DNA of 64,000 nt from Armatimonas rosea (GTDB lineage Bacteria; Armatimonadota; Armatimonadia; Armatimonadales; Armatimonadaceae): NCBI RefSeq assembly GCF_014202505.1, contig NZ_JACHGW010000003.1:620001-684000 (forward strand), given 5' to 3'. Below the pieces are notes generated by a model, which ran no database searches, had not been told where the DNA came from, and saw only the letters and a program-made list of their open reading frames with translations. The translations under genes and the position numbers were made by a program. Position 1 is the first letter of the stretch. Each line of letters begins with the position of its first letter. Positions 1 to 64,000 of this stretch are shown here, in pieces.

Positions 1-27
1 CGGGACGCTGGTCGAGAGGAGTCAATC

Positions 28-579
28 GTGAGCGTCTCTTCCATTCTAAAAGATACCGAGACTCGTATGGGCAAGACCCTGGAGTCCACCGCCGCTGATT
101 TTGCGACCCTGCGCACGGGCCGCGCCAACCCCGCGATGCTCGATGGCCTCAAGGTGGACTACTACGGTTCGCCGATGAATGTCCGTGACCTGGCCAATAT
201 CACGTCGCCCGAGCCCCGCGTGCTCCTGATCGAGCCCTGGGACAAGGCCGCGATGCCGCTGATCGAAAAAGCGATCATGAACAGCAACCTGGGCCTCAAT
301 CCTAACAACGACGGCATGCGGATTCGTCTGAATATCCCCGCCCTCACCACCGAGCGCCGCAAGGAGTTTGTCAAGCAGCTCGCTGGAAAGGCCGAGGCCG
401 GTCGGGTTGCGTTGCGCAACATCCGCCGCGATGCCAACGAGCACCTCAAAAAGGACGAAGAGGTCACCGAGGATGAGGCCAAGCGTGCGGAGAAAGATGT
501 CCAGAAGCTGCTGGATAAGTACGTCGCCGAGCTAGAGGCGATGACCAAGACCAAAGAGTCCGAGCTGCTGGAGAACTAG
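28..579 (+). CDS. frr: Ribosome recycling factor
   Basis: Cytosolic factor that, with EF-G, splits the post-termination ribosome. The 183-residue product has the usual family length (about 185) and is recognisable end to end: the N-terminal helix leading to LRTGRANPAML, the YYGSPMNV turn, IEPWDK, and the C-terminal helix RRDANEHLKK...EDEAKRAEKDVQKLLDKY. The GTG start at 28 is supported by GAGAGGAG at 14-21. Upstream sequence (often pyrH or tsf in other genomes) lies outside the window. A strong intrinsic terminator follows at 619-655. Confidence 0.97.
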   Translation: MSVSSILKDTETRMGKTLESTAADFATLRTGRANPAMLDGLKVDYYGSPMNVRDLANITSPEPRVLLIEPWDKAAMPLIEKAIMNSNLGLNPNNDGMRIRLNIPALTTERRKEFVKQLAGKAEAGRVALRNIRRDANEHLKKDEEVTEDEAKRAEKDVQKLLDKYVAELEAMTKTKESELLEN

Positions 580-618
580 CTTGCCCCCGGCCCCCACAAG
601 TGGGGGAGAGAACAGGAA

Positions 619-655
619 AGAGCCCGATTCCGACTACGGAGTCGGGCTTTTTGTT
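619..655 (+). terminator. Intrinsic terminator of frr
   Basis: Twelve-base-pair stem (621-632 with 637-648, one G-U pair) with a four-base loop, followed by a run of T at 648-652. It also lies just beyond the 3' end of the converging minus-strand gene at 660. Confidence 0.88.
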
Positions 656-659
656 CGCT

Positions 660-2765
660 CTACCCAGTGACGCGGGGACTCCCGAGAATCCGCGTCTCCC
701 CTTTCTTGAGAGTGAGCGTCACCGGCTTGCTACCGGGTTTCATCACCACGTCGACGGGGCCGTCTTTCACGGCGTGAATGGCGAGAAGTGGCCCATTGGC
801 AAAGACCACGGCTTCGGTCTGGACATAAAAGTGGACTTTCGCTTGGCGAGCCGCGGTGCGGAGATCCTCTGTGCTGGTGCCACGTTCATTCAGAAAATAG
901 ATCACCTTGCCTTTTGCGGCACGCTCCAGGGCGGCACGCCGCTCGGGGAGAAGCGCTTGGCTTAACACCACGACAAGTAACTTGGCCGGACAGCGGCCTG
1001 CCAGGACATCGTCGAGCAAGTACTGGCCGTAGGGCGCTCCGACCAGCCCGAGGGCCTTGCGCGTTGTGGAGAGCGGTGCGTTTTGAGCGGCGTTGGGGGA
1101 GAGTCCATAGACGGCGGTTTCATCGAGCACGAGGGCGATCTCGGGGCGAAACGGCGTGGGGTGGGCGAGGAAGTAGTCGTCCCAGGCGACGAATTTTCGC
1201 AGCTCCTCCCAGAGCTTGGGATCGTCGAACCAGCCCGTGCCCGGCAGGTCCATCCACCAAGTCGCGTGGTTGCGGCAGGCGTTCTGCGCCAGGTTGCGCC
1301 GCAGAATCCCGAGCGTGTTTTCGACGGTGTCCGCGCCCGAGTCCCAGCCGGGGAAGGTTCGCTCTTTGGCGAGGTAGGTGCGGGTATCGTCCTCGTTGAG
1401 CCAGAGCTTTCCGGTGGCCAGAACACTCTCCGCGGCGCTCATCACCGGGCCAACCCCACCGACACTGCGCTCGAAGTAGGAAAATGGGCCGCAGAGGATA
1501 TCCACGGCGGGCGAGGCAAGTAGCTTGTGGAGCGCGTAGTGGCCGCTGTTGGCCGGGCCGCTGGGCATGGGGGCGAACTCAAAGCCGTAGCCGTAGAAGA
1601 GGAGGGAGAGCTTCTTGCCCTTACTGGCTTTTCGGACCGCGCTTGCCATCGCGAGGGCCGCATCGGCGATGCTCTCGGAGAGGAAGCGGTGGAAGTCGAT
1701 CACCGTGGGCGAGGGGGTCTTGGCCTTGCGCTCGGCGGGTGTGGGGACGGGGGCGGGCGGGAGCTTTTGTGCGGCTCGCCAGGCGTCCCAGGCAGTGCGA
1801 TCACAGGCCGCGTAGCCCGGGAGCGCACCGGTCCAGGAGTCCATCCAGAACCACTCGCCGGTGTTCTGGCCCGTGGGGTGATAGCCAATCACGCGCTCAC
1901 CAAACATCGCTTCCAGGTGTGTCACCAGCGCCGCCAGCCGCTCGGCACCGTCGCGCTGGTAGGCCACCGATGCCGCGCTTGCCATCCCTCCGCCGTGGGC
2001 GCCATCGTCCCAGCGCATGACCTCGTCGGGATGGGACTTGAGCCAGTGCGGTGGGGGATAGACTCCTATTCGGGGCAGGAGCAGGGCCTTGGGGTTGGCG
2101 GCCAGCACCCGCTCACAGGCGGCGTCGGAGGCCCGATAGTCCAGCGGCTCGCCGGGAGCAGGCCAGGGAAGCGCGACCTCAAAGCTGACGATATTCACCC
2201 CCGCGGCGGCGGCGAGCTTGACCTGGCTCTCGAACTGCACCGACGGCCCCGCGAGAAACGTGTAGGTTGTCCCCGGCTGGTAGAGCGCGACCGTCAGGCT
2301 GCGGGCGGGCGTGGCATCGGCGCGCAGGCGGACGTGGTAGGTCTTGCCCTTGGTGAGCTTTAGCTGGTGCTCGTGAAAGACATGGAAGTCCGGCCATTCC
2401 TTGCCCGGTGGCGGTGCGATCACCTGGGCGGCAAAGCCGCCCTCGCCAAATACCACCCGGCTCTCCTCGCTTGGCGGCCAGACCTTCCAGACCGGCTGCG
2501 CCCCCAGCACCTCCTGTCCAGAGCCCGCCTCGACAATGCGCACCCCGCGCACCCCTACCTTGCCGAGCTCTTGCCCGAAGCGGAAGTGGATCGTCGCCGT
2601 CTCTGTTGTGAGCGGGGCGACAAAGGAGAACGCAATCTCCCGCTCCGCCCCGATCGGAACCGGCGAGGCGCTGGCCCCGCCCCAGAAAATCCGCGCCCGT
2701 GTCGGCTTGCCATCCACCTCGATCCGAGGGACACCACCCACGACTCGCACCCTTGCTGACTTCAT
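660..2765 (-). CDS. GH42-like TIM-barrel glycoside hydrolase
   Basis: Probable glycoside hydrolase of 701 residues. A beta-sandwich-like N-terminal part (to about residue 180) precedes a TIM-barrel with features of the GH42/clan A group: LLLPRIGVYPPPHWL, the YHPTGQNTGEWFW segment whose Glu fits the acid/base, and LWLNEDDTRT whose Glu fits the nucleophile. A Rossmann-like domain near the C-terminus (QYLLDDVL, LLVVVLSQALL) resembles the GH42 trimerisation domain. No signal peptide, and the ATG at 2765 is fixed by TATAAT six bases upstream, so it is probably cytosolic. Substrate unknown. Confidence 0.68.
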   Translation of the reverse strand: MKSARVRVVGGVPRIEVDGKPTRARIFWGGASASPVPIGAEREIAFSFVAPLTTETATIHFRFGQELGKVGVRGVRIVEAGSGQEVLGAQPVWKVWPPSEESRVVFGEGGFAAQVIAPPPGKEWPDFHVFHEHQLKLTKGKTYHVRLRADATPARSLTVALYQPGTTYTFLAGPSVQFESQVKLAAAAGVNIVSFEVALPWPAPGEPLDYRASDAACERVLAANPKALLLPRIGVYPPPHWLKSHPDEVMRWDDGAHGGGMASAASVAYQRDGAERLAALVTHLEAMFGERVIGYHPTGQNTGEWFWMDSWTGALPGYAACDRTAWDAWRAAQKLPPAPVPTPAERKAKTPSPTVIDFHRFLSESIADAALAMASAVRKASKGKKLSLLFYGYGFEFAPMPSGPANSGHYALHKLLASPAVDILCGPFSYFERSVGGVGPVMSAAESVLATGKLWLNEDDTRTYLAKERTFPGWDSGADTVENTLGILRRNLAQNACRNHATWWMDLPGTGWFDDPKLWEELRKFVAWDDYFLAHPTPFRPEIALVLDETAVYGLSPNAAQNAPLSTTRKALGLVGAPYGQYLLDDVLAGRCPAKLLVVVLSQALLPERRAALERAAKGKVIYFLNERGTSTEDLRTAARQAKVHFYVQTEAVVFANGPLLAIHAVKDGPVDVVMKPGSKPVTLTLKKGETRILGSPRVTG

Positions 2766-2771
2766 ACCGGC

Positions 2772-2777
2772 ATTATA
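2772..2777 (-). promoter_or_regulatory. -10 box TATAAT, leaderless start of GH42-like gene
   Basis: Perfect TATAAT on the minus strand ends six bases before the ATG at 2765, placing the transcript start at or next to the start codon. Confidence 0.6.
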
Positions 2778-2780
2778 CGG

Positions 2781-2842
2781 GCCGCCGATTGGAAATCGGC
2801 GTCTGCAGTGGCGTTCCGCCTCAAAGCCCGTGCCGGGCTAGC
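2781..2842. repeat. Hairpin-capped intergenic element HCE-1 (single arm)
   Basis: Terminal 17-nt hairpin at 2784-2800 (7-bp stem GCCGATT, loop GGA) followed by the arm GTCTGCAGTGGC, which recurs at 34371-34382 and, inverted, at 34456-34467 and 61488-61499. Only one arm is present here. Its distal part forms the AGCCCG/CGGGCT hairpin at 2825-2839. Confidence 0.75.
2822..2839 (-). terminator. Putative terminator of the zinc-ribbon gene
   Basis: Read on the minus strand, AGCCCG-GCA-CGGGCT is followed by TTTGA. The stem overlaps the stop codon and is short with a weak T run, so termination is tentative. Confidence 0.4.
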
Positions 2843-3194
2843 GGGTTGGTTGCCTGCGCTTGCGTTGCTTGCTGATGGCTAGGATGCGCTCGGCCTCGGT
2901 CTGGGTGTCGCGGCGCTGCTCGGTGAGCTGGGCGGCGAGGTCGCTTGCCGTGCGTGCTCCGGTGGCTCCGTTGCGGTGCTGGAAGCGCACGCCGGCTTGG
3001 TAGAGAGTCGCAAGATGTGTCCACTGGCGCGTTGCGGTCTTTCGGGGGGCCTGAAACGCAGCCCCCATAAACTGCAGCGGCTGGCGACAGCTCGGGCAGG
3101 GAAAGGGACCGTCCGCCGCGACCGGCTTGCGGAACGCCTTGCGACAGGAAAAACAGACCCATGGCAGGGACTCGGGGCTAAAGTTATCGTCCAT
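2838..3194 (-). CDS. Small zinc-ribbon protein of unknown function
   Basis: 118 residues. The N-terminal half holds a treble-clef/zinc-ribbon pattern, WVCFSCRK...FPCPSCRQPL, i.e. two CxxC pairs about 18 residues apart that should bind one zinc ion. The C-terminal half is basic and helical (QLTEQRRD, ISKQRKRRQPTR), which could contact nucleic acid. Similar zinc-ribbon orphans are common in Bacteroidota and Planctomycetota, but I recognise no function. A TATAGA hexamer eight bases before the ATG may be its promoter. Confidence 0.65.
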   Translation of the reverse strand: MDDNFSPESLPWVCFSCRKAFRKPVAADGPFPCPSCRQPLQFMGAAFQAPRKTATRQWTHLATLYQAGVRFQHRNGATGARTASDLAAQLTEQRRDTQTEAERILAISKQRKRRQPTR

Positions 3195-3261
3195 AGTGCT
3201 GCTCTATAGCCTCACAGCCAGAGCTTACTAAAATGGGTAGACTGGTCTCAGGAGACGAGGG

Positions 3262-3708
3262 ATGTTCACGAAAAAGGAGTTTCTTACCCGGTGGCGCTCT
3301 GAGATCGGTGGGGAGGCACCACCGCTCGACGTGCTGCGATTTGGCTACGATGCGTTTGTTGCCCGAAGCGCCGAGCAGTCAAGCTACGCGATCCGTGGTT
3401 CGCGGACGGACTGTCCCGACCCGCTGCGGTTCTGGATCAAGGCACAAGAGGCGATGGACTGGCAGCAGCCCGAGCCGTATTTTACGCGGATTGCGGAGTC
3501 TGTGCTCTGTGAGCCGATCACGCAAGCTGAGTTTGCGGACACCGTGCAACGCTACGGGAGCGGGATGGTCCTGCCCCTGCCTGCCTTTATCCAGCACCTC
3601 GATGGCTACGAAGCAGGTCTGCGGATGCGCGATGCTTGGAACTGCCAGGTGGTTCTGGCACAGCTCCCGACCAGCTATCTTCTCTTTGAGTGGGGGACAT
3701 CGGCCTAG
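3262..3708 (+). CDS. Hypothetical protein
   Basis: 148 residues, soluble and acidic, with many aromatic residues (FWIKAQEAMDW, YFTRIAES). No signal peptide, membrane segment or known motif. The start has a good ribosome site (GGAGA at 3251-3255), and a TAAAAT about 30 bases upstream gives a normal leader, unlike many neighbours. It sits alone between a minus-strand gene and the leaderless isomerase gene. Function not recognised. Confidence 0.6.
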   Translation: MFTKKEFLTRWRSEIGGEAPPLDVLRFGYDAFVARSAEQSSYAIRGSRTDCPDPLRFWIKAQEAMDWQQPEPYFTRIAESVLCEPITQAEFADTVQRYGSGMVLPLPAFIQHLDGYEAGLRMRDAWNCQVVLAQLPTSYLLFEWGTSA

Positions 3709-3725
3709 AGAGGCGGTGGGCCAGG

Positions 3726-3731
3726 TAGAAT
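3726..3731 (+). promoter_or_regulatory. -10 box TAGAAT, leaderless start
   Basis: TAGAAT ends six bases before the ATG at 3738; no ribosome-binding site lies between. Confidence 0.55.
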
Positions 3732-3737
3732 GCGCCC

Positions 3738-4568
3738 ATGAAAATCGCACTGCAGCTCGGGCTGATTCCGGGCACGACCACGGCGGAGAAGGCCAAGTGG
3801 GCGCACGACAATGGGGTGGACGGCCTAGAGCTCGGGGTCTGGGGCGGGGGGCTCGAAAAGTGCCTGCGCGATGCCGAGGCGATCAACGGCCTCGTGGCCA
3901 TCTCTAGTGTCTGTGGCAACGCCGACCCCGGCGGCAACCCGTGCTTTGACTTTCTCGACCCCGACAAAGAGAAGCGGCGCAAGGCCATTGAGGGCAGTAA
4001 GGCGCTCTTGAAGTTTTGCGGCGAGGTCGGTGCGGCCGGTCAGATCGTCCCCCCGATCTTTGGTGGCCCCAAAGTCCCTGATCTCTCGCCCTACAAGACC
4101 GCGATTGAGCTGGAAGACGGCCTGATGGTCGCGGCGCTTGCGGAGCTCGCGCCCCACGCGGCGGCGCACAACACGCTCTTTCTGCTGGAGCCACTCAACC
4201 GCTACGAGCAGCACTACCTGCGAAGGCTCGCCGATGCCCAGCGTGTGATCGAGCTCGCGGGAAGCCCTGCCGGGGTCGGAATCCTCGCCGATCTCTTCCA
4301 CATGCACATCGAGGAGACAAGCTCCCCGCAAGCGCTACGGGATGCTGGAAAGCTCGTGCACCACCTGCACCTCGCCGATAATACAAGGCAGGAGCCTGGC
4401 ACAGGAGACATTGACTTTGTCGCGGCGTTTCGGGTATTGAGAGAGCAAGACTTCACCGGCTGGCTCGCCTATGAGTGCAGCATCAGCGGCGTGACTCCTG
4501 AGGAGAAGGCCGCTAGCCTCACCAAGAGCCTGGCGTTTGTGCGGGAGTGCCTGGCTGCCGGGGGCTGA
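3738..4568 (+). CDS. Sugar phosphate isomerase/epimerase (xylose isomerase-like TIM barrel)
   Basis: 276 residues with the AP-endonuclease-2/xylose-isomerase-like TIM-barrel fold. Likely metal ligands are the Glu of LLEPLNRY, the Asp of ILADLFHM, the His of HHLHLADN and the Glu of AYECSI, the usual E-D-H-E set. Such enzymes isomerise or epimerise sugars, inosose or hydroxypyruvate; the substrate here is unknown. It is leaderless (TAGAAT at 3726) and has no export signal. Its last codons (encoding LAAGG) are inside the left hairpin of element HCE-2, so the element forms the 3' end of this gene. Confidence 0.85.
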   Translation: MKIALQLGLIPGTTTAEKAKWAHDNGVDGLELGVWGGGLEKCLRDAEAINGLVAISSVCGNADPGGNPCFDFLDPDKEKRRKAIEGSKALLKFCGEVGAAGQIVPPIFGGPKVPDLSPYKTAIELEDGLMVAALAELAPHAAAHNTLFLLEPLNRYEQHYLRRLADAQRVIELAGSPAGVGILADLFHMHIEETSSPQALRDAGKLVHHLHLADNTRQEPGTGDIDFVAAFRVLREQDFTGWLAYECSISGVTPEEKAASLTKSLAFVRECLAAGG

Positions 4569-4676
4569 AAGTCCCCGGCAGAGGAGAGGGAGCGTCCCGA
4601 GGACGCGCGAAGAATTTCGTATTATGCGCCCACGGGGCGCTCCCTACTCGGAGACGGGGCTTTCAATCCCCGGCGT
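4555..4676. repeat. Hairpin-capped intergenic element HCE-2
   Basis: Left hairpin 4555-4581 (loop around GAAA), a central imperfect inverted repeat 4589-4608 against 4625-4643, and a right hairpin 4654-4676 (loop TTTC). The central repeat is nearly identical in HCE-3 at 5372-5426, so two copies flank the HEAT-repeat gene. The left hairpin overlaps the end of the preceding coding sequence. Confidence 0.8.
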
Positions 4677-5318
4677 TCACCCCCCGGCAAGCAAGCGGGT
4701 AAGGGCTGCTTTTTGAGCCGGGGGAAGAGGCACCGCGTACTCCACAAGATCCTGCAGTGTGGCGTGGGCGTACCAGCGCACGTCGTCGTCGGGGTCTTGG
4801 CAGAGCTGCTCGTAGGCGCGGATCGACTCGGGGGGGAGGGGATTGGCGAGGTCGCAGCACGTCAGGTTGCTGGCGACAAGCCGACGCAGTGCAGCATCGG
4901 GGTGGTGGAGGAAGCGCAGGAGGAGCGGGCGGGCCAGCGGGTGCTGCTGCCAGCCAATCGCGGAGACTGCAAAAGACAGCACCAGCGCGTCGGTCTCGCG
5001 CTCCACGAGGCGCTCGAGGACGGGGAGTGCGCGAACCGCAAAGGGCTTAGGGCGACCCAGTCCCGGAAACTCGCGCAGGATCAGCACCCCAAGATGGCGC
5101 TCGGCGGGGTCGGGGCGCATGCAGAGCGTGCTTGCCGCTACAAAGACCTCCTCGGTCACCCGCTGCTGCAAGATCAGAAGCGCAGGATTGTGAATGTCCT
5201 GGTCGCTCTCCCAATCCTGCCGCACCGCCTCAAGTGCCTGGGCAAGCAGAGCGGAAGTCGTCAGGCGCGGATCGCGTGCCTGAGCAAGGAGCCTCTCGTG
5301 TGGCGTAACGTGGCGCAT
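4677..5318 (-). CDS. HEAT-repeat-like protein
   Basis: 213 residues, all helical, with about five degenerate HEAT repeats (LGVLILREFPGL, VLSFAVSAIGW, LLLRFLHHPDAALRRLVASNLTCC, DDDVRWYAHATLQDLVEY). HEAT arrays are protein-binding scaffolds; no catalytic motif is present. The ATG at 5318 has TATACT six bases upstream, so it is likely leaderless. It stands alone, flanked on both sides by related palindromic elements HCE-2 and HCE-3. Confidence 0.72.
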   Translation of the reverse strand: MRHVTPHERLLAQARDPRLTTSALLAQALEAVRQDWESDQDIHNPALLILQQRVTEEVFVAASTLCMRPDPAERHLGVLILREFPGLGRPKPFAVRALPVLERLVERETDALVLSFAVSAIGWQQHPLARPLLLRFLHHPDAALRRLVASNLTCCDLANPLPPESIRAYEQLCQDPDDDVRWYAHATLQDLVEYAVPLPPAQKAALTRLLAGG

Positions 5319-5324
5319 ACCATG

Positions 5325-5330
5325 AGTATA
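5325..5330 (-). promoter_or_regulatory. -10 box TATACT, leaderless start
   Basis: Minus-strand TATACT ends six bases before the ATG at 5318. Confidence 0.5.
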
Positions 5331-5369
5331 TCCGCTTGGTCGGGCAATAAATTACCCGCCTCGGATTTT

Positions 5370-5457
5370 GGGGAGCGTCCCGAGGACGCGCAGAGCGCTA
5401 AGGTATCTGCGCCCACGGGGCGCTCCTATCCTTCATGCCGGGGATTTTAATCCCCGG
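5370..5457. repeat. Hairpin-capped intergenic element HCE-3
   Basis: Inverted repeat 5372-5391 against 5408-5426, sharing its sequence with HCE-2, then a perfect 20-nt palindrome at 5438-5457 with TTTAA at its centre. It has no left cap hairpin, so it looks like a partial copy of HCE-2. Confidence 0.8.
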
Positions 5458-5551
5458 AACTGAAAACCTGGTATCCTTGTTGGAAGTGTTTGACAGGCCC
5501 GCCATGTCGCGGTAGGATGTTTGTGAAGAACTTTGCTTGACAAAGTGAAAA

Positions 5552-7456
5552 GTGAAAACTATGGACCAATTCCCGATTCTCGACCAGCTCACTGGCCCCG
5601 CCGATCTCAAGAGCATGGACTCCGCCCAGCTCAAGGCCCTCTGCAACGAGGTACGCCAGGGTCTGATCCAGACCATCTCCCGTGTCGGGGGGCACTTTGC
5701 GCCGAATCTGGGGGTGGTCGAGCTGACGGTCGCGCTCTACAAGGTCTTCGAGCTGCCCAAAGACAAGGTGATCTGGGATGTCGGCCACCAGTGCTACCCA
5801 CACAAGATGCTCACCGGGCGCTGGAAGCAGCTCCACACGATCAAGCAGTACCAGGGAATCTCGGGGTTCCTGCGCCGCGACGAGAGCGAGTTTGATCTCT
5901 TTGGCGCGGGCCACGCCTCGACGAGCCTCTCCGCCGCGCTGGGGTTTGCCAAGGCGCGCGACCTGCGTGGCTCCAACGAGAGCGTGATCGGGATTATCGG
6001 GGACGGCTCGCTCACCGGCGGGATGGCACTGGAGGCACTGCTCAATATCGGCGACCAGAAGACCAAGATGCTGGTGGTGCTCAACGACAACGAGATGAGT
6101 ATCGCCGAGAATGTCGGGGCGCTGGCGACCTACCTGGCGAAGCTGCGGCTCATGCCCACCTACCAGAAAGTGGAGAGCACGGTCAAGAAGACCCTCAACA
6201 AAGATGGCCTGCTCTACCGCACCGCCGCCGGAGCCAAGCACGCCGCCACTCACTTTACCTCGCCCGCCAACACCGGTCTCTTCTTCGAGGAGCTGGGCTT
6301 TCAGTACATCGGGCCCATCGACGGCCACGATACGGACTTTCTGATCCAAGTGTTCGAGCACGCCAAGCACCTCGACGGCCCTGTGCTGCTCCATGTCCTG
6401 ACCACCAAGGGCAAGGGCTACGAGCCCGCCGAGAAAGACCAGCGCACCTGGCACGCGACCACGGGCTTCTCGATCGAAGACGGCAAGATGGAGAAGAAGT
6501 CCAGTGGGGTCACCTACACCCAGGCCTTTGTCGAGAGTCTCAATGAAGTGGCAGTGAATAACGATAAAGTAGTCGCGATCACCGCCGCCATGCCTGATGG
6601 CACGGGCCTGGCCAAGTTCGCCGATAAGTTCCCCAAGCGCTACTTCGATGTGGGGATCGCTGAGCAGCACGCGGTGACCTTCGCTGCGGGGCTCGCCGCC
6701 GAGGGTTTCACCCCAGTCTGCGCGATCTACTCGACCTTCTTGCAGCGCGCCTACGACCAGATTGTCCACGATGTCTGTATCCAGAACCTGCCGGTAGTCT
6801 TTGCGATCGACCGTGCGGGGCTGGTCGGGGACGATGGCGCGACCCACCATGGGACGATGGATATCGCCTACCTGCGCTCGATCCCCAATCTGGTGATTCT
6901 CTCGCCCAAGGACCCGCAGGAACTGCGCGAGATGACCAAGTTCGCGCTCTCGTATGGCAAGGGCCCCATCGCCCTGCGCTACCCGCGCGGTGGCGGCGAG
7001 AACCTCACCGACACGGTCGCCCCAATCCAGCTCGGACAGTCCGAGACCCTGCGGCGCGGCGACGATATCGGCATTGTCACCCTCGGTCCGATCGTCAGCG
7101 AGGCGCTGATCGCCGCCAACACGCTGGAGACCCAGGGGCACTCCGTCGAGGTTCTCAGCGCGCGCTGGGTCAAGCCGCTTGATGAAGTGGCCATTCTCGC
7201 CCTCGCGCGCCGCACCAAAAAGCTCATCACGGTCGAGGACGGTATCCTGGCGGGAGGCTTTGGCAGCGCGATTGTCGAGCTCCTCGCCGACCGTGGCCTC
7301 ACCGAGGTGCAAGTGACCCGAATCGGCCTGCCGGATCACTTTGTGGAGCACGGGACGATCCCCAAGCTGCGCGAGCTGGTCGGAATGGACGCCGCCGCGA
7401 TTGTCAAAGCGGCCGAGGTCCTGCTCCATGAAAATCGCACTCTGGCTAGCCGGTAA
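5552..7456 (+). CDS. dxs: 1-deoxy-D-xylulose-5-phosphate synthase
   Basis: Thiamine-diphosphate enzyme that condenses pyruvate with glyceraldehyde 3-phosphate, first step of the MEP isoprenoid pathway. 634 residues, standard length. Visible motifs: [15 protein letters not shown] with its catalytic His, [14 protein letters not shown], the TPP motif GDGSLTGG...[20 protein letters not shown], the [15 protein letters not shown] active-site segment of the pyrimidine domain, and a transketolase C-terminal domain. The GTG at 5552 is the longest start; ATG at 5561 is equally plausible because neither has a clear ribosome site. A small stem (ACTTTG/CAAAGT) lies just upstream. The next gene overlaps its end. 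Confidence 0.96.
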
Positions 7457-7727
7457 CCTGATTTTTTGGCTCGGGGTGCCCGTGGCCTCTGCGCTTTACA
7501 TAAACTGGCGCGATGAGCAGGCATACCAGGCTGGAAAGCTTACCTCACAGGAGCTAGCGGCACTGACTCCTGTAGGTCTGCTTTTCATAGCGGCACTGGT
7601 CACCACGTCGATTATCGTTTTTGCGGTCAATCTGATAGTGGGAAGTATCTGGCTGATAAAACGGCGATGGAATAACCCGTCAGCTCAGAAGCCCTTGGAG
7701 CGAGAAGACGATTCCGCCAAGCAGTAG
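7428..7727 (+). CDS. Small two-helix membrane protein
   Basis: 99 residues with two hydrophobic segments: [21 protein letters not shown] near the N-terminus and a second around LLFIAALVTTSIIVFAVNLIV, then a basic/acidic tail. The ATG at 7428 lies inside dxs (29-base overlap) and has GAGGT upstream, so translation is probably coupled to dxs. Family not recognised. Its 3' end overlaps an opposing small reading frame at 7680-7859. Confidence 0.6.
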   Translation: MKIALWLAGNLIFWLGVPVASALYINWRDEQAYQAGKLTSQELAALTPVGLLFIAALVTTSIIVFAVNLIVGSIWLIKRRWNNPSAQKPLEREDDSAKQ

Positions 7728-7859
7728 TAAGGACGCGACCACGGCGAGCTCCTTTTTCGGGCAGAAAATAGCCACCAGTGTTCCAGCGAAGAGCAAGACA
7801 CCGCCCAGGAGCCAGGTGTGAACCCAGGACCGGCTCTGTCCCCAGCTCCCTTGTGACAG
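7680..7859 (-). pseudogene. Small membrane-protein reading frame without a clear start
   Basis: The minus strand between the stop at 7680 and about 7859 encodes a protein-like stretch with two strongly hydrophobic segments (WLLGGVLLFAGTLVAIFCP, then VVASLLLLGGIVFSLQGLL). No ATG or GTG opens the frame; a stop lies a few codons upstream of the candidate CTG, and the only conventional start is an internal TTG. It could be a remnant of a membrane-protein gene, or a gene using a rare start. It overlaps 48 bases with the converging gene. Confidence 0.35.
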
Positions 7860-7957
7860 CCGGTGATGCGTTACGCAATCTTAGAAAAACGCGGATTACT
7901 TTGCTCCACCTACAAGGGATGTAGTAAACTTAGCTGTCGTTAGGGAGTGGGAGTAGA

Positions 7958-9466
7958 ATGCGAAATCGTATCTCAGTCGTCGGAATCACCTGCTTGTTCT
8001 CGTTGTTGGGGCTCGGCGTGCTTGTGGGTTGTGGTGGCTCGGACTCTAGAGCTGGTGTAGGAACGTCGCGCAGTGCCAGCGTCGCCTTTACCATTCGCTG
8101 GCCCGAGCGGACGCGGCTTATCCCGCTTGCGGCACAGAGTATCAAGGTAGAGATTCGCGATAGCCAGGGGGCACTGCTCGGAGCTCCCAAGGTCGTCGCC
8201 CGCCCCGCATCGGGGAACACCAGCACCGTGGTCTTCAACGACCTGGAGGTTCAGACCGTCCAGGTGAAGGCCACGGCCTACCCCAACAGCGATGGAACCG
8301 GTGTGGCACAGGCGACCGGAACCGTTCCCCTCGTGCTCGTGGCGCGTCAGACCGCGGAGGCCACGGTCACGATGGACTCCACCATCTCTCGGGTGCAGCT
8401 GGGCTACGATGCCAGCCCCTTGGTAATCGGAGAGCCACGCACCCTGACTGCTCAGGCGCTCAACTCCTTGGATGAGACTGTCTTGGTAGACCCGTCGCTG
8501 TGGGAGTGGAGTAGCAGCAACTCTGTCGATTTTAACCTGGTTCCGTCGGCGGCAAGCGCGACGATCACCGCGGTGAATCCGGGGCGCGTGACGGTCTCCG
8601 TGCGGGAAAAAGAGTCCGGGAAGACGGTTGCCGTGGCGCTCCAGAACGGTCTCACCTTGGCCAACACCCGTATTGTTTTTGTCAGCCAAAGATATGGAGC
8701 GGCCGGGATCTATATCATGAACGCGGATGGCACGAACCAGACACGGCTTACGAACAACACGGTTCAGGAGCGATCTCCGATTTTCTCGCCGGATGGGAAG
8801 AGTATTGTCTATACCCGATATGACAATCCCACGGAGGGAGATCTCTACCTGATGAATGTTGATGGAACGGGAGCCAAAAACTTAACGAGTGGTCCAGGAA
8901 CAGACGCCGCGACGTGTTTCACCCCAGATGGAAGTAAAATCCTCTTCACCAACAGCCAGACAGGAGCAAGCACTATCTATAGTGTGAATATTGATGGAAG
9001 TGAGAAGCGACGCCTGACGGCATCGTCGGAGTTGGAATCGTCACCCGTTATCTCGCCAGACGGGGCTCAGATTGCATTTGTCAGGAGCTCTGAGCTCTGG
9101 ATCATGAATGTAGATGGCACGGGGCAGAAGAAACTGTCGAATGATCCATCGGGAAACGTCTCTGGGATTTCGTTTTCTCCAAATGGAAAGAGAATTATGT
9201 ATAACTTTTATAAAAATTTAAATACCTCTATTTGTATTATGAATTCGGATGGGACCGGGGTGACGCAGATATCTGCAAGCGGGCGCTACTCTCCACGCTT
9301 TTCTCCTGATGGAACAAAAATTGTCTTCCAGGCAAATGAGGGGTTTGGTGGGTTCAGCAACAACGACGAGATTGAGGTGATGAATGTTGATGGGAGCCAG
9401 GTGGTCCGCCTCACGACGGTGGATGGACACGACACAGCCCCCTCATGGTCTGGGTTTGTTTTCTGA
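7958..9466 (+). CDS. TolB-like beta-propeller lipoprotein
   Basis: 502 residues. A type II signal peptide ends in the lipobox LVGC (Cys about residue 25), so it is predicted to be lipid-anchored. After an Ig-like region (residues 60-230: SIKVEIRD, TVTMDSTIS, SVREKESG) come about six PD40/WD40-like repeats of the form IYIMNADGTNQTRLT, FSPDGKSIVYT, typical of TolB-type propellers. Function is likely binding, not catalysis. GGAGTGGGAG precedes the ATG. The 3' half (from about 8690) is clearly more AT-rich than the 5' half and the neighbours, most strongly at 9190-9240. Confidence 0.8.
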   Translation: MRNRISVVGITCLFSLLGLGVLVGCGGSDSRAGVGTSRSASVAFTIRWPERTRLIPLAAQSIKVEIRDSQGALLGAPKVVARPASGNTSTVVFNDLEVQTVQVKATAYPNSDGTGVAQATGTVPLVLVARQTAEATVTMDSTISRVQLGYDASPLVIGEPRTLTAQALNSLDETVLVDPSLWEWSSSNSVDFNLVPSAASATITAVNPGRVTVSVREKESGKTVAVALQNGLTLANTRIVFVSQRYGAAGIYIMNADGTNQTRLTNNTVQERSPIFSPDGKSIVYTRYDNPTEGDLYLMNVDGTGAKNLTSGPGTDAATCFTPDGSKILFTNSQTGASTIYSVNIDGSEKRRLTASSELESSPVISPDGAQIAFVRSSELWIMNVDGTGQKKLSNDPSGNVSGISFSPNGKRIMYNFYKNLNTSICIMNSDGTGVTQISASGRYSPRFSPDGTKIVFQANEGFGGFSNNDEIEVMNVDGSQVVRLTTVDGHDTAPSWSGFVF

Positions 9467-9515
9467 TCGGGTTGACTCCGCCGTTTAGGGGATGGCGTGG
9501 GGGTGGGCTCTCGGA

Positions 9516-9521
9516 TAGAAT
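9516..9521 (+). promoter_or_regulatory. Putative -10 box of the metal ATPase leader
   Basis: TAGAAT just upstream of the riboswitch-like RNA would start transcription near 9528, giving a leader of about 310 nt. No convincing -35 element is seen. Confidence 0.4.
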
Positions 9522-9523
9522 CT

Positions 9524-9653
9524 TCACAGATCAGGCGGCTTGTGGGTAGCTCCGATAAGTGCAGCCGGGCCTCTCTCTAAAACGAATGAGAGGCAGCAGG
9601 ACACCAAGCCCTGTGGGACTGACGATTACATCGTTACGTCTCACAGGGCTTTT
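9524..9653 (+). ncRNA. NiCo (czcD) riboswitch-like leader with expression-platform terminator
   Basis: Segments match, in order, the core I know from the Ni/Co-sensing NiCo riboswitch: TCAGGC (9531-9536), TGCAGCCGGGC (9560-9570), a stem CCTCTC/GAGAGG closing into GGCAGCAGG (9592-9600), and TGTGGGAC (9612-9619). The last segment is also the 5' strand of a terminator: 9607-9619 pairs with 9638-9650 (one G-U), an inner 7-bp stem caps it, and TTTT follows. Metal binding would hold the segment in the aptamer and prevent termination, so transcription should turn on with metal. The gene downstream is a P1B metal ATPase, as expected. Covariance search not run. Confidence 0.75.
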
Positions 9654-9659
9654 GCGTTG

Positions 9660-9826
9660 TGCCCAGACGGTAAACGTCGGGCAAGCCAGCACGGAAATCG
9701 TGCGGCTATAGGGCGCTTCGCGCCGCCTCGCTTCGCTCGGAACAAGCCTGTACCGACGAGGGACGAGGAGGCGGCCAAAGGCCCGGGTACCCTCTGGGTG
9801 AGCGGGACGTTTACCGTCCACGCGAA
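9660..9826. repeat. Hairpin-capped intergenic element HCE-4
   Basis: The outer motifs GACGGTAAACGTC (near 9668) and GACGTTTACCGTC (near 9810) are exact reverse complements, and each also folds on itself. Inner hairpins include GCACG-GAAAT-CGTGC and GGGCGCTTCGCGCC. The segment at about 9718-9785 (TCGCTTCGCTCG...GACGAGGAGGCGGCCAAAGG) recurs with changes in HCE-6 at 20646-20700. The element lies between the riboswitch terminator and the ATPase gene, so it would be transcribed in the ATPase leader. Confidence 0.78.
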
Positions 9827-9835
9827 GGCCGGCTT

Positions 9836-11701
9836 GTGAGCAGAGAGAATATGCACGAGAAAACAACACGACTACAGCTCGGGATCGCGCTACTGGCGCT
9901 CACGGGGATCGCGCTCCACCTGGGGCTACGCTTCGGATTTCACGCCGCTTCGCTTCCTACCAACCTGCCACTCTTTGCGGTGCTGGCGCTCGGGGGCACT
10001 CCCTTGGTCTGGGAGCTCTTGCAGAAGCTCGCCCGGCGTGAGTTCGGCTCGGACTTGCTGGCGGGAATCTCCATCGTGACCTCGGTGCTGCTGGGGGAGT
10101 ATCTCGCCGGAGCGCTGGTTGTGCTGATGCTCTCGGGCGGCGAGGCGCTGGAGGCCTATGCGACAAAGAGCGCGTCGTCGGTTTTGCAAGCCCTCGCCAA
10201 GCGCATGCCGACCCTGGCGCAGCGCAAGGTGGGCGAGCAACTCACCGAGGTGCCCTTGGCGGAGGTTGGGGTGGGAGACACGCTCGTGGTCTTTCCCCAT
10301 GCCCTCTGCCCGGTCGATGGTACGGTGCTCGACGGTCACGGGGCTATGGACGAGTCCTACCTCACGGGGGAGCCGTACCAGGTCTCCAAGGCACCCGGGA
10401 CCACCGTGCTCTCGGGGGCGATCAATGGCGAGAGCGCGCTCACCATCCGCTGCGACAAGCCTGCCCAGGACTCGCGCTACGCCCGGATCATGCAGGTGAT
10501 GCGCGACTCCGAGCAGAACCGCCCCCAGCTCCGCCGGATCGCCGACAAGCTCGGGGCCTGGTACACGCCGCTTGCCGTCGGGATCGCACTGGTCGCCGGG
10601 CTCGTCACCCACGACCCCCTGCGCTTTCTTGCCGTGATGGTGATCGCCACGCCCTGCCCGCTGCTGATCGCCATCCCCATCGCTATCATCGGCTCTATCT
10701 CGCTGGCGGCGCGCAAGGGCATTATCATCAAAGACCCGTCGGTGCTGGAGAACCTGAGCACGTGTAAGGTCGCCCTCTTCGACAAGACCGGGACCCTCAC
10801 CTACGGCAAGCCCAGGCTCACCGAGCTCCTCACCGTGCCAGGCTTCGATAAAGACGAGCTCCTGACCCTGGTCGCCAGCCTGGAGCGCTACTCCAAGCAC
10901 CCGCTCTCCAGTGCGATTCTCGAGGCCGCCGAGGAGAAGACGCTCACCCTGCGAGACGCCAGCGAGGTGAGGGAGCTCCCTGGCGACGGGCTCCGTGCGG
11001 AGATCTCGGGGCGCAGTGTGCATGTCACCAGCCGCAAGAAGCTCACGACGCACTACCCCGATCAGGCCGCTGCCCTCCCGGAGGCGGTCGCGGGAATGGA
11101 GTGTGTCGTCCTTGTTGATAATCGCTACGCCGGGGCGCTGCGCTTCCGCGATGAGCCCCGGCCCGAGGGGGCGCACTTTATCCAGCACCTCGCGCCCCGC
11201 CACGGGATCAAGCGCGTCCTGCTGGTCTCCGGCGACCGTGCCAGCGAGGTGTCCTATCTTGCAGAAAAGGTCGGAATCACCGAGGTCTTCGCCAGCCAGA
11301 GCCCCGAGCAGAAGCTTGAGCTCGTCCGCGCCGAGACCAAGAAAGCCCCCACGGTGTTTATGGGCGATGGGATCAACGACGCGCCGGCACTCACCGCCGC
11401 GACAGTCGGGATCGCCTTTGGCAACAACTCTGAGATCACCGGAGAGGCCGCCGATGCCGTGATCCTCGATAGCTCGCTGGAGAAAGTGGATGTGCTGATG
11501 CATATCGGCCAGCGCATGCGCCGCATCGCCCTCCAGAGCGCGGTCGGCGGCATGGTTCTCAGTATTGTCGGCATGCTCCTCGGGGCCGCCGGGCTTCTCT
11601 CGCCCGTCACCGGCGCGGTCGCTCAGGAGATCATCGATGTCCTCGCCGTCCTCAACGCCCTCCGCGCCGCGCTCCCCCCCAAGGTGCTCTCGGATTATTA
11701 G
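9836..11701 (+). CDS. P1B-type heavy-metal ATPase (TPC motif)
   Basis: Membrane pump that exports transition metals by ATP hydrolysis; 621 residues. Motifs: DESYLTGEP actuator loop, metal-site helix with [10 protein letters not shown] (about residue 271), DKTGTLTYG phosphorylation site (about 316), GDGIND hinge (about 510), and KHPLSSAI in place of the usual HP locus. There is no N-terminal CxxC metal-binding domain. The TPC signature differs from CPC (Cu/Zn) and SPC (Co) pumps and resembles the P1B-5-like group associated with Ni/Fe/Co. The upstream NiCo-like riboswitch supports Ni or Co. GTG 9836 has AAGG upstream; ATG 9851 is the alternative start. Confidence 0.9.
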
Positions 11702-11766
11702 CCCAATGAAATTGGGCGTGTGCAATGGCACGCAGTGCCATTGCACACGCCGATTTCCAATCGGCG
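11701..11766. repeat. Hairpin-capped intergenic element HCE-5 (minimal form)
   Basis: Three contiguous hairpins: 11701-11717 (stem GCCCAAT, loop GAA), 11718-11748 (perfect 14-bp stem, loop GCA) and 11749-11765 (stem GCCGATT, loop TCC). The left stem is identical to that of HCE-13 and the right one to HCE-1. It also fills the space between the ATPase stop and the fucosidase promoter. Confidence 0.82.
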
Positions 11767-11767
11767 G

Positions 11768-11773
11768 TAAAAT
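11768..11773 (+). promoter_or_regulatory. -10 box TAAAAT, leaderless start of GH29 gene
   Basis: TAAAAT ends five bases before the ATG at 11779, directly beyond element HCE-5. Confidence 0.6.
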
Positions 11774-11778
11774 GCGTC

Positions 11779-13644
11779 ATGAGCACCCGCAACGACCTGC
11801 CTGCGCCCTACGGCCCCACACCCAGCCCCCGCCAGCTCAAGTGGCACACGCTGGAGACCTACGCGTTTTTGCACTTTACGACTAATACCTTCACCGACAA
11901 AGAGTGGGGCTACGGCGACGAGAGCCCCAGCATCTTTAACCCGACCCAGTTCAGTGCCAAGCAGATTGTCAGCACGCTGAAGTCGGCGGGGCTGAAGGCC
12001 GCGATCCTGACCTGTAAGCACCACGATGGCTTCTGCCTCTGGCCAACCAAGACCACCAAGCACAATATCAGCGCGAGCCCCTACAAGAACGGCAAGGGCG
12101 ATATTGTCGGGGAGCTGGCGCGAGAGTGCCAGAAGCAGGGGCTGAAGTTCGGGGTCTACCTCTCGCCGTGGGACCGCAACAACGCGCTCTACGGCAGCCC
12201 GGAGTATGTCACGCGCATCTACCGCGAGCAGCTCCGCGAGCTTCTTACGTGGTATGGGCCGATCTTTGAGACCTGGCACGACGGCGCGAACGGCGGCGAT
12301 GGCTACTACGGTGGCAAGCGCGAGTCCCGGCAGATCGACCGGACGACCTACTACGACTGGCCGACCACGTGGCAGCTGATCCGGGAGCTCCAGCCCGATA
12401 CCTGTGTCTGGAGCGATATCGGCTGGGACGCCCGCTGGGTGGGGACGGAGCGTGGCTTTGCGGGCGACCCCTGCTGGCACACGATCACGATCGGCCCCAA
12501 AGACGGTGTCGGGCAGATGGACGAGAAAAAGCTGCTCTCGGGGATGCGCGACGGTAAGTCCTGGATTCCTGCCGAGGTGGACTTCTCGATCCGGCCCGGC
12601 TGGTTCTGGCACGAGGCGCAGAATAAGTCCGTGAAGAGCCCGACGCAGCTGATGACCCACTACCTAGAGTCGGTGGGGCGGGGGGCGTCGATGCTGCTCA
12701 ACATCCCCCCGGACCGTCGCGGCCTGGTCCACGAGATCGACGCTAGTAGCCTGAAGCTCTTTGGGGAGCACCTCAAGAAGACCTTCGCCAAGAACCTCGC
12801 TGTGGGCGCACGGCTCACGGCCTCCAACACGCGCCCCGGCTCCGACCCCAAGCACTTGCTAGATGGAAGTTGGGAGACAGCTTGGTACGTGGACGACAAC
12901 GTCCTCACGCCCGAGCTGATGCTGGAGCTCGGCCGCCCAAAGACGTTTAACATTATCAGGCTCCGGGAAGCCATCGCGCTGGGCCAGCGCATCGACGAAG
13001 CGGCAGTCGATTGCTGGCAAAACGGCGCTTGGGTGGAGGTGGCCAAGGCGCAGTCCATCGGCTCCTGTCGGCTCTGGCGCATCCCCACCACCACGACGGA
13101 TCGCGTGCGGATTCGCGTCATCAAGGCCGCCGCCTGTCCCGCCCTCTCGGACTTTGGGCTGTTCCTAGAGCCACCGATGCCCGCGTGGAGTGCCACGGAG
13201 CCCGCCAAGAGCACCTCACGTCTCCCCGCGACTGTCGCCGCGTGCTCCTTTGAGGCCGAGGGCGGCGGCGCGGCGGCCAATCTCCTCGATGGCAACCCTG
13301 CGACCCTCTGGCACACGCACAGCGTGGCTCGTGGTGAGAGCGGCCTGCCGCAGTGGGTCGTGCTGGATTTGGGCGCGAGTAAGAAGCTCACGGGCTTTAC
13401 CTACCTGCCCCGCCAAGACGGCACGGTGCACGGGATGGTGGACAAGTACGCGCTCCATGTCTCCCCCGACGGCAAGAGCTGGGGCGAGCCCGTGGTGCAG
13501 GGGGAGTTTGGCAACCTGCGCGCCAATCCCGTGGAGCAGACCGTGCGCTTCCCCATGCCGGTCACCGGCCGCTTTGTCAAGTTTGTCGCGCTCCATGCCC
13601 TGGAGAAAAACCACGCCGCGGTCGCGGAGCTGCGGGTGTTTTAA
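11779..13644 (+). CDS. Alpha-L-fucosidase (GH29) with two discoidin-like domains
   Basis: Retaining alpha-L-fucosidase; 621 residues. The catalytic TIM barrel covers residues 1 to about 340: the LHFTTNTFTDKEWGYGDE entry, KHHDGFCLWPTK with family His residues, YLSPWDRN, and ETWHDGANG whose Asp fits the nucleophile. Two F5/8 type C-like (CBM32-like) beta-sandwiches follow (about 360-485 and 490-621; LTASNTRPGSDPKHLLDG, NLLDGNPATLWHT, DLGASKKLTGFTYLPRQDG). No signal peptide; the leaderless promoter fixes the start at 11779. It therefore probably acts inside the cell on imported fucosides. It ends four bases inside the converging TolC gene. Confidence 0.9.
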   Translation: MSTRNDLPAPYGPTPSPRQLKWHTLETYAFLHFTTNTFTDKEWGYGDESPSIFNPTQFSAKQIVSTLKSAGLKAAILTCKHHDGFCLWPTKTTKHNISASPYKNGKGDIVGELARECQKQGLKFGVYLSPWDRNNALYGSPEYVTRIYREQLRELLTWYGPIFETWHDGANGGDGYYGGKRESRQIDRTTYYDWPTTWQLIRELQPDTCVWSDIGWDARWVGTERGFAGDPCWHTITIGPKDGVGQMDEKKLLSGMRDGKSWIPAEVDFSIRPGWFWHEAQNKSVKSPTQLMTHYLESVGRGASMLLNIPPDRRGLVHEIDASSLKLFGEHLKKTFAKNLAVGARLTASNTRPGSDPKHLLDGSWETAWYVDDNVLTPELMLELGRPKTFNIIRLREAIALGQRIDEAAVDCWQNGAWVEVAKAQSIGSCRLWRIPTTTTDRVRIRVIKAAACPALSDFGLFLEPPMPAWSATEPAKSTSRLPATVAACSFEAEGGGAAANLLDGNPATLWHTHSVARGESGLPQWVVLDLGASKKLTGFTYLPRQDGTVHGMVDKYALHVSPDGKSWGEPVVQGEFGNLRANPVEQTVRFPMPVTGRFVKFVALHALEKNHAAVAELRVF

Positions 13645-15011
13645 GGCACTGCCCAGCGGAGCCTGGCGAGGGCGATCAGTAGGTCGTAGCGGGCGTTGAT
13701 GTGGTTGACCTCGGCCTGCACCAGGGTTGCCTGGGCATCGCTGACCGAGAGCTGCGTATCAATTCCCGTGGAGAGCCGGACCTGCGCGATCCGGAGCGCC
13801 TCGCGGGCCTGCTCGACCGTCTTGGCGGTGCTCTGGAGCCGTCCTTGGGCATCCTCCACCGAGAGACACGCCTGCTCCACCTCCTTGGCGATCCCTGTCT
13901 CGTACTCCGTGCGCTGGGACGCCGCCGAGCGCAGGTCGGAGTGGGCACTGGTGCGCTGCGAGCGCGTCGTGCCACCGTCACTGAGGGGAATCGAGAGGTT
14001 TAGCGAGAGCGTGGCGGCATCCTTGGGGGTGAAGGCATTGGCGGGGCTGGGGTTGTAGCTCCCACTCAGGCGCGCCGAGAGCGAAGGAGTCGTGCCGCGC
14101 TTGGCATAGCGCAGGTTGAGGTTGGCTTTCTCCTGGTTGAGCTGGGCCTGCCTTGCCTCGGGGCGCTTCTCCAGCGCGATTTTGAGAAGCGCGGCACGCT
14201 CTAGCGGGGGGACGCTCGGTGGGGCGCCGGGGCTCTCGGGGGCGAGTGCTGCGGTGGGAGGGAGCCCTAGGGTGTTGGCGAGGTTGGTGCGTGCAACCGA
14301 GGCCTGGTTCTGGGCAGTGAGTAGCGACTGCTGCTGGTTGGCGAGCTGGGTCTCAGCGCGGAGGACATCGAAGCCCGCCGCGCTTCCGGCTCTCTCTTTC
14401 TCCTGCGAGACCCGCAGCGACTCGGTGCTACTGGCGATCGCCGCGCTCTGCACCCGGACGTACTCTTGCGCACGGAGCAGCTCGTAGAAGTCACTCTGAA
14501 CCGTGAAGACCAGCTCGCGAACCACTTTTTCTTCCTCAAGCTGCTGAATGGCTTCGTCGGTGCTGCCCATGCGGATCAGTGTCTTTTGGATTCCCCAAGC
14601 ATCGAGCTGCTGTGTCAGCGAGAGCCCGAGGCTGGTCTGGTTGAGACTACCCCCACCGAGATTGAATGTCGTGGGGCTGTCTGTGGTGGGCGCGGGCTCG
14701 GCGCGGGTGAGCTGGACCGAGCCCGCACCGGGCGGGGAGCCCTGGAGCCCCACGGGGAACGGATTGCCACTGCCCGAGCCGCTTCCACTGCCGCCGCCGC
14801 TACTATTGGCGAGCGCGGTCGAGAGGCGGGTGTAGGATGCGGTCGCGCTGGCTTGCGGGCGAAGCTGGGCGCGCTGCTGCTCGACACTCTCACGGCTGCG
14901 CTGGTGGCGCTCACGGGCCTGCTGGAGCCTGGGCGAGCGCTCCAGCGCGATCTGAATCGCTTGCTCCACGGTGCGAATGGGGGCTTCTTGGAAGATAACA
15001 ATCGCTATCAA
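13641..15011 (-). CDS. TolC-family outer membrane efflux protein
   Basis: Outer-membrane channel of a tripartite export system; about 456 residues with two repeated OEP halves (RTVEQAIQIALERSPRLQQAR and ISVPLSDGG...), long helical segments (QLANQQQSLLTAQNQASVARTNLANTLGL), and SVEDAQGRL...ARYDLLIALARLRWA at the end. The best start is TTG at 15011: it overlaps the upstream stop as TTGA and has GGAAAGAG upstream. The resulting N-terminus, MIAIVIFQEAPIRTV, is too short for a normal signal peptide, which is odd for an exported barrel. Last gene of the efflux operon. Confidence 0.88.
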   Translation of the reverse strand: MIAIVIFQEAPIRTVEQAIQIALERSPRLQQARERHQRSRESVEQQRAQLRPQASATASYTRLSTALANSSGGGSGSGSGSGNPFPVGLQGSPPGAGSVQLTRAEPAPTTDSPTTFNLGGGSLNQTSLGLSLTQQLDAWGIQKTLIRMGSTDEAIQQLEEEKVVRELVFTVQSDFYELLRAQEYVRVQSAAIASSTESLRVSQEKERAGSAAGFDVLRAETQLANQQQSLLTAQNQASVARTNLANTLGLPPTAALAPESPGAPPSVPPLERAALLKIALEKRPEARQAQLNQEKANLNLRYAKRGTTPSLSARLSGSYNPSPANAFTPKDAATLSLNLSIPLSDGGTTRSQRTSAHSDLRSAASQRTEYETGIAKEVEQACLSVEDAQGRLQSTAKTVEQAREALRIAQVRLSTGIDTQLSVSDAQATLVQAEVNHINARYDLLIALARLRWAVP

Positions 15012-16630
15012 TGGCTCTTTCCTCTCGCGATCACGTTTTGTCCCTCTTTGAGGCCGACTCCACCGAGGATCACCTGGTCGCTCTCGCTCAGACCCTCGCG
15101 GATGGGGAGGAGCTGGGCGCTGGCGGCACCGACCTTGACCGTGCGCTTGACCACTTTCCCTTGCTCGATCACGAGGACCGTGGACGAGTCCCCGAGCGTG
15201 GTTACTGCGGCGACGGGGACGACAAGCTGCTCCTTGCCCGCCTCGACAATCAGGTTCACCGAGAGGGTCTGGCCGGGGCGAATCCACGCGGGGGGAGCGA
15301 CCGGGGTCAGGCGCACCTCGATCGTCCCCCGGTCGGTGTCCACCTGCGTGCCCACTTCGGAGACGCGGGCGGTGAAGCGCTGGCCGGGGAAGGCATCGCT
15401 GGTCACCTCAGCCTCCTGGCCGACCTTGAGCCGCCCTAGGTTTACCTCGTCCACATCGATCTTGATCTCGGGCTTCTGGATGCGGGTGAGCTTGAGCAGG
15501 GCGCTGGTGGGGCTGATAATACCGCCCTCCTCGGTGAGGATCTGGGTCACGGTGCCCTCAAACGGTGCGAGTAGGCGAGACTCCTGCAGGCGCTTCTCGG
15601 AAAGGAGGATGCCTTGCTGAGACTCATCGAGCCGCTGGCGGGCTGTCGCCTCCGCGCGCTGGGCTTCGTCGAGGCGCGCTTCTGCAACCGCGACATCCTC
15701 GGGGCGTGGGCTGGCAAGCAATGAGCGAATCTGGGCCTGGCCGGACTGTGTTGCACCGGTGCGGCTTGCCTGCGCCGACACCACTTCGGCGCTTGCGGCA
15801 CGGACATCGGCCTCGGCGGCGGCGACATCGGCCTCGCTCTGGCGGAGCTGCTCGGGGCGGGTGCCGCTCTTAAGCTGCCGTAGCCGTGCACGGTGGCTCT
15901 CCAGGGTCTGCTCGGCGACCGCGAGCTGGGTCTGGGCCAGCTCTGCCTGGTTGCGTGGGATCGCTCGTGCCGCGAGAAGCTCGCTCTGGCGCTCGCTATC
16001 GCGCTTGGCCTGAGTGAGATTAGCCTCGCTCTGGCGCACCTGGGCCTCCGCTTGCTCAAGCTCCTCAACCCGGCTGCCTGCCTTGAGCTCGGCGAGGCGC
16101 TGCTGGGCCGCGAGGAGCTTCTGCTGCGCTCCCGCAAGCCGGGACTTGCTACTGGCGACCTTCGTCTCCGCGACCGCGATACTCTGCGTCACCTCAGCCC
16201 GCAGGCGCGTGATGTCATCGGTGAGGGGGCCGCGTCTTGCCTGCCGGAGCTGTGCCTCGGCGGTGCGGACACTGCTCTGCGCCTGGGCAAGCTGCTCCTG
16301 AAGCGTGCGCCGCTGGGACTCACTCTGGGCACGCTGCGCCTCCAGCACCTGGTTGTCGAGCTGCGCGAGGAGCTGGCCCTTTCGGACGCGCTGGCCCTCT
16401 TTCACAAAGAGCCCGATCACGCGTCCCCCCGTGGCCGCGCCGACACTGGTCTCGACCTCGCCGCGGAGCCGCCCCGACGCCGAGAGGCTCTCCACGACCA
16501 GCTTGCGCTGGGGGATGACCACCTCGACAGCCTGCGGCTTGTTCTGCGCGAGCAGGGCACCGCCGCCGAGAACGCCCACTCCGAGTAGGGCAAGGGCACC
16601 CCGGCTGAGCAGGGCATAGTTTCGTTTCAT
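15008..16630 (-). CDS. HlyD-family periplasmic adaptor (MacA-like)
   Basis: Membrane-fusion subunit linking the ABC transporter to TolC; 540 residues, longer than typical MacA (about 370) because of an extended coiled-coil hairpin (about residues 100-340, rich in A/Q/E/R heptads with LKAGSRVEELEQAEAQV and LKSGTRPEQLRQSEADV). An N-terminal anchor (ALLSRGALALLGVGVLGGGALLA) is followed by the lipoyl half GRVIGLFVKEGQRVRKGQLL, the second half APFEGTVTQILTEEGGIIS, and a beta-barrel/MPD part (VGQEAEVTSDAFPGQRF, VPVAAVTTLGDSSTVLV). Its ATG follows the ATPase stop directly (TAAATG). Confidence 0.9.
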   Translation of the reverse strand: MKRNYALLSRGALALLGVGVLGGGALLAQNKPQAVEVVIPQRKLVVESLSASGRLRGEVETSVGAATGGRVIGLFVKEGQRVRKGQLLAQLDNQVLEAQRAQSESQRRTLQEQLAQAQSSVRTAEAQLRQARRGPLTDDITRLRAEVTQSIAVAETKVASSKSRLAGAQQKLLAAQQRLAELKAGSRVEELEQAEAQVRQSEANLTQAKRDSERQSELLAARAIPRNQAELAQTQLAVAEQTLESHRARLRQLKSGTRPEQLRQSEADVAAAEADVRAASAEVVSAQASRTGATQSGQAQIRSLLASPRPEDVAVAEARLDEAQRAEATARQRLDESQQGILLSEKRLQESRLLAPFEGTVTQILTEEGGIISPTSALLKLTRIQKPEIKIDVDEVNLGRLKVGQEAEVTSDAFPGQRFTARVSEVGTQVDTDRGTIEVRLTPVAPPAWIRPGQTLSVNLIVEAGKEQLVVPVAAVTTLGDSSTVLVIEQGKVVKRTVKVGAASAQLLPIREGLSESDQVILGGVGLKEGQNVIARGKSH

Positions 16631-17329
16631 TTATTTGTACACCTCGTTTAGGTAGCCGTCCTCGATCCGTAGGATACGGTCGGCGGCGGCGGCAAGACGG
16701 TCATCGTGGGTGACCATGAGAAAGGTCACGCCCAGCTCACGGGCGATCTCCCGCATCAGGGCGAAGACCTCGGCACCGGAGCGTGAGTCCAGGTTGCCCG
16801 TGGGCTCATCGGCCAGCACCAGGCGGGGGCGGTTGGTCAGCGCACGGACAATGGCGGTGCGCTGCTGCTGCCCCCCAGACATCTGGTTGGTGCGCTTGTG
16901 GAGCTGCGAGCTCAGGCCCACACGGTCGAGGAGCTCTTTGGCGTAGGCGGTGTCCGACGGCTCAGGGCCGCCTTTCTGGATCGAGACTGGCATCAGGACA
17001 TTCTCCAGGCAGGTGAACTCTTCGAGCAGGTGGTGGAACTGGAAGACAAACCCGAGCTTCTGCCCCCGGAGCTTGGCCAGCCCCAGAGAGTCTAGTGAGC
17101 CGATCTCGGTCCCATCGATCCAGGCACCGCCCTCGGTGGGCTGGTCCAGTGCGCCTAAGATATTCAGGAGCGTGCTCTTCCCCGACCCCGACTGGCCGAT
17201 AATGGCGATAAACTCCCCGGCGTAGGCGACCATATCGACGCCATGGAGCACCTCGACGGCTTTTTCGGTGCCCAGGTTGTAGGTCTTCTTGAGCTGCTGG
17301 GTCTCAACAACGATCGGGCGACTAGCCAC
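16631..17329 (-). CDS. ABC transporter ATP-binding protein (MacB/LolD type)
   Basis: 232 residues, typical for LolD/MacB-type ATPases. Walker A GQSGSGKST, Q-loop VFQFHHLLEEFT, signature MSGGQQQR, Walker B LVLADEPTGNLD and H-loop VTHDDR are all present. It would energise the adjacent FtsX-type permease. GTG at 17329 is chosen because it has GGAGGT upstream and overlaps the permease stop by eight bases; longer frames run into the permease gene. Confidence 0.95.
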   Translation of the reverse strand: MASRPIVVETQQLKKTYNLGTEKAVEVLHGVDMVAYAGEFIAIIGQSGSGKSTLLNILGALDQPTEGGAWIDGTEIGSLDSLGLAKLRGQKLGFVFQFHHLLEEFTCLENVLMPVSIQKGGPEPSDTAYAKELLDRVGLSSQLHKRTNQMSGGQQQRTAIVRALTNRPRLVLADEPTGNLDSRSGAEVFALMREIARELGVTFLMVTHDDRLAAAADRILRIEDGYLNEVYK

Positions 17330-18566
17330 GGAGCACCTCCACGGGATCAAGACGGGCCGCGCGGCGGGCGGGCCACTGCGCGGCAAGGACGGTGGCGGTG
17401 ACCACGGCGGCGTAGGCACCGGCGAAGATCCACCCATTGAGCGAGACGGGCGCGAGCTGGTCCACCCGGCCGTAGCGTGCGGGGAGGGTGATGCCATCCA
17501 CGAGGCTCAGGAAGACATAGGCACCGACACAGCCCAGGAGCGCCCCCAGCACCGCAACCCCGAGCCCCTCTAGGGTGAAGATGCGCAGGATCTGCTGCTC
17601 GGACGCCCCCATGCTCTTGAGGATGCCGATCTGCTTGCTCTTTTGCAGCACCGAGACAATCAAGACGGCAGCGATCGCACACGACGATGTGATCAGCATA
17701 AAGCTCGTGAGGAGCGTTCGGATCGTGGTCTGGGTGCGGAAGCCATTGACCATCTGCTCGTTGTCGTCGAGCCAGGACTTGACTTTCAGGCGCGGGAACA
17801 TTGCCCGCACCCGCGGCAGGGCCTCGTCCACGGCGAAGGGATCGTCGAGCTTGACCGCCACCTGAGAGACTCCAGTGCCCATGGCAAAGAGGGACTGCGC
17901 CGCCTTCAGAGGCACATAGACCTGGCTCTCATCGCTCTGGGGGTTACCGGTGTAGAAGAAGCCCGCGATCCGAAAGACCTGCGTGAACCCCTCCGACGAC
18001 TGAATCCGCACCCGATCCCCGAGCTGGAGGCGCAGCTTCTCGGCGAGGGTCATGCCGACAACCACCTCATCAGGGCCGATCTCCGGCCAGCGCCCGGCGA
18101 GCAGGCTCTCTTTGAGTGAGATCAGGCGTTCCTGCTGTTCTGGGTTAGCCCCAACAAGGGTCACGGACTGGCGCTTGGAGCCCTTGAGCACAAAGGCATT
18201 GCCTTGCACCTGGGAGAGCGCGGTCTTGAGGCCACGCAGCGATCCTACCTGGGCCTCAAGCTCGGCTCCGTTGTTGATACGCGTGCTCTGCTGAAAGGTC
18301 TGCTGGGGCTCCGAGGTGTAGACGCGGTCGGAGCCGCTCGCCACTAGGAGGCTCTCTAGAGGCACGGGCTGAATATCTTTGGGCTCGATCGTGATGTGGG
18401 CGAGGGTGCGTAGCTGGTTGCCCATGAGCTTCTTGGACATTCCCGCGATACTGCCATTGACAAAGATAATCACCATAGTCGCAATGGCAACCGCGATAAT
18501 AATTAAGATTGTCGTGCCACCGCCTGTCCGTAGGTGCCGCCAGGCGATCGTGCTCTCAAAACGCAT
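17322..18566 (-). CDS. ABC transporter permease (MacB/LolE-like, FtsX family)
   Basis: 414 residues. One N-terminal membrane helix (TTILIIIAVAIATMVIIFVNG), a periplasmic MacB_PCD domain of about 230 residues (LLAGRWPEIGPDEVVVGMTLAEKL), then three C-terminal helices of the FtsX domain (LLTSFMLITSSCAIAAVLIV, LGVAVLGALLGCVGAYVFL, IFAGAYAAVVTATVLAAQ). It pulls substrate from the inner membrane or periplasm rather than the cytosol. GGAGA precedes the ATG. Two genes for LolA-like proteins lie immediately upstream, which raises lipoprotein or lipid-like cargo as a possibility beside drug efflux. Confidence 0.9.
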   Translation of the reverse strand: MRFESTIAWRHLRTGGGTTILIIIAVAIATMVIIFVNGSIAGMSKKLMGNQLRTLAHITIEPKDIQPVPLESLLVASGSDRVYTSEPQQTFQQSTRINNGAELEAQVGSLRGLKTALSQVQGNAFVLKGSKRQSVTLVGANPEQQERLISLKESLLAGRWPEIGPDEVVVGMTLAEKLRLQLGDRVRIQSSEGFTQVFRIAGFFYTGNPQSDESQVYVPLKAAQSLFAMGTGVSQVAVKLDDPFAVDEALPRVRAMFPRLKVKSWLDDNEQMVNGFRTQTTIRTLLTSFMLITSSCAIAAVLIVSVLQKSKQIGILKSMGASEQQILRIFTLEGLGVAVLGALLGCVGAYVFLSLVDGITLPARYGRVDQLAPVSLNGWIFAGAYAAVVTATVLAAQWPARRAARLDPVEVLRG

Positions 18567-18578
18567 CGGCTGGGTCTC

Positions 18579-19307
18579 CTAGGAAGGCAGTTTGAAGTCG
18601 TCGGGGGAGAGGGTGGGGTTGATCTCCGTGGCAACGACCTTGAGCTTCACCGAGGCCATTTTGGGGAGACCGTCCATCTTCACCCCCAGCTCCACGGGCA
18701 CTTTGACTCCTTGGACGGTCTCGAAGCGCTCGTAGGTGAACTCCTGCTCGATACGCTTGTTGGCGGTCGTGGTCTGGACCACACGCTCTGCGAGGAGCGT
18801 CCCATCTGGGGCGAGGAGGTAGGTCCAGGCACACGCGCACTGCTCGACCTTGGGCTCGTCGCGGCCCTGCATCACCGGCATGAGCCGCGCCTCTCGGGTT
18901 CGGGTAAGCGAGCTGCCCTTGCGCTTGCCGATTGCGTCGGTCGGCTTGGCCTGGAGCGTGTCGTGGGTAATACTCAGTGCAAGCAGCCCGATCAGGCCGG
19001 TCTGCATGTTCGGGACAAAATCAAAGGGTACTTTCGCCGTGCCTAGCGGCGTCGTACCCGCCTTCGCGGTCCAGAAAACGCGGCCCTCGGCGGTCTCTTG
19101 GTGGATACGATTCAGCTTGCCGTTCTCCCAAAACTCCACGCGGCCACGCCGGTTCTTGAAGTCAAAGAGGAACCGTGTGCGCATCGACGGCCCCTTCATG
19201 CCCATCATGCGCACCTCCATCGCTGCCTCTTGGCGCAGGCTGGTAAGCGTTGTCAGCCCATGGGGTGCGGCAATCTTGCCCAGAAGCTCTTTCTCGTCTT
19301 GTCTCAT
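18579..19307 (-). CDS. LolA-like protein of the efflux operon
   Basis: 242 residues with an all-beta pattern resembling the LolA/outer-membrane lipoprotein-sorting fold: MRTRFLFDFKNRRGRVEFWENG, YLLAPDGTLLAERVVQT, VPVELGVKMDG and the terminal NPTLSPDDFKLP, which echoes the usual ending of such proteins. It has no signal peptide or lipobox, unusual if it is periplasmic. The start overlaps the previous gene by four bases (ATGA) and the end is 12 bases from the permease, so it is part of the same transcript. Confidence 0.6.
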   Translation of the reverse strand: MRQDEKELLGKIAAPHGLTTLTSLRQEAAMEVRMMGMKGPSMRTRFLFDFKNRRGRVEFWENGKLNRIHQETAEGRVFWTAKAGTTPLGTAKVPFDFVPNMQTGLIGLLALSITHDTLQAKPTDAIGKRKGSSLTRTREARLMPVMQGRDEPKVEQCACAWTYLLAPDGTLLAERVVQTTTANKRIEQEFTYERFETVQGVKVPVELGVKMDGLPKMASVKLKVVATEINPTLSPDDFKLPS

Positions 19308-20143
19308 TGATGTCCTATCTCTTCTTTAAATGGCTTTAGTGGCATTGGGACCTTAATCCAATCGGAGGGGATCGTGAAGCGTGTGGCCTCGACCGCGGCG
19401 TCTTCACGTGCGGTCACCTCCAGGCTCAGGCGAGTGGGGGGCGGAAAGTCTCCTTGGGGGAGGTTGCTGCCCTGAAACGCGAGCTGGATATCGGTCTTAA
19501 GGGGGTAGCCGGCGCGGGCACGGTCCACTTGCGAGACCAGCGAGCGCAAAAACGGCATCCCCAGCTCCCCGAGTGCCAGATAGACAAGCGGGGCAAACAG
19601 CGCAGTCTCCGTGGTGGATCGCGACGGCGAGAGCGTAATCGTCCCCGATGCCAGAAGCTGCGGTACCTTCATACCACCGCCAGGAAAGCCTCCGCCGCCA
19701 GGGAGCTGAGGCTCAAGCCGGAGCACCCCTTCGAGGGTTGTCTTTATGGGCTCGGTCGTGGAGTTTTCGCGCTTCTCTCGCTGGAGACGCGCGAAGATCG
19801 TGGTCTGGAGGCGAATCTGCGCGGGGACGTTGGCGGGGAGCTCGCCCATTCGAGAGGAGATATCCTCAAGCTTGCTCCAGCTCTGTGTGGAGTAGGTGCG
19901 GTTTGCTGGGTCGAGATGCGTGAGCTCGCGGCGTTTTTCGTCGAAGAGGAGCGAGAGCCCATCGGAGCGATCCAAGCGTGCGAGGCTACCACTCTGGTAG
20001 AGCGTGAAGGTGAGGCGGGGCTTGGCCTCGGGCGTGATCGTGCCACGGAGCGTGACATCGCCACGCACCGGGAGGCTAGTGACAAGCAAGCTGCCAAGAG
20101 AGAGAAGCCCGGCGAGAGCCCGGCGAGGCATTCTAGGGTGCAC
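19304..20143 (-). CDS. Secreted DUF4412/LolA-like protein
   Basis: About 279 residues. A signal peptide (RRALAGLLSLGSLLVTSLPVRG) is followed by beta-rich sequence with features of DUF4412-like proteins (LSLLFDEKRRELTHLDPANRTY, a Gly-rich loop LPGGGGFPGGGMK, and a C-terminal FTIPSDWIKVPMPL). GTG 20143 overlaps the DoxX stop (TAGTG) and has GGAAG about 10 bases upstream; ATG 20131 is the alternative. Periplasmic or outer-membrane location is likely. Role unknown; the operon suggests substrate handling for the exporter. Confidence 0.6.
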   Translation of the reverse strand: MHPRMPRRALAGLLSLGSLLVTSLPVRGDVTLRGTITPEAKPRLTFTLYQSGSLARLDRSDGLSLLFDEKRRELTHLDPANRTYSTQSWSKLEDISSRMGELPANVPAQIRLQTTIFARLQREKRENSTTEPIKTTLEGVLRLEPQLPGGGGFPGGGMKVPQLLASGTITLSPSRSTTETALFAPLVYLALGELGMPFLRSLVSQVDRARAGYPLKTDIQLAFQGSNLPQGDFPPPTRLSLEVTAREDAAVEATRFTIPSDWIKVPMPLKPFKEEIGHQ

Positions 20144-20529
20144 TAGTAGAGTTCTTCCTTTCGTGAGAGCGAACACCGTTGACGTAGTAAGTAAGACACA
20201 AGTGAGAGAACTAAGAGGACGAAAGGAGGAAGGCTCTGGGGGAGGGGTTGCCCGGCGAGAAGATGAGAAAACCCCGCTCCCAGCAGAAGAAACGTAAAAC
20301 CAGCATAGGCCCACTCTCGGAGCCGTATGTCCTGGGTAAAGAGCGCCGCAGCCCCTGCCAGCTTAGCGACTCCCAGCATTCCCGGAAGAAACATAGGGTA
20401 GCCGAGCGCCTGAAGGGACGCCACCACACGCGGGTTTCCGGTGAGACTCATCACTCCAGAGCCGGTCATGGCGAGGGCAAACAGGCAGGTAGCAACCCAC
20501 CCTAAGACTAGTTTCGGTGTACGTTTCAT
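20143..20529 (-). CDS. DoxX-like membrane protein
   Basis: 128 residues with four membrane helices (LVLGWVATCLFALAMTGSG, YPMFLPGMLGVAKLAGAAAL, EWAYAGFTFLLLGAGFSHL, LPPFVLLVLSLVSYLLRQ). The pattern SLQALGYPMFLPGMLGVAKLAGAAAL is typical of the DoxX-like family. First gene of the efflux operon, preceded by a -35/-10 promoter and a TetR-like operator. There is no clear ribosome site. Family members are often redox or membrane-stress associated; the role here is not known. Confidence 0.8.
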   Translation of the reverse strand: MKRTPKLVLGWVATCLFALAMTGSGVMSLTGNPRVVASLQALGYPMFLPGMLGVAKLAGAAALFTQDIRLREWAYAGFTFLLLGAGFSHLLAGQPLPQSLPPFVLLVLSLVSYLLRQRCSLSRKEELY

Positions 20530-20534
20530 ATTAA

Positions 20535-20577
20535 TTGATCAGTCAGTCAATTTTATCATGAGCCAAGAGCTTGTCAA
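20535..20577 (-). promoter_or_regulatory. Promoter and operator of the efflux operon
   Basis: On the minus strand, TTGACA (20572-20577), a 16-base spacer and TAAAAT (20550-20555) form a near-consensus promoter. Directly downstream lies TTGACTGACTGATCAA (20535-20550), whose outer TTGA/TCAA arms are inverted and whose centre repeats CTGA, the layout of many TetR-family operators. A repressor bound here would block open-complex formation. The TetR gene next door is the obvious candidate. Confidence 0.7.
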
Positions 20578-20600
20578 GAGGTGCGCGAAAAAACGTGATT

Positions 20601-20730
20601 GCCCCCGACGGTAAACCTCCGGGCTATGGGGTGGGCAAGCCGCCGTTCGCTTCGCTCAGATACATCGTCTACCGATGAGGCACGAGGAGGCGGCCGAAGG
20701 TCCAAGAGCCGGACGATCTCCGTCCTGGCA
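20601..20730. repeat. Hairpin-capped intergenic element HCE-6
   Basis: Left hairpin 20601-20624 (GCCC...GGGC around a GGTAAACC core), a middle part homologous to HCE-4 (TCGCTTCGCTCAGA...GAGGAGGCGGCCGAAGG, 20646-20700), and a right hairpin GGACG-ATCTC-CGTCC near 20710-20725. It separates the TetR gene from the efflux promoter. Confidence 0.75.
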
Positions 20731-20743
20731 ATCTCCGTGCAGG

Positions 20744-21385
20744 CTAGCCCTCGGTCGAGGAAGGCGAGGGGGACGCCAGTGTCCCTTGGAGGAAGTCGTC
20801 CACGAGCTGAAAGCGGACCTTGTCGAGCTCAAGCGCCTGGGCGCTGGGAATCTGCATCACCTCGCGGGAGAAGAAGAAGTGGAACATCGCCCCCATAAAC
20901 CGGATGGTCGTGAGGGTGGGATCCAGGTCCACACGGAGCGTTCCGTTCTCGATATGTGTCCGAAAGATCCCCTCCAGCCGCGCGAAGACCTGCTTCTCCA
21001 TCGCCTCGGTCATCAGGCGGGCGAACTCAGGGCGGCGGAGCGCCTCGCCCATGAGCACGCGCATCAGCTTGACAGTCTTGGGGTTGCTGAGGTCCCGAAG
21101 TACCATCCCCGTGATCTCGTAGAGAACGTCTTTGAGGGGGCGGCTTGGGTCGAAGGTCACCGGCGGGGGCTGGGGCATGCGGGAGAGCAGCGCCTCGCGC
21201 AGGAGCTCTAGCTTGTCGGTGAAGTAGTGGTAGATCAGCCCCGGCGAGGCGATTCCTGCGACACGAGCGACCTCTTTATTGCTCGTCCCCTCAAACCCCT
21301 TCTCGGAGAAGACTTCCAGAGCGGCATCGATAATCTGCTCCCGGCGCTCCTCAGGGGGCAGGTGCTTTCGCGTGGGATTGGACAC
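20744..21385 (-). CDS. TetR/AcrR-family transcriptional regulator
   Basis: 213 residues. N-terminal TetR helix-turn-helix domain, residues about 8-60: EERREQIIDAALEVFSEKGFEGTSNKEVARVAGIASPGLIYHYFTDKLELL. The C-terminal ligand domain (VLYEITGMVLRDL, MRVLMGEALRRPEFARLM, MGAMFHFFFSREVM) is of the AcrR_C type. GTG 21385 is chosen because TACTAT lies seven bases upstream. It is likely the repressor of the downstream efflux operon through the operator at 20535-20550, and its ligand may be an exported compound. Confidence 0.9.
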   Translation of the reverse strand: MSNPTRKHLPPEERREQIIDAALEVFSEKGFEGTSNKEVARVAGIASPGLIYHYFTDKLELLREALLSRMPQPPPVTFDPSRPLKDVLYEITGMVLRDLSNPKTVKLMRVLMGEALRRPEFARLMTEAMEKQVFARLEGIFRTHIENGTLRVDLDPTLTTIRFMGAMFHFFFSREVMQIPSAQALELDKVRFQLVDDFLQGTLASPSPSSTEG

Positions 21386-21392
21386 AGGCAAG

Positions 21393-21398
21393 ATAGTA
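21393..21398 (-). promoter_or_regulatory. -10 box TACTAT, leaderless start of TetR gene
   Basis: Minus-strand TACTAT ends seven bases before GTG 21385. Confidence 0.5.
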
Positions 21399-21487
21399 CC
21401 GCCGACCGAGCGAGCCGGCAACTGCGCTGTTATTCCACCGTAACGCAAGACAGGCTACAATGCAGGTATCGAAAGGAACTCACGACG

Positions 21488-21961
21488 ATGTTCATTGCCC
21501 CTTGCCTTGCCGTCCTTGCCCTCCTGCCAGCTCCAAAAATCGACTCCTTTGAGGCAACACTCAAGGCGACCAGCTATGCCTACAAGGCCGATAAGGACGG
21601 TGACTACCATGTCGAGCTGAGCTGGGACGAAGAGAAGCGCTCCCAGCTGGTGCTGATCCGGGGAAAGGGAACCCTCATCACCGAGCCCAAGCAACAGGAC
21701 ACAACAAGTCGAGAGCTCTGGGCGGTCTGCTGGCAGGGCAAGGAAAAGCCCAGCGCTGAGATTGTCGAGAAGCTGGCGCTGAAGCACTACAAGCTTGGGG
21801 CCTTTCAGCTAGAAAAAGGCTCTAGCGGCACTTGGAGTGCCTACTACCGGGTCGATGTCCCAGAGGACGCTCCGGCGAGCTTTCTGCGCCAAGCCATCCG
21901 CATCACTGCCGAGGCCGCCGATGATATGGAAAAAGAGCTACTCGGCACCGACGACTTCTAG
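21488..21961 (+). CDS. YbjN-like small protein, putatively secreted
   Basis: 157 residues. A short hydrophobic N-terminus (MFIAPCLAVLALLPAP) may be a signal peptide. The remainder has the alpha-beta alternation of YbjN/type III chaperone-like domains (YHVELSWDEEKRSQLVLIRGKG, HYKLGAFQLEKGSSGTWSAYYRV, SFLRQAIRITAEAADDMEKEL). YbjN-like proteins are thought to bind partner proteins. The ATG at 21488 follows AAAGGA; TACAAT near 21454-21459 may be the promoter. It converges on and overlaps the next gene by 24 bases. Family assignment is tentative. Confidence 0.45.
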   Translation: MFIAPCLAVLALLPAPKIDSFEATLKATSYAYKADKDGDYHVELSWDEEKRSQLVLIRGKGTLITEPKQQDTTSRELWAVCWQGKEKPSAEIVEKLALKHYKLGAFQLEKGSSGTWSAYYRVDVPEDAPASFLRQAIRITAEAADDMEKELLGTDDF

Positions 21962-22975
21962 CCTGCGCGGCGGGGCCGCTTCCCAGCGCTCGTAGAGTCC
22001 CTCCGCGAGCGTTCGCACAAAGTCGCGGCCTTGGGGCCCGTTTTCCAGTGCCGCCAGCCAGTTCTCTGGGATCGCCGCGCTCCTGTGAAAGGCACCGGCT
22101 AGTGCGCCCGCCATCGCCGCGATGGTGTCGGCATCCCCCCCAAGCCGGACGGCGTAGAGGATGCAGTCGGGGAGGGAGTCCCAGCGCGAGAGAAAGGCAA
22201 AGAGCGCAGCCGGCACGGAGAGGGTGGCCGTGAGATCGGTGCCCAGCCGCGCCGCAACCACACAGGGCTCAGGCTCGGCGGCGAGAAAGCCCTCTACCTC
22301 CGCAAGCTTCTTGAGGAAGATCTCGTCGTGGGTGCCGGACCGGATAAAGCCAAGGAGCTGGGCCACATCCAGCTCGTCTGCTCCCTCCGCGACCTGCCGC
22401 AGGACCCCCGCAACCGCGAGAGCGATGACGACCGCTCCCTCGATGCCGTGGGGATGCGTGTGGGTGGGGAGGCTGGAGAGCCGTGCCTGCTCGCGAATCG
22501 TCGCTACCTCGCTGTCCCAGAAAAACGCCCCGATCGGCGCGACCCGCATCGCGGCCCCGTTGCCATAGCTTCCTCGCCCCCCGAAGACCTGGCGCGCGGG
22601 CTCGTCCCACGGCCGCCCCTGCTTGAGCGCATCCAGCACTCCGTAGGCACCCGGGCCGTAGCCACGCCACGGCTGAAAGTTGGTGGCAAAGCGCTGCGCC
22701 AGCGTCTCCGGGACGATCTCCCCCTCCTCGACCAGTATCTGCGCGACACCGATCGCCATCTGGGTATCGTCGGAGTAGCGTGCCTCTCCCGCCGCGACCT
22801 TTCCGCCCGTGATGAGCCCCAGCACCGCCGTGGCGAGCTCCTGCTCCCCGCGGGGAAGTAGGGGAAACCGATCAAGCTGCTCCGCCATGCGGACGCAGTC
22901 CCAGCCCTCTACCGGCAAGCCAATCGCATCGCCCACCATGGTCCCTAGAAGCATCCCAACAAAGTGCTCTTTCAT
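21938..22975 (-). CDS. ADP-ribosylglycohydrolase family protein
   Basis: Removes ADP-ribose from proteins or small molecules; 345 residues, all helical. Signature dinuclear metal motifs are present: GTMVGDAIGLPVEG near the N-terminus, ARYSDDTQMA (SDDT), and the C-terminal GGDADTIAAMAGALAGA. These match DraG/ARH-type hydrolases, so it should be active. Last gene of a seven-gene minus-strand operon starting with AhpC. Confidence 0.92.
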   Translation of the reverse strand: MKEHFVGMLLGTMVGDAIGLPVEGWDCVRMAEQLDRFPLLPRGEQELATAVLGLITGGKVAAGEARYSDDTQMAIGVAQILVEEGEIVPETLAQRFATNFQPWRGYGPGAYGVLDALKQGRPWDEPARQVFGGRGSYGNGAAMRVAPIGAFFWDSEVATIREQARLSSLPTHTHPHGIEGAVVIALAVAGVLRQVAEGADELDVAQLLGFIRSGTHDEIFLKKLAEVEGFLAAEPEPCVVAARLGTDLTATLSVPAALFAFLSRWDSLPDCILYAVRLGGDADTIAAMAGALAGAFHRSAAIPENWLAALENGPQGRDFVRTLAEGLYERWEAAPPRRLEVVGAE

Positions 22976-22983
22976 GCTTTTAC

Positions 22984-24042
22984 CTAATCCGAGCCCAGCC
23001 GTGCCAGCCGTGCGACTGTTCCTTGGAGGATCTCGCTGGTCTGCTGGAAGAGGGTGTAGAACATTGCCTCGCGCATCCGGCGCTGGGCGGGGTGGTCGAG
23101 GCTATTGGCTCCCCCCGATGCCGCCGCGACTCCGGTGTGTGCCGCACGCACGCCGAGCTCGATCGCCCAGGCACGGGCTTGGAGGGCCTGCTCGCGCCAG
23201 TCGAGGGCGGATCTATCCCCATCGGCGAGGGTGAAGCAGCGCTCGCGGCACTGCGCCAGCTCGGATTCCAGGGCATCGGCGGCTTGGGCGAGCACGGGGA
23301 AGGGTTTCTTGGTAGCAAGCTGGCGCAGCAGGCGGATGCTGCCTTGGGTCACCCCAAACATCGGGGCGACATTGTTACAGAGGTTGGCTGTGTCGCTGGC
23401 GGCGAGCTGCTCGGGCGAGGAGTCCCGCACCCAGTCGGACTCGGGGACAAAGAGGTCCGTGAGAGTGGCCTCGACCGTCTCCGTCGCGTTCATGGCGCAG
23501 AGCGGCAGGGGCGCCGAGACCCGCTGGTGCGCGCTCAGAGTGGCGGGGACATAGAGGTAGATGTGCTTGTCATCGGGGAGGTGCGCTCCGTAGATGGTGG
23601 CGGAGAGAACCGGCCAGCCGGTCACCCAGGGCGCGGTCCCATTAAGGAGCCAGCCGCCATCGACGGGCGTGGCGCGGAGCATGGGCTGGGGACGGCGCAG
23701 GTGTCCAAACCCAACCCCGACATAGTGCTTGCCGGTGATCATCTCTGCCAGAAAGCGCTCCCGCAGCGAGGGGTTGGCGCTGTTGGCGAGCTGTCCACAC
23801 GAGCCCAGGTGCTGGATCAGGACAAAGTAGGTCGTCCCACACGCCCCGCAGAGTGCCTCCACCAGCCCTCGTCGGAAGGCATCGCCGCCAAAGGTGCCAT
23901 CGGCGAGCCCTGCGGCGGCGAGCGACTCGAGGTTCTCTCGGGGCACGAGGCCGCTCTGGTCCACGCGCTCGGCATTGGGCTCAAGGAGGTCGTCACAAAT
24001 CCGCTGGGCCTCGGCGAGGCGGGCAAGTTCTTGTTCGGTCAC
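22984..24042 (-). CDS. Acyl-CoA dehydrogenase-fold flavoprotein
   Basis: 352 residues with the acyl-CoA dehydrogenase fold: an N-terminal helical domain (VEALCGACGTTYFVLIQHLGSCGQL), the beta domain GWLLNGTAPWVTGW, and a C-terminal four-helix domain (AIELGVRAAHTGVAAASGGANSL). True dehydrogenases keep a Glu base that I cannot place here; the presence of an LLM flavoprotein next door suggests the DszC/HpaB-like monooxygenase branch instead. The GTG start has TACACT six bases upstream, so an internal leaderless transcript is possible; otherwise it is in the operon (two-base gap). Confidence 0.78.
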   Translation of the reverse strand: MTEQELARLAEAQRICDDLLEPNAERVDQSGLVPRENLESLAAAGLADGTFGGDAFRRGLVEALCGACGTTYFVLIQHLGSCGQLANSANPSLRERFLAEMITGKHYVGVGFGHLRRPQPMLRATPVDGGWLLNGTAPWVTGWPVLSATIYGAHLPDDKHIYLYVPATLSAHQRVSAPLPLCAMNATETVEATLTDLFVPESDWVRDSSPEQLAASDTANLCNNVAPMFGVTQGSIRLLRQLATKKPFPVLAQAADALESELAQCRERCFTLADGDRSALDWREQALQARAWAIELGVRAAHTGVAAASGGANSLDHPAQRRMREAMFYTLFQQTSEILQGTVARLARLGSD

Positions 24043-24044
24043 GG

Positions 24045-25016
24045 CTAGAGTGTACCCAGTGCGGGCCGGACCGCCTCCGCAAGACGGCGGATCGTCGCAT
24101 GGATTTGTTCCGGGGTGAGACCGGCCCAGCTGGGCTCCAGGTTGATCACATCGAACTCCGTCTCGGCGCGGAGGGTCGCGATCTGCTCCGCGACACTCTC
24201 CGGGCCGCCGACCAGGAAGTTGATCGGGTGTCCACAGAGCTCCCAGGGATCGTCGGGCTCGGGGGTCTCCGCCGGGATCTTGCCCTCGTCCCGGAAGCGC
24301 CGCCAGAGGGTTCGGAGCGCGGGCTCCAGCTCCGCCATTGCTGTGGCATTGTCGGGGCCGACATAGACCGGGCGGTTGGCGGCGATCAGGCCCGTGCCGC
24401 CGGAGTCGAGGTAGGCCTGGCGGTACTGCTTGTACTGCTCCGGGGTGCGCAGGTGGGAGTACATCACGTTCATCCCCAGCCGCCCGGCGTTCTGCGCGCT
24501 TCCCACACTGTTGACCGCTTGCCAGCTCCGGGAGTGCAGGGTGGGACTGGCGTGGGGCAGGCTCTCGGGATCGGCCCAGGCCGCCAAAATCTCCCCAAGA
24601 GCATCTGCGAAGTTCTCATGCCGCTCCTGCTCCGAGACCAGCGCCTTCCCAAAGAGCACCGACTCCGTGGGCGAGCTACCGCTCCCAAAACCGGGAGCGA
24701 GCCGTCCCTGCATCAGCGTGTCCGCCACCGCGGCCTGCTCCGCAATCGCCAAGGGATGGTGCAGGTTCAGGCAGATAATGGCCGTCCCGAGCTGAATCTG
24801 CGTGGTCTGCGCCGCCAAGTGCTGCGCAAAGAGCAGGGGCCAGGGGAGGTGGCCGTAGTGGACATAGCGGTGGTGCTCGCTGAACCAGTAGTAGTCAAAG
24901 CCCAGCGAGTCGGCGAGGCGGACGTAGCCCGCCACCTCCGCAAAGACCTCGCCCGATGCTCGCTCGCGCGGGGCCTCCACATGGTCGGTGAGCGCAAAGC
25001 GCAGCGGGTTGGGCAT
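24045..25016 (-). CDS. LLM-class flavin-dependent oxidoreductase
   Basis: Luciferase-like (bacterial luciferase/F420 superfamily) TIM-barrel enzyme; 323 residues. Typical features: LADSLGFDYYWFSEHHRYVHYG, the core strand segment IQLGTAIICLNLHHPLAIAEQAA, GRLAPGFGSGS, and a C-terminal FLVGGPESVAEQI. These proteins oxidise substrates with reduced flavin or F420. Located six bases from the LOG gene and two bases from the acyl-CoA dehydrogenase-like gene, with which it could form a functional pair. Confidence 0.9.
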   Translation of the reverse strand: MPNPLRFALTDHVEAPRERASGEVFAEVAGYVRLADSLGFDYYWFSEHHRYVHYGHLPWPLLFAQHLAAQTTQIQLGTAIICLNLHHPLAIAEQAAVADTLMQGRLAPGFGSGSSPTESVLFGKALVSEQERHENFADALGEILAAWADPESLPHASPTLHSRSWQAVNSVGSAQNAGRLGMNVMYSHLRTPEQYKQYRQAYLDSGGTGLIAANRPVYVGPDNATAMAELEPALRTLWRRFRDEGKIPAETPEPDDPWELCGHPINFLVGGPESVAEQIATLRAETEFDVINLEPSWAGLTPEQIHATIRRLAEAVRPALGTL

Positions 25017-25022
25017 GAGTCT

Positions 25023-25787
25023 CTACGAGAACGGGTAGGGGGCGTAGACCTTGGCGGTCTCCTGGCGGGCCTTCTCCTCGCGCTCTTCCTGGTCCGAGTC
25101 GCCGCGGAGTGCGTGGACAATGATATCGCGGACCTCTTCGGGCGAGTCTACCAGGTAGAAGAGGTCCATGTCCTCGGGGCTGATCTTCCCGTGTACCAGG
25201 ACAGAGCTTCGGAGCCACTCGACCAGCCCGCCCCAGAACTCGCTCCCCACCAGGATCACGGGGAAGTTATGGATCTTGCCGGTCTGGATCAGGGTCAGCG
25301 ACTCCATCAGCTCATCGAGGGTGCCAAAGCCGCCGGGGAAGATCACAAAGGCTTGGGCATAGCGCACCAGCATGGTCTTGCGGACAAAAAAGTAGTGAAA
25401 GTCAATGGTCTCGGTGCAGTAGGGGTTGATGTGCTGCTCGAAGGGAAGCTCGATATTGAGCCCGATGCTCTGCACCTTCGCCTCCGACGCGCCTTTATTG
25501 CCCGCCTCCATGATCCCGGGGCCACCGCCCGTGATGATATTGAAGCCCGCCTCCCCGATCAAGCGCGCCGTCTCGACCGTCATCTGGTACTGGGGATCGT
25601 CGGGCTTGGTGCGCGCCGAGCCAAAGATGGTCACGGCAGGTCCAAGGTCTCCGAGGGCATCGAAGCCCTTGACAAACTCGCTCTGGATACGCAGGACGCG
25701 CCAGGAGTCGGTGGGCCAGGCCTCGCCGCGGTGCTGGCGCTGGGGAGTGAGCAGGTGCTCATCACGGGTGGATTTTCGTTGTGTCAT
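25023..25787 (-). CDS. LOG family protein (putative nucleotide 5'-monophosphate phosphoribohydrolase)
   Basis: 254 residues, Rossmann fold. The defining motifs GGGPGIMEAGNKGA and PGGFGTLDE of the LOG/lysine-decarboxylase-like family are intact. Characterised relatives hydrolyse AMP-type nucleotides to base plus ribose 5-phosphate, or make cytokinins. Extra N- and C-terminal tails (residues 1-45, 235-254, Glu-rich) resemble the larger bacterial type I/II members. Mid-operon. Confidence 0.92.
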   Translation of the reverse strand: MTQRKSTRDEHLLTPQRQHRGEAWPTDSWRVLRIQSEFVKGFDALGDLGPAVTIFGSARTKPDDPQYQMTVETARLIGEAGFNIITGGGPGIMEAGNKGASEAKVQSIGLNIELPFEQHINPYCTETIDFHYFFVRKTMLVRYAQAFVIFPGGFGTLDELMESLTLIQTGKIHNFPVILVGSEFWGGLVEWLRSSVLVHGKISPEDMDLFYLVDSPEEVRDIIVHALRGDSDQEEREEKARQETAKVYAPYPFS

Positions 25788-25798
25788 TGTGTGTCTTT

Positions 25799-26410
25799 CT
25801 AGGATTCTTCAGGGTTAGGGAGTAGCGCACGGATCGTACGGTGCGCCTCGGGAGCAGCGAGAGGAGCAATCGTTTCGTCTTCGGTATACTCCAGCACCGA
25901 GCGATAGCCCTCCTCGCTGGGATCACGGTGGACAAAGAGCCGCCGCCCCCGCACATCGAGCGCCCAGTAGTCCTCGATCCCTGCGCGGGCATAGAGCCGC
26001 GCTTTCTGATTGCGGTATTGGGAGAGAGTAGCATCGGAGATCTCGATCAGAAGCAAGATATCCACTGCACCGGGCGCTTGCGTTTGGTAACTCTCGACGC
26101 TCTGTCGAAGGACGGCAATATCGGGCTCGGGGTCGTTGTAGCTCTGGTCTTCGGAGGCGATCTCGATGGGGTCTTGCTCTTGGACCACCTCCTCCCCAAA
26201 GACCGTAAAGAGCCAGTTTCGTACCCGTCGAAGTCCGAGGACATGGCGGCGGTTCTTGGGCATCTTCGTGTAGATAATCCCCTCGATCAGCTCGAAACGC
26301 TCGGGGAGAAGCTCCAGCTCCTTCAGGCGCAGGCAGGCCTCTCGTGTCCAGCGCCAAGGCGGCGGGCTGTCGGAGAGGACTACGGTAGGCGGCTGACTCA
26401 GAGTGGGCAT
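25799..26410 (-). CDS. Uma2 family protein (PD-(D/E)XK nuclease-like)
   Basis: 203 residues, Uma2/DUF820 family with a restriction-endonuclease-like fold. Conserved pieces: RFELIEGIIYTKMP, PEPDIAVL (metal-site Asp), DILLLIEISDATL (Glu), and YRNQKARLYARAGIEDYWALDVRGRRL. The family is expanded in cyanobacteria, Armatimonadota and Planctomycetota; nuclease function is assumed from fold and not demonstrated for most members. It sits three bases downstream of the TlpA-like gene. Confidence 0.88.
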   Translation of the reverse strand: MPTLSQPPTVVLSDSPPPWRWTREACLRLKELELLPERFELIEGIIYTKMPKNRRHVLGLRRVRNWLFTVFGEEVVQEQDPIEIASEDQSYNDPEPDIAVLRQSVESYQTQAPGAVDILLLIEISDATLSQYRNQKARLYARAGIEDYWALDVRGRRLFVHRDPSEEGYRSVLEYTEDETIAPLAAPEAHRTIRALLPNPEES

Positions 26411-26413
26411 TGT

Positions 26414-26869
26414 TTAGGTGTTGGGGAAGAGGCGTGCGAGAGCACCTCCAACCACATCCGCAGCGGCCTGTCCTGCACCGCGGCTCTTGAGGTTGCCTTC
26501 CGCATCGAAGAGGAAGTAGTAGGGCACCCAGGCTTGGTCGTTGCCAAAGGCATCGGCGAGCTTGTGCTCGTTGTCGATGGCGCAGGGCTCCGTGATGGAG
26601 AACTGCTCCAGCGCGGCCTCGACCTTGGCAAGGTCGGTCTCGTCTTCCTCGCGCGGCATGTGAACAGCGATCACCCGTAGCCCCTCGGGAGCGTAGGCGG
26701 CTTTCCACTCCTTGAGGCGTGGGAGATTGTTCTTGCAGATGTAGCAGGAGAGCGACCAGAAGTGGATCAAGACAGGTGAGCCGAGAAGGACTTCTCGGCC
26801 CACCTTGCCATTGCGCCACTCGGTCGCGCCGGTCAGCTCCGGCAGCGGGGAACCGGTTCGCAGGGCCAT
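26414..26869 (-). CDS. TlpA-like thioredoxin-fold protein
   Basis: 151 residues with the redoxin/TlpA fold and the active-site motif CYIC in LIHFWSLSCYICKNNLP, then VIAVHMPREEDE and the cis-Pro region AWVPYYFLFDAEG. It has no signal peptide, so it should act in the cytosol. AGGAAG precedes the ATG. Immediately downstream of AhpC, for which it could serve as a reductant. Confidence 0.85.
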   Translation of the reverse strand: MALRTGSPLPELTGATEWRNGKVGREVLLGSPVLIHFWSLSCYICKNNLPRLKEWKAAYAPEGLRVIAVHMPREEDETDLAKVEAALEQFSITEPCAIDNEHKLADAFGNDQAWVPYYFLFDAEGNLKSRGAGQAAADVVGGALARLFPNT

Positions 26870-26875
26870 GGATGC

Positions 26876-27427
26876 TTAGCTTCCTGGGGTCAGGTTCTTG
26901 GTGCCGGGCTTCCAGTTGGCGGCGCAGAGCCCCCCGGACTGGAACGCCTGGAGTGTCCGCAGGACCTCATCGACATTGCGCCCGACGTTGTTGGCGTTGA
27001 GGGTCGCGTGCTGGACAATCCCATTGGGGTCGATGATGAAGAGGCCGCGGAGCGAGTGCCCTTCGTCTTCCAGGAGGACGCCGTAGTCTGCCGCGATCTT
27101 GCGGGTCATGTCGGCGATAATCGGGTAGTTGGTCCCGGCGATCCCGTTCTGGTCACGGGGCGTGCGCACCCACGCGCGGTGGGAGTAGACCGAGTCGGTG
27201 GAGGCACCTAGGATCTCACAGTCGACATCCTGGAACTCTTCCAGGCGGTCGGCCAGCGCGAGGATCTCGGTGGGGCAGATGAAGGTGAAGTCGAGCGGGT
27301 ACCAGAAGAAGACCAGCCACTTGCCTCGGTAGTCCGAGAGGGAGATATTCTTGATCGGGTCCGCCGCGCCGTCGCCCGGAAAAGCGGCGGGTGCGGTAAA
27401 GTCAGGTGCGGGTTTACCAACGAGCAT
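26876..27427 (-). CDS. Peroxiredoxin (AhpC/Prx1 type, 2-Cys)
   Basis: Reduces hydrogen peroxide and organic peroxides; 183 residues, standard. The peroxidatic Cys is in DFTFICPTEI (Cys51) and the resolving Cys in GGLCAANW near the C-terminus (the usual form is VCPANW). The ATG at 27427 has AAGGAT upstream; the longer frame is made of repeat-element sequence. A TAAAAT about 50 bases upstream may be the promoter. First gene of the operon that runs to the ADP-ribosylglycohydrolase. Confidence 0.94.
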   Translation of the reverse strand: MLVGKPAPDFTAPAAFPGDGAADPIKNISLSDYRGKWLVFFWYPLDFTFICPTEILALADRLEEFQDVDCEILGASTDSVYSHRAWVRTPRDQNGIAGTNYPIIADMTRKIAADYGVLLEDEGHSLRGLFIIDPNGIVQHATLNANNVGRNVDEVLRTLQAFQSGGLCAANWKPGTKNLTPGS

Positions 27428-27523
27428 GTTAAAAACTATCCTTGTGAGTTTTGGGCACGAGGCCCTGTTTGAACGACCCCATTTTACCCGCTCGGGTTCC
27501 CAAAATGATCGCCTCCTCTGAAC

Positions 27524-27688
27524 CGCCCCGATGAACCGGGGCGTCCTACTGTCGTCGCAAGCTCCGACACGAAGGCCTCCGGCCATACCGAATTATGGGC
27601 GCAGCCCTTTGTGTCCGAGGCACGAGGACAGCAAGACGCTCCCGTTCATGGGAGCGATTAACTGTCCAACGGGGGCGGTCTAAGACGG
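27524..27688. repeat. Hairpin-capped intergenic element HCE-7
   Basis: Left hairpin 27524-27543 (stem CGCCCCG, loop ATGAAC), right hairpin 27637-27656 (stem CGCTCCC, loop GTTCAT, the reverse complement of the left loop), then a GGGGGCG remnant. The core (about 27550-27632) is the reverse complement, with few changes, of the core of HCE-12 at 48318-48385; the 20-mer at 27613-27632 is an exact inverted copy of 48328-48347. Confidence 0.82.
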
Positions 27689-27695
27689 GAGCGAG

Positions 27696-29648
27696 CTAGT
27701 TGGGCATGACCATGTAGCCGACCTTGGTGGCGTAGCCGAGGCCCACCCAGATCGCGGAGTTGATGACATCGCCCAGCACCAGCCCCAGAAAGAAGGGGAG
27801 AAAGAACTGGTAGCCCTTCATCCCGCCGTAGCGCTGGATGATCGACTTGGCGAGCCAGCCCACAAAGAGTGAGAGCCAGAGCATCTTGATCGCCCAGACA
27901 CCCGCGCAGAGAATCCCAATCGGGTGGACTCCGAAGTTGAAGCGCGCGCGCAGAAAGAGCAGGCCCAGAAAGACCACAAAGCCCGTCAGCAGGTGCAGGC
28001 CGTTGCTGATATCTCCCTTAAAGGGCACCGATGCCGCGCCGCCCAGGAAGTTCAGGGGCCTTTCCGGGCTCCAGTGGTAGGTGAACTCATTGTTGAGCGA
28101 GTTGCCGCCGCCGTTGTAGTAGGGCAGCGCGAGGCTGGCGTAGAGCGAGACACCAAAGGCCAGTAGGACCGTCACCACCATCGCGGTCATGAGAGCCCGG
28201 GAGTTCTTGGGGGAGGTCGAGGTCGTGCGGGCGCCCATCATCACCGAGGGGGCCAGCATCTCGCGGGGGTCGAAGAGGAACATGGTCTCCCAGCGGGTCA
28301 TGGTGAAGAGCTGGCTGGTCTTGAAGGGGGCGGTGCCAAAGAGAAACGAGAAGATATCGATCGAGCCGTAGGGCTGCGCCATGAAGACCAGGCCCGCCTG
28401 ACAGACCGCCCAGGAGATCGTGATCAGCCCCAGGGTCATGGTGACCAGCGAGACCAGGGTCAGCAAGATCGAGACACCTGCCAGGGTGAGCCAGAGCGCG
28501 ATCCCACCGTAGGCGATAAACAGACAGATCAGCGCCGCGCGGTAGGAGAGCAGCTCCCCGGAGTCGTCGATCTCCTTGGCACGCGGGCCACCCAGGGCTT
28601 TCTCTACGATATCCCCAAAGTGCCGCCGCCCGGTCCAGAGGGTCCAGAGCACCAGCGCGATCCCGCCGCCATACGCCTGGAGCGCAGAGAAGTTGGTGTC
28701 GCTGTAGCCCTGCGGCCCCGGCATGAGCCAGTTGTAGAGGCCACAGATCAGCACCTGGAGCTTGAAGACCAAAAAGAAGAACCAGAGCGAGAAGCAGACC
28801 TCCGCAGGGAGCAAGTAGGCGATCCCAATCACCATAAAGAGAAGGCGCGCCGGAAACCACCCGACCAGGTTCCAGGGACGCACAGTCAGGAAGTCGTTGA
28901 AGGACCACTCCAGGTTGATATCGGGGATCGACGGGTAGAGCAGGTGCAGGCCCTTGACTGTGTGGATCACGGTGCTAAAGAGGACGCCGCCCCAGAGCAT
29001 GGGATTGCGAAAGAACGCATTGACCTTGCGCCCCGGCTCGGGGTCCTCGGCGATCAGGAGGGGGAGGGTGACCAGAGGAAAGGAGAACTTCTCGTTCTCG
29101 ATCCACTGGCGGCGCAGGAGGGTGCAGATCGAGAAGGTCGCCAGCAGAAAGAGCATCGCCAGCATGCCCCAGAAGAACAGCGGGCCGCGCCACGCCTCCC
29201 AGGGGATGTGCTCCTCGCCCTTGTGGTAGCCGTTGAAGAAGGCATCGGCGGCCTCTTTGTCCTGGAACTGGGTCCACTTGGGGAGCTCTCCCAGAAACTT
29301 CTGCTCCCAGTTGTTGGTGTCGTTGGCGAAGGCCTTGTGTGCGACAATCTCGGGGATGAAGTAGCGCATCATCCCCGACGACGGTATCCCCGATGCCACT
29401 AGGATCAGGGTCCAGATCGTGAGGAGCTCGCCGCGCTGGAAGACCGCCTTGGGCGCGACCGTGCGCAGGAGGGCGTTGATGGCAAAGGCGAAGAAGAACA
29501 AGACAAAGAGCGCCCCGATCGGAAACTGCGTCCCCGCGATATAGGTCGCGGCGACCTTGAAGTCGTTGTAGGGCGTCACCGCCGCAAAGAACAGCGCAAA
29601 GGCAATCCCAATAAAGAGCGCACGCGGCGTCACGGCACGTTGGTTCAC
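27696..29648 (-). CDS. DUF6785-family polytopic membrane protein
   Basis: 650 residues with about 14 membrane helices and conserved polar stretches (GELLTIWTLILVASGIPSSGMMRYF, NEKFSFPLVTLPLLI, YNWLMPGPQGYSDTNFSALQAYGG). The pattern matches the DUF6785/DUF6784 membrane proteins of Planctomycetota, Lentisphaerota and Armatimonadota, with an OPT-transporter-like look. Transport substrate unknown. GTG 29648 has TATAAT six bases upstream, a leaderless arrangement. Confidence 0.8.
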   Translation of the reverse strand: MNQRAVTPRALFIGIAFALFFAAVTPYNDFKVAATYIAGTQFPIGALFVLFFFAFAINALLRTVAPKAVFQRGELLTIWTLILVASGIPSSGMMRYFIPEIVAHKAFANDTNNWEQKFLGELPKWTQFQDKEAADAFFNGYHKGEEHIPWEAWRGPLFFWGMLAMLFLLATFSICTLLRRQWIENEKFSFPLVTLPLLIAEDPEPGRKVNAFFRNPMLWGGVLFSTVIHTVKGLHLLYPSIPDINLEWSFNDFLTVRPWNLVGWFPARLLFMVIGIAYLLPAEVCFSLWFFFLVFKLQVLICGLYNWLMPGPQGYSDTNFSALQAYGGGIALVLWTLWTGRRHFGDIVEKALGGPRAKEIDDSGELLSYRAALICLFIAYGGIALWLTLAGVSILLTLVSLVTMTLGLITISWAVCQAGLVFMAQPYGSIDIFSFLFGTAPFKTSQLFTMTRWETMFLFDPREMLAPSVMMGARTTSTSPKNSRALMTAMVVTVLLAFGVSLYASLALPYYNGGGNSLNNEFTYHWSPERPLNFLGGAASVPFKGDISNGLHLLTGFVVFLGLLFLRARFNFGVHPIGILCAGVWAIKMLWLSLFVGWLAKSIIQRYGGMKGYQFFLPFFLGLVLGDVINSAIWVGLGYATKVGYMVMPN

Positions 29649-29654
29649 AAAGGG

Positions 29655-29660
29655 ATTATA
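29655..29660 (-). promoter_or_regulatory. -10 box TATAAT, leaderless start
   Basis: Perfect minus-strand TATAAT ends six bases before GTG 29648. Confidence 0.6.
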
Positions 29661-29663
29661 CCC

Positions 29664-30164
29664 TTAGAGCCGGAAACCAACGGAGATACCTGCTTGGACA
29701 GGTTGTGTGACGGAAGGAAGCGTCAGTGTCAGCTCGGTGAAGTAGAGCCCTCCACCGACACCTGCAAAGACTTTACCGCCAAGCTCCGTGCGCTTGCGCG
29801 TTCCAGCACCCCCTCCTGAGAATGTCGTGAGGTAGCTTCCCAACCCCACACCGACCCAGCCGTATCCGCGTGACTGGCGCACAGAGAAGCCGACACCACC
29901 AAAGCCATCCATGGTTTCTGCGGAGGGGGGAGCATTGGGATCGGCAGAGGTGCCGCTGCCACTGCCCAGGGAGAAAGCACTCTCTGCATAGAGGCTCAGC
30001 GTGCGTTGCGGTGTGAGGCGCTTGGTATCTAGGGAGGCTCCAAACCAGAACAAATCACGTGTCGGTGCCGTGGAACCTCCCAGTGTCATCCGAAACGGAC
30101 GGCTCTGGGCAAGTGCGGGGGTGGTAAGAAGAGCGAGACTAAGAGCAAGTAGGTGGCTTTTCAT
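29664..30164 (-). CDS. Secreted beta-rich protein, possibly outer-membrane
   Basis: 166 residues with a clean signal peptide (MKSHLLALSLALLTTPALA-QS). The mature part alternates polar and hydrophobic residues with many Gly (LFWFGASLDTKR, LYAESAFSLG, GFGGVGFSVRQSRGYGWVGVGLGSYL, VFAGVGGGLYFTELTLTLP) and ends in ISVGFRL, as small beta-barrels do. Family not recognised. It lies 17 bases downstream of the ATP-grasp gene, probably in the same transcript. Confidence 0.6.
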   Translation of the reverse strand: MKSHLLALSLALLTTPALAQSRPFRMTLGGSTAPTRDLFWFGASLDTKRLTPQRTLSLYAESAFSLGSGSGTSADPNAPPSAETMDGFGGVGFSVRQSRGYGWVGVGLGSYLTTFSGGGAGTRKRTELGGKVFAGVGGGLYFTELTLTLPSVTQPVQAGISVGFRL

Positions 30165-30181
30165 TGTTGAATTAGAGTCCT

Positions 30182-30934
30182 CTATGCTTCGGAGGCTTCA
30201 AGTAGTTCCTCCCAGCGTGCAATCGTCAGGTCGGTGTAGAGTGCCGGGGCGAGGCCGTAGCTCCCCAGGGAGAACCCATCGTTAACCTCGACCAGCGCGG
30301 TCTGCCCGGTTGCGAGGACGCCAAAGTCGATGGCATAGGCCCGGACATGGGTCTTTGACGCCGTGAGCGTGGCGATTGCCTGCTCCATCACGGACCGCTC
30401 GGGGAGCGCTGTGCTGTCACCCGCGTAGTGCCGGATATCGAGCACCATGCCATCGAGCACAAATACCCGCCACTCGGAGCGCCAGGCGACCACCTCGCTG
30501 CAGCAGACAGGGAGGCTCCGCGAGACGCCGACAGCTTGCCAGAAGTCCGCGGTGCTCTCCAGAACAAAGCCGGTGAAGCGCTTGGTATGCCCTGCAGGCT
30601 TAAGAAAGCGCGGCGCGGCACCGTCGGCGGCGCGGTCCAGCTCCGCTCCCAGCGTGCTGGTCCAGACACGGCGGTGCAGGTAGGGGCGGAGGCAGTCCGG
30701 GTAGTCGTGGGGCTCAGGAAGGGGGATTTTGAGCTGCTTCAGTGCGCTCCGCACGGAGTCGATGGAGCCCGCGACTAGGCTCTCGGGGGTAAGCGCCAGC
30801 TGGCGGCGTGCGAGCTGCTTGGCGGTGAAGAGTGTGACCGGAATCCCGCGTCGCGGGAGGGTTTCTGCCAACAAGGCCAGCTCCGGCTCCTGCCGGCCCT
30901 GGCCCTGTTCTTCCAAATAGGCGTGGGTGACCAC
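30182..30934 (-). CDS. ATP-grasp domain protein (DUF4343/R2K-like)
   Basis: 250 residues. An N-terminal pre-ATP-grasp part is followed by an ATP-grasp-like core: RFLKPAGHTKRFTGFVLES (nucleotide-binding Lys), VAWRSEWRVFVLDGMVLDIRHY, and the metal-ligand region VRAYAIDFGVLATGQTALVEVNDGFSLG ending in EVND. This matches the R2K-clade ATP-grasp (DUF4343) proteins, presumed amide or peptide ligases. The GTG start is one base after the stop of the R3H ATPase gene, so expression is coupled. Confidence 0.78.
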   Translation of the reverse strand: MVTHAYLEEQGQGRQEPELALLAETLPRRGIPVTLFTAKQLARRQLALTPESLVAGSIDSVRSALKQLKIPLPEPHDYPDCLRPYLHRRVWTSTLGAELDRAADGAAPRFLKPAGHTKRFTGFVLESTADFWQAVGVSRSLPVCCSEVVAWRSEWRVFVLDGMVLDIRHYAGDSTALPERSVMEQAIATLTASKTHVRAYAIDFGVLATGQTALVEVNDGFSLGSYGLAPALYTDLTIARWEELLEASEA

Positions 30935-30935
30935 C

Positions 30936-32690
30936 CTAGCGCTGGTGCGCGGGGAGGATCTTCAGCCGCCGCCGGGGCTCGACCCCGATGGACTCGCTGC
31001 CCAGCTCGGCGCGCTCGACCAGCTGGTGCTGCAAGCGGCGGACATAGGCGTTCTGCGGCGCCAGCTCGACCGCCTCGCCGGTCTCTTGGACATGCTCAAT
31101 GGCATCCGATGCCTCGGCGATCGCGGCCTCTTCATCCGTCGGGAGCACCGTGGGCTGGAGGCCGAAGACCTCGCGCAGGGCGCTCTCGATCTGGATGTAG
31201 GTGTTGCTGCGCACCACAAAGGTGGGGATGTTCTTGTTGCGTGCCTCGTGGATCTTGGACGGCTCGCGCCGGAACGTGGCCTTGAGCGCGACAATCAGGT
31301 CGGCGTCTTTCATGTCCCGCGCCACGACTCCGGGCACCCGCAGGTTCGCCATCGCTCGCTCTAGGCGTGAGCGGGAGACACCGTAGGGGAAGAGATGGAC
31401 GGTCTTGCCGCTGGTGCCGATGCTCTTGACATCAGAGCCAGCGCTGCGCTCGGAACCCATCCCACGCTCCGTACCCATCCCCCGGCCCCTGCCTTCGTCG
31501 TAGGACGGGCTGATTGGCTCGGGATCGAAGGTCATGCCGTAGGTGCCGCCGGTGCGCTCGCCCGGACGGTCCGGGGGAAGCTCGGCCTTCTGTACCACTT
31601 CCACGACGCCGCCGGTGTTGCGGACACGGATCTCCGGGCGGGGCTGCTGGCCGCGGAGCATCTTGTCCACCACCTTGGCAACATCGTGGTGGATCGCGAG
31701 CTTGTCCACTTCCAGGATCTCGATAATGACATCAAAAGTGGGGGGAGCCTTGCGCTCCAAGACGGTCTTCTGGGTGCCGCGCCGCTTGGCCTCTTCATCG
31801 CCCAGGGTGACGGACTGAATCCCGCCGACTAGGTCGGAGAGGGTGGGGTTGAGCAGCAGGTTCTCCAGCGTGTTGCCGTGGGCCGTTCCCACGAGCTGCA
31901 CGCCGCGCTCGGCGATCGTGCGGGCGGCGAAGGCCTCCTGCTCGGTGCCGATCTCGTCGATGACGATTACCTGCGGCATGTGGTTCTCCACCGCCTCAAT
32001 CATCACCGCGTGCTGCTCCTCCGGCCGCTTGACCTGCATGCGCCGGGAGCGCCCAATCGCCGGATGCGGGATGTCGCCATCGCCGGCGATCTCATTGGAC
32101 GTGTCCACGATCACGACCCGCTTGCGAAACTCCGACGAGAGAATGCGCGCCACTTCTCGCAGCTTGGTGGTCTTGCCCACGCCCGGTCGGCCCAGCATGA
32201 GGATGGACTTTCCGCTCTCGACAATATCGCGGATGATGTCCACGGTCCCAAACACCGCGCGGCCAATGCGCAGGGTCAGCCCGACCACGCGATCCCGGCG
32301 GTTGCGGATGCAGGAGATGCGGTGCAGCGTCCGCTCGATCCCGGCGCGGTTATCAAAGCCAAAGTCGGAGATGCGCTCGGTGATGTGGTCGATGTCCTCC
32401 AGCGTCACCTCATTGGCCGGGTCCAGGGGATCGTCGCTGGCCGGCAAGAGCTCGATCTGGAGGTTGTTGCCAAAGCGCGCCTCGGCGGGGCGCCCCAGGT
32501 CCAGGACCAGCTCTAAGAGGTCGGAGTGCTCGACGAGATGCGGCGCAAGGGCGGCGTGCACGCGCTCGGGGAGGACCGAGAGGATCATGTCCAGGTTGTC
32601 GGTGATCTGGCGCTGCGCTAAAACTATATTTTCGTGCAATTCTATTTCGGTCTCTTTAGTGGGCAAGACCCGGCCTCTTTCAGTAGTCAC
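30936..32690 (-). CDS. R3H domain AAA ATPase (Ycf45-like)
   Basis: 584 residues. An N-terminal region ([16 protein letters not shown]) leads into an ATPase with Walker [11 protein letters not shown] (about 165-175) and Walker [15 protein letters not shown] low-complexity linker ([16 protein letters not shown]) follows, then a C-terminal part with R3H-like sequence ([11 protein letters not shown]), expected to bind single-stranded nucleic acid. Homologues include plastid Ycf45 and cyanobacterial proteins. TATAAT lies only three bases before GTG 32690, which is close for a leaderless start; TTG 32666 is an alternative. Confidence 0.88.
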
Positions 32691-32693
32691 GGT

Positions 32694-32699
32694 ATTATA
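32694..32699 (-). promoter_or_regulatory. -10 box TATAAT of the R3H ATPase operon
   Basis: Perfect minus-strand TATAAT with three bases to the annotated GTG. The mRNA should start in or just after that codon, so the true start may be a little downstream. Confidence 0.55.
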
Positions 32700-32892
32700 C
32701 CGCCGACAAGGGGCTGTTTGTTAAAAGGTGTCGTGGAATGGGTCCATGAAGGGGAGGCGGGGGCGTGGTGGTTTCGACGAGGCGGTAGTCCACACAGAAC
32801 CCCCTTTCCCAGTGAGGAACGATGGGTATCCTCTGGGTGCGGGAGAGGGGGCAGGGGGAGAGGTTACGGCACCGATCTAAGCCATAGGCACC
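32700..32892. other. Gene-free stretch
   Basis: Between the R3H promoter and the DUF1080 terminator I see no protein-like frame. It holds purine-rich runs (around 32840-32865, GGGAGAGGGGGCAGGGGGAG) and no clear hairpin. Confidence 0.4.
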
Positions 32893-32896
32893 CCAC

Positions 32897-32929
32897 CAAA
32901 AAACAGCGCCTCGCTTTCGCAAGGCGCTG
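32897..32929 (-). terminator. Intrinsic terminator of the double-DUF1080 gene
   Basis: Minus-strand stem CAGCGCC/GGCGCTG (32904-32910 with 32923-32929), further closed inside by GCGAAAGC, followed by TTTTTT (32898-32903). Confidence 0.85.
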
Positions 32930-32940
32930 CAATCCATATT

Positions 32941-32995
32941 CGCTCCCCCTTCGCGAAGCCGGAGGGGGTCGCGCGCTAAAGCGCGGGGGGAGGTA
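32941..32995. repeat. Hairpin-rich fragment HCE-8
   Basis: CTCCCCC/GGAGGGGG stem around TTCGCGAA, then CGCGCT-AA-AGCGCG and GGGGGGAGG. Style matches the other elements but it is shorter and shares no long segment with them. Confidence 0.45.
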
Positions 32996-33001
32996 AAAAC
33001 G

Positions 33002-34267
33002 CTACGGCAGCTCCCGCACGTAGATGTTCTTGAAGAAGATCGGGTTTCCGTGGTGCTGGAGCTCGATCTGGCCGGTGGGGAAGATCGGAATCTTGCGGTC
33101 CCAGTAGTTCTCCATCTGGACACTCTGGACCACCAGCTTGTTGTTCAGGTACACCGTGACACGGTCTCCGACCATCAGGATGCGGAACTCATTCCACTCC
33201 CCGACCGGGTTGTCCGCCACTTGCGTCGGCTTGCTGGGGTTCTTCTGGTTGTTGTAGAGTCCGCCCGAGCCGACTTGGGCGCCGACATTGGTGAGCGCCG
33301 TGTCCCAGATCTGCACCTGGGGTGAGCCGCGTAGGTAGATGCCGGAGTCGCCGCCGGGGCCGATCTTCCAGCTCACCAGCAGCTCAAAGTTCTTGTAGTC
33401 TTTTACCGTGCAGAGGCTATCGTTCTTGCCGTCGTAGCAGATGACGCCGTCTTTTGCGGTCCAGTGCTTCAGGGCCTCGTCGGTCTTGACCTTCTCTTGC
33501 GCGGCCAGCTCCTCAGGGGAGAGCTTGGCGCGGGTGAGCGGGTTGCCCAGCAGGCCCTTCCAGCCCTTGAGGTCCTTGCCGTTGAAGAGCGCGGTAAAGC
33601 CCTTGGGAGCGACATTGTCCTTGGGGGCCTTGCTCAGGTCCTTGACCTCCAGGTTGCGGAACCAGACCTCGGAGTTGTGGCCCAGAAAGCCAATATGGCC
33701 GCTGGGGCGCAGCATCCCCGGATGGGCCGCCAGAGTCGCCGGATCGCTGACTGCGTTCAGATCGCCCTCGACAATCTTCTTGCCGTTGAGGGTCACGGTG
33801 ATACGGCGTCCCTCGCAGCGAATCTCCTCTTTGTTCCACTCGCCGGTCGGCTTGAGGGCACCGCGCTTGGCGGGGAGGACCTTGTAGATCGAGCCGTGGT
33901 ACTGCCCGGGCTCCAGCTTGGCGTAGACCGGCGCGGGATCGTCGAGCACCTGGCACTCCATCCCGACATAGGCCGCGTCGCCTTCGTAGGGCGCCCGGAG
34001 GCCAATCCCATTGTTGGCACCGGGAGTCAGCTTGAACTCAAAGCGGTAGACAAAATCGGAGTACTCTTTCTCGGTGAAGAGGTTGCCTCCGCCATCGGCC
34101 GGACAGACAATGCAGCCGTCTTTGATCACGTAGCCAGGCCCATGCCCCCCGATCAGCTTCCACCCGTTGAGGGTGGTGCCATCAAAGATCTTCTCGAATT
34201 TTTGCGCCATGGCCGAGGGCACCATGAGCACGAGCGCGGCGAGCGCCGCGAGCACCTTTACTTTCAT
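33002..34267 (-). CDS. Secreted protein with two DUF1080 (3-keto-disaccharide hydrolase-like) domains
   Basis: 421 residues: signal peptide (KVLAALAALVLMVPSAMA), then two tandem jelly-roll DUF1080 domains, about 22-210 (FEKIFDGTTLNGWKLIGG, NNGIGLRAPYEGD, HIGFLGHNSEVWFRNLEVK) and 220-421 (FTALFNGKDLKGWKG, GDSGIYLRGSPQVQIWD, GQIELQHHGNPIFFKNIYVREL). Family members hydrolyse 3-keto-glycosides made by Gfo/Idh-type oxidoreductases, several of which are encoded near 56-63 kb. The ATG at 34267 has AATACT five bases upstream; longer frames read through element HCE-9. Confidence 0.9.
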   Translation of the reverse strand: MKVKVLAALAALVLMVPSAMAQKFEKIFDGTTLNGWKLIGGHGPGYVIKDGCIVCPADGGGNLFTEKEYSDFVYRFEFKLTPGANNGIGLRAPYEGDAAYVGMECQVLDDPAPVYAKLEPGQYHGSIYKVLPAKRGALKPTGEWNKEEIRCEGRRITVTLNGKKIVEGDLNAVSDPATLAAHPGMLRPSGHIGFLGHNSEVWFRNLEVKDLSKAPKDNVAPKGFTALFNGKDLKGWKGLLGNPLTRAKLSPEELAAQEKVKTDEALKHWTAKDGVICYDGKNDSLCTVKDYKNFELLVSWKIGPGGDSGIYLRGSPQVQIWDTALTNVGAQVGSGGLYNNQKNPSKPTQVADNPVGEWNEFRILMVGDRVTVYLNNKLVVQSVQMENYWDRKIPIFPTGQIELQHHGNPIFFKNIYVRELP

Positions 34268-34353
34268 GGGGCAGTATTCGCGCTCTCCCCGGCAAAAACC
34301 TTTGCATCTTGGAAATTGCGGCGGTAACATTGTGAAAGGATTCACGAAGTGCC

Positions 34354-34484
34354 GCCTCATTCCATGAGGCGTCTGCAGTGGCGTTCCGCCGCGAAGCCTG
34401 TGCCAGGCTGGAGAGCGCACTTCCCCAGCCCGGAACGGGCTTTGCGGCACGCAGTGCCACTGCAGACGCCGGTTTTCAACCGGC
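34354..34484. repeat. Hairpin-capped intergenic element HCE-9
   Basis: Cap hairpins at 34354-34370 (stem GCCTCAT, loop TCC) and 34468-34484 (stem GCCGGTT, loop TTC). Inner arms GTCTGCAGTGGC (34371-34382) and GCCACTGCAGAC (34456-34467) are exact reverse complements, and a second inner pair (AGCCTGTGCCAGGCT, AGCCCGGAACGGGCT) forms local hairpins. The arms are shared with HCE-1 and HCE-13. Confidence 0.85.
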
Positions 34485-34500
34485 GGCGAGATGAAACATC

Positions 34501-35580
34501 ATGGGTAAACCGCCAATCAAAGCCTTGCTCCTCACTCTGGCTGGGGTCTGGACCGCCGCCGGGCTGGGAATCTACTCGCTGACCCGCTTCGACCGCCAGC
34601 AGAACATCACGATGCTCCTGCCGCGGACGAAGGCACCGATCTTTGTCTTGCCCGACCAGACCGGACGGCTCCACAACCTCGCGGACTACGACCAGCGCTC
34701 GGTGGCCTTGGTCTTCCTGCCGGGCGTCAGCGACGAGGTACGGGGGGAGCTGCGCTCGCTCAAGAACGAGATGAAGCGCTTCGATAAGATCGGGGTGAAG
34801 GTCTTTGCGGTCGCGCCCCTGGAGAGGTCGGTCGCGGCCGAGCTCCACGACAGCGAGTCGCTCAACTTCCCGATCCTGCTCGATACGGGCGGCAAGATCG
34901 GGCAGCAGTTTGGAGTCGCGCCCGGTCGGCCCTATGTCTCGTATGTCCTCGGGCCTCAGGCCAAGGTGCTCCTGCCCATTGCGACCGTCCAGCCCAAGGA
35001 GCACGGGACCCAGCTGGTCGAGCTCGCGGCCTGCTTCTTTGATACGTTTGCGTCGGGCAAGAACCCCCTGATCGACAAGCCAGTGGCGGACGCGACCCTC
35101 CCCAAGGCCGATGGCACGGGCTCCGAGAGCCTCTACGGCGATAAAAAACAAAAGGCGACTGTCGTGCTGTTTCTCTCGGCGCGCTGTCCCTGCTCCGGTG
35201 GCTACGACAAGCGCAATAAAGAGCTGGCCGATGCCTATGCCTCCAAGGGCGTGCGCTTTGTGGCGGTGAACTCCAGCGCCGACGAGCCCGACGCCGAGAT
35301 CGCGGCCCATGCCAAGGCCCACGGCTTTACGTTCCCCGTCCTGCGCGATGCCGACCACAAACTCGCCGATACCCTCAATGCCCAGGTCACCCCCGAGGCG
35401 TTTGTCATGGACGCACAAGGGGTCCTGCGCTACCACGGCCGCATCGACGATAGCCGCGACGAGAAGGCGATCCTGGCCCACGACCTGCGCAACGCTCTGG
35501 ACTTTCTCCTCGCCGGTCAGCCGCCCAAGGTCAAGTCCACGACCCCCTTCGGCTGCTCCATCGCCCGCCAGAAGCTCTAG
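34501..35580 (+). CDS. Membrane-anchored double redoxin
   Basis: 359 residues: an N-terminal anchor or uncleaved signal (KALLLTLAGVWTAAGLGIYSL) and two thioredoxin-fold redoxin domains. The first (about 42-180, APIFVLPDQTGRLHNLADY, VALVFLPGVSDEV) has no Cys at the active-site position. The second (about 195-335) has LSARCPCSGGYDKRN, a CPC motif, plus VTPEAFVMDAQGVLRYHG. A terminal FGCSIARQ resembles the C-terminal Cys tail of planctomycete redoxins. Likely periplasmic. No ribosome site; promoter unclear. The next gene starts on its stop codon. Confidence 0.78.
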   Translation: MGKPPIKALLLTLAGVWTAAGLGIYSLTRFDRQQNITMLLPRTKAPIFVLPDQTGRLHNLADYDQRSVALVFLPGVSDEVRGELRSLKNEMKRFDKIGVKVFAVAPLERSVAAELHDSESLNFPILLDTGGKIGQQFGVAPGRPYVSYVLGPQAKVLLPIATVQPKEHGTQLVELAACFFDTFASGKNPLIDKPVADATLPKADGTGSESLYGDKKQKATVVLFLSARCPCSGGYDKRNKELADAYASKGVRFVAVNSSADEPDAEIAAHAKAHGFTFPVLRDADHKLADTLNAQVTPEAFVMDAQGVLRYHGRIDDSRDEKAILAHDLRNALDFLLAGQPPKVKSTTPFGCSIARQKL

Positions 35581-36197
35581 TGGACCCTCTGGAGGGACTC
35601 GACGAGGTCCCGTGGCACGCGCTAAACCATGCCTACGGCCCGGCGACGGATGTGCCGCGCCTACTCCGCGCCCTGGCCTCTGAGAGCCCTGAGGCGCGCT
35701 GGGATGCGTTTATGCACCTCCATGCGAATATCTACCACCAAGGGACGGTCTATGAGGCGACTCCCTACGCCGTTCCCTTTTTAATTCGTCTCTTTGAGGC
35801 GCCAGAGACACCCGAGCGTGAGCCCGTTGCGCTCTTGCTGGTCATGATTGGGAACGGCTGGGGCTGGCTCGAAGGGCCGGCGACAACGACGCGGCACCTG
35901 CACAAGCGCCTCCTGCGAGCCGGAACTTCCTACGAAAAAGAACAAGAGCGCTCAAGACGCATTGCCGAAGAGGCCCGTGCTTTAGTCGCCCCCGTGCTCC
36001 CACGCGTGATCGCCGCGCTCCCTGCGTTTGCGGGGAGGCTACGAACGAGTATTCTCTATACCCTCGCTGAGTATCCCGCAAACCTCCCCACACTAGAGCC
36101 GATCTTGGAAACGATTCGGCAGTTTGAAGACGAGGCTGCGGCCGAACCCTACTGGCAGCAGATTATCGATTACCTGATCAACAGCTGTGGTGGTTAG
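35580..36197 (+). CDS. HEAT-like repeat protein
   Basis: 205 residues, helical, with WHALNHAYGPATDVPRLLRAL, the conserved block ARWDAFMHLHANIYHQGTVYEATPYAVPFLI and later repeats (VAPVLPRVIAALPAFAGRLR, LYTLAEYPANL). This head sequence is typical of a family of HEAT-repeat proteins in actinobacteria and others. The GTG start shares its first base with the redoxin stop (TAGTG), so translation is coupled. It overlaps four bases with the converging membrane-array gene. Confidence 0.72.
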   Translation: MDPLEGLDEVPWHALNHAYGPATDVPRLLRALASESPEARWDAFMHLHANIYHQGTVYEATPYAVPFLIRLFEAPETPEREPVALLLVMIGNGWGWLEGPATTTRHLHKRLLRAGTSYEKEQERSRRIAEEARALVAPVLPRVIAALPAFAGRLRTSILYTLAEYPANLPTLEPILETIRQFEDEAAAEPYWQQIIDYLINSCGG

Positions 36198-36634
36198 ATG
36201 TCTTTCTCTCCCTCCCGTTGCTTGACATACCAGGTCAGCCAGCTCAACCAGAACAGGGTGGCGGCGATTCCCAGGATCGGGAGGTACTCACCGGAGTAGC
36301 CCAGCTCACCTCGGTTCCAGCCGTCGTAGAGAGTAAAGAGGAGTAGGGCAGTGCTCATGACTGCAGCGACGAGATAGAGCCCTCGTGCTCCCTTGCGCAG
36401 GCGGAGAAACAGGAAAAGCCCCGCAAGGCTACTGGCAAACAATCCAAGTAAGAGGGCTACTTGGGCGATGAGATAGTCCAAGCGCTGGTTGCTCCAGTTC
36501 CCCCAGAAGAGTTGCCAGAAGTAGACAAACCCGGCGCTCCCAAAGACAAGGCTCAGGGTGGCAAAAAACCTCTCGATACCATTGAGGCGCACGGGCCGGT
36601 GCGCGGTCTTTGGTCGCTCGTGTTGCTGCTGCAT
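36194..36634 (-). CDS. Four-helix membrane protein, array member 7 (type A)
   Basis: 146 residues. Basic Gln-rich N-terminus (MQQQHERPKTAHRPVR), four hydrophobic segments, and a polar tail (YVKQREGEKDI). Closest relative in the array is member 4 (37497-37916): both share SLVxGxAGFxYFW, AQxALLLG, the loop FxLYDGWNRGE-like, and TxFWxxWxxW. The start overlaps the previous stop (TGATG). No known family, no catalytic motif. Last gene of the array. Confidence 0.75.
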   Translation of the reverse strand: MQQQHERPKTAHRPVRLNGIERFFATLSLVFGSAGFVYFWQLFWGNWSNQRLDYLIAQVALLLGLFASSLAGLFLFLRLRKGARGLYLVAAVMSTALLLFTLYDGWNRGELGYSGEYLPILGIAATLFWLSWLTWYVKQREGEKDI

Positions 36635-37065
36635 CAGGGCGAGTCTCCCGCGTTCGTGTCTTCCCGCCGCGAGAGCCAGCGAGCGATCAGGGCGTGTACC
36701 AGCCCGATCAGAAAGACGATATCACAGTAGGCTAAGGCTGCAGGGTGGTAGGTGCCGTCGGGGCGGCGTCCGACCAACAGTGCGTTTGCGAAAAGGCACC
36801 ACCAGGCCACGGCACTAAGAAACTGAAACAGCGCCGCGATCCGCCGGGCACGTAGGAGGAGCAGGGTACCCGCACCGATGTAGCCTACGAGTGCCAAAAA
36901 GAGACCCCACGAGATCAGCACCGTCGGGTCCCAGTAACGAGGGAAGTCAGGCACGGGGGGACGCAAAAAGCCCACACCAAGCGCCAGGCCGAGATTGAGA
37001 GTCATGATCACAAGCTCAGCCGGTGTGAACGTGCTCCCCTTGCGCTTTTGCTGCTGCCTCTGCAT
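36634..37065 (-). CDS. Four-helix membrane protein, array member 6 (type B)
   Basis: 143 residues. MQRQQQKRKG N-terminus, four helices (LVIMTLNLGLALGVGFL, ISWGLFLALVGYIGAGTLLLL, LFQFLSAVAWWCLFANALL, DIVFLIGLVHALIARWL) and the cytosolic loop RARRIAALF. Closest to member 5 (37925-38353): LNLGLxxGxGFL, GLFLAxVGYxGxG, AWWC, GRxPDGxYHP, FLIGLxHALxARWL. Three-base gap to the previous gene. Function unknown. Confidence 0.75.
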   Translation of the reverse strand: MQRQQQKRKGSTFTPAELVIMTLNLGLALGVGFLRPPVPDFPRYWDPTVLISWGLFLALVGYIGAGTLLLLRARRIAALFQFLSAVAWWCLFANALLVGRRPDGTYHPAALAYCDIVFLIGLVHALIARWLSRREDTNAGDSP

Positions 37066-37068
37066 GGC

Positions 37069-37500
37069 CTATGCCCTCTCCATACCTGCGAGTCGCCAGA
37101 GCCAGCGGGCGATGAGGGCGTGAACCAGGCCGATCAAAAAGAGCAGGCTACAGACAAAAACGGCGAAAGCATCGAGGCGGCCATTGAAATTGAGGAAGCC
37201 AAAGACGGCGATCACGATCCCAAACCACCACGCCGTGGCACACAGCGCCTGAAAAAATGCGGCGATACGGCGTGCGTGGACAAGCAGCGCCACTGTGGTT
37301 CCTAGCAGGGCTAGCTCCAATAAACACCACGCGAGCCCTCCATCATACCAGTTGACCAGGGGGAATCGGAACGGGCGCAGTAGGCTACGCCAACCCGTGA
37401 GCGTTGCCAGAAGCGAGCCAACGAGGAGCACCCACTCGCCCCCGGTTCGGTGTTTAGATACCGCAGCGTGCGTTTGGTGCTGTTTCTGCGACTGCATCAT
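37069..37500 (-). CDS. Four-helix membrane protein, array member 5 in transcription order (type B)
   Basis: 143 residues. N-terminus MMQSQKQHQTHAAVSKHRTGGEW, four helices (VLLVGSLLATLTGW, LELALLGTTVALLVH, ALCATAWWFGIVIAVFGF, FVCSLLFLIGLVHALIARWLW) and the shared ARRIAAFFQ loop. Two adjacent ATG codons overlap the stop of the preceding gene (ATGATG). It most resembles member 2 (38357-38767) in position and pattern. Function unknown. Confidence 0.75.
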   Translation of the reverse strand: MMQSQKQHQTHAAVSKHRTGGEWVLLVGSLLATLTGWRSLLRPFRFPLVNWYDGGLAWCLLELALLGTTVALLVHARRIAAFFQALCATAWWFGIVIAVFGFLNFNGRLDAFAVFVCSLLFLIGLVHALIARWLWRLAGMERA

Positions 37501-37916
37501 CTCTCGCTCTCCTGCTTTTTGATAAACCAGGCAAACCAGAATATCCAGAACGTGGCTGCCACAATCCCGGCGATGCCAATCAGATCCCCTCGGTAGTCGC
37601 CGCGATGCCAAGCGTCAAAGATAGCGTAGCCCAGCACAAGCACCGCCAAAAGCCCTGCGCCATGCAGTAGCCACCGTGCCAGTCGACGAGCACAGCAGAG
37701 CACAAAGCCCCCGGCAAGTGTTGTGAGCAGGATTCCCAGAAGAAGAGCCGCCTGAGCCGCCACAACATCCCAGCGCTCCCCGCGCCCGAGGGGCGAGAAG
37801 GAGATCCAGAAGTAGAGAAAGCCTGCGCCCCCTAAGACTAGGCTCAGCCAGCTAAGCGTGATCTCTAACGGATGAAGGCGTGCTTTTGTAGGTCGTTTTT
37901 GCTTCTGTTGGATCAT
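37497..37916 (-). CDS. Four-helix membrane protein, array member 4 (type A)
   Basis: 139 residues. MIQQKQKRPTKARLHPLE N-terminus, helices around WLSLVLGGAGFLYFWISF, AQAALLLGILLTTLAGGFVL, LHGAGLLAVLVLGYAIF and IAGIVAATFWIFWFAWFI, and a KKQESER tail. Sister of member 7 (36194-36634) and distinct from the type B proteins. It encodes FDAWHRGDYRGD, matching YDGWNRGELGYSGE in the sister. Function unknown. Confidence 0.75.
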   Translation of the reverse strand: MIQQKQKRPTKARLHPLEITLSWLSLVLGGAGFLYFWISFSPLGRGERWDVVAAQAALLLGILLTTLAGGFVLCCARRLARWLLHGAGLLAVLVLGYAIFDAWHRGDYRGDLIGIAGIVAATFWIFWFAWFIKKQESER

Positions 37917-37924
37917 GCGTCCTT

Positions 37925-38353
37925 TTACTCCTCACTGTCTCCTTGGAAGCGCCAGAGCCACCGGGCGAGAAGGGCATGGATCAGACCGATCAGAAAAAGC
38001 ATGCCACAGACGACCCAGGTTGTGGGGTGGTAGCTGCCGTCGGGAAAGCGTCCCTGCACTAGCTCATGGAAGATCATACACCACCAGGCAAGTGCGCAGA
38101 CTGCCTCAAAGACCGCCGCGATCCGCCGGGCACGCAAGAGCAGGGTGATGCCTGTGCCTAAGTAGCCGACAAACGCCAAGAACAGCCCCGACTTAATCAT
38201 CACCATCGCGTTCCAGATAAAGGGGAATGGCAGACGTGGATGCAGAAAACCGATCCCTATTCCCAGCCCTAGATTGAGAACCAGCACCACCCATTCCGCC
38301 ACGGTGTGTCGTGCCGTCTTCGTCTTTTGTTTTTGCAGTTGTTGCTGTGGCAC
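37925..38353 (-). CDS. Four-helix membrane protein, array member 3 (type B)
   Basis: 142 residues. MPQQQLQKQKTKTARHTVAEW N-terminus; helices VVLVLNLGLGIGIGFL, GLFLAFVGYLGTGITLLL, VFEAVCALAWWCMIFHELV, GMLFLIGLIHALLARWLW; loop RARRIAAVF; acidic tail GDSEE. Eight-base gap to the next gene. Closest to member 6. Function unknown. Confidence 0.75.
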   Translation of the reverse strand: MPQQQLQKQKTKTARHTVAEWVVLVLNLGLGIGIGFLHPRLPFPFIWNAMVMIKSGLFLAFVGYLGTGITLLLRARRIAAVFEAVCALAWWCMIFHELVQGRFPDGSYHPTTWVVCGMLFLIGLIHALLARWLWRFQGDSEE

Positions 38354-38356
38354 GTG

Positions 38357-38767
38357 CTACGCCCCCTCCTCACTGTCGTCTCGGAAGCGCCACAGCCAGC
38401 TTGCGAGCCACGTGAGAAAAAGCCCGATGAGAACGAGGCCGGAGAGGAAGGGCACGCCCCGGGGCGCCAGTGGGTTTTCGAGATGTTGGATGAGGTAGAC
38501 AGCCGCACACCACCAGCCGAGGGCGGCGAGGAACTCAAAGAGAGCCGCCACCTTACGTGCGCGTGTAAGCAGGCTGATGCTGGTGCCCCAGAACCCCACC
38601 GTGCCAAAAAGAACGCCCAGCCCGATCAGGCTCACGGGGTGGTGGATATCTCGCAGGACGGTGGTGAGAAGCAGGGCAGGGACAACATTGGTTGCGAGGA
38701 CGATCCACTCCATCACCGTCCGGCGCACTGCTTTACGTTTTGGCTTCTCTAGTTGTAGCTGTTGCAT
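38357..38767 (-). CDS. Four-helix membrane protein, array member 2 (type B)
   Basis: 136 residues. MQQLQLEKPKRKAVRRTVMEW N-terminus; helices IVLATNVVPALLLTTVL, GLGVLFGTVGFWGTSISLL, LFEFLAALGWWCAAVYLI, LSGLVLIGLFLTWLASWLW; loop RARKVAALF; tail RDDSEEGA. Three-base gaps on both sides. Function unknown. Confidence 0.75.
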   Translation of the reverse strand: MQQLQLEKPKRKAVRRTVMEWIVLATNVVPALLLTTVLRDIHHPVSLIGLGVLFGTVGFWGTSISLLTRARKVAALFEFLAALGWWCAAVYLIQHLENPLAPRGVPFLSGLVLIGLFLTWLASWLWRFRDDSEEGA

Positions 38768-38770
38768 GGG

Positions 38771-39211
38771 CTATTCCTCACTATCGGACGCGCGCTTGCA
38801 GAGGCCATAGGCACCGAGCAGGTAGAGCGCCATGGCGAGCAGCAACGAGAGGGCGGGGATATTGCTGTGTGGGATGCCCCTTTGGAGGGTTCGGAGGAGG
38901 AGAGTGGCAAGAAGGGACGCTCCTCCCACCATCCCGAGTAGCTGAAACCAGCGCGCGACTCGGGCGGAGCGGGAGATCAGCAGAAAAAGCCCGGAGAACA
39001 GCGCCCCGGTGCCACCTAGCAGGAGTCCGATAAAGAGGAAGAGATTAAACGTATTGTTGTACCAAGGGTAGGGCAGCTCTGTCATAAACGCAAAGGCCAA
39101 GGCAAACCCAGAGGTAAGACCAACAAAGAAGTTGAAGACGATCAGTACCCACTCGACAATGGTGCGGGGCGCGACCTCGCGCTCTGGCTTCTTCTGTTGC
39201 TGCTGTACCAT
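38771..39211 (-). CDS. Four-helix membrane protein, array member 1 (head gene)
   Basis: 146 residues. MVQQQQKKPEREVAPRTIVEW N-terminus, four helices (VLIVFNFFVGLTSGFALAFAF, LFLFIGLLLGGTGALFSGLFLL, LLGMVGGASLLATLL, LSLLLAMALYLLGAYGL) and an ASDSEE tail. It is the most diverged member but keeps the Q/K-rich start, the IVEWVLIVFN segment, a SARVARWF loop like RARRIAAxF, and the acidic end. Its ATG has TAAAAT five bases upstream; this leaderless promoter probably drives all seven genes. Confidence 0.75.
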   Translation of the reverse strand: MVQQQQKKPEREVAPRTIVEWVLIVFNFFVGLTSGFALAFAFMTELPYPWYNNTFNLFLFIGLLLGGTGALFSGLFLLISRSARVARWFQLLGMVGGASLLATLLLRTLQRGIPHSNIPALSLLLAMALYLLGAYGLCKRASDSEE

Positions 39212-39216
39212 GCGTC

Positions 39217-39222
39217 ATTTTA
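39217..39222 (-). promoter_or_regulatory. -10 box TAAAAT of the membrane-protein array
   Basis: Minus-strand TAAAAT ends five bases before the ATG at 39211. It lies six bases from the oppositely directed TAAAAT of the sulfatase gene. Confidence 0.6.
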
Positions 39223-39227
39223 TCGCG

Positions 39228-39233
39228 TAAAAT
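39228..39233 (+). promoter_or_regulatory. -10 box TAAAAT, leaderless start of the sulfatase
   Basis: TAAAAT ends six bases before the ATG at 39240; the whole intergenic space is 28 bases. Confidence 0.6.
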
Positions 39234-39239
39234 GCCCCT

Positions 39240-40592
39240 ATGAATATTGTTCTGATCTTTGCCGACGATCTCGCGTATGCCGATGTGGGCTGCTTTGGGG
39301 CCAAGGACATTCGGACGCCGCATATCGACTCTCTAGCGCGCGATGGCGTGCGCTTCACGGACTTCTATGTCGCGCAGCCGGTGTGCTCGGCGAGCCGGGC
39401 AGCACTGCTCTCGGGGTGCTACTCGGGGCGGGTGGGGATTCAGGGCGCACTGGGGCCGGCCAGTAAGATCGGGATCAGCGCCGACGAGACGATCCTGCCA
39501 CAGGTGCTCAAGGCGAAGGGCTTTGCGACCGGCGCGGTGGGGAAGTGGCACCTGGGGCATCTGCCGGAGTTCAACCCCACACGCCACGGCTTCGACGAGT
39601 GGCTGGGGCTGCCGTACTCCAACGACATGTGGCCCAACCACCCGGACACGCCCCGTGCCTACCCGCCGCTGCAGCTCATGGACGGTGAGAAGCCCGTGGA
39701 GACGATCCTGAACCTGGAGCAGATGGGGACCCTAACCCAGCGCTACACGGATCGCGCGGTGGGCTTTATCGAGAAGCACGCGGGCAAGCGTCCGTTCTTT
39801 CTGTACGTTGCACACTCCATGCCGCACGTTCCCCTGGCACCGGGGAAGAAGTGGCAAGGGCGCTCCCAGCGCGGCACGTTTGGCGATGTGATCGAGGAGC
39901 TCGACGACTCCGTGGGGCAGGTCTTGGCGGCGCTGAAACGCACAGGTGTGGAGCGCGAGACGCTCGTGATCTTCACATCGGACAACGGTCCCTGGCTGAG
40001 CTACGGGGAGCACGCCGGGAGCGCCGGGCCCCTGCGCGAGGGGAAGGGCACGTGCTGGGACGGCGGCGTCCGCGAGCCTTTTGTGGCCCGCTGGCCGGGG
40101 CATATTCGTCCCTGCAGTGTCATCACCGAGCCCGCGATGACCATCGACCTCCTGCCGACAATCGCCAAGCTGACCGGCGCGCCGCTGCCCAAGAACAAGC
40201 TGGATGGGAAGGATATCTGGCCCTTGCTCAGTGGAGACACCCGCGCCAAGAGCCCGCAGGAGGCGTACTTTTTCTACTACAACACCAACGAGCTCCAGGC
40301 CGTGCGCTCCGGGCGGTGGAAGGTCATGCTCCCGCAGTCGTACCGCAGCCTCGGCCCCTACCCCGAGACCGCGCGGGGCGGCAAGCCCGTGACCTACAAG
40401 ATGGCCAAGATCACCCGCCCGCTACTCTTTGATCTGGTCGCCGATCCGGGGGAGACCACCGACCTCGCCGCCCAGCACCCCGAGATCCTCAAGCGCCTCC
40501 TCGCCCTCGCCGAGCAAGCCCGCGAGGAGCTCGGCGACGGTCCCAACCGAATCGGCAAGGGAATCCGCCCCGTCGGGCGCGTACCAGGCTAG
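39240..40592 (+). CDS. Type I sulfatase (arylsulfatase-like)
   Basis: Hydrolyses sulfate esters; 450 residues. Metal ligands Asp9 and Asp10 (FADDLAYADVG) and the formylglycine motif CSASR (Cys49, Arg53) followed by LLSGCYSGR, GKWHLGH, HSMPHVPL and FTSDNGPW are typical. The CxAxR form is accepted by the formylglycine-generating enzyme, whose gene is not in the window. There is no signal peptide, and the leaderless promoter fixes the start, so this sulfatase appears cytosolic, unlike most. It converges four bases into the RHH-kinase-like gene. Confidence 0.94.
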   Translation: MNIVLIFADDLAYADVGCFGAKDIRTPHIDSLARDGVRFTDFYVAQPVCSASRAALLSGCYSGRVGIQGALGPASKIGISADETILPQVLKAKGFATGAVGKWHLGHLPEFNPTRHGFDEWLGLPYSNDMWPNHPDTPRAYPPLQLMDGEKPVETILNLEQMGTLTQRYTDRAVGFIEKHAGKRPFFLYVAHSMPHVPLAPGKKWQGRSQRGTFGDVIEELDDSVGQVLAALKRTGVERETLVIFTSDNGPWLSYGEHAGSAGPLREGKGTCWDGGVREPFVARWPGHIRPCSVITEPAMTIDLLPTIAKLTGAPLPKNKLDGKDIWPLLSGDTRAKSPQEAYFFYYNTNELQAVRSGRWKVMLPQSYRSLGPYPETARGGKPVTYKMAKITRPLLFDLVADPGETTDLAAQHPEILKRLLALAEQAREELGDGPNRIGKGIRPVGRVPG

Positions 40593-41386
40593 GGCGTCTC
40601 CGTGCTTTCGTCGAAGAGGCGGAGCGTCATGGTGACGCTTGCGCCCTTGTCCGGGCCGGGGGAGTCGTGCTCGCAGGTGCCCTGGTGCCACTGGATAAAC
40701 GGCATGCCTAAATCCCGAACGGGCTTGTCGCGAAAGGTGATAAAGACCTGGCCCGCTCTAACCCGTTCGGCGAGCTCTCGACGCTCCACCGGGTCAAACC
40801 CCTGGCCTTGGTCCGTGATGCAGATCGTGAGTGTATCTGGGGCGGGTCTCTCCAGCCGAAGCCGGACCTCGCCGCCTTGGGGAGAGGACCTCAACGCGTC
40901 TTCCAGAAACATCCAGAGTGTCTCCTTCAGCGCCTCGGCATCGGTGAGGAGAGTTTTGGGGAGATTGTCACCCACCTCCAGCACAAACGTGTGGGTCGGC
41001 AGGCGGTAGGGGGACTTCGCCGCCTCATCGCGCACCGCTTCGAGGATGTCCTTGAGCCGCGTTGGCTGGGCATGGAACGGCACGGGCTGTAGGCAGGCTT
41101 TGAGGGCATCGCACTCTCTGTCGATGATCGCATAGAACTCCAAGCGGTCGGGGTGCGCAAACATCGTCCCGTCCTCGTCCGTGAGCATGATCGAAATAAA
41201 CCCCTTGATCGAGGTCAGGGCGGTCTGGAAACGCTTGCTTACCCAGAGGCTCTCTTGAGGGGAGAGACGAAGCGAGCGCTCCAAAACCCGTGCCGCTTGG
41301 GTCTCAAAGCCTTGATCTCCCTCGTGTGCCCGCTCTTGCAGGCGAGCAAAGGCTTCGTCGGAAAGCTCAATCGTTATTTTGGGCAT
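40589..41386 (-). CDS. RHH-GHKL fusion protein, third member
   Basis: 265 residues. Residues 1-42 (MPKITIELSDEAFARLQERA...AARVLERSL) look like a ribbon-helix-helix (CopG/Arc-type) DNA-binding domain. Residues about 50-100 match a HisKA dimerisation helix pair (TALTSIKGFISIML, IIDRECDALKACL) but lack the phosphoacceptor His. The C-terminal ATPase-like part has a weak N-box (TLWMFLEDALRSSPQGG) and a good G1 box (DQGQGF), then GASVTMTLRLF. It is the only one of three with DxGxG. It overlaps the previous gene by 20 bases and has GGAGA upstream. Confidence 0.72.
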   Translation of the reverse strand: MPKITIELSDEAFARLQERAHEGDQGFETQAARVLERSLRLSPQESLWVSKRFQTALTSIKGFISIMLTDEDGTMFAHPDRLEFYAIIDRECDALKACLQPVPFHAQPTRLKDILEAVRDEAAKSPYRLPTHTFVLEVGDNLPKTLLTDAEALKETLWMFLEDALRSSPQGGEVRLRLERPAPDTLTICITDQGQGFDPVERRELAERVRAGQVFITFRDKPVRDLGMPFIQWHQGTCEHDSPGPDKGASVTMTLRLFDESTETP

Positions 41387-42431
41387 GGGTTGTCTCCAAG
41401 GAGGAAAGAAACGCCTCTAGCTGGCGGAGCTGGGTGTTTACGGCGTGCGCGAGCTCGGCGCGGGCGGTGGTGGTGAAATGGAGGTGCTCGGGAGAAAGTC
41501 CTTCGCTGTCGCTCAGAAGCTGGAGTGCGATGGTTCGGAGCATCACCATCGCCTCTTGGTACCGCTGGTCATTTTCGAGGGCAACAAAAGAGTCATCAAA
41601 GCGCCGTAGGGTGTACGTGATGGTGGCAGGTTCCTCTTGATCGCCTGCCACAAGGTTCCACGAACCGCCGTGCCACTGCACAAAGAGCCGGGCGAGGTGC
41701 AGAAACGGTGCGCCCATGTACACTGCGTTCTTGACGGGCTTTTCAATGTGCTGTTGAAAGAACTCTCTCCCTGCGGAATCGATGAAAACGCCACGTGTCG
41801 TCAAGGAGACCTGCAAGATGTGGTCTGCCTCTTCCGTCACTGTGATTTCGAGCGTCTCTCCCTCAGGTGTCCACTCTAGCAAGGAATGAATCACTTGAAG
41901 AAGGGCTTGGAGGAAGAGTCTGCCGTCGGTGTGAAGGAGCTGAGGAAGGTTCTCGGCAAGCGACCACACAAGCTGCGGAGCACGTGTCAATCGCTTCTGG
42001 CGGGAGTTGTTGCGCTGGTTTGCTTCCTGGCGCAGAGGCTCGGCTTGTTCCTGTGCGGCTTGCAGGAGATCGCGGAGGATAACCCACTCGGGCTGAAACC
42101 GAAGGCCACGCTGAGGCCGCTTCTCGACAGTGCCAAGTAACAGCTTGAGACGATCACACTCCTTGTCCACGATCTCCAGAAACTCCAGTCGGTCAGAGTG
42201 CGCAAACATCGTCCCGTCTTCGTCTAGGAGCAGGGTGGAAACAAAGCCCTTGATGGAGGTCACCGCCGTATGAAGCGAGTGTTCGCCCTCTACCGTACGA
42301 CGAAGGTAGCCATTCAGAGACTTCTGCACGGCCTGACGCGCATCTTCTTCAGGAGTTAGATCGCGATACCGCGCCCGCTGTGTGAGCTTGGCAAAGTCAT
42401 CATCAGTGAGGTCAATCGTAAGCTGCGGCAT
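41367..42431 (-). CDS. RHH-GHKL fusion protein, second member
   Basis: 354 residues. Ribbon-helix-helix head (MPQLTIDLTDDDFAKLTQRA), HisKA-like helices sharing the phrase TSIKGFxSxxLxDEDG and DRLEFxxIxDxECDxLK with the third member, again without the His, then a GHKL-like domain with a degenerate N-box (LLQVIHSLLEWTPEGE) and no recognisable G1 box. A C-terminal helical extension (TTTARAELAHAVNTQLRQLEAFL) is shared with the first member. Start 42431 has GGAG upstream; ATG 42437 is the alternative. Overlaps the first gene by 20 bases. Confidence 0.7.
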   Translation of the reverse strand: MPQLTIDLTDDDFAKLTQRARYRDLTPEEDARQAVQKSLNGYLRRTVEGEHSLHTAVTSIKGFVSTLLLDEDGTMFAHSDRLEFLEIVDKECDRLKLLLGTVEKRPQRGLRFQPEWVILRDLLQAAQEQAEPLRQEANQRNNSRQKRLTRAPQLVWSLAENLPQLLHTDGRLFLQALLQVIHSLLEWTPEGETLEITVTEEADHILQVSLTTRGVFIDSAGREFFQQHIEKPVKNAVYMGAPFLHLARLFVQWHGGSWNLVAGDQEEPATITYTLRRFDDSFVALENDQRYQEAMVMLRTIALQLLSDSEGLSPEHLHFTTTARAELAHAVNTQLRQLEAFLSSLETTHAQNND

Positions 42432-43398
42432 CTTCATCTCCGGTGAGGTGGGTGACAAGGCTCTGGAGCGCGTCTTGAAGGTCGTGGAGCTCGTCGTTGA
42501 CGAGGGCGATACAGTGCAGGCGCGCGTTGTTGTTGAAGGTAAAGTAACTCTCCGCGACCGCGTCAACACCTTCCAAGAGAATTTGGAGCCGCCCGAGTCG
42601 CTGGTGCAGCCGATGTTTGGTCTCCTTAAACGCCTCGTCATCGGCGACTGGGATGCTCTGTTGGAGCGGGATCGTGACAGAAACAGTCGTGCCTTTCTGC
42701 GCATCTGTAGACAGGGTGAGCTGTCCGTCGAGAAAGCGTACCGAGGCTTGGACAAAAGGGGGGACAAACTCGGGAGCAACGTCAACGGCGGGGCTGGTGA
42801 TCGCAAAGCGGAGCGTCTCATTGGTGGGCAAGTCTACGGTCAGAGTGAGCTTTCCGCCATCAGGAGAGAGTTTTACTAGGTTGTGGAGGAGAGTCTTCAG
42901 CGCAAGAGTGAGCCAGCCGGAATCGACGACGATGGATTCGGGGAGGGGGCCGTGGAGCCAGTACGCGAGGTGATGCCCCTCGTGCCACTCGGGAGTGGTC
43001 TTCGTGTGCTCGACCACGCGCTCCACCAGCTCGCGCAGCACGACATGCTTCAGATTGCGCTCGCCCATGTAGTGAGAGCGCTTGTCCAAGTTGGTACGAA
43101 GGGGATGCCAGTGCTGTAAAAGAGCGCGCATGTAGTCAAGCTGATGGACTATCTTCTGGAAGAGCGCAAATCGGCCTGTGTGCGTGTCCGCTGTCTCTTG
43201 GCTTGCTCGGTCTCGCACCAGTGCCTGAATCGCCGTCAGCAGGGCCGATATCCGCTCCAGTGCTTCACGCTCCCAGGTCGCCAAGCCACTGTCGAGTGCC
43301 ATGGCCGCGTAGCTCTCCAGTTCCTGCTCATGAAACCGTGCGCGTGCAGAAAGACGGGCGTAGGCTTCATCGGTGAGGTCAATCGTGAGCTGCGGCAT
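42412..43398 (-). CDS. RHH-GHKL fusion protein, first member
   Basis: 328 residues. Ribbon-helix-helix head (MPQLTIDLTDEAYARLSARA...AAMALDSGL), a HisKA-like helical pair (ALERISALLTAIQALV, FALFQKIVHQLDYMRALL) without the phosphoacceptor motif, and a GHKL-like domain in which the N-box is best preserved (TLLHNLVKLSPDGGKLTL) and a G2-like GTTVSVTIPL is visible, but the G1 box is lost. The same C-terminal helical domain as member two follows (NNARLHCIALVNDELHDLQDAL). First gene of the triad. Confidence 0.7.
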   Translation of the reverse strand: MPQLTIDLTDEAYARLSARARFHEQELESYAAMALDSGLATWEREALERISALLTAIQALVRDRASQETADTHTGRFALFQKIVHQLDYMRALLQHWHPLRTNLDKRSHYMGERNLKHVVLRELVERVVEHTKTTPEWHEGHHLAYWLHGPLPESIVVDSGWLTLALKTLLHNLVKLSPDGGKLTLTVDLPTNETLRFAITSPAVDVAPEFVPPFVQASVRFLDGQLTLSTDAQKGTTVSVTIPLQQSIPVADDEAFKETKHRLHQRLGRLQILLEGVDAVAESYFTFNNNARLHCIALVNDELHDLQDALQSLVTHLTGDEDAAAYD

Positions 43399-43414
43399 GG
43401 GATTGTTCCGGTGT

Positions 43415-43553
43415 GGCGGGGCCTGAAAGGCCCCGCCTAGGCGATGCTTCGCATCAAGCGGCCCGGGGCCGCACCGAATCTGTCTTTTCTATCTTCGCGG
43501 GCTCGGCCCGCTTCGCCGAAGGCGGTCCAGCCGGGGCCTTTCAGGCCCCGGCT
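43415..43553. repeat. Hairpin-capped intergenic element HCE-10
   Basis: Left cap 43415-43437 is a perfect 10-bp stem with loop GAA; right cap 43529-43553 is a perfect 11-bp stem with loop TTC. Both caps share the GGGGCCT core. Inner hairpins include GATGCTTCGCATC (about 43443-43455) and GCCCGCTTCGCC. It separates the RHH triad from the esterase gene. Confidence 0.85.
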
Positions 43554-43563
43554 GACAGATTCG

Positions 43564-44580
43564 CTACCGCCCTCGGTCTTTGTAGCCCTTCCAGGCAAAC
43601 TCCAGCGCCTGGGCCATTGTCTGGCGCTCGACACGGCCATCGCAGTGGCCGGACTCTTTGGAGAAGACAAACTGGTAGGGGTACTTCTTGGCCGCCAGAG
43701 CACGGGACATGCGGTCGTTGGCCATCACCCAGTTGTGCCAGGTCTCCTCGGGGTCGCGGAAGCGCAGGTCGTTCTCGCTGACATGCATCCAGATACGCAG
43801 CGGCTTGCGCTTCTCGTTGGGCACGAGGGTCGCGTGGAACTCCCAGGCACCGCGCAGGGTGGCGGGGTTCTCCGGCGACTGCTGGTTGACATAGGTCCCC
43901 GAGTAGCTAATCACCCGGTGGTAGAGATCGGGGTGGTACCAGGCCATCGAGAACGCCGCCGCCGCGCCCGAGCTACAGCCCATGGTCGCGCGGGCATCGG
44001 GGTCCTTGGAGAACGTCACGTTGTAGTCCTTGCTCACGCGCGGCAGGATCACGGTCTCGATATACTCCGCGTACTTGCCCGAGCAGGTATCGTACTCCAG
44101 GCCGCGCTCGCTGCCCTGAGCATCGCCGCCACCGGAGCTGACAAAGACCACCACCATCGCAGGGACACGCTTGGCCGCGATCATGTTGTCCAGGATGGTC
44201 GGGAGCTCGCCGCGCCCCATCGCATCGTGGGTGACCAGGAGCGGCGCGGGCTTGCCGGGCTGGTACTGGGCCGGGACATAGACCCAGCAGCGGCGCTCGT
44301 AGGGGACAACCTCGCCGGGCTTATTCTTCGCGATTCCCGGAAAGAGCGGGCTATCGGTGGACTTGACAATGAAGTCGTAGACCTTGCCCTTGGGGACGTT
44401 GTCTTGCGGGGTCAGCTCCGGTGCGTTGGTGTACATCGGCGCGATCACGTAGTTGCCCTCGCCCTTGTTGTAGCCGTAGGGCTGGAACTTGCTCAGGTCC
44501 ATCGACCAGGGCGCGTTTGCCGGGGGCTGCTGTCCCAGCAGACCAAAGGCCAAGAGGCCGGTTAAAAGTGCGTTGTTCAT
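43564..44580 (-). CDS. Secreted esterase (alpha/beta hydrolase, Fes/esterase D-like)
   Basis: 338 residues. A short signal-like N-terminus (NNALLTGLLAFGLLG) is followed by an alpha/beta-hydrolase of the putative esterase family: RRCWVYVPAQYQPGKPAPLLVTHD, the nucleophile elbow ATMGCSSGAAAAFSMAWYHPDLY (GxSxG as GCSSG), WMHVSENDLRF with a likely acid, and KESGHCDGRV with the His. Substrate unknown; relatives act on feruloyl, acetyl or siderophore esters. The ATG at 44580 is chosen as the longer frame reads element HCE-11. Confidence 0.82.
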   Translation of the reverse strand: MNNALLTGLLAFGLLGQQPPANAPWSMDLSKFQPYGYNKGEGNYVIAPMYTNAPELTPQDNVPKGKVYDFIVKSTDSPLFPGIAKNKPGEVVPYERRCWVYVPAQYQPGKPAPLLVTHDAMGRGELPTILDNMIAAKRVPAMVVVFVSSGGGDAQGSERGLEYDTCSGKYAEYIETVILPRVSKDYNVTFSKDPDARATMGCSSGAAAAFSMAWYHPDLYHRVISYSGTYVNQQSPENPATLRGAWEFHATLVPNEKRKPLRIWMHVSENDLRFRDPEETWHNWVMANDRMSRALAAKKYPYQFVFSKESGHCDGRVERQTMAQALEFAWKGYKDRGR

Positions 44581-44596
44581 GTTTCTTTTTTTCACA

Positions 44597-44726
44597 CGAG
44601 GAGTTGAAAATTCCTCGCTAAAGGCGCTTCGCGCCGAACGTCCTGCCGGACGGAATATCTCTGCCAATTCGCCCGTGAGGGCGTTCGGCAACGTGTTGCC
44701 TCTAGCGAGGAATTTTCAACTCCTCG
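44597..44726. repeat. Hairpin-capped intergenic element HCE-11
   Basis: The outermost 24 bases (44597-44620 and 44703-44726) are exact reverse complements, and each also folds into its own cap hairpin with loop GAA or TTC. Inside are GGCGCTTCGCGCC and CGTCCTGCCGGACG hairpins and inverted GCCGAACG/CGTTCGGC. A clean cruciform-capable unit between two minus-strand genes. Confidence 0.88.
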
Positions 44727-45596
44727 CTACTTCAGGGGGCGACCCTTGAGGGGCTTGCCGTTGGTGTCGAGGATCTGGAAGTGGTGAATCCCCGGCTTGG
44801 TGGTGTCGCGGTGGGTCCAGACAATCTTCTTGTCGCGGGTGATCTCCACCAGTTTGACCTCGTTGCCCTGCGCGTGGTGCGCCGTGATCACCGTGTTGCC
44901 GTTGGGCAGGCGCTGGACACCGCAGCAGTCGTTGAAGGGGCGTCCTTCCAGCTCATCGTTGCTCACCGACCAGATAATCTTCCCTGTCTTATCAAACTCG
45001 ACCGTCAAGTTTGCGATCGTGCAGCCCGTGAGCGTGTTACCATTGTCGAGGCGAATGGCGGTGAAGGCCCAGCTCAGGAAGGCGGAGTTCTCCCAGTTGG
45101 GGGTCTTGGCCTCCCAGACAATCTCGCCCTTGGGGGTGTACTCGCGCACCATCTTATCCAGAAGCTGGGGCACCAGGTAGTTGCCGTTCTTGAGCTTGCG
45201 GGTCATACGGGTCTGGAGGTGGTGGTCCTTGGTCTGTGCCTGGATCGCCACCTCGTGCTTGATCTCGCCAGACTTCTTGTCGATCTCCAGGATGCGCGGC
45301 TTGTTGCCCGCCTCGGTGCAGAGCAGGCGTCCCTTGCCGATATCCTGGACCGTGTTCACCTCGGACTGCGTGCCCTTCCAGTCGAAGAGCACCTTGCCGT
45401 TTTTGTCCACCTCAGCGATCCCACCACCGGGATACTGAGCGCTCTTATTGAGGGCGAGGATGACGTTGCCGTTGGGAAGCACCCAGCCATCGCGGGTCGC
45501 GTGAGGAAACTCCCAGAGAATCTGTCCGCTGCCAGAGCGGATGTAGGTCGCACCACCTGCAGCAAAGAAGGCGTGCGTGATTGGTTCTTGTCGCAT
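44727..45596 (-). CDS. Beta-propeller protein (arylsulfotransferase/PQQ-like)
   Basis: 289 residues made of repeating blades with the D-x-x-G-x-x-x-W pattern (SGSGQILWEFPHAT, VDKNGKVLFDWKG, IDKKSGEIKHEV, YTPKGEIVWEA, FDKTGKIIWSVS, ITRDKKIVWTH) alternating with LPNGNVILAL-type strands, as in arylsulfotransferase (ASST)-like and PQQ-type propellers. No signal peptide and no ASST catalytic His that I can assign. The ATG at 45596 is fixed by TAAAAT five bases upstream; the longer frame adds unrelated residues. Confidence 0.75.
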   Translation of the reverse strand: MRQEPITHAFFAAGGATYIRSGSGQILWEFPHATRDGWVLPNGNVILALNKSAQYPGGGIAEVDKNGKVLFDWKGTQSEVNTVQDIGKGRLLCTEAGNKPRILEIDKKSGEIKHEVAIQAQTKDHHLQTRMTRKLKNGNYLVPQLLDKMVREYTPKGEIVWEAKTPNWENSAFLSWAFTAIRLDNGNTLTGCTIANLTVEFDKTGKIIWSVSNDELEGRPFNDCCGVQRLPNGNTVITAHHAQGNEVKLVEITRDKKIVWTHRDTTKPGIHHFQILDTNGKPLKGRPLK

Positions 45597-45601
45597 ACGG
45601 C

Positions 45602-45607
45602 ATTTTA
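45602..45607 (-). promoter_or_regulatory. -10 box TAAAAT, leaderless start
   Basis: Minus-strand TAAAAT ends five bases before the ATG at 45596. Confidence 0.55.
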
Positions 45608-45619
45608 ACACAAGCCCCC

Positions 45620-46240
45620 TCACAGAGAATGCATAAAATCGCCCCATCCTTCCAGCTCGCTCTGATCCTGAACGATGGTGATAACTTCCTTGGGACGCTC
45701 ATAGTTTTGGGGTGCAGGTCTCAGATCGCGGCCAAAGTCGGTGAAGCGAAAGGCTAGCTCTGGCCCAAGTGTGTGGTAGCCAAGGTAGCTTCCGTCTTTA
45801 CCGTGGAAGTTTCCGATGGGAATCCGTGTATGCCAGCGAATCCGGTGGATATAGTGTCCGTTTTCTTCGCGCTCCAGCTCACTCCAGTAGATATCGTTGC
45901 GCTCATCGGCGACGATGAGGCAGAGGAGCTGCGTCTCCATGGGGGAGAGGGTGATGCCTTCGTAGCGCAGCTGCGCCTCAAAGTAACCACGTTGCGCGTC
46001 CCCAACCCAGAGCGTCAGGACGAGCCAGCGCTCAGCGGGGACAATGCGGAGCGAGTGGGTGATGCCATCGTCGAGTGAGAAGTCCAGGAGCCAGGTCAGC
46101 TCTGGCGAGAGGGTGGGACGCAGGGCATCGTTGTGAGCACGCCACTCTTGAATAACAGCGTCGCGGCGCTGCGCCACAGCGCGCCGGACAGACTTGGGGT
46201 AGTCCATCGGGTTGACGAGATCGGGGATGACAAAGCGCAT
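45620..46240 (-). CDS. Hypothetical protein
   Basis: 206 residues, soluble, with an N-terminal helical half (AVAQRRDAVIQEWRAHNDAL) and a beta-rich remainder (LDDGITHSLRIVPAERWLVLTLWVGD, YFEAQLRYEGITLSPME, IYWSELEREENGHYIHRIRW). It vaguely recalls DUF4085-type proteins, but I do not claim membership. Six bases downstream of the DUF3565/DUF1971 gene, so probably the last gene of the accB-hom-thrC transcript or of a sub-operon. Confidence 0.55.
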   Translation of the reverse strand: MRFVIPDLVNPMDYPKSVRRAVAQRRDAVIQEWRAHNDALRPTLSPELTWLLDFSLDDGITHSLRIVPAERWLVLTLWVGDAQRGYFEAQLRYEGITLSPMETQLLCLIVADERNDIYWSELEREENGHYIHRIRWHTRIPIGNFHGKDGSYLGYHTLGPELAFRFTDFGRDLRPAPQNYERPKEVITIVQDQSELEGWGDFMHSL

Positions 46241-46246
46241 ACCGCT

Positions 46247-46717
46247 CTATCGCACCACTTTAGGGGCTTGGTAAAACTCTACGGAAAAGCGCACAGGGCC
46301 AAGTGGCTCGACATGGTGGGGCGCCTCAGGTACGACGATCCCGAGGGTGCCGACACAGAGCTCGAAAGTCTGGCCGGAGCCGTCTAGGTGGTAGCGGAGC
46401 GTGCCCTCCGTGACCAGAATCTTGGCCCAGATACCCGGCTTTGTGGTGTGGTCTTTGAGCAGGGCCGCAGGGATGGTCGCTTCCGTGAACTCGGGAGTCT
46501 GGTGAAAGGCGACAAAGTGCTCGGGGAGCTCCCAGCGCTCGCAGTACGGGCACTCTAGCAGCTCCCCGAGCTTGCTCTGACGGCCCTCTTCGGTGGCCAC
46601 CCAAGGGCGACTCTGGAACGGCGGCTGGTGCCGGGTGTGCTGGGTATGGCCACAGGAGAGAGTGGCGAACCAGTCGCCCACACTATCTTGGGCAAACGCC
46701 AGGATCGGTCGTTGCAT
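46247..46717 (-). CDS. DUF3565-DUF1971 fusion protein
   Basis: 156 residues combining two small families. Residues 1-60 match DUF3565 (DSVGDWFATLSCGHTQHTRHQPPF, ECPYCERW) with Cys/His residues that could hold a metal. Residues about 68-156 match DUF1971, the YeaR/TehB N-terminal cupin-like domain (TPEFTEATIPAALLKDHTTKPGIWAKI, GIVVPEAPHHVEPLGPVRFSVEF). YeaR is nitrate/tellurite-responsive in enterobacteria. Five bases downstream of the next upstream gene. Confidence 0.85.
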   Translation of the reverse strand: MQRPILAFAQDSVGDWFATLSCGHTQHTRHQPPFQSRPWVATEEGRQSKLGELLECPYCERWELPEHFVAFHQTPEFTEATIPAALLKDHTTKPGIWAKILVTEGTLRYHLDGSGQTFELCVGTLGIVVPEAPHHVEPLGPVRFSVEFYQAPKVVR

Positions 46718-46722
46718 CGAGG

Positions 46723-47196
46723 CTATGCCTCACGCTTCGGCAGCATCTCGGCAAGGAAAGAGAGTCCCGCGGCAGTCTGCACCGTGAGCTGATCGTTCTG
46801 GGCGCTGATGCCCGTGACGGAGTGACCGCGGGTGTCGTAGAGGGTGACAGTTTTTTCTCGACGTACGGCGAGGCAGTGGGCGTTGGGGAAGTGGGCGTAG
46901 GCGAGCGCGTTCTGCCCACCCGCCTGCGACGGCATCCCGAGCGCCGCTGGCCACCAGGTAATGGGCGTGCTCACGGGAGCCGGAGGCGCTTGCAGTTGGC
47001 TGGCCAGCTCGGTGAAGAGGGCGAGGACGCGGGCCTTGAGGGGCTGATTGAAGGCATCGCCGATCATCACCATACCGGGCATCCACTGGCCGCTCCCACC
47101 CAGCTCGGGGTGGGAGAACTGCGCCATCTTGCCATTGCCGTGCTCCAGGGCTGCCTTCGCGTGGGCAAGAGCGTCGTCTGAGAATCCTTGGCTCAT
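46723..47196 (-). CDS. SHOCT-protein-like N-terminal domain, no SHOCT tail
   Basis: 157 residues. The block [29 protein letters not shown], then [26 protein letters not shown] and [10 protein letters not shown], matches a bacterial family usually annotated as SHOCT-domain proteins. The C-terminal SHOCT helix pair of those homologues is missing here; the protein stops after [12 protein letters not shown]. The ATG overlaps the thrC stop by four bases (ATGA), so it is translationally coupled to thrC. Function unknown. Confidence 0.7.
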
Positions 47197-48272
47197 CGCG
47201 TTTTTTCCAGGGCGGTGAGGATTGCATCACGGGTCGGAGCCACTTCCTCAAGCGCCACTCCTACCGTCTTCACGGCTCTGTCCGGGTCCTTGAGGCCATG
47301 TCCCGTCAGGGTCACCGTAACGGTGGCCGGGGAGTCGCCAAAGTAGCCACGGGCCGCGAGCTTCTTCAGTCCCGCCAGCGGCGCGGCGCACGCGGGTTCG
47401 GCAAAGACCCCCTCCAGCGATGCCACCGCGGCGTAGGCCGCCAGGATCTCGTCGTCGGTGACGCTCTCGATCAGCCCGCCAGAGTCATCGCGGGCGGCTA
47501 TGGCACCGTCCCAGCTGGCCGGCTTGCCGATACGGATCGCGGTCGCAATCGTCTGGGGCTCATCCACGGGGTGCCCGAGCACCAGTGGCGCGGCACCGGC
47601 GGCCTGGAAGCCCAGCATCTTCGGGCGCTTGGTCGCCTTGCCCAGTGCCGCAAACTCCGAGAAGCCGCGCCAGTAGGCCGTGATATTGCCCGCGTTGCCC
47701 ACGGGGAGCGCGTGGAAGTCCGGTGCATCGCCCAGGTCCCGCACGATCTCAAAGGCCGCGGTCTTCTGCCCCTCGATCCGCACCGGGTTCACCGAGTTCA
47801 CCAGCTCAATCCCAAAGCTCTCATCCGCGGCGATCTCCCGGACTAACCTCAGCGCATCGTCGAAGTTGCCGTCGATGGCCAGCACTTTTGCACCATGGAT
47901 CAGCGCCTGGGCTAGTTTCCCGAGTGCGACTTCTCCCTTGGGCAAGAGCACCGCGCACGCAATCCCCGCCCGCGCCGCATACGCCGCCGCCGCCGCGCTC
48001 GTGTTGCCGGTCGAGGCGCAGATCACGAGCTCGCGCCCGCGCTCCACTGCCTTGGAGACCGCCATGGTCATCCCGCGGTCCTTAAACGAGCCGGTCGGGT
48101 TGAGTCCCTCGAACTTCAAAAAGACGCGCAGGCTCGGCGCTCCCAAAAAGACAGTCGGCAGGCGCTTGGCCTCGATCAGCGGGGTGTCGCCCTCGCTGAG
48201 GGAGATAACGGGGGTGGAGTCGGTGATATCGGGCAGGAACTCCCGCCAGGTAGAGATAAGTCCGTGGTTCAT
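47193..48272 (-). CDS. thrC: Threonine synthase
   Basis: PLP enzyme that converts O-phosphohomoserine to threonine; 359 residues, short plant/actinobacterial type. PLP Lys64 is in [10 protein letters not shown]; further landmarks are [35 protein letters not shown] (phosphate loop) and [12 protein letters not shown]. The ATG at 48272 gives the conserved [14 protein letters not shown] start; the longer frame reads repeat element HCE-12. It follows hom across that element. Confidence 0.95.
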
Positions 48273-48293
48273 GACTTTGGTGTTTTTATGGAT

Positions 48294-48421
48294 CGCCCCG
48301 ATGAACCGGGGCGTCTCGCTGTCCTCGTGCCTCGGACACAAAGGGCTCCGCCCATTCCGAATATGGCCGCAGGCCTTCGTGTCGTGAAGCGATAGTTAGA
48401 CGCCCCCCTCCAACGGGGGCG
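48294..48421. repeat. Hairpin-capped intergenic element HCE-12
   Basis: Left cap 48294-48313 is identical to the left cap of HCE-7 (stem CGCCCCG, loop ATGAAC); right cap 48401-48421 has stem CGCCCCC and loop CTCCAA, and its right half recurs at the end of HCE-7. The core is an inverted copy of the HCE-7 core. It lies inside the hom-thrC operon, so it is transcribed. Confidence 0.85.
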
Positions 48422-48427
48422 ATCAAC

Positions 48428-49714
48428 CTACTCCTCGACACGAATCCAGTTGTGGACCTTGCTGACCGCGGGGAGGCGGCTGATGACATCCAGCGCACCC
48501 AACAGATGGTGCTCGCGGCTTTTATGCGTCACCCAGACAATCTCTGCTTCGTCGCCGGGGAGCGCGCGCTGGACCACGGACTCGATACTGACATCGAAGT
48601 CCCCGTAGACATTGGCGATACTGGCGAGGACCTTGGGCTTGTCGAGGGCGTGGAGGCGGACATAGAACTTGCTCTGGGCTTGCTCACTGGGAAGCATGGG
48701 GCGGCTGAGGTAGCACGTGCACCCGACCCGGCCCGTGGCGTTGGAGACAATATTGCGGGCGCAGGCGATCAGATCGCCGACCACCGCGCTTCCCGTGGGG
48801 AGGCTCCCTGCGCCGCGTCCGTAGAACATCACATCGCCCACGGCATCGCCGCGCACCAGGACCGCGTTGAAGACATCGTTGACACTGGCGAGGGGGTGCT
48901 TGTTGGGCAGGAGGGCGGGGTGGACACGCGCCTGCATGCTGCCATCGGGGTGGCACTGCGCGGAGGCGATCAGCTTGATCTTGTAGCCCAGGTCCCGGGC
49001 GACCGCGATATCGCGTGCCTGGATATGACGAATCCCTTGGCGGGGGACTTTTTCCTCGTTGACCGTGGAGTTGAAGGCTAGCGACGAGAGAATCGCGAGC
49101 TTGTAGGCCGCATCGTGGCCGTCCACATCGCTGGTCGGGTCGGCCTCGGCGTAGCCAAGGCGCTGGGCATCGGCGAGGGTGGGGGCGAAGTCGGCGCCCT
49201 CCTCGGTCATGCGGGTGAGGATGTAGTTGGTGGTGCCATTGACAATTCCCATCACTTCTTTGATATTATTGCCCGCCAGGCTTTCTTTCATCGCCGCGAT
49301 AATCGGGATTCCGCCGGCGACCGAGCCCTCGAGGAAGAAGTCTTTTTGGGCGAGCTGTGCGGCATCGAGCAGGTCGTGGCCGGACTTTGCCATCAGCTCC
49401 TTGTTGGCCGTGACAATGTTCTTGCCGCTCTGGATCGCGCGGAGCAGGAAGCCGTGGCAGGGATCGACCCCTCCCACCAGCTCGGCGAGAATCTCGATCT
49501 CGGGGTCGTCGATTACCTCAAACGGGTTGTCGGTGAGGAGGGCGGGGTCCACGGCGACATCGCGGTCCTTGGCCAGGTTGCGCACGGCGATCTTCTTGAC
49601 CACCAGCTCGGCCCCGACCCGGCGCGAGATCGCCTCGGCGTTTTCCTGGAGAATGCGTACCGTCCCCGAGCCAACCACCCCCAGCCCGAGGATTCCAATC
49701 TTAATCTGTCGCAT
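48428..49714 (-). CDS. hom: Homoserine dehydrogenase
   Basis: NAD(P)-dependent enzyme reducing aspartate semialdehyde to homoserine; 428 residues. Nucleotide motif GILGLGVVGSGTV, catalytic core ANKELMAK, GIVNGTTNYILTRM, YAEADPTSDVDGHDAAYKLAIL, and a C-terminal ACT domain (about 345-428, YVRLHALDKPKVLASIANVYGDFDVSI) for feedback by threonine. Three bases downstream of accB and upstream of thrC. Confidence 0.96.
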   Translation of the reverse strand: MRQIKIGILGLGVVGSGTVRILQENAEAISRRVGAELVVKKIAVRNLAKDRDVAVDPALLTDNPFEVIDDPEIEILAELVGGVDPCHGFLLRAIQSGKNIVTANKELMAKSGHDLLDAAQLAQKDFFLEGSVAGGIPIIAAMKESLAGNNIKEVMGIVNGTTNYILTRMTEEGADFAPTLADAQRLGYAEADPTSDVDGHDAAYKLAILSSLAFNSTVNEEKVPRQGIRHIQARDIAVARDLGYKIKLIASAQCHPDGSMQARVHPALLPNKHPLASVNDVFNAVLVRGDAVGDVMFYGRGAGSLPTGSAVVGDLIACARNIVSNATGRVGCTCYLSRPMLPSEQAQSKFYVRLHALDKPKVLASIANVYGDFDVSIESVVQRALPGDEAEIVWVTHKSREHHLLGALDVISRLPAVSKVHNWIRVEE

Positions 49715-49717
49715 GGC

Positions 49718-50182
49718 CTAGCTCTCCAGAAGTACCAGAGGATCGCCGGGCTGGACAAGCTTTCCATTCTCTGCGGGGATTGCGACAACGCGCCCTGCAT
49801 GGTCGGCGAGGACCTCGGAGAAGACCTTCATCGCCTCGATCATCCCGATGGGCTGGTCTTTCTCGACCGTATCTCCCACCTCGACAAAAGACGGCGCACC
49901 CGGCGCGGGGGAGCGGTAGAAGACCCCCATGATCGGGGCCTCGATCGGCGTCCCCGTGGGCGCGGCGGCGGTGGCGGTCGCTCCTGCGGCAACGGGAGCA
50001 GCCGTGAGGGGCAGAGGTGCCGCGACAGTGGCACCCGCAACAGGGACAGCGAGCGTGGGCACGGTCGTACGAAGCGTCACGCGCAGAGAGCCTTCTTCGT
50101 AGCGTAGCTCGGCCAGGTCATGCTGCTCGACAAGCCTTGCCAGCCGCCGCAGCTCCTCGGGGGCAATCGGAAAATCAGACAC
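49718..50182 (-). CDS. accB: Biotin carboxyl carrier protein of acetyl-CoA carboxylase
   Basis: 154 residues. N-terminal helix (IAPEELRRLARLVEQHDLAELRYEEGSLRVTL), an Ala/Pro/Thr-rich linker (about 45-80), and the biotinyl domain with EAMKVF; Lys119 is the biotinylation site, 35 residues from the end as expected. GTG 50182 is chosen because TAGAAT lies five bases upstream. It heads an operon with hom and thrC; accC is not adjacent, which is less common. Confidence 0.93.
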   Translation of the reverse strand: MSDFPIAPEELRRLARLVEQHDLAELRYEEGSLRVTLRTTVPTLAVPVAGATVAAPLPLTAAPVAAGATATAAAPTGTPIEAPIMGVFYRSPAPGAPSFVEVGDTVEKDQPIGMIEAMKVFSEVLADHAGRVVAIPAENGKLVQPGDPLVLLES

Positions 50183-50187
50183 GCGGC

Positions 50188-50193
50188 ATTCTA
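50188..50193 (-). promoter_or_regulatory. -10 box TAGAAT, leaderless start of accB
   Basis: Minus-strand TAGAAT ends five bases before GTG 50182. Confidence 0.58.
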
Positions 50194-50214
50194 TCACGCA
50201 GAGGCGTCTTGTGA

Positions 50215-50220
50215 TATACT
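50215..50220 (+). promoter_or_regulatory. -10 box TATACT of the epimerase cassette
   Basis: TATACT with 11 bases to the ATG at 50232, so the leader would be only about five bases. Confidence 0.5.
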
Positions 50221-50231
50221 CCGCTCAAGCT

Positions 50232-51299
50232 ATGCGTCTTCTCATCACCGGCGGCGCGGGGTTTGTGGGCTCCCGCCTTGCGCTTGCCTTTCGCCGGGAC
50301 TTCCCCGAGTGCGAGATCGTCGTCTTGGACAACCTGCGGCGGCGGGGAGCAGAAGTCAACCTGCCTCTCTTTCAGCGCCATGGTATCCAGTTCTTCCACG
50401 GGGATATCCGCTGCGAGGCCGACCTCATGGACCTGCCGGGCAACTTCGACCTCTTTATCGAGGCATCGGCAGAGCCCAGTGTCCATGCCGGCACCGACGG
50501 CTCCCCCGCCTACGTCCTGCAGACCAATCTCGTCGGAACCATCAACTGCCTGGAGCTGGCCCGCAAGCGCTGTGGGGGGATGGTCTTCCTCTCGACATCG
50601 CGGGTCTACTCCATCGCGCCGCTCCGTGAGATCGTCTTGGACGAGGCCCCGACACGCTTCGAGATCGCGCAAGCGCAGACCCTTCCGGGGGTGAGTCCCA
50701 AGGGAATCGCGGAGAGTTTTCCGGTCGATCAGCCCCGCTCGCTCTACGGGGCGACCAAGCTTGCCAGTGAGCTTCTCATTCAGGAGTACGCGGCCAGTCT
50801 GGGCCTCAACGCCGTGATCAACCGCTGTGGTGTGCTGGCCGGGCCGGGGCAGTTTGGGAAGGTCGATCAGGGAGTCTTTACGCTCTGGGTGGCCAACCAC
50901 CACTTTGGGCGGCCCCTGCGCTACACCGGTTTTGGCGGCGAGGGCAAGCAGGTGCGTGATCTATTGCACCCTGAGGACCTCTACGACCTGATCCGGCTGG
51001 AGCACGCCAATATCGAGGCACTCTCGGGCACGACGTTTAATGCGGGCGGTGGACGGGAAGTATCTACATCGTTACAGGAGCTGACCACGCTCTGCCAGGA
51101 GGCGACCGGCCGAGAGATACCTCTGGGCACCGATCTGACCACGGCCAGTGTGGATATTCCGCTCTATGTCTCGGATTCAAGTAAGGTCCAGGCACGCCTT
51201 GGCTGGCAGCCCCAGCGGAGCGTGAAGGACATCGTGGGGGGAATCGCGGCCTGGCTGCGAGAGAATGAGGACGCGCTGCGCCCGCTCTTTGCCCCCTAG
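50232..51299 (+). CDS. NAD-dependent sugar epimerase/dehydratase (extended SDR), first of pair
   Basis: 355 residues. Rossmann motif GGAGFVGS at the N-terminus, DNLRRRGAEVNL and FFHGDIR for cofactor contact, the active-site SLYGATKLAS (YxxxK), and NRCGVLAGPGQFGKVDQG. The pattern resembles CDP-paratose 2-epimerase-like enzymes. It acts on an NDP-sugar in the cytosol. The ATG at 50232 fits the promoter best; GTG 50211 is the alternative. First gene of a plus-strand cassette with a second epimerase and a glycosyltransferase. Confidence 0.85.
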   Translation: MRLLITGGAGFVGSRLALAFRRDFPECEIVVLDNLRRRGAEVNLPLFQRHGIQFFHGDIRCEADLMDLPGNFDLFIEASAEPSVHAGTDGSPAYVLQTNLVGTINCLELARKRCGGMVFLSTSRVYSIAPLREIVLDEAPTRFEIAQAQTLPGVSPKGIAESFPVDQPRSLYGATKLASELLIQEYAASLGLNAVINRCGVLAGPGQFGKVDQGVFTLWVANHHFGRPLRYTGFGGEGKQVRDLLHPEDLYDLIRLEHANIEALSGTTFNAGGGREVSTSLQELTTLCQEATGREIPLGTDLTTASVDIPLYVSDSSKVQARLGWQPQRSVKDIVGGIAAWLRENEDALRPLFAP

Positions 51300-51337
51300 C
51301 CCCTGATTTTTCGGGGTGAACCCATAAGGAAGAAACT

Positions 51338-52402
51338 ATGTCGGTTGTGATTGTTACCGGGTCTGCGGGCCTGATTGGGAGTGAGACGGTCAAGTTTTTC
51401 CATGAGAAAGGCTTTGATGTCGTGGGGGTGGACAACGACATGCGCCAGTACTTCTTTGGCGCGGAGGCATCCACCAAGTGGAACACGGAGCAGCTCAAGG
51501 CTGCCCTGCCACGCTTCACCCCCGAGTCGGTGGATATTCGGGATGAGGCCGGGATCAATGCGCTCTTTGCTAAGTACGGCAGCGAGATCGCGCTGATTGT
51601 CCACACCGCCGCCCAGCCCAGCCACGACTGGGCCGCCCGCGAGCCCCTCACCGACTTCACGGTCAACGCCAACGGTACCCTAGTGCTCCTGGAGGCCACC
51701 CGCAAGTTCGCCCCGGAGGCCGTCTTTGTCTTCACGTCGACCAACAAGGTCTACGGCGATGCGCCTAACGAGCTGCCCCTGATCGAGACCGAGACCCGCT
51801 GGGAAGTGGACCCGTCGCACGCCTACGCCGAGCACGGAATCGACGAGACGATGAGTATCGACCAGTGCAAGCACAGCCTGTTTGGCGCGTCGAAGGTGGC
51901 CGCCGATGTGCTGGTGCAGGAGTACGGGCGCTACTTTGGGATGAAGACTGCGGTCTTCCGTGGCGGCTGTCTGACCGGGCCGGCGCACTCGGGGGCGGAG
52001 CTCCATGGGTTTCTTGCCTACCTCATCAAGTGCGTCGTCACCGGGCGGCCCTACACCATCTTTGGCTACAAGGGCAAGCAGGTCCGCGACAACATCCACT
52101 CCTTTGACCTGGTGAATGCCTTCTGGCACTTCTTCCAGGCACCCAAGCCCGGCAGTGTCTACAACATGGGCGGCTCGCGCTTTAGCAATATCTCCATGCT
52201 CGAGGCGATCGCCAAGACCGAGGCGCTCACCGGCAACACCCTGACCTACACCCTCTCGGACCAGAACCGAGCGGGGGACCACATCTGGTATGTCAGCGAT
52301 ATCCGCCGCTTCCGCGCCGACTACCCGGACTGGGAGTACAAGTTCGATATGGACACCATCCTCAAGGAGATGGTCGAGGCCACGATCGAGCGCAACCGTT
52401 AG
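51338..52402 (+). CDS. NAD-dependent sugar epimerase (CDP-paratose 2-epimerase-like), second of pair
   Basis: 354 residues. GSAGLIGS cofactor loop, [24 protein letters not shown], and [24 protein letters not shown], where the catalytic Tyr of YxxxK is Phe. I recall Phe here as a trait of this epimerase subfamily, so the enzyme need not be inactive. [22 protein letters not shown] is highly typical. AAGGAAG precedes the ATG. Works with the preceding SDR and the following glycosyltransferase. Confidence 0.86.
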
Positions 52403-52420
52403 AGAGAGGCTGGTTGAGAG

Positions 52421-53233
52421 ATGCCCGAACCCACCCAAAATATCCTGTCGGTCGTGATCCCGGCGCACAACGAGGAAGGCTGTATCGAGTCCACGGTGCG
52501 TGCGCTCTGTGAGAAGCTCACGGCTGAGGCGATCACCTACGAGATCCTCGTGGTCAATGACAACTCGTCGGACAGCACCGAGGCGATCCTCCAGCGGCTC
52601 TCGACCGAGCTGGTGGGGGTGCGGTATCTCAACAACCAGCCGCCCCACGGCTTTGGGTTTGCGGTTCGGGCGGGTCTCAACAACTTCAAAGGGGACGCGG
52701 TCGCGGTCTACATGGCGGATGCATCGGATCGGCCCGAGGACCTAGTCGCGTTCTACCGGACCCTGGTGAGCGAGAACCTGGACTGTGTCTTTGGGACGCG
52801 GTTCCATAAAGACGCCAAGGTGGTGGACTACCCGGGCTTTAAGCTGGTGATCAACCGCATGGCGAACTTGTTTATCCAGATGCTCTTTGGCCTCAAGTAC
52901 AACGATGTCACCAATGCCTTTAAGCTCTACCGCAAGAATGTGATCGATGGGCTCCACCCGATCCTCTCCAACCACTTCAACTTGACCGTCGAGCTGCCCC
53001 TCAAGGCCATTGTCCGCGGCTACTCCTACGGGGTCGTCCCAAACTGGTGGATCAATCGCAAGACCGGTGAGTCCAAGCTTAAGATCAAGGAGATGGGCTC
53101 GCGCTATCTCTTTATCGTGCTGTACTGCCTGCTGGAGAAGTGGCTCTCCCGCGGCGACTACAACCGCCACCAGCCCGTGCGCTTCAAGAGTGTTGCGGTG
53201 AACGAGCCTGCGGTGGTGAATAAGCAGGCCTAG
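52421..53233 (+). CDS. Glycosyltransferase family 2 (DPM1-like)
   Basis: 270 residues, GT-A fold: SVVIPAHNEEGCIESTV, ILVVNDNSSDSTEAIL, YMADASDRPEDL in the DxD region, and ALKLYRK-like FKLYRKNVIDGLHP with VVPNWWINRKTGESKLK near the end. The whole resembles dolichyl/polyprenyl-phosphate mannosyltransferases without their C-terminal membrane helices, though a hydrophobic FIVLYCLLEKWL segment may touch the membrane. It probably transfers the sugar made by the two epimerases to a lipid carrier or glycan. Confidence 0.88.
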   Translation: MPEPTQNILSVVIPAHNEEGCIESTVRALCEKLTAEAITYEILVVNDNSSDSTEAILQRLSTELVGVRYLNNQPPHGFGFAVRAGLNNFKGDAVAVYMADASDRPEDLVAFYRTLVSENLDCVFGTRFHKDAKVVDYPGFKLVINRMANLFIQMLFGLKYNDVTNAFKLYRKNVIDGLHPILSNHFNLTVELPLKAIVRGYSYGVVPNWWINRKTGESKLKIKEMGSRYLFIVLYCLLEKWLSRGDYNRHQPVRFKSVAVNEPAVVNKQA

Positions 53234-53258
53234 CCGCTAGAAACGCGGTGCGGTGCGG

Positions 53259-53264
53259 TACAAT
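53259..53264 (+). promoter_or_regulatory. -10 box TACAAT, leaderless start of purF
   Basis: TACAAT ends five bases before GTG 53270. Confidence 0.58.
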
Positions 53265-53269
53265 ATCCC

Positions 53270-54709
53270 GTGACACCACAACCGTTTTTAGACGACGATA
53301 CACCCCATGAGGAGTGTGGCATCTTTGGGGTCTGGGCCCCGGGAGAAGATGTCGCCCGCATGGCATTTTTTGGCCTCTTTGCCCTCCAGCACCGGGGGCA
53401 GGAGTCTGCGGGGATTGCGGTCAGCGATGGCAAGCGGATCGCGCTCCACAAGGACATGGGGCTGGTGACCCAGGTCTTCGACGAAGAGATCCTGAGCAAC
53501 CTCACCGGCTACAGCGCGATCGGCCACACCCGCTACTCCACCACGGGGTCGTCGGTCTTGCGCAATGCCCAGCCCATCGCGGCGTGCCTCCACGCCCGCC
53601 AAGAGGTCGCGGTGGCCCACAATGGCAACCTCATCAACACCGATGTCTTGCGTGCGGAGCTGACATCGCGTGGCTACAAGCTGGAGTCCACCAACGACTC
53701 TGAGGCACTGGCCCTGCTGATCGCCGAGCACCTGGAGCAGGGGGGAGTCGAGGCCGTACGGAAGGCGATGCAGAAGGCAGAGGGGGCCTACTCCCTCGCG
53801 ATCCTCACCAACACCGAGCTGATCGGCGCGCGCGATCCCTACGGCGTTCGGCCCCTGTGTCTGGGCCGCCTCAGCGATGGTGGCTTCGTGCTGGCGAGTG
53901 AGACCTGCGCCCTCAACACGGTCGGGGCGACCCTCATTCGAGAGATCATGCCCGGCGAGATCGTGGTCATCAACGACCAGGGCTGGCGTGTCGAGCCGGG
54001 GGTGGCGATGCAGCGGCAGGCGCTCTGCATGCTGGAGGCAATCTACTTTGCCCGCCCGGACTCCGTGATGTACGGCCAGAGTCTCCACGCCGCGCGCCGC
54101 CGGATGGGGGGAGAGCTCTCCCGGGAGCACCCCGCGCTAGACGCCGACCTCGTGATTGGGGTCCCGGACTCGGGGACACCGGCCGCTCTGGGCTTTGCCG
54201 AGGCATCGGGGATTCCCTTTGGCGAGGGGCTGATCAAGAACCGCTACATCCAGCGCACCTTTATCCAGCCCGACCAGCGCATGCGCGAGATGGGAGTGCG
54301 CATGAAGCTCACCCCGATCCGTGAGGCGCTGCAAGGCAAGAGTGTGGTCATGGTGGACGACACCATCGTCCGCGGCACCACCACGGGCAAGGTCGTGCGC
54401 CTGCTCCTCGAGGCCGGAGCGCGGGAGGTGCATGTCCGCATCTCCGCACCACCGGTCAAGTGGCCCTGCTTCTACGGGATCGACATGGCGACCCAGGACC
54501 AGCTGATCGCGGCGAGCCAGTCGGTGGAGGCGATCCGCCAGAAGATCGGGGCGACCAGCCTGGGCTACCTCTCCGAGGCCGGGCTCGCCCGCGCGATGTC
54601 GGTGCCCGCGGATAACTTCTGCCTAGCCTGCTTCTCGGGGAGCTACCCGATTCCTGTCCCGGAGAACTTGCGGATGGAGAAGCTCGCCTTCGAGCCCCCC
54701 GTGTCGTGA
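53270..54709 (+). CDS. purF: Amidophosphoribosyltransferase
   Basis: First committed step of purine synthesis: glutamine plus PRPP to phosphoribosylamine. 479 residues. A 15-residue propeptide precedes the N-terminal nucleophile Cys16 (EECGIFGVW). The PRPP site is VVMVDDTIVRGTTTGK. Cys residues in ALCMLEA, WPCFYGID and FCLACFSG match the [4Fe-4S] ligands of the Bacillus-type enzyme. GTG 53270 is leaderless. The next gene overlaps its stop by four bases. Confidence 0.96.
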   Translation: MTPQPFLDDDTPHEECGIFGVWAPGEDVARMAFFGLFALQHRGQESAGIAVSDGKRIALHKDMGLVTQVFDEEILSNLTGYSAIGHTRYSTTGSSVLRNAQPIAACLHARQEVAVAHNGNLINTDVLRAELTSRGYKLESTNDSEALALLIAEHLEQGGVEAVRKAMQKAEGAYSLAILTNTELIGARDPYGVRPLCLGRLSDGGFVLASETCALNTVGATLIREIMPGEIVVINDQGWRVEPGVAMQRQALCMLEAIYFARPDSVMYGQSLHAARRRMGGELSREHPALDADLVIGVPDSGTPAALGFAEASGIPFGEGLIKNRYIQRTFIQPDQRMREMGVRMKLTPIREALQGKSVVMVDDTIVRGTTTGKVVRLLLEAGAREVHVRISAPPVKWPCFYGIDMATQDQLIAASQSVEAIRQKIGATSLGYLSEAGLARAMSVPADNFCLACFSGSYPIPVPENLRMEKLAFEPPVS

Positions 54710-55518
54710 TCGTCCACTGCCTCGCCTCGGGGTCGTCGGGGAATGCCTTGCTGGTGGTCTCTGAGGCGGGGGCGCTCTTGGTCGATGCGGGGATCGGGGT
54801 GCGGACCCTCAAGCGCTGGTGCGCCGACTTCGGGGTCGCGCTGGAGAACCTAAGTGGCGTACTGGTCACCCACGAGCACGGCGACCACTCCGTGGGAGCG
54901 GTGCCGCTGGCGGTGCGCTACAAAGTCCCCATTATCGCCACGCCGGGGACACTCACTGCCCTCCAGAGCGCCGACAAGCGCGACTTTCCCCGTATCGAGC
55001 TCTCCCCCGGCAACGAGCGGGGGGTGGGGGCGTTTGGGGTGCGTGCCCTCCAGACCACCCACGACTGCGCCGAGCCCTGCGGCTTTCGGGTGGAGCAGAG
55101 TGGCACGGCCCTGGCCTACGCCACCGACACAGGCTCGATTACGCCGGACATTCGCGAGGCGTGTCATGGTGCTTCGCTCCTGGTGGTCGAGGCCAACCAC
55201 GATATCCACCGCCTGCGCTTTGGGCCCTACCCCGAGCACCTTAAGAGCCGGATTCTGGCGCGGACCGGGCACCTCTCCAACAATGCCGCCGCCGATCTGG
55301 TGCTTGGCCACACGCTTGAACACGGACCCGCCGCGGTCTGGTTTGCCCATCTCTCGGAGGTCAACAACACCCCGGGAATTGTCCGCGCCTACTGGAAGCG
55401 GCGCTGGCAGGAGGCGGGGTGTGCCGCAAGCCCCGCTGTGGTCGAGATCGCCCAGCGCGACACACCGTCGCTGACGTGGCAGGCGGGGGCACGTGCTGTC
55501 CAGAAGAGTCTCTTTTAG
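54706..55518 (+). CDS. MBL-fold metallohydrolase (WalJ/YycJ-like)
   Basis: 270 residues. The metallo-beta-lactamase fold is shown by SSGNALLVVSEAGALLVDAGIG and the metal motif THEHGDHSVG, then HDCAEPCGFRVEQ, YATDTGSITPDI, EANHDIHRL and GHLSNNAAADLVL. The sequence and GSGSSGNA-type head match YycJ/WalJ, putative 5'-exonucleases in DNA repair or cell-wall coordination. The GTG start overlaps the purF stop (GTGA), so it is translationally coupled. Confidence 0.85.
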   Translation: MIVHCLASGSSGNALLVVSEAGALLVDAGIGVRTLKRWCADFGVALENLSGVLVTHEHGDHSVGAVPLAVRYKVPIIATPGTLTALQSADKRDFPRIELSPGNERGVGAFGVRALQTTHDCAEPCGFRVEQSGTALAYATDTGSITPDIREACHGASLLVVEANHDIHRLRFGPYPEHLKSRILARTGHLSNNAAADLVLGHTLEHGPAAVWFAHLSEVNNTPGIVRAYWKRRWQEAGCAASPAVVEIAQRDTPSLTWQAGARAVQKSLF

Positions 55519-55664
55519 GGCTTGACCGCATCCGCACGTCGTGAAGGCACGTGAAGTGTTAGCGAATGTTAAGTAGCATTATCGATGCCTAAGTACCGTT
55601 AAATATTTTGCTTCCGTCTCGATTTTTTTAGCAAATTGGGAACCTCGGTGTAGGAAGCGACGCT
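55519..55664. other. AT-rich regulatory-looking intergenic region
   Basis: The stretch 55555-55640 is far more AT-rich than its surroundings. It contains spaced near-repeats GTTAAGTA, CCTAAGTA and GTTAAATA about 17-21 bases apart, roughly two helical turns, as OmpR-type regulators often bind. It lies directly upstream of an OmpR-family gene. Confidence 0.4.
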
Positions 55665-56351
55665 ATGAGTGGCGTGACAACTCATGAAGTGAATCTGGCG
55701 GTAATCGCCCTCTCCCCTGAGAGCCCTCTCTCCTGGATCTCCTCCACCCTGGCGGAACGTGGGGGGCGTCAGCTCTTGGCGAGTGATGGGCTCAAAGCAT
55801 TCGAGCTCGCACGCACGAGTGGGGTCGACCTTGTGGTGCTCGCGGAGCCACTGGCCGTTCTGGCTGCCCAAGCGGTCTGTACAGCGCTCCGTGAGGCACG
55901 TGTCTCTGTTCCCATTCTGGTGCTGAGCGATACCACAAATGCAGCGGCGCTCCTGACGGCCGGAGCGGACGTCGTGCTTGCTCTGGAGAGTGATTCGCAG
56001 GTCGTCCTTGCGCAGATCGATGCCCTGATGCGCCGTGTCGCGTTTGAGCATCGCCCGCTTCAGGTGGGGGAGCTGATCCTCGACACGCAGGCACGGCGCG
56101 CCGAGCGGGGGGGCAAGCTCATCCTTCTCTCGGGGACCGAGTACACGCTGCTGGAGCTTCTCATGCGGCGGGCGGGGCGTGTGGTCTCTCGCGAAGAGAT
56201 CTTGGAGCATGTCTGGCCGGGCGAGGTTCGGGCCAGTGACAACGTGCTGGATGTCTACGTGAGCTACCTGCGGACCAAGGTCGATCGGGACTTTGGCTCG
56301 TCCTTGATCCGCACGGTGCGTGGGCGGGGCTACATGATCGCCGCCGAGTAG
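55665..56351 (+). CDS. OmpR-family winged-helix regulator with a degenerate receiver
   Basis: 228 residues. Residues 8-125 have receiver-domain length and pattern, but the phosphoacceptor is missing: DLVVLAEPL has Ala60 where LVLLDLMLP-type receivers have Asp. The N-terminal acidic pair is absent (LAVIALSPES) and so is the conserved Lys (ILVLSDTTN). Residues 135-228 are an intact OmpR/PhoB winged helix (LSGTEYTLLELLMRRAGRVVSREEILEHVW, NVLDVYVSYLRTKVD, IRTVRGRGYMI). It should bind DNA without classical phosphorylation. AGGA precedes the ATG. No histidine kinase is adjacent. Confidence 0.88.
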   Translation: MSGVTTHEVNLAVIALSPESPLSWISSTLAERGGRQLLASDGLKAFELARTSGVDLVVLAEPLAVLAAQAVCTALREARVSVPILVLSDTTNAAALLTAGADVVLALESDSQVVLAQIDALMRRVAFEHRPLQVGELILDTQARRAERGGKLILLSGTEYTLLELLMRRAGRVVSREEILEHVWPGEVRASDNVLDVYVSYLRTKVDRDFGSSLIRTVRGRGYMIAAE

Positions 56352-56376
56352 GCCCCGGCGGCGTCGGAGAGAGCGG

Positions 56377-57387
56377 CTACAGGGTGACCCAGCGGCTCTC
56401 TTTCGCTCCCGCGTAGATCGCCTCCATCACCTGATTTCGATATGCCGCCTCGCTCGCACCCACGAGCGGGGCGGTGCTGTCTTTGCCCGTCACTTGATCG
56501 AGGAAGGCGTCCAGACCTGCGGAGATCGGGCCGGGAAGCTCGGCGCTGCGCAGCGGCTGGCTGCCGTCCATCGTGGGGACGTGCTTGCTCTGGAAGTAGA
56601 GCTTGTCGTGGATGATCGCCGCGTGTCCCTCGGTGCCCGAGATCAGGAGCCGCACCGGGTCCGCGACATCGTCCCAGGCGGCGGCCAGAGTCGCGATCAC
56701 CCCGCTCTCAAAGCGCAGCATCCCCTCGCCGGTCTCATCACAGCCCTCGTAGCGTGCGGTCCCGTTGTCGAGCTGGCCGGTCGCCTGTGCCACGGGGCCA
56801 AAGAGCCAGAGGAGGATATCCAGGACGTGGGTTCCCAGGTCCCCAAACCCGCCACAGCCCGCGATGCTCGGGTCGGCCATCCAGCGCCACTCCCCATCGA
56901 ACCAGCCGCCCAGCGCGCCGCTGTGGCAGTTGCTCATGCGGGCGCGGGTGACCTTGCCAAAGTGGCCTTTTTCGAGCTGCTCTTTTACATAGCGGAGCTT
57001 GTTGTCGCCGCGGGAGAAGTAGCCAGTGGAGAAGAGTACGCCCGCACTCTCGATGGCTGCGGCCATCTGCGTGGCATCACTGCCTGAGAAACCCAGCGGC
57101 TTCTCCACAAAGACATGCTTCTTGGCGGCGGCGATCTGGGGGACAACCTTGATGTGCTCGTTGGTCTCGGTGCAGACAATCACCGCCGTGACCTCGGGAT
57201 CGGCGAGGATCGCCTCAAGGCTGAGCTCGACCACGGAGCCCGGGAGCTCAGTGGCACGGCGCGTGGCGCGCTCGGCATCGTGGTCCCAGACATACTTGAC
57301 CCGGAGGCTGTCGGAGCGGCGGTTGATGGCGTGGATAAAGCCGGGTGTGTGGATATGGGCACACCCGATAAAGGCTAATGTTGTCAT
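56377..57387 (-). CDS. Gfo/Idh/MocA-family oxidoreductase (cytosolic)
   Basis: 336 residues. N-terminal Rossmann domain (LAFIGCAHIHTPGF, VIVCTETNEHIKVVPQIAAAKKHVFVEKPLGF with the EKP motif) and C-terminal alpha/beta domain (GGFGDLGTHVLDILLWLFGPV, with the His/Asp pair). NAD(P)-dependent sugar or inositol dehydrogenase type; substrate unknown. No export signal. The ATG at 57387 gives the standard family start. Divergent from the large gene at 57443. Confidence 0.88.
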   Translation of the reverse strand: MTTLAFIGCAHIHTPGFIHAINRRSDSLRVKYVWDHDAERATRRATELPGSVVELSLEAILADPEVTAVIVCTETNEHIKVVPQIAAAKKHVFVEKPLGFSGSDATQMAAAIESAGVLFSTGYFSRGDNKLRYVKEQLEKGHFGKVTRARMSNCHSGALGGWFDGEWRWMADPSIAGCGGFGDLGTHVLDILLWLFGPVAQATGQLDNGTARYEGCDETGEGMLRFESGVIATLAAAWDDVADPVRLLISGTEGHAAIIHDKLYFQSKHVPTMDGSQPLRSAELPGPISAGLDAFLDQVTGKDSTAPLVGASEAAYRNQVMEAIYAGAKESRWVTL

Positions 57388-57430
57388 GGTATGTAGATTC
57401 GGGGGCCAGACCGCGCTTTCCTGCGTCGGG

Positions 57431-57436
57431 TACAAT
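57431..57436 (+). promoter_or_regulatory. -10 box TACAAT, leaderless start
   Basis: TACAAT ends six bases before the ATG at 57443. Confidence 0.58.
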
Positions 57437-57442
57437 CGCCCT

Positions 57443-59917
57443 ATGCTCGTCCCCTTTTGCCTTATGGTGGCACAGCAGGCAGCACCGCCGCAGAGCCTCG
57501 CGGCGCAGTGGGAGCGCCTCTACTGGAGTGTCGAGGCGCGTGGGCCACTGATTGCGGTGGGGACCGACACACTTTTGGAGCAACCTAGCCTGCCCGAGCT
57601 TCCTGCGGGACCGCTCAACGCAGCGGATCTCGTGGCGCGCTACGACGCGACCCTGGCCCGCTGTGGGGGCGTGACTGCGGTGGCAACCCGGACGATGCGC
57701 CTCTACGACCCGCCGCGTAACCCCACCGCGCTCGCGGAGAAGCTGCGCGACATCAACCCGGAGGCGTACTGGGTGCTCCTGCTCGCCTCGCTGAGCACGG
57801 GCCAGTGGCAAGAGCTGACCTCGGAGGCGGGCCTCGCCCTCCGCACGCTCAGCCCCCGCCAGAGCCACTGGCTGGAGGGTGCTCTCCCCGCGAACCTCAG
57901 CTTCCGCACGCACCCCGGTGCTACCTTGGACCGGCGCACGTTCCGGCTCCACCTCCACCGGCAGCTAGAGATCCATGTCTTGGGCAGCGATGGCAAGGAC
58001 ACGGCGCTGCCGAGCGGCCTTGCGCCCGAGTCTTTTGAGACCTCACAGAGCCTTGCGCTCCAGGAGGCTGCCACCAGCGACGACGACCAGCTCTTGGGGA
58101 AGGTGCGTGTTCCGGGGAGGGAGAAGGCTAGCGCGCTCGATCCGGCGCAGCCCACTCTCCAGCCCCTGGTCGTGCTGGAGGGAGCCACGACCGTCGGGGC
58201 CTTGCTAACACGGATCGGGCGGGCCACCGGCCTGGAGCTCTACGCCGACCCGAGCGTGGCGGGGCGCACGGTGTGGAGCCGTGGGCGCTCCGCGAGGGCG
58301 GGGGATGTCCTACAGGCGCTCTGTCGTGGAGTGAATGGCTGCCTGCGGCAAGTCGGGCCCGCCTATCTATTGGTGGAGGACCTGCCGAGCGCGGCGGAGC
58401 GCCGGGAGCGTGCCAATGCCGAGTACCAGCGCGTGCTGGCACCCCAGGAGCAGGAGACCGGCCAGCTCTCCCCCCTCGCTGCAGGAGCGCGTCGCCGCCT
58501 GAGCCGTGAGCGAGCCCTGGAGCGCATCCCGCGCGGCCCCCAGGACGCTCCCGCCGCACTCTGGGAGCTCGCGGAGCACTTCGACACCGAGGGACGGGTT
58601 CCCTTTAGTCGGCTCACACCCGGGCTCCAGGCGGAGGTGCGGGCCTTACACGACCGCCAGCGCGCCGCGACGGCGCTGGAAGGTGGGGTGGAGCCTGTTG
58701 CACCCGTCGCGGCGACCGCCCAGCAGAGCCTTGTCTTGGAGCTGCGCCTTCCCGAGGGACAAGGAGTCGCGACAGTGGGCGAGCTCGATGCCGAGGCCCT
58801 TCGCCCCGACAGCGCTGAGCCCGAGCCCGTTGGCCCAGTTGTCGTGCCGGAGACTGTCGCCACCCGGGCCTGGCAGCTCGCCCTGCCCGAGACTCCCCAG
58901 GAACAAGACGCACTCTTTGCCCTGGCGAAGCGCCTGAAGGTCACGCAGCTACGGATTGCACTCTGGCCAGACCCCGCCCGCGAGACGCGCTTCGCGGCGC
59001 TGGCGGCGGCGGCGAAGGCGCAGAAGCTCGGGGTGGTTGCCGTGCTTTGCCCGCTCCAGGCCTTCGACCCCAGCACGCCCCGGGAGCGCAACGCCTTGGG
59101 ACTGACCCTCGCGGAGTGGACCGCACGCTTCGCTACCGACAACACTCCCTCCTGCCGGCTCGCGCGGAGCCTCGCACCGTGGGGCTTTGTGGTCCCCGAG
59201 GCGCTGGATACGTCCCGTTTTGTCGCGTTTGCCGCCCGGCTGTCCGCTCTGCCTGGTGTCGTAGGGATTGGCCTTGATGGTCTCAGCGCTCCCGGCACGC
59301 CCGATGCTGAGGTGGGGGACTGGGCACTCTGGATCGGGGGATTCGCGCCCGAGCGGCGGCTTGCGTTTCTCCGTGCCCACCAGGCCGACCCCGCCGATCT
59401 GATCCCCGCCTCGCCCTTTGACCTTGAGTCTGAGACCACGGAGCATCGTGAGCGACGAGCACTCTGGGAGGCGGAGCTACGCACACGCCGCGCCCTGGCG
59501 CTGACAGCCCTTCAAAAGGCACTTTTGGGGGCGAAACTGCCCGTCCCGCTCTCCGTACGGCTGGGAGATCTGGGTAAGGGGGGGAGCTGGCATGCCCTGC
59601 GTGCTCCGATCGTCCTGAAAAACGCCGTTCTGGATCCCAAGGACGACCTCGCACTGCGGCTTGTCGCCAATATCCATGTGGGGCTCTTGCACGTGAGCCT
59701 GCTCGCCTACGATGCCCGCGTCTCTGGCCTCGCCACTGACGACGCTGCCCTCAACGATCCCGATGCACAGCTTCGGTCCTGGCTAGACATCGAACTCCAG
59801 CCCGCCACTCGTCCCACCCCCGGCCACCCCGATCACTGGGATGGCTTCGTCCTGGACCTTGCGGATCGTCCTCTTGCGGATGCCCTGAATCTGCTTGAGA
59901 AGGCCTTCGCCGACTGA
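57443..59917 (+). CDS. Large protein with an STN-like domain and a TIM-barrel-like end
   Basis: 824 residues, not a family I recognise. It begins MLVPFCLMVAQQAAPPQ, a very short hydrophobic start that may be a signal. Around residues 245-310 a secretin/TonB STN-like module is visible (TTVGALLTRIGRATGLELYADPS, ARAGDVLQALCRGVNGCLRQVGPAYLLV). The last 340 residues alternate strands and helices (KRLKVTQLRIALWPD, KLGVVAVLCPLQAFD, LPGVVGIGLDGLS, LRLVANIHVGLLHVSLLAYDA), suggesting a degenerate glycoside-hydrolase-like barrel. The start is fixed by the leaderless promoter; a longer frame extends upstream. Confidence 0.65.
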   Translation: MLVPFCLMVAQQAAPPQSLAAQWERLYWSVEARGPLIAVGTDTLLEQPSLPELPAGPLNAADLVARYDATLARCGGVTAVATRTMRLYDPPRNPTALAEKLRDINPEAYWVLLLASLSTGQWQELTSEAGLALRTLSPRQSHWLEGALPANLSFRTHPGATLDRRTFRLHLHRQLEIHVLGSDGKDTALPSGLAPESFETSQSLALQEAATSDDDQLLGKVRVPGREKASALDPAQPTLQPLVVLEGATTVGALLTRIGRATGLELYADPSVAGRTVWSRGRSARAGDVLQALCRGVNGCLRQVGPAYLLVEDLPSAAERRERANAEYQRVLAPQEQETGQLSPLAAGARRRLSRERALERIPRGPQDAPAALWELAEHFDTEGRVPFSRLTPGLQAEVRALHDRQRAATALEGGVEPVAPVAATAQQSLVLELRLPEGQGVATVGELDAEALRPDSAEPEPVGPVVVPETVATRAWQLALPETPQEQDALFALAKRLKVTQLRIALWPDPARETRFAALAAAAKAQKLGVVAVLCPLQAFDPSTPRERNALGLTLAEWTARFATDNTPSCRLARSLAPWGFVVPEALDTSRFVAFAARLSALPGVVGIGLDGLSAPGTPDAEVGDWALWIGGFAPERRLAFLRAHQADPADLIPASPFDLESETTEHRERRALWEAELRTRRALALTALQKALLGAKLPVPLSVRLGDLGKGGSWHALRAPIVLKNAVLDPKDDLALRLVANIHVGLLHVSLLAYDARVSGLATDDAALNDPDAQLRSWLDIELQPATRPTPGHPDHWDGFVLDLADRPLADALNLLEKAFAD

Positions 59918-60012
59918 TTCGAGCACTCTTACAAAAGGCAAATTTATCGCTTTGGGCAGGAATTCGATTTACGGATGTGGAAAGGTTTTTTACCTCAGGA
60001 GGAATTTTTTGT

Positions 60013-61320
60013 ATGTCTCAAAATAGACGAGAATTTTTGGTAGGAGCGGCGGCGCTCGGGATGGGAATGACCTTTGCGGAGAAGGCGCTCGCAAAGCAGG
60101 GTGGCCGGGTCAAGTTTGCCTGTATCGGGGTTGGTGGTAAGGGCGATAGTGACACCGCCGATGCGGCGCGCTTTGGCGATGTCGTGGCGATCTGTGATGT
60201 CGATGAGAACACGGTCGCGAAGGCACTTAAGAAGTACCCCAATGCCAAGCCCTTTACCGACTGGCGCAAGTGTCTGAAGGCGATGGCCAAGGAAGTGGAT
60301 GCGGTGACAGTGACCGTTCCCGACCACATGCACGGCATTATCGCCGCCAATGCCATGCGGCTGGGCAAGCACACGTTCTGCCAGAAGCCGCTCTGCCGCA
60401 CGATCTACGAGGCCCGCCGCCTGGCCGAGATCGCGGTGGAGATGAATGTCCAGACCCAGATGGGCAACCAAGGAACGGCAGACTCCAAGCTCCGCAAGCA
60501 GGCCATGCAGGTCCGCGCGGGGATGATCGGTAAGGTCAGCGAGATCCATGTCTGGAGCAACCGCCCGATCTGGCCCCAGGGAATCGCACGACCTACCAAT
60601 GTCGCGACCCCGCCCTCGACCCTGAACTGGGACACCTGGCTGGGTGTCGCACCGGTTCGCCCCTATGTTCCTGGTGCCTACCACACCTTCAACTGGCGCG
60701 GCTGGTGGGACTTTGGCTCGGGCGCACAGGGCGACATGGGCTGCCACACGCTCAACATGCCCTTCATGGCGCTCGACCTGCGCGACCCGATCTCGATCCA
60801 GTCCGAGACTGCGCCCAACAACGGGGACTCGTTCCCCGCGTGGTCGATCACGACCTTTATGTTCGCCGCGACCTCGACCCGTGGCCCGATCAAGCTGGTC
60901 TGGTACGACGGCAACAAGCAGCCCCCGATGGACATCCTCATGGACGTGGTCGATGAGGACTGGAAGCTCCAGAGCTCCGGCTCGCTCCTGATCGGCGACA
61001 AGGGCAAGATCTATGTCCCCGGCGACTACGGCTCGGGTGGCCGTGTGGTCGGTGGTGTGGACCTCTCCAATGTCGGCTTTGAGGAGTCTCCAGGCCACTT
61101 CGCCGAGCTGGTGCGCGCCATCAAGGAAGGCAAGCCCGCCATGAGCAACTTCCCCGGCTACGCCGGTCCGCTCGCGGAGATGGTGCTTGCGGGGAACCTT
61201 GGCGTCCGCGCGGGTGGCAAGAAAGTCGAGTGGGACGCCCGCAAGATGAAGGCTACCAACATGCCGGAGCTGGATGCCTACATCAAGCCCAAGTACCGCA
61301 AGGGCTACGACTTGATCTAG
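60013..61320 (+). CDS. TAT-exported Gfo/Idh/MocA oxidoreductase
   Basis: 435 residues. A twin-arginine signal (NRREFLVGAAALGMGMTFAEKALA) leads to the Rossmann domain (VKFACIGVGGKGDSD, VTVTVPDHMHGIIAANAMRLGKHTFCQKPL, QKP replacing EKP) and the C-terminal domain with WWDFGSGAQGDMGCHTLNMPFMALDL. Exported cofactor-containing members oxidise sugars or glycosides outside the cytosol and often pair with DUF1080 hydrolases. The ATG at 60013 has a very strong ribosome site, AGGAGGA. A terminator follows at 61341. Confidence 0.94.
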   Translation: MSQNRREFLVGAAALGMGMTFAEKALAKQGGRVKFACIGVGGKGDSDTADAARFGDVVAICDVDENTVAKALKKYPNAKPFTDWRKCLKAMAKEVDAVTVTVPDHMHGIIAANAMRLGKHTFCQKPLCRTIYEARRLAEIAVEMNVQTQMGNQGTADSKLRKQAMQVRAGMIGKVSEIHVWSNRPIWPQGIARPTNVATPPSTLNWDTWLGVAPVRPYVPGAYHTFNWRGWWDFGSGAQGDMGCHTLNMPFMALDLRDPISIQSETAPNNGDSFPAWSITTFMFAATSTRGPIKLVWYDGNKQPPMDILMDVVDEDWKLQSSGSLLIGDKGKIYVPGDYGSGGRVVGGVDLSNVGFEESPGHFAELVRAIKEGKPAMSNFPGYAGPLAEMVLAGNLGVRAGGKKVEWDARKMKATNMPELDAYIKPKYRKGYDLI

Positions 61321-61340
61321 TGCGGGAGAACCGTGCCAAG

Positions 61341-61373
61341 AGCGAGGGGTGGTCACACCCCTCGCTTTCTTTA
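61341..61373 (+). terminator. Intrinsic terminator after the first TAT Gfo/Idh gene
   Basis: Perfect 11-bp stem (61341-61351 with 61356-61366), loop GTCA, followed by TTCTTT. Confidence 0.88.
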
Positions 61374-61380
61374 CATAATC

Positions 61381-61517
61381 CGCCCAATGGAATTGGGCGT
61401 CAGCAATGACGCAAGCGCCGCAAAGCCCGTTCCGGGCTACCGAACCAAGTTTCCAGCCCGGAACGGGCTTTGCGGCTGAGGGACGAAGCCACTGCAGACG
61501 CCGGTTTCCAACCGGCG
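61381..61517. repeat. Hairpin-capped intergenic element HCE-13
   Basis: Caps at 61382-61398 (stem GCCCAAT, loop GGA) and 61500-61516 (stem GCCGGTT, loop TCC). The inner 22-mers 61417-61438 and 61455-61476 are exact reverse complements and could form one long hairpin. The arm GCCACTGCAGAC (61488-61499) is shared with HCE-1 and HCE-9. Confidence 0.87.
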
Positions 61518-61536
61518 GCAGAAGGAACGATTTGTC

Positions 61537-62814
61537 ATGATGGACCGTCGTGGATTTCTCAAAGGGGTCGCCGCCGCAGGGACCTTTAGTATTGTCCCCG
61601 CCAGCGCACTGGGGCGCGGGGGCAGGCTCGCTCCCAGCAACCGCATCACGCTGGGGTGTATCGGGGTGGGAGGGCAGGGCAACTCGAACCTGGATGCCTT
61701 CCTCAACGAGGCCGACTGCCAGGTGGTGGCGGTCTGTGATGTCGATAAAGACCACCTGCGCGATACCAAGAACAAAGTAGATCGCCGCTACAACAACACC
61801 AGCTGCGCCGCCTACGGTGATTTTCGCGAGCTGATCGCCCGGAAAGATATCGACGCCATCTCGCTCTGCACGCCCGACCACTGGCACGCTGTCCCCGCGA
61901 TCCTGGCCGCGCAGTCGGGGAAGGATATCTTTGGCGAGAAACCCATCTCCCACTGCCTCATGGAGGGCCGCCAGATGGCCGATGCGGTCAAGAAGCACGG
62001 GCGCATCTGGCAGACGGGAAGCTGGCAGCGGTCCGTGAACAACTTCCGGGTGGCCTGTGAGCTCGTGCGTAACGGGCGCCTGGGCAAGGTGGTTCGGATT
62101 GAGGTCGGCCTGCCGACTGGGAGCCCCTGTGGCCCCGTGCAGTTCAAAGACGCCCCCCCCGCTCTCGACTACGATTTTTGGGTAGGACCGTCGCGCATGC
62201 TGCCCTACTGCGACCAGCGCACCCACTGGAACTGGCGCTGGCAGCTCGACTTTGGCGGCGGTCAGATGATGGACTGGATCGGGCACCACGCCGATATCGC
62301 CCACTGGGGGATGGACTGGGACACGACCGGCCCGCTCACCATCGAGGGCACCGGAAACTACCCCGACAAGGGAATCTGGGACGCGGCGACGACCTACCAC
62401 TTTATCTGCCAGTACGCCGGTGGAGTGGAGCTGCATGTCGCCAACGGCGGCAACGCGGGGATTCGTGGCGGCACCAAGTGGATCGGGGAGAACGGCAGCT
62501 GGATCTGGGTGGACCGTGGTGGCCTCGATGCCAGCCCCAAGAGCCTGCTCAGTGAGGTGGTCGGCCCGGACGAGAACCAGCTCTTCCGCAGCCCTGGGCA
62601 CCACCGCAACTTCCTGGACTGTGTCAAGTCCCGCAAGCAGACCCTCACCCCCGCCGAGACCGCCCACCGCTCCGCGTCCGTGGGACACCTGGGGCAGATC
62701 GCGATGCGCACGGGCCGCAAGCTCAAGTGGAACCCCGTGACCGAGCAGTTCGCCGACGATCCCATGGCGACTCGCCTGCTGACAACTCCGATGCGCGCTC
62801 CGTGGCATACGTAA
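61537..62814 (+). CDS. TAT-exported Gfo/Idh/MocA oxidoreductase, second copy
   Basis: 425 residues. TAT signal (DRRGFLKGVAAAGTFSIVPASALG), Rossmann motif TLGCIGVGGQGNSNLDAF, CTPDHWHAVPAILAAQSGKDIFGEKPISH with EKP intact, and the C-terminal catalytic region WQLDFGGGQMMDWIGHHADIAHWG with conserved Asp/His. Related to, but not a recent duplicate of, the preceding oxidoreductase. AAGGA precedes the ATG pair. The HEAT-repeat gene starts 17 bases after the stop, so the two are co-transcribed. Confidence 0.94.
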   Translation: MMDRRGFLKGVAAAGTFSIVPASALGRGGRLAPSNRITLGCIGVGGQGNSNLDAFLNEADCQVVAVCDVDKDHLRDTKNKVDRRYNNTSCAAYGDFRELIARKDIDAISLCTPDHWHAVPAILAAQSGKDIFGEKPISHCLMEGRQMADAVKKHGRIWQTGSWQRSVNNFRVACELVRNGRLGKVVRIEVGLPTGSPCGPVQFKDAPPALDYDFWVGPSRMLPYCDQRTHWNWRWQLDFGGGQMMDWIGHHADIAHWGMDWDTTGPLTIEGTGNYPDKGIWDAATTYHFICQYAGGVELHVANGGNAGIRGGTKWIGENGSWIWVDRGGLDASPKSLLSEVVGPDENQLFRSPGHHRNFLDCVKSRKQTLTPAETAHRSASVGHLGQIAMRTGRKLKWNPVTEQFADDPMATRLLTTPMRAPWHT

Positions 62815-62831
62815 GGAAGACAAGAGAACCC

Positions 62832-64000
62832 ATGCAATTTTTTCGTGGAGCCCTCCCGGCTCTCGCACTGGCGCTGACACTCGCGCCCGCCCATGCCCAA
62901 GACCCACTTGAAGCACTGCGGCGCTACGACTACCAAGACCGGAGCGCTCTGGACACGATCGCCAAGCAGATCGCTGCGGCGGGGAAAGACACCGCAAAGC
63001 TGGCCGCGCTGGAGACCGGGCTTGTCGCGGTTCTGGGCGACCCGCAAGCGACCGAGGGAGCGCGGCTGGAGGCCTGTACTTTCCTCTGCCGTATCGGAAC
63101 CGCCCGCTCCGTTCCCGCCGTGGCCCGGCTTCTCGCGAGTCCTGCGACCGCCAATATCGCCCGCCTCGCCCTAGAGCGCAACGCCGATCCGTCGGCGGGG
63201 GCGGCTCTCTTGGCGGCCTTGGGCTCGGCAAAGGGCCTGGCGCTGGTGGGGATCGTCAACTCCCTGGGAAACCGCGGCGATGTGTCCGCGGTACCACGCC
63301 TCAAGGGGCTCACGACCAGCTCGGAGCCCTTGGTCGCGGAGGCGGCGGTGACCGCACTGGGCAAGATCGGGGCAACCCCGTCCGTTGCAGCCCTCCGTGG
63401 CGTGAAGAACCCGGCGCTCCCGGTCTCGCAGGCGCTTCTGAGTGCGGCGGGGCGGCTTGCGGGAGCGGGGAAGCGCTCCGAGGCTCTCGCGGTCTACCAG
63501 AGCCTCCTGAGCCCTAGCCAGCCCGAGGTGGTGCGCTCCGGTGCGCTCACCGGGCTCGTGGCCGTGGGTGCCCCCAAGCTCGGCGAGCTCGCGCTGGGGC
63601 TGGCTAAGAGCGCGCCCGAGCCGCAGCTCCAGCGGGTCGCTGGGCGTGTGCTGGGCATGCAGCCCGATCCTGCGACTGTGAAGCTGGGAGCACGTGCGTT
63701 CTCGACACTGCCGACTCCTGCCCAGATCGCCCTGCTCACGGCCTGGGCAGATCGCCGGGAGAAGGCCGTGGCTCTGGTTGCGCTGGATGCCCTCAAGAGC
63801 GCCGACGCCGAGGTCCGTGTGGCGGCGATCCAGACCGCGGCGCGTGTGGCGGGTGTCGCCGCTGTCACGCCGCTTGCGACTCTCGCACAAGACGGGGAGC
63901 AGGCTGGCACTGCCCGCACGGCACTGGCCCGGATGGGCGGCCCTGGTGTGGAGGATACCCTACTACGCCTCGCCAGTACGGGCCCCGGAAAGATTTCTCC
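62832..64000 (+). CDS. Secreted HEAT-repeat protein (partial, cut by window end)
   Basis: The open frame starts at ATG 62832 and runs off the window after about 389 codons. A signal peptide (FFRGALPALALALTLAPAHA-QD) is followed by repeated helix pairs with the HEAT pattern (RLEACTFLCRIGTARSVPAVARLL, LVAEAAVTALGKIGATPSVAAL, VRVAAIQTAARVAGVAAVTPL). Such periplasmic HEAT proteins in Planctomycetota-like genomes often carry further domains (DUF1080, ThuA, membrane-bound dehydrogenase) beyond, which cannot be seen here. Downstream of the TAT oxidoreductase, in the same transcript. Confidence 0.85.
   Translation, partial: MQFFRGALPALALALTLAPAHAQDPLEALRRYDYQDRSALDTIAKQIAAAGKDTAKLAALETGLVAVLGDPQATEGARLEACTFLCRIGTARSVPAVARLLASPATANIARLALERNADPSAGAALLAALGSAKGLALVGIVNSLGNRGDVSAVPRLKGLTTSSEPLVAEAAVTALGKIGATPSVAALRGVKNPALPVSQALLSAAGRLAGAGKRSEALAVYQSLLSPSQPEVVRSGALTGLVAVGAPKLGELALGLAKSAPEPQLQRVAGRVLGMQPDPATVKLGARAFSTLPTPAQIALLTAWADRREKAVALVALDALKSADAEVRVAAIQTAARVAGVAAVTPLATLAQDGEQAGTARTALARMGGPGVEDTLLRLASTGPGKIS

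Follow-up and report, generated by a model that had tools for sequence, protein, structure and literature searches.

Seven tandem genes of a fast-changing, apparently genus-restricted family of predicted four-helix membrane proteins in Armatimonas rosea

We present here an array of seven co-oriented genes in Armatimonas rosea that is the largest cluster of a previously unlisted protein family, one that database searches place in this genus only. Our preferred reading, to which we assign a probability of about 0.5, is a birth-and-death family of four-helix inner-membrane proteins that diverges fast under loose purifying selection, keeps a constant cytoplasmic face, and has been amplified in tandem at this locus. 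We regard it as an appealing orphan family and not as a novel type of system; it combines kept addresses, fast-changing proteins, and recurrent duplication in place, in a phylum that has received little study.

The window, the whole 64,000-nt stretch analyzed, spans C3:620001-684000 of the 6.3-Mb genome. Within it the array comprises seven co-oriented open reading frames (ORFs) on the minus strand, running from 39211 to 36194, with products of 136 to 146 aa and intergenic spacings, from gene 1 to gene 7, of 3, 3, 8, -4, 3, and -1 nt (two overlaps). Comparisons were made with one congener, a draft Lake Pavin Armatimonadetes MAG. The features of the array are as follows.

38771..39211, minus strand, gene 1 (head): 146 aa; predicted leaderless start, with TAAAAT ending 5 nt before the ATG
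38357..38767, minus strand, gene 2 (subtype B): 136 aa; putative Shine-Dalgarno within the terminal Glu-Glu codons of gene 1 (GAGGAA)
37925..38353, minus strand, gene 3 (subtype B): 142 aa; GTG start; putative Shine-Dalgarno GAGGAG inside the DSEE codons of gene 2
37497..37916, minus strand, gene 4 (subtype A): 139 aa; nearest relative, the A gene of the congener (51%)
37069..37500, minus strand, gene 5 (subtype B, most divergent): 143 aa; ATGA overlap with the gene 4 stop
36634..37065, minus strand, gene 6 (subtype B): 143 aa; nearest relative, gene 3 (57%)
36194..36634, minus strand, gene 7 (subtype A): 146 aa; one-base overlap with the gene 6 stop; nearest array member, gene 4 (41%)
39217..39222, minus strand, array -10 box TAAAAT: lies 5 nt upstream of the ATG of gene 1
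39244-39239, minus strand, array -35-like TTCATA: pairs with the TAAAAT of gene 1
39228..39233, plus strand, sulfatase -10 box TAAAAT: 6 nt before the sulfatase start
39240-40592, plus strand, divergent sulfatase gene: adjoins the array, with a 28-bp gap common to both promoters

An earlier sequence-only reading had proposed seven compact genes of 136 to 146 residues with gaps of at most 8 nt, and the ORF coordinates bear this out; its compact-operon claim likewise draws support from the shared orientation, the tight spacing, and the apparently coupled starts. In genes 1 to 3, the final Glu codons (GAGGAA or GAGGAG) appear to double as the ribosome-binding site of the next gene. The TAAAAT before gene 1 is the sole promoter-like site found in 35400-39600; chance would give 0.7 such sites there, so this one box carries little weight by itself. 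A genome-wide pattern strengthens the call, as TANNAT boxes peak sharply 5 to 6 nt before starts (61 of 696 predicted genes) and only 1 of the 69 genes with a box at 4 to 7 nt also has a Shine-Dalgarno. These statistics come from 864 kb of sampled sequence, with starts called by an in-house method that missed or mis-started three of the seven array genes. Gene 1 has the predicted signature of a leaderless gene (a -10 box 5 to 6 nt before the start and no Shine-Dalgarno), and the same box-to-start arrangement is found at the B gene of the congener and at the divergent sulfatase gene. From these signals, the array would appear to be transcribed as one leaderless message with coupled translation. 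C-terminal Glu codons used as ribosome-binding sites, together with a leaderless head gene, would make it an example of compact operon design.

Each of the seven proteins has a basic, Gln-rich N-tail and contains an RxRRxA-like turn. DSEE stands at or near the C terminus of the products of genes 1, 2, and 3, and those of genes 4 and 7 have different acidic endings. The Gln/Lys N-tail, four helices, R-A-R-R-I-A-A-like loop, and acidic tail in several members that had been described from the sequence are thus all present. AF2 models place the helices at residues 18-37, 49-72, 76-100, and 110-135 in gene 3 (subtype B, pLDDT 87) and at 16-40, 49-73, 77-105, and 112-138 in gene 4 (subtype A, pLDDT 90). 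Charges follow a positive-inside pattern, with K+R of 4.0 versus D+E of 0.75 per protein in the N-tail and K+R of 1.75 with no acidic residues in the inner turn. From charge and AF2 models together, we infer inner-membrane proteins with four helices and both termini cytoplasmic. Mean pairwise identity is highest in the inner turn (0.49), reaches 0.26 in the N-tail, and is lowest in the outer loops (0.13 and 0.09) and the C-tail (0.10); the short C-tail is variable in sequence and acidic overall, with conservation no better than that of the outer loops. A Glu at the start of helix 1 is also conserved. This concentration of conservation on the inner side points to a cytoplasmic contact shared by the copies and to outer loops that are free to vary; a need for insertion or folding alone could conceivably conserve the inner face.

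Similarity within each subtype is not due to chance, as B-B pairs exceed shuffles with a preserved hydrophobic pattern by 10 to 26 standard deviations (sd) and the A-A comparison exceeds them by 18 sd. Pairwise A-B similarity is by itself weak (z of 0.3 to 3.0). Profile-profile comparison of A with B gives a probability of 95.9 (E = 6e-9), and A and B each against the dispersed copies give 98.9 and 99.2 (E = 1e-17 and 2e-19); on these profiles, A and B are one family. In the tree, genes 4 and 7 and the congener A gene form the A clade (support 100/99), genes 2, 3, 5, and 6 and the congener B gene form the B clade (95/91), and the head groups with B (88/95), which confirms the two subtypes and the order head-B-B-A-B-B-A given by the sequence-only reading. 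Its closest pairs inside the array, genes 3 and 6 (57% aa) and genes 4 and 7 (41% aa), were also recovered. Its further suggestion, that a B-B-A triplet was duplicated, holds as far as block duplication is concerned; the triplet itself is without statistical support, though not contradicted. Gene 2 is nearer to gene 3 (43%) than to gene 5 (34%), genes 2 and 5 are not a closest pair, and a clade of the two is not rejected (p-AU = 0.30). The minimal unit found again in the congener is a B-A doublet (L039, 3984-4862; genes 3 nt apart, order as in the array), and genes 3-4 and 6-7 represent this doublet twice. The congener B gene scores best with gene 3, but the tree places it with gene 2. A duplicated B-A doublet would be the simplest common unit of array origin.

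The family occurs at ten places in the genome, the array and nine others, three of the ten being tandem, with about 17 intact genes and one interrupted copy. Iterated searches placed copies outside the array as follows.

C1:958.2-960.8k: tandem pair and a third copy, with a Gfo/Idh-type gene in between
C2:959.8-960.6k: pair
C3:248k, C3:589k, C1:1521.8k, C6:190k, and C7:183k: further family places
Both ends of contig C14 (plasmid-like): copy split across the ends, interrupted by an insertion

The congener has the family at five places, with 6 genes in one B-A doublet and four singles. None of the other 10 genomes in the taxonomic family yielded a convincing copy. Elsewhere in the phylum there were only marginal matches, for the most part small fragments of larger membrane proteins or stop-containing frames, which we read as chance. 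Searches of Pfam, NCBIfam, PHROGs, PADLOC, PDB sequences, IMG/VR, and GTDB contigs returned no relative beyond the congener, and Foldseek with one B and one A model returned no significant match. The best but insignificant Foldseek matches of the B model (E = 0.26, TM about 0.5) were claudin-like tetraspans of animals (LHFPL, TARP), which share the four-helix bundle but have no sequence relation to the family, are unranked for the A model, and have a large outer domain that the family proteins lack. A weak profile match over two helices (E = 0.0067) to actinobacterial cytochrome c oxidase polypeptide 4 (6adq_H), a 139-aa membrane subunit, aligns helices 3-4 to the first part of the 6adq_H chain; it was treated as chance, and no respiratory gene was seen near the examined copies.

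Four addresses carry the family in both species: the str operon, acnA, a trypsin-like protease, and GH127. At the str address, the family lies upstream of a small conserved gene and rpsL-rpsG-fusA, with one copy here versus a B-A pair in the congener; fusA and rpsL are each 96% identical between the species. At the address of the trypsin-like protease and a response regulator, each species has one copy, both with an ATG start directly preceded by TATCCTGAGCC. The two proteins share 36% identity versus 80 to 86% aa for the neighbors, a similarity still 8 sd above hydrophobicity-preserving shuffles, and dN is 0.75 for the family versus 0.09 to 0.16 for the neighbors. Downstream of acnA, again with one copy in each species, the family proteins share 32% versus 97% for acnA, with dN of 0.80 versus 0.02. 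Downstream of the GH127-like gene (82%), there are two tandem copies here versus one in the congener. By these comparisons, the family proteins evolve at several times the rate of the products of neighboring genes. For closer family pairs, dN/dS is mostly about 0.26 to 0.6 (NG86) or 0.35 to 1.05 (YN00, where computable) versus 0.04 to 0.13 for neighbor genes, rough values because dS is near saturation, and the family genes are thus constrained, but loosely.

The same data bear on an unlikely though credible alternative, in which a weakly constrained orphan family consists of near-interchangeable copies with a generic function (membrane or envelope dosage) and the rapid change reflects relaxed constraint. 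Values of dN/dS below 1 yet several times those of the neighbors, freely differing copy number, and the copy interrupted by an insertion are all in keeping with it. It accounts poorly for subtype signatures, a Gln tail, and an inner turn that persist at 20 to 30% identity, and for addresses that stay occupied in both species.

Under our preferred reading, the family would spread and shrink by local duplication, with copies diverging very fast, and amplification of a B-A doublet, together with additional B copies and a head copy, would have produced one transcript here. The 5' end of that transcript would coincide with the gene 1 start codon, and its translation would be coupled, some genes taking their ribosome-binding site from the Glu-Glu codons that close the preceding gene. 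The constant cytoplasmic face would comprise the Gln/Lys tail, the E at the start of helix 1, the R-x-R-R-x-A turn, and, following helix 4, an R and an acidic tail; the outer face would be variable. Through the constant face, all copies may dock to one cytoplasmic-side partner or pack together; B and A may work as a pair, and the outer loops may diversify. If the outer loops do diversify, they would point the way to systems of interaction or competition in Armatimonadota.

The sequence-only reading had instead proposed that the seven proteins, kept in fixed order, are distinct subunits of one membrane hetero-oligomer. The compact, co-oriented operon with predicted coupling, the retention of subtypes A and B, and the placement of B before A in both species agree with such a complex, which we nevertheless consider improbable. 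Tandem copy number is 7 here versus 2 in the congener, so that the full gene set and order do not recur in the relative, which has B-A alone; many homologues are single and unlinked in both genomes, which in part matches a finding that this reading had named as counting against it. Nor is the array position common to the two species. The congener, though a draft, has a contig that spans the orthologous region at the sulfatase end of the array, and there a peptidase gene adjoins the orthologous sulfatase gene instead; the orthologue of the gene on the other side of the array sits on a different contig. Stand-alone or B-A paired proteins are rated above a fixed seven-part complex, and a smaller B-A hetero-oligomer is plausible.

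By analogy, the array could resemble a polyimmunity locus, in which each copy would neutralize a different incoming membrane-active toxin or bacteriocin. Homogeneous polyimmunity loci consist of co-oriented, close-set distant paralogues of one type, variable in number and with no adjacent toxin (Zhang et al. 2012, PMC3482391). The array is similar in its tandem, co-oriented, tightly spaced distant paralogues of one protein type, in copy number that varies between relatives (about 17 intact versus 6), and in the absence of a recognized adjacent toxin gene; polyimmunity would also explain fast outer-loop change and variable tandem number, and one copy lies on a plasmid-like contig. We regard this as doubtful. 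Such loci usually occur once per organism, and the family is scattered over about ten places; its proteins are membrane tetraspans without a known immunity domain (no Pfam, NCBIfam, or PADLOC family, and no immunity or defense profile match beyond one chance-level PADLOC match), in a phylum outside those covered by Zhang et al. 2012. No toxin was recognized near the examined copies, and dN/dS is mostly below 1. At similarly long odds, a constant docking tail with diversifying outer loops, fixed addresses, and tandem and plasmid copies might constitute a membrane counterpart of polyimmunity or recognition arrays, serving competition or envelope recognition in Armatimonadota.

Paired SMR (EmrE-like) transporters and dual-topology Fluc channels are also small four-helix membrane proteins, sometimes encoded by adjacent gene pairs. 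An antiparallel B and A pair of this kind, which the small size, four helices, adjacent B-A genes, and conserved Glu at the start of helix 1 might recall, is very improbable: the family has no Pfam match to such families and no significant Foldseek match, its proteins are longer, B and A share one N-in charge pattern (basic N-tail, inner turn) rather than opposite ones, and the Glu lies at the membrane edge, not in the membrane middle.

Separate explanations were considered for the two tails. That the DSEE tail is purely a ribosome-binding site was rejected, since acidic tails also occur in several copies without a close downstream gene, which makes that role at most a dual use. A Gln-rich N terminus as a general trait of the genome, hinted at by the DNA pattern, was rejected as well, with at least 3 Gln in positions 2 to 8 in only 5 of 690 predicted non-array genes. 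Nor can CA-repeat enhancement of leaderless mRNA translation (PMC9031893) explain the Gln tail of the family, because Gln is equally rare in leaderless (0.062) and Shine-Dalgarno (0.058) genes. In the family, Gln dominates positions 3 to 5, at a frequency of 0.67 to 0.89 versus 0.03 to 0.07 genome-wide, and the CAA share in family tails is 53%, versus 16% in gene interiors and 32% at codons 2 to 13 genome-wide.

The array and the divergent sulfatase gene (39240-40592) are separated by a 28-bp divergent promoter region (39212-39239). Its two TAAAAT boxes stand back to back as a near-palindrome, one for the array and the other for the sulfatase gene. Across an 864-kb sample of the A. rosea genome (sequence pieces L111-L150 plus the window), TANNAT lies 5 to 6 nt upstream of the start in 61 of 696 predicted genes, and TANNAT at this distance and a Shine-Dalgarno sequence are nearly mutually exclusive across predicted starts. 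Judged by sequence, the genes with TANNAT so placed are probably leaderless. A literature search of limited extent on leaderless genes in Armatimonadetes yielded no account of the TANNAT pattern.

The following features also lie in the window:
34345-34495, strongly folding palindromic repeat (z -8.7)
40589-43398, minus strand, three tandem paralogues with a ParD/ribbon-helix-like N terminus and a HATPase_c domain
43400-43560, palindromic repeat stretch resembling 34345-34495
44590-44735, palindromic repeat stretch resembling 34345-34495

The HATPase_c paralogues apparently lack the usual HisKA phospho-His motif, and the Lake Pavin congener carries two at the matching position. The palindromic repeats (100 to 150 bp) are dispersed in many copies on both strands of both genomes and are a MITE/REP-like element.

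Contig C14 of A. rosea (29.4 kb; pieces L038, L159, and L043) carries a type I restriction system together with ParA. One gene of the four-helix family is split into halves, one at each contig end, and each half terminates in an inverted repeat of about 40 bp. C14 looks like a plasmid circle opened at a putative insertion sequence within the family gene.

Gln-rich protein starts recur a few times beyond the four-helix family: M-x-Q-Q-[QKE] also begins apparently unrelated membrane proteins, including one DUF1648 and one SHOCT-like protein, in pieces L087, L094, L097, L103, L104, and L108.
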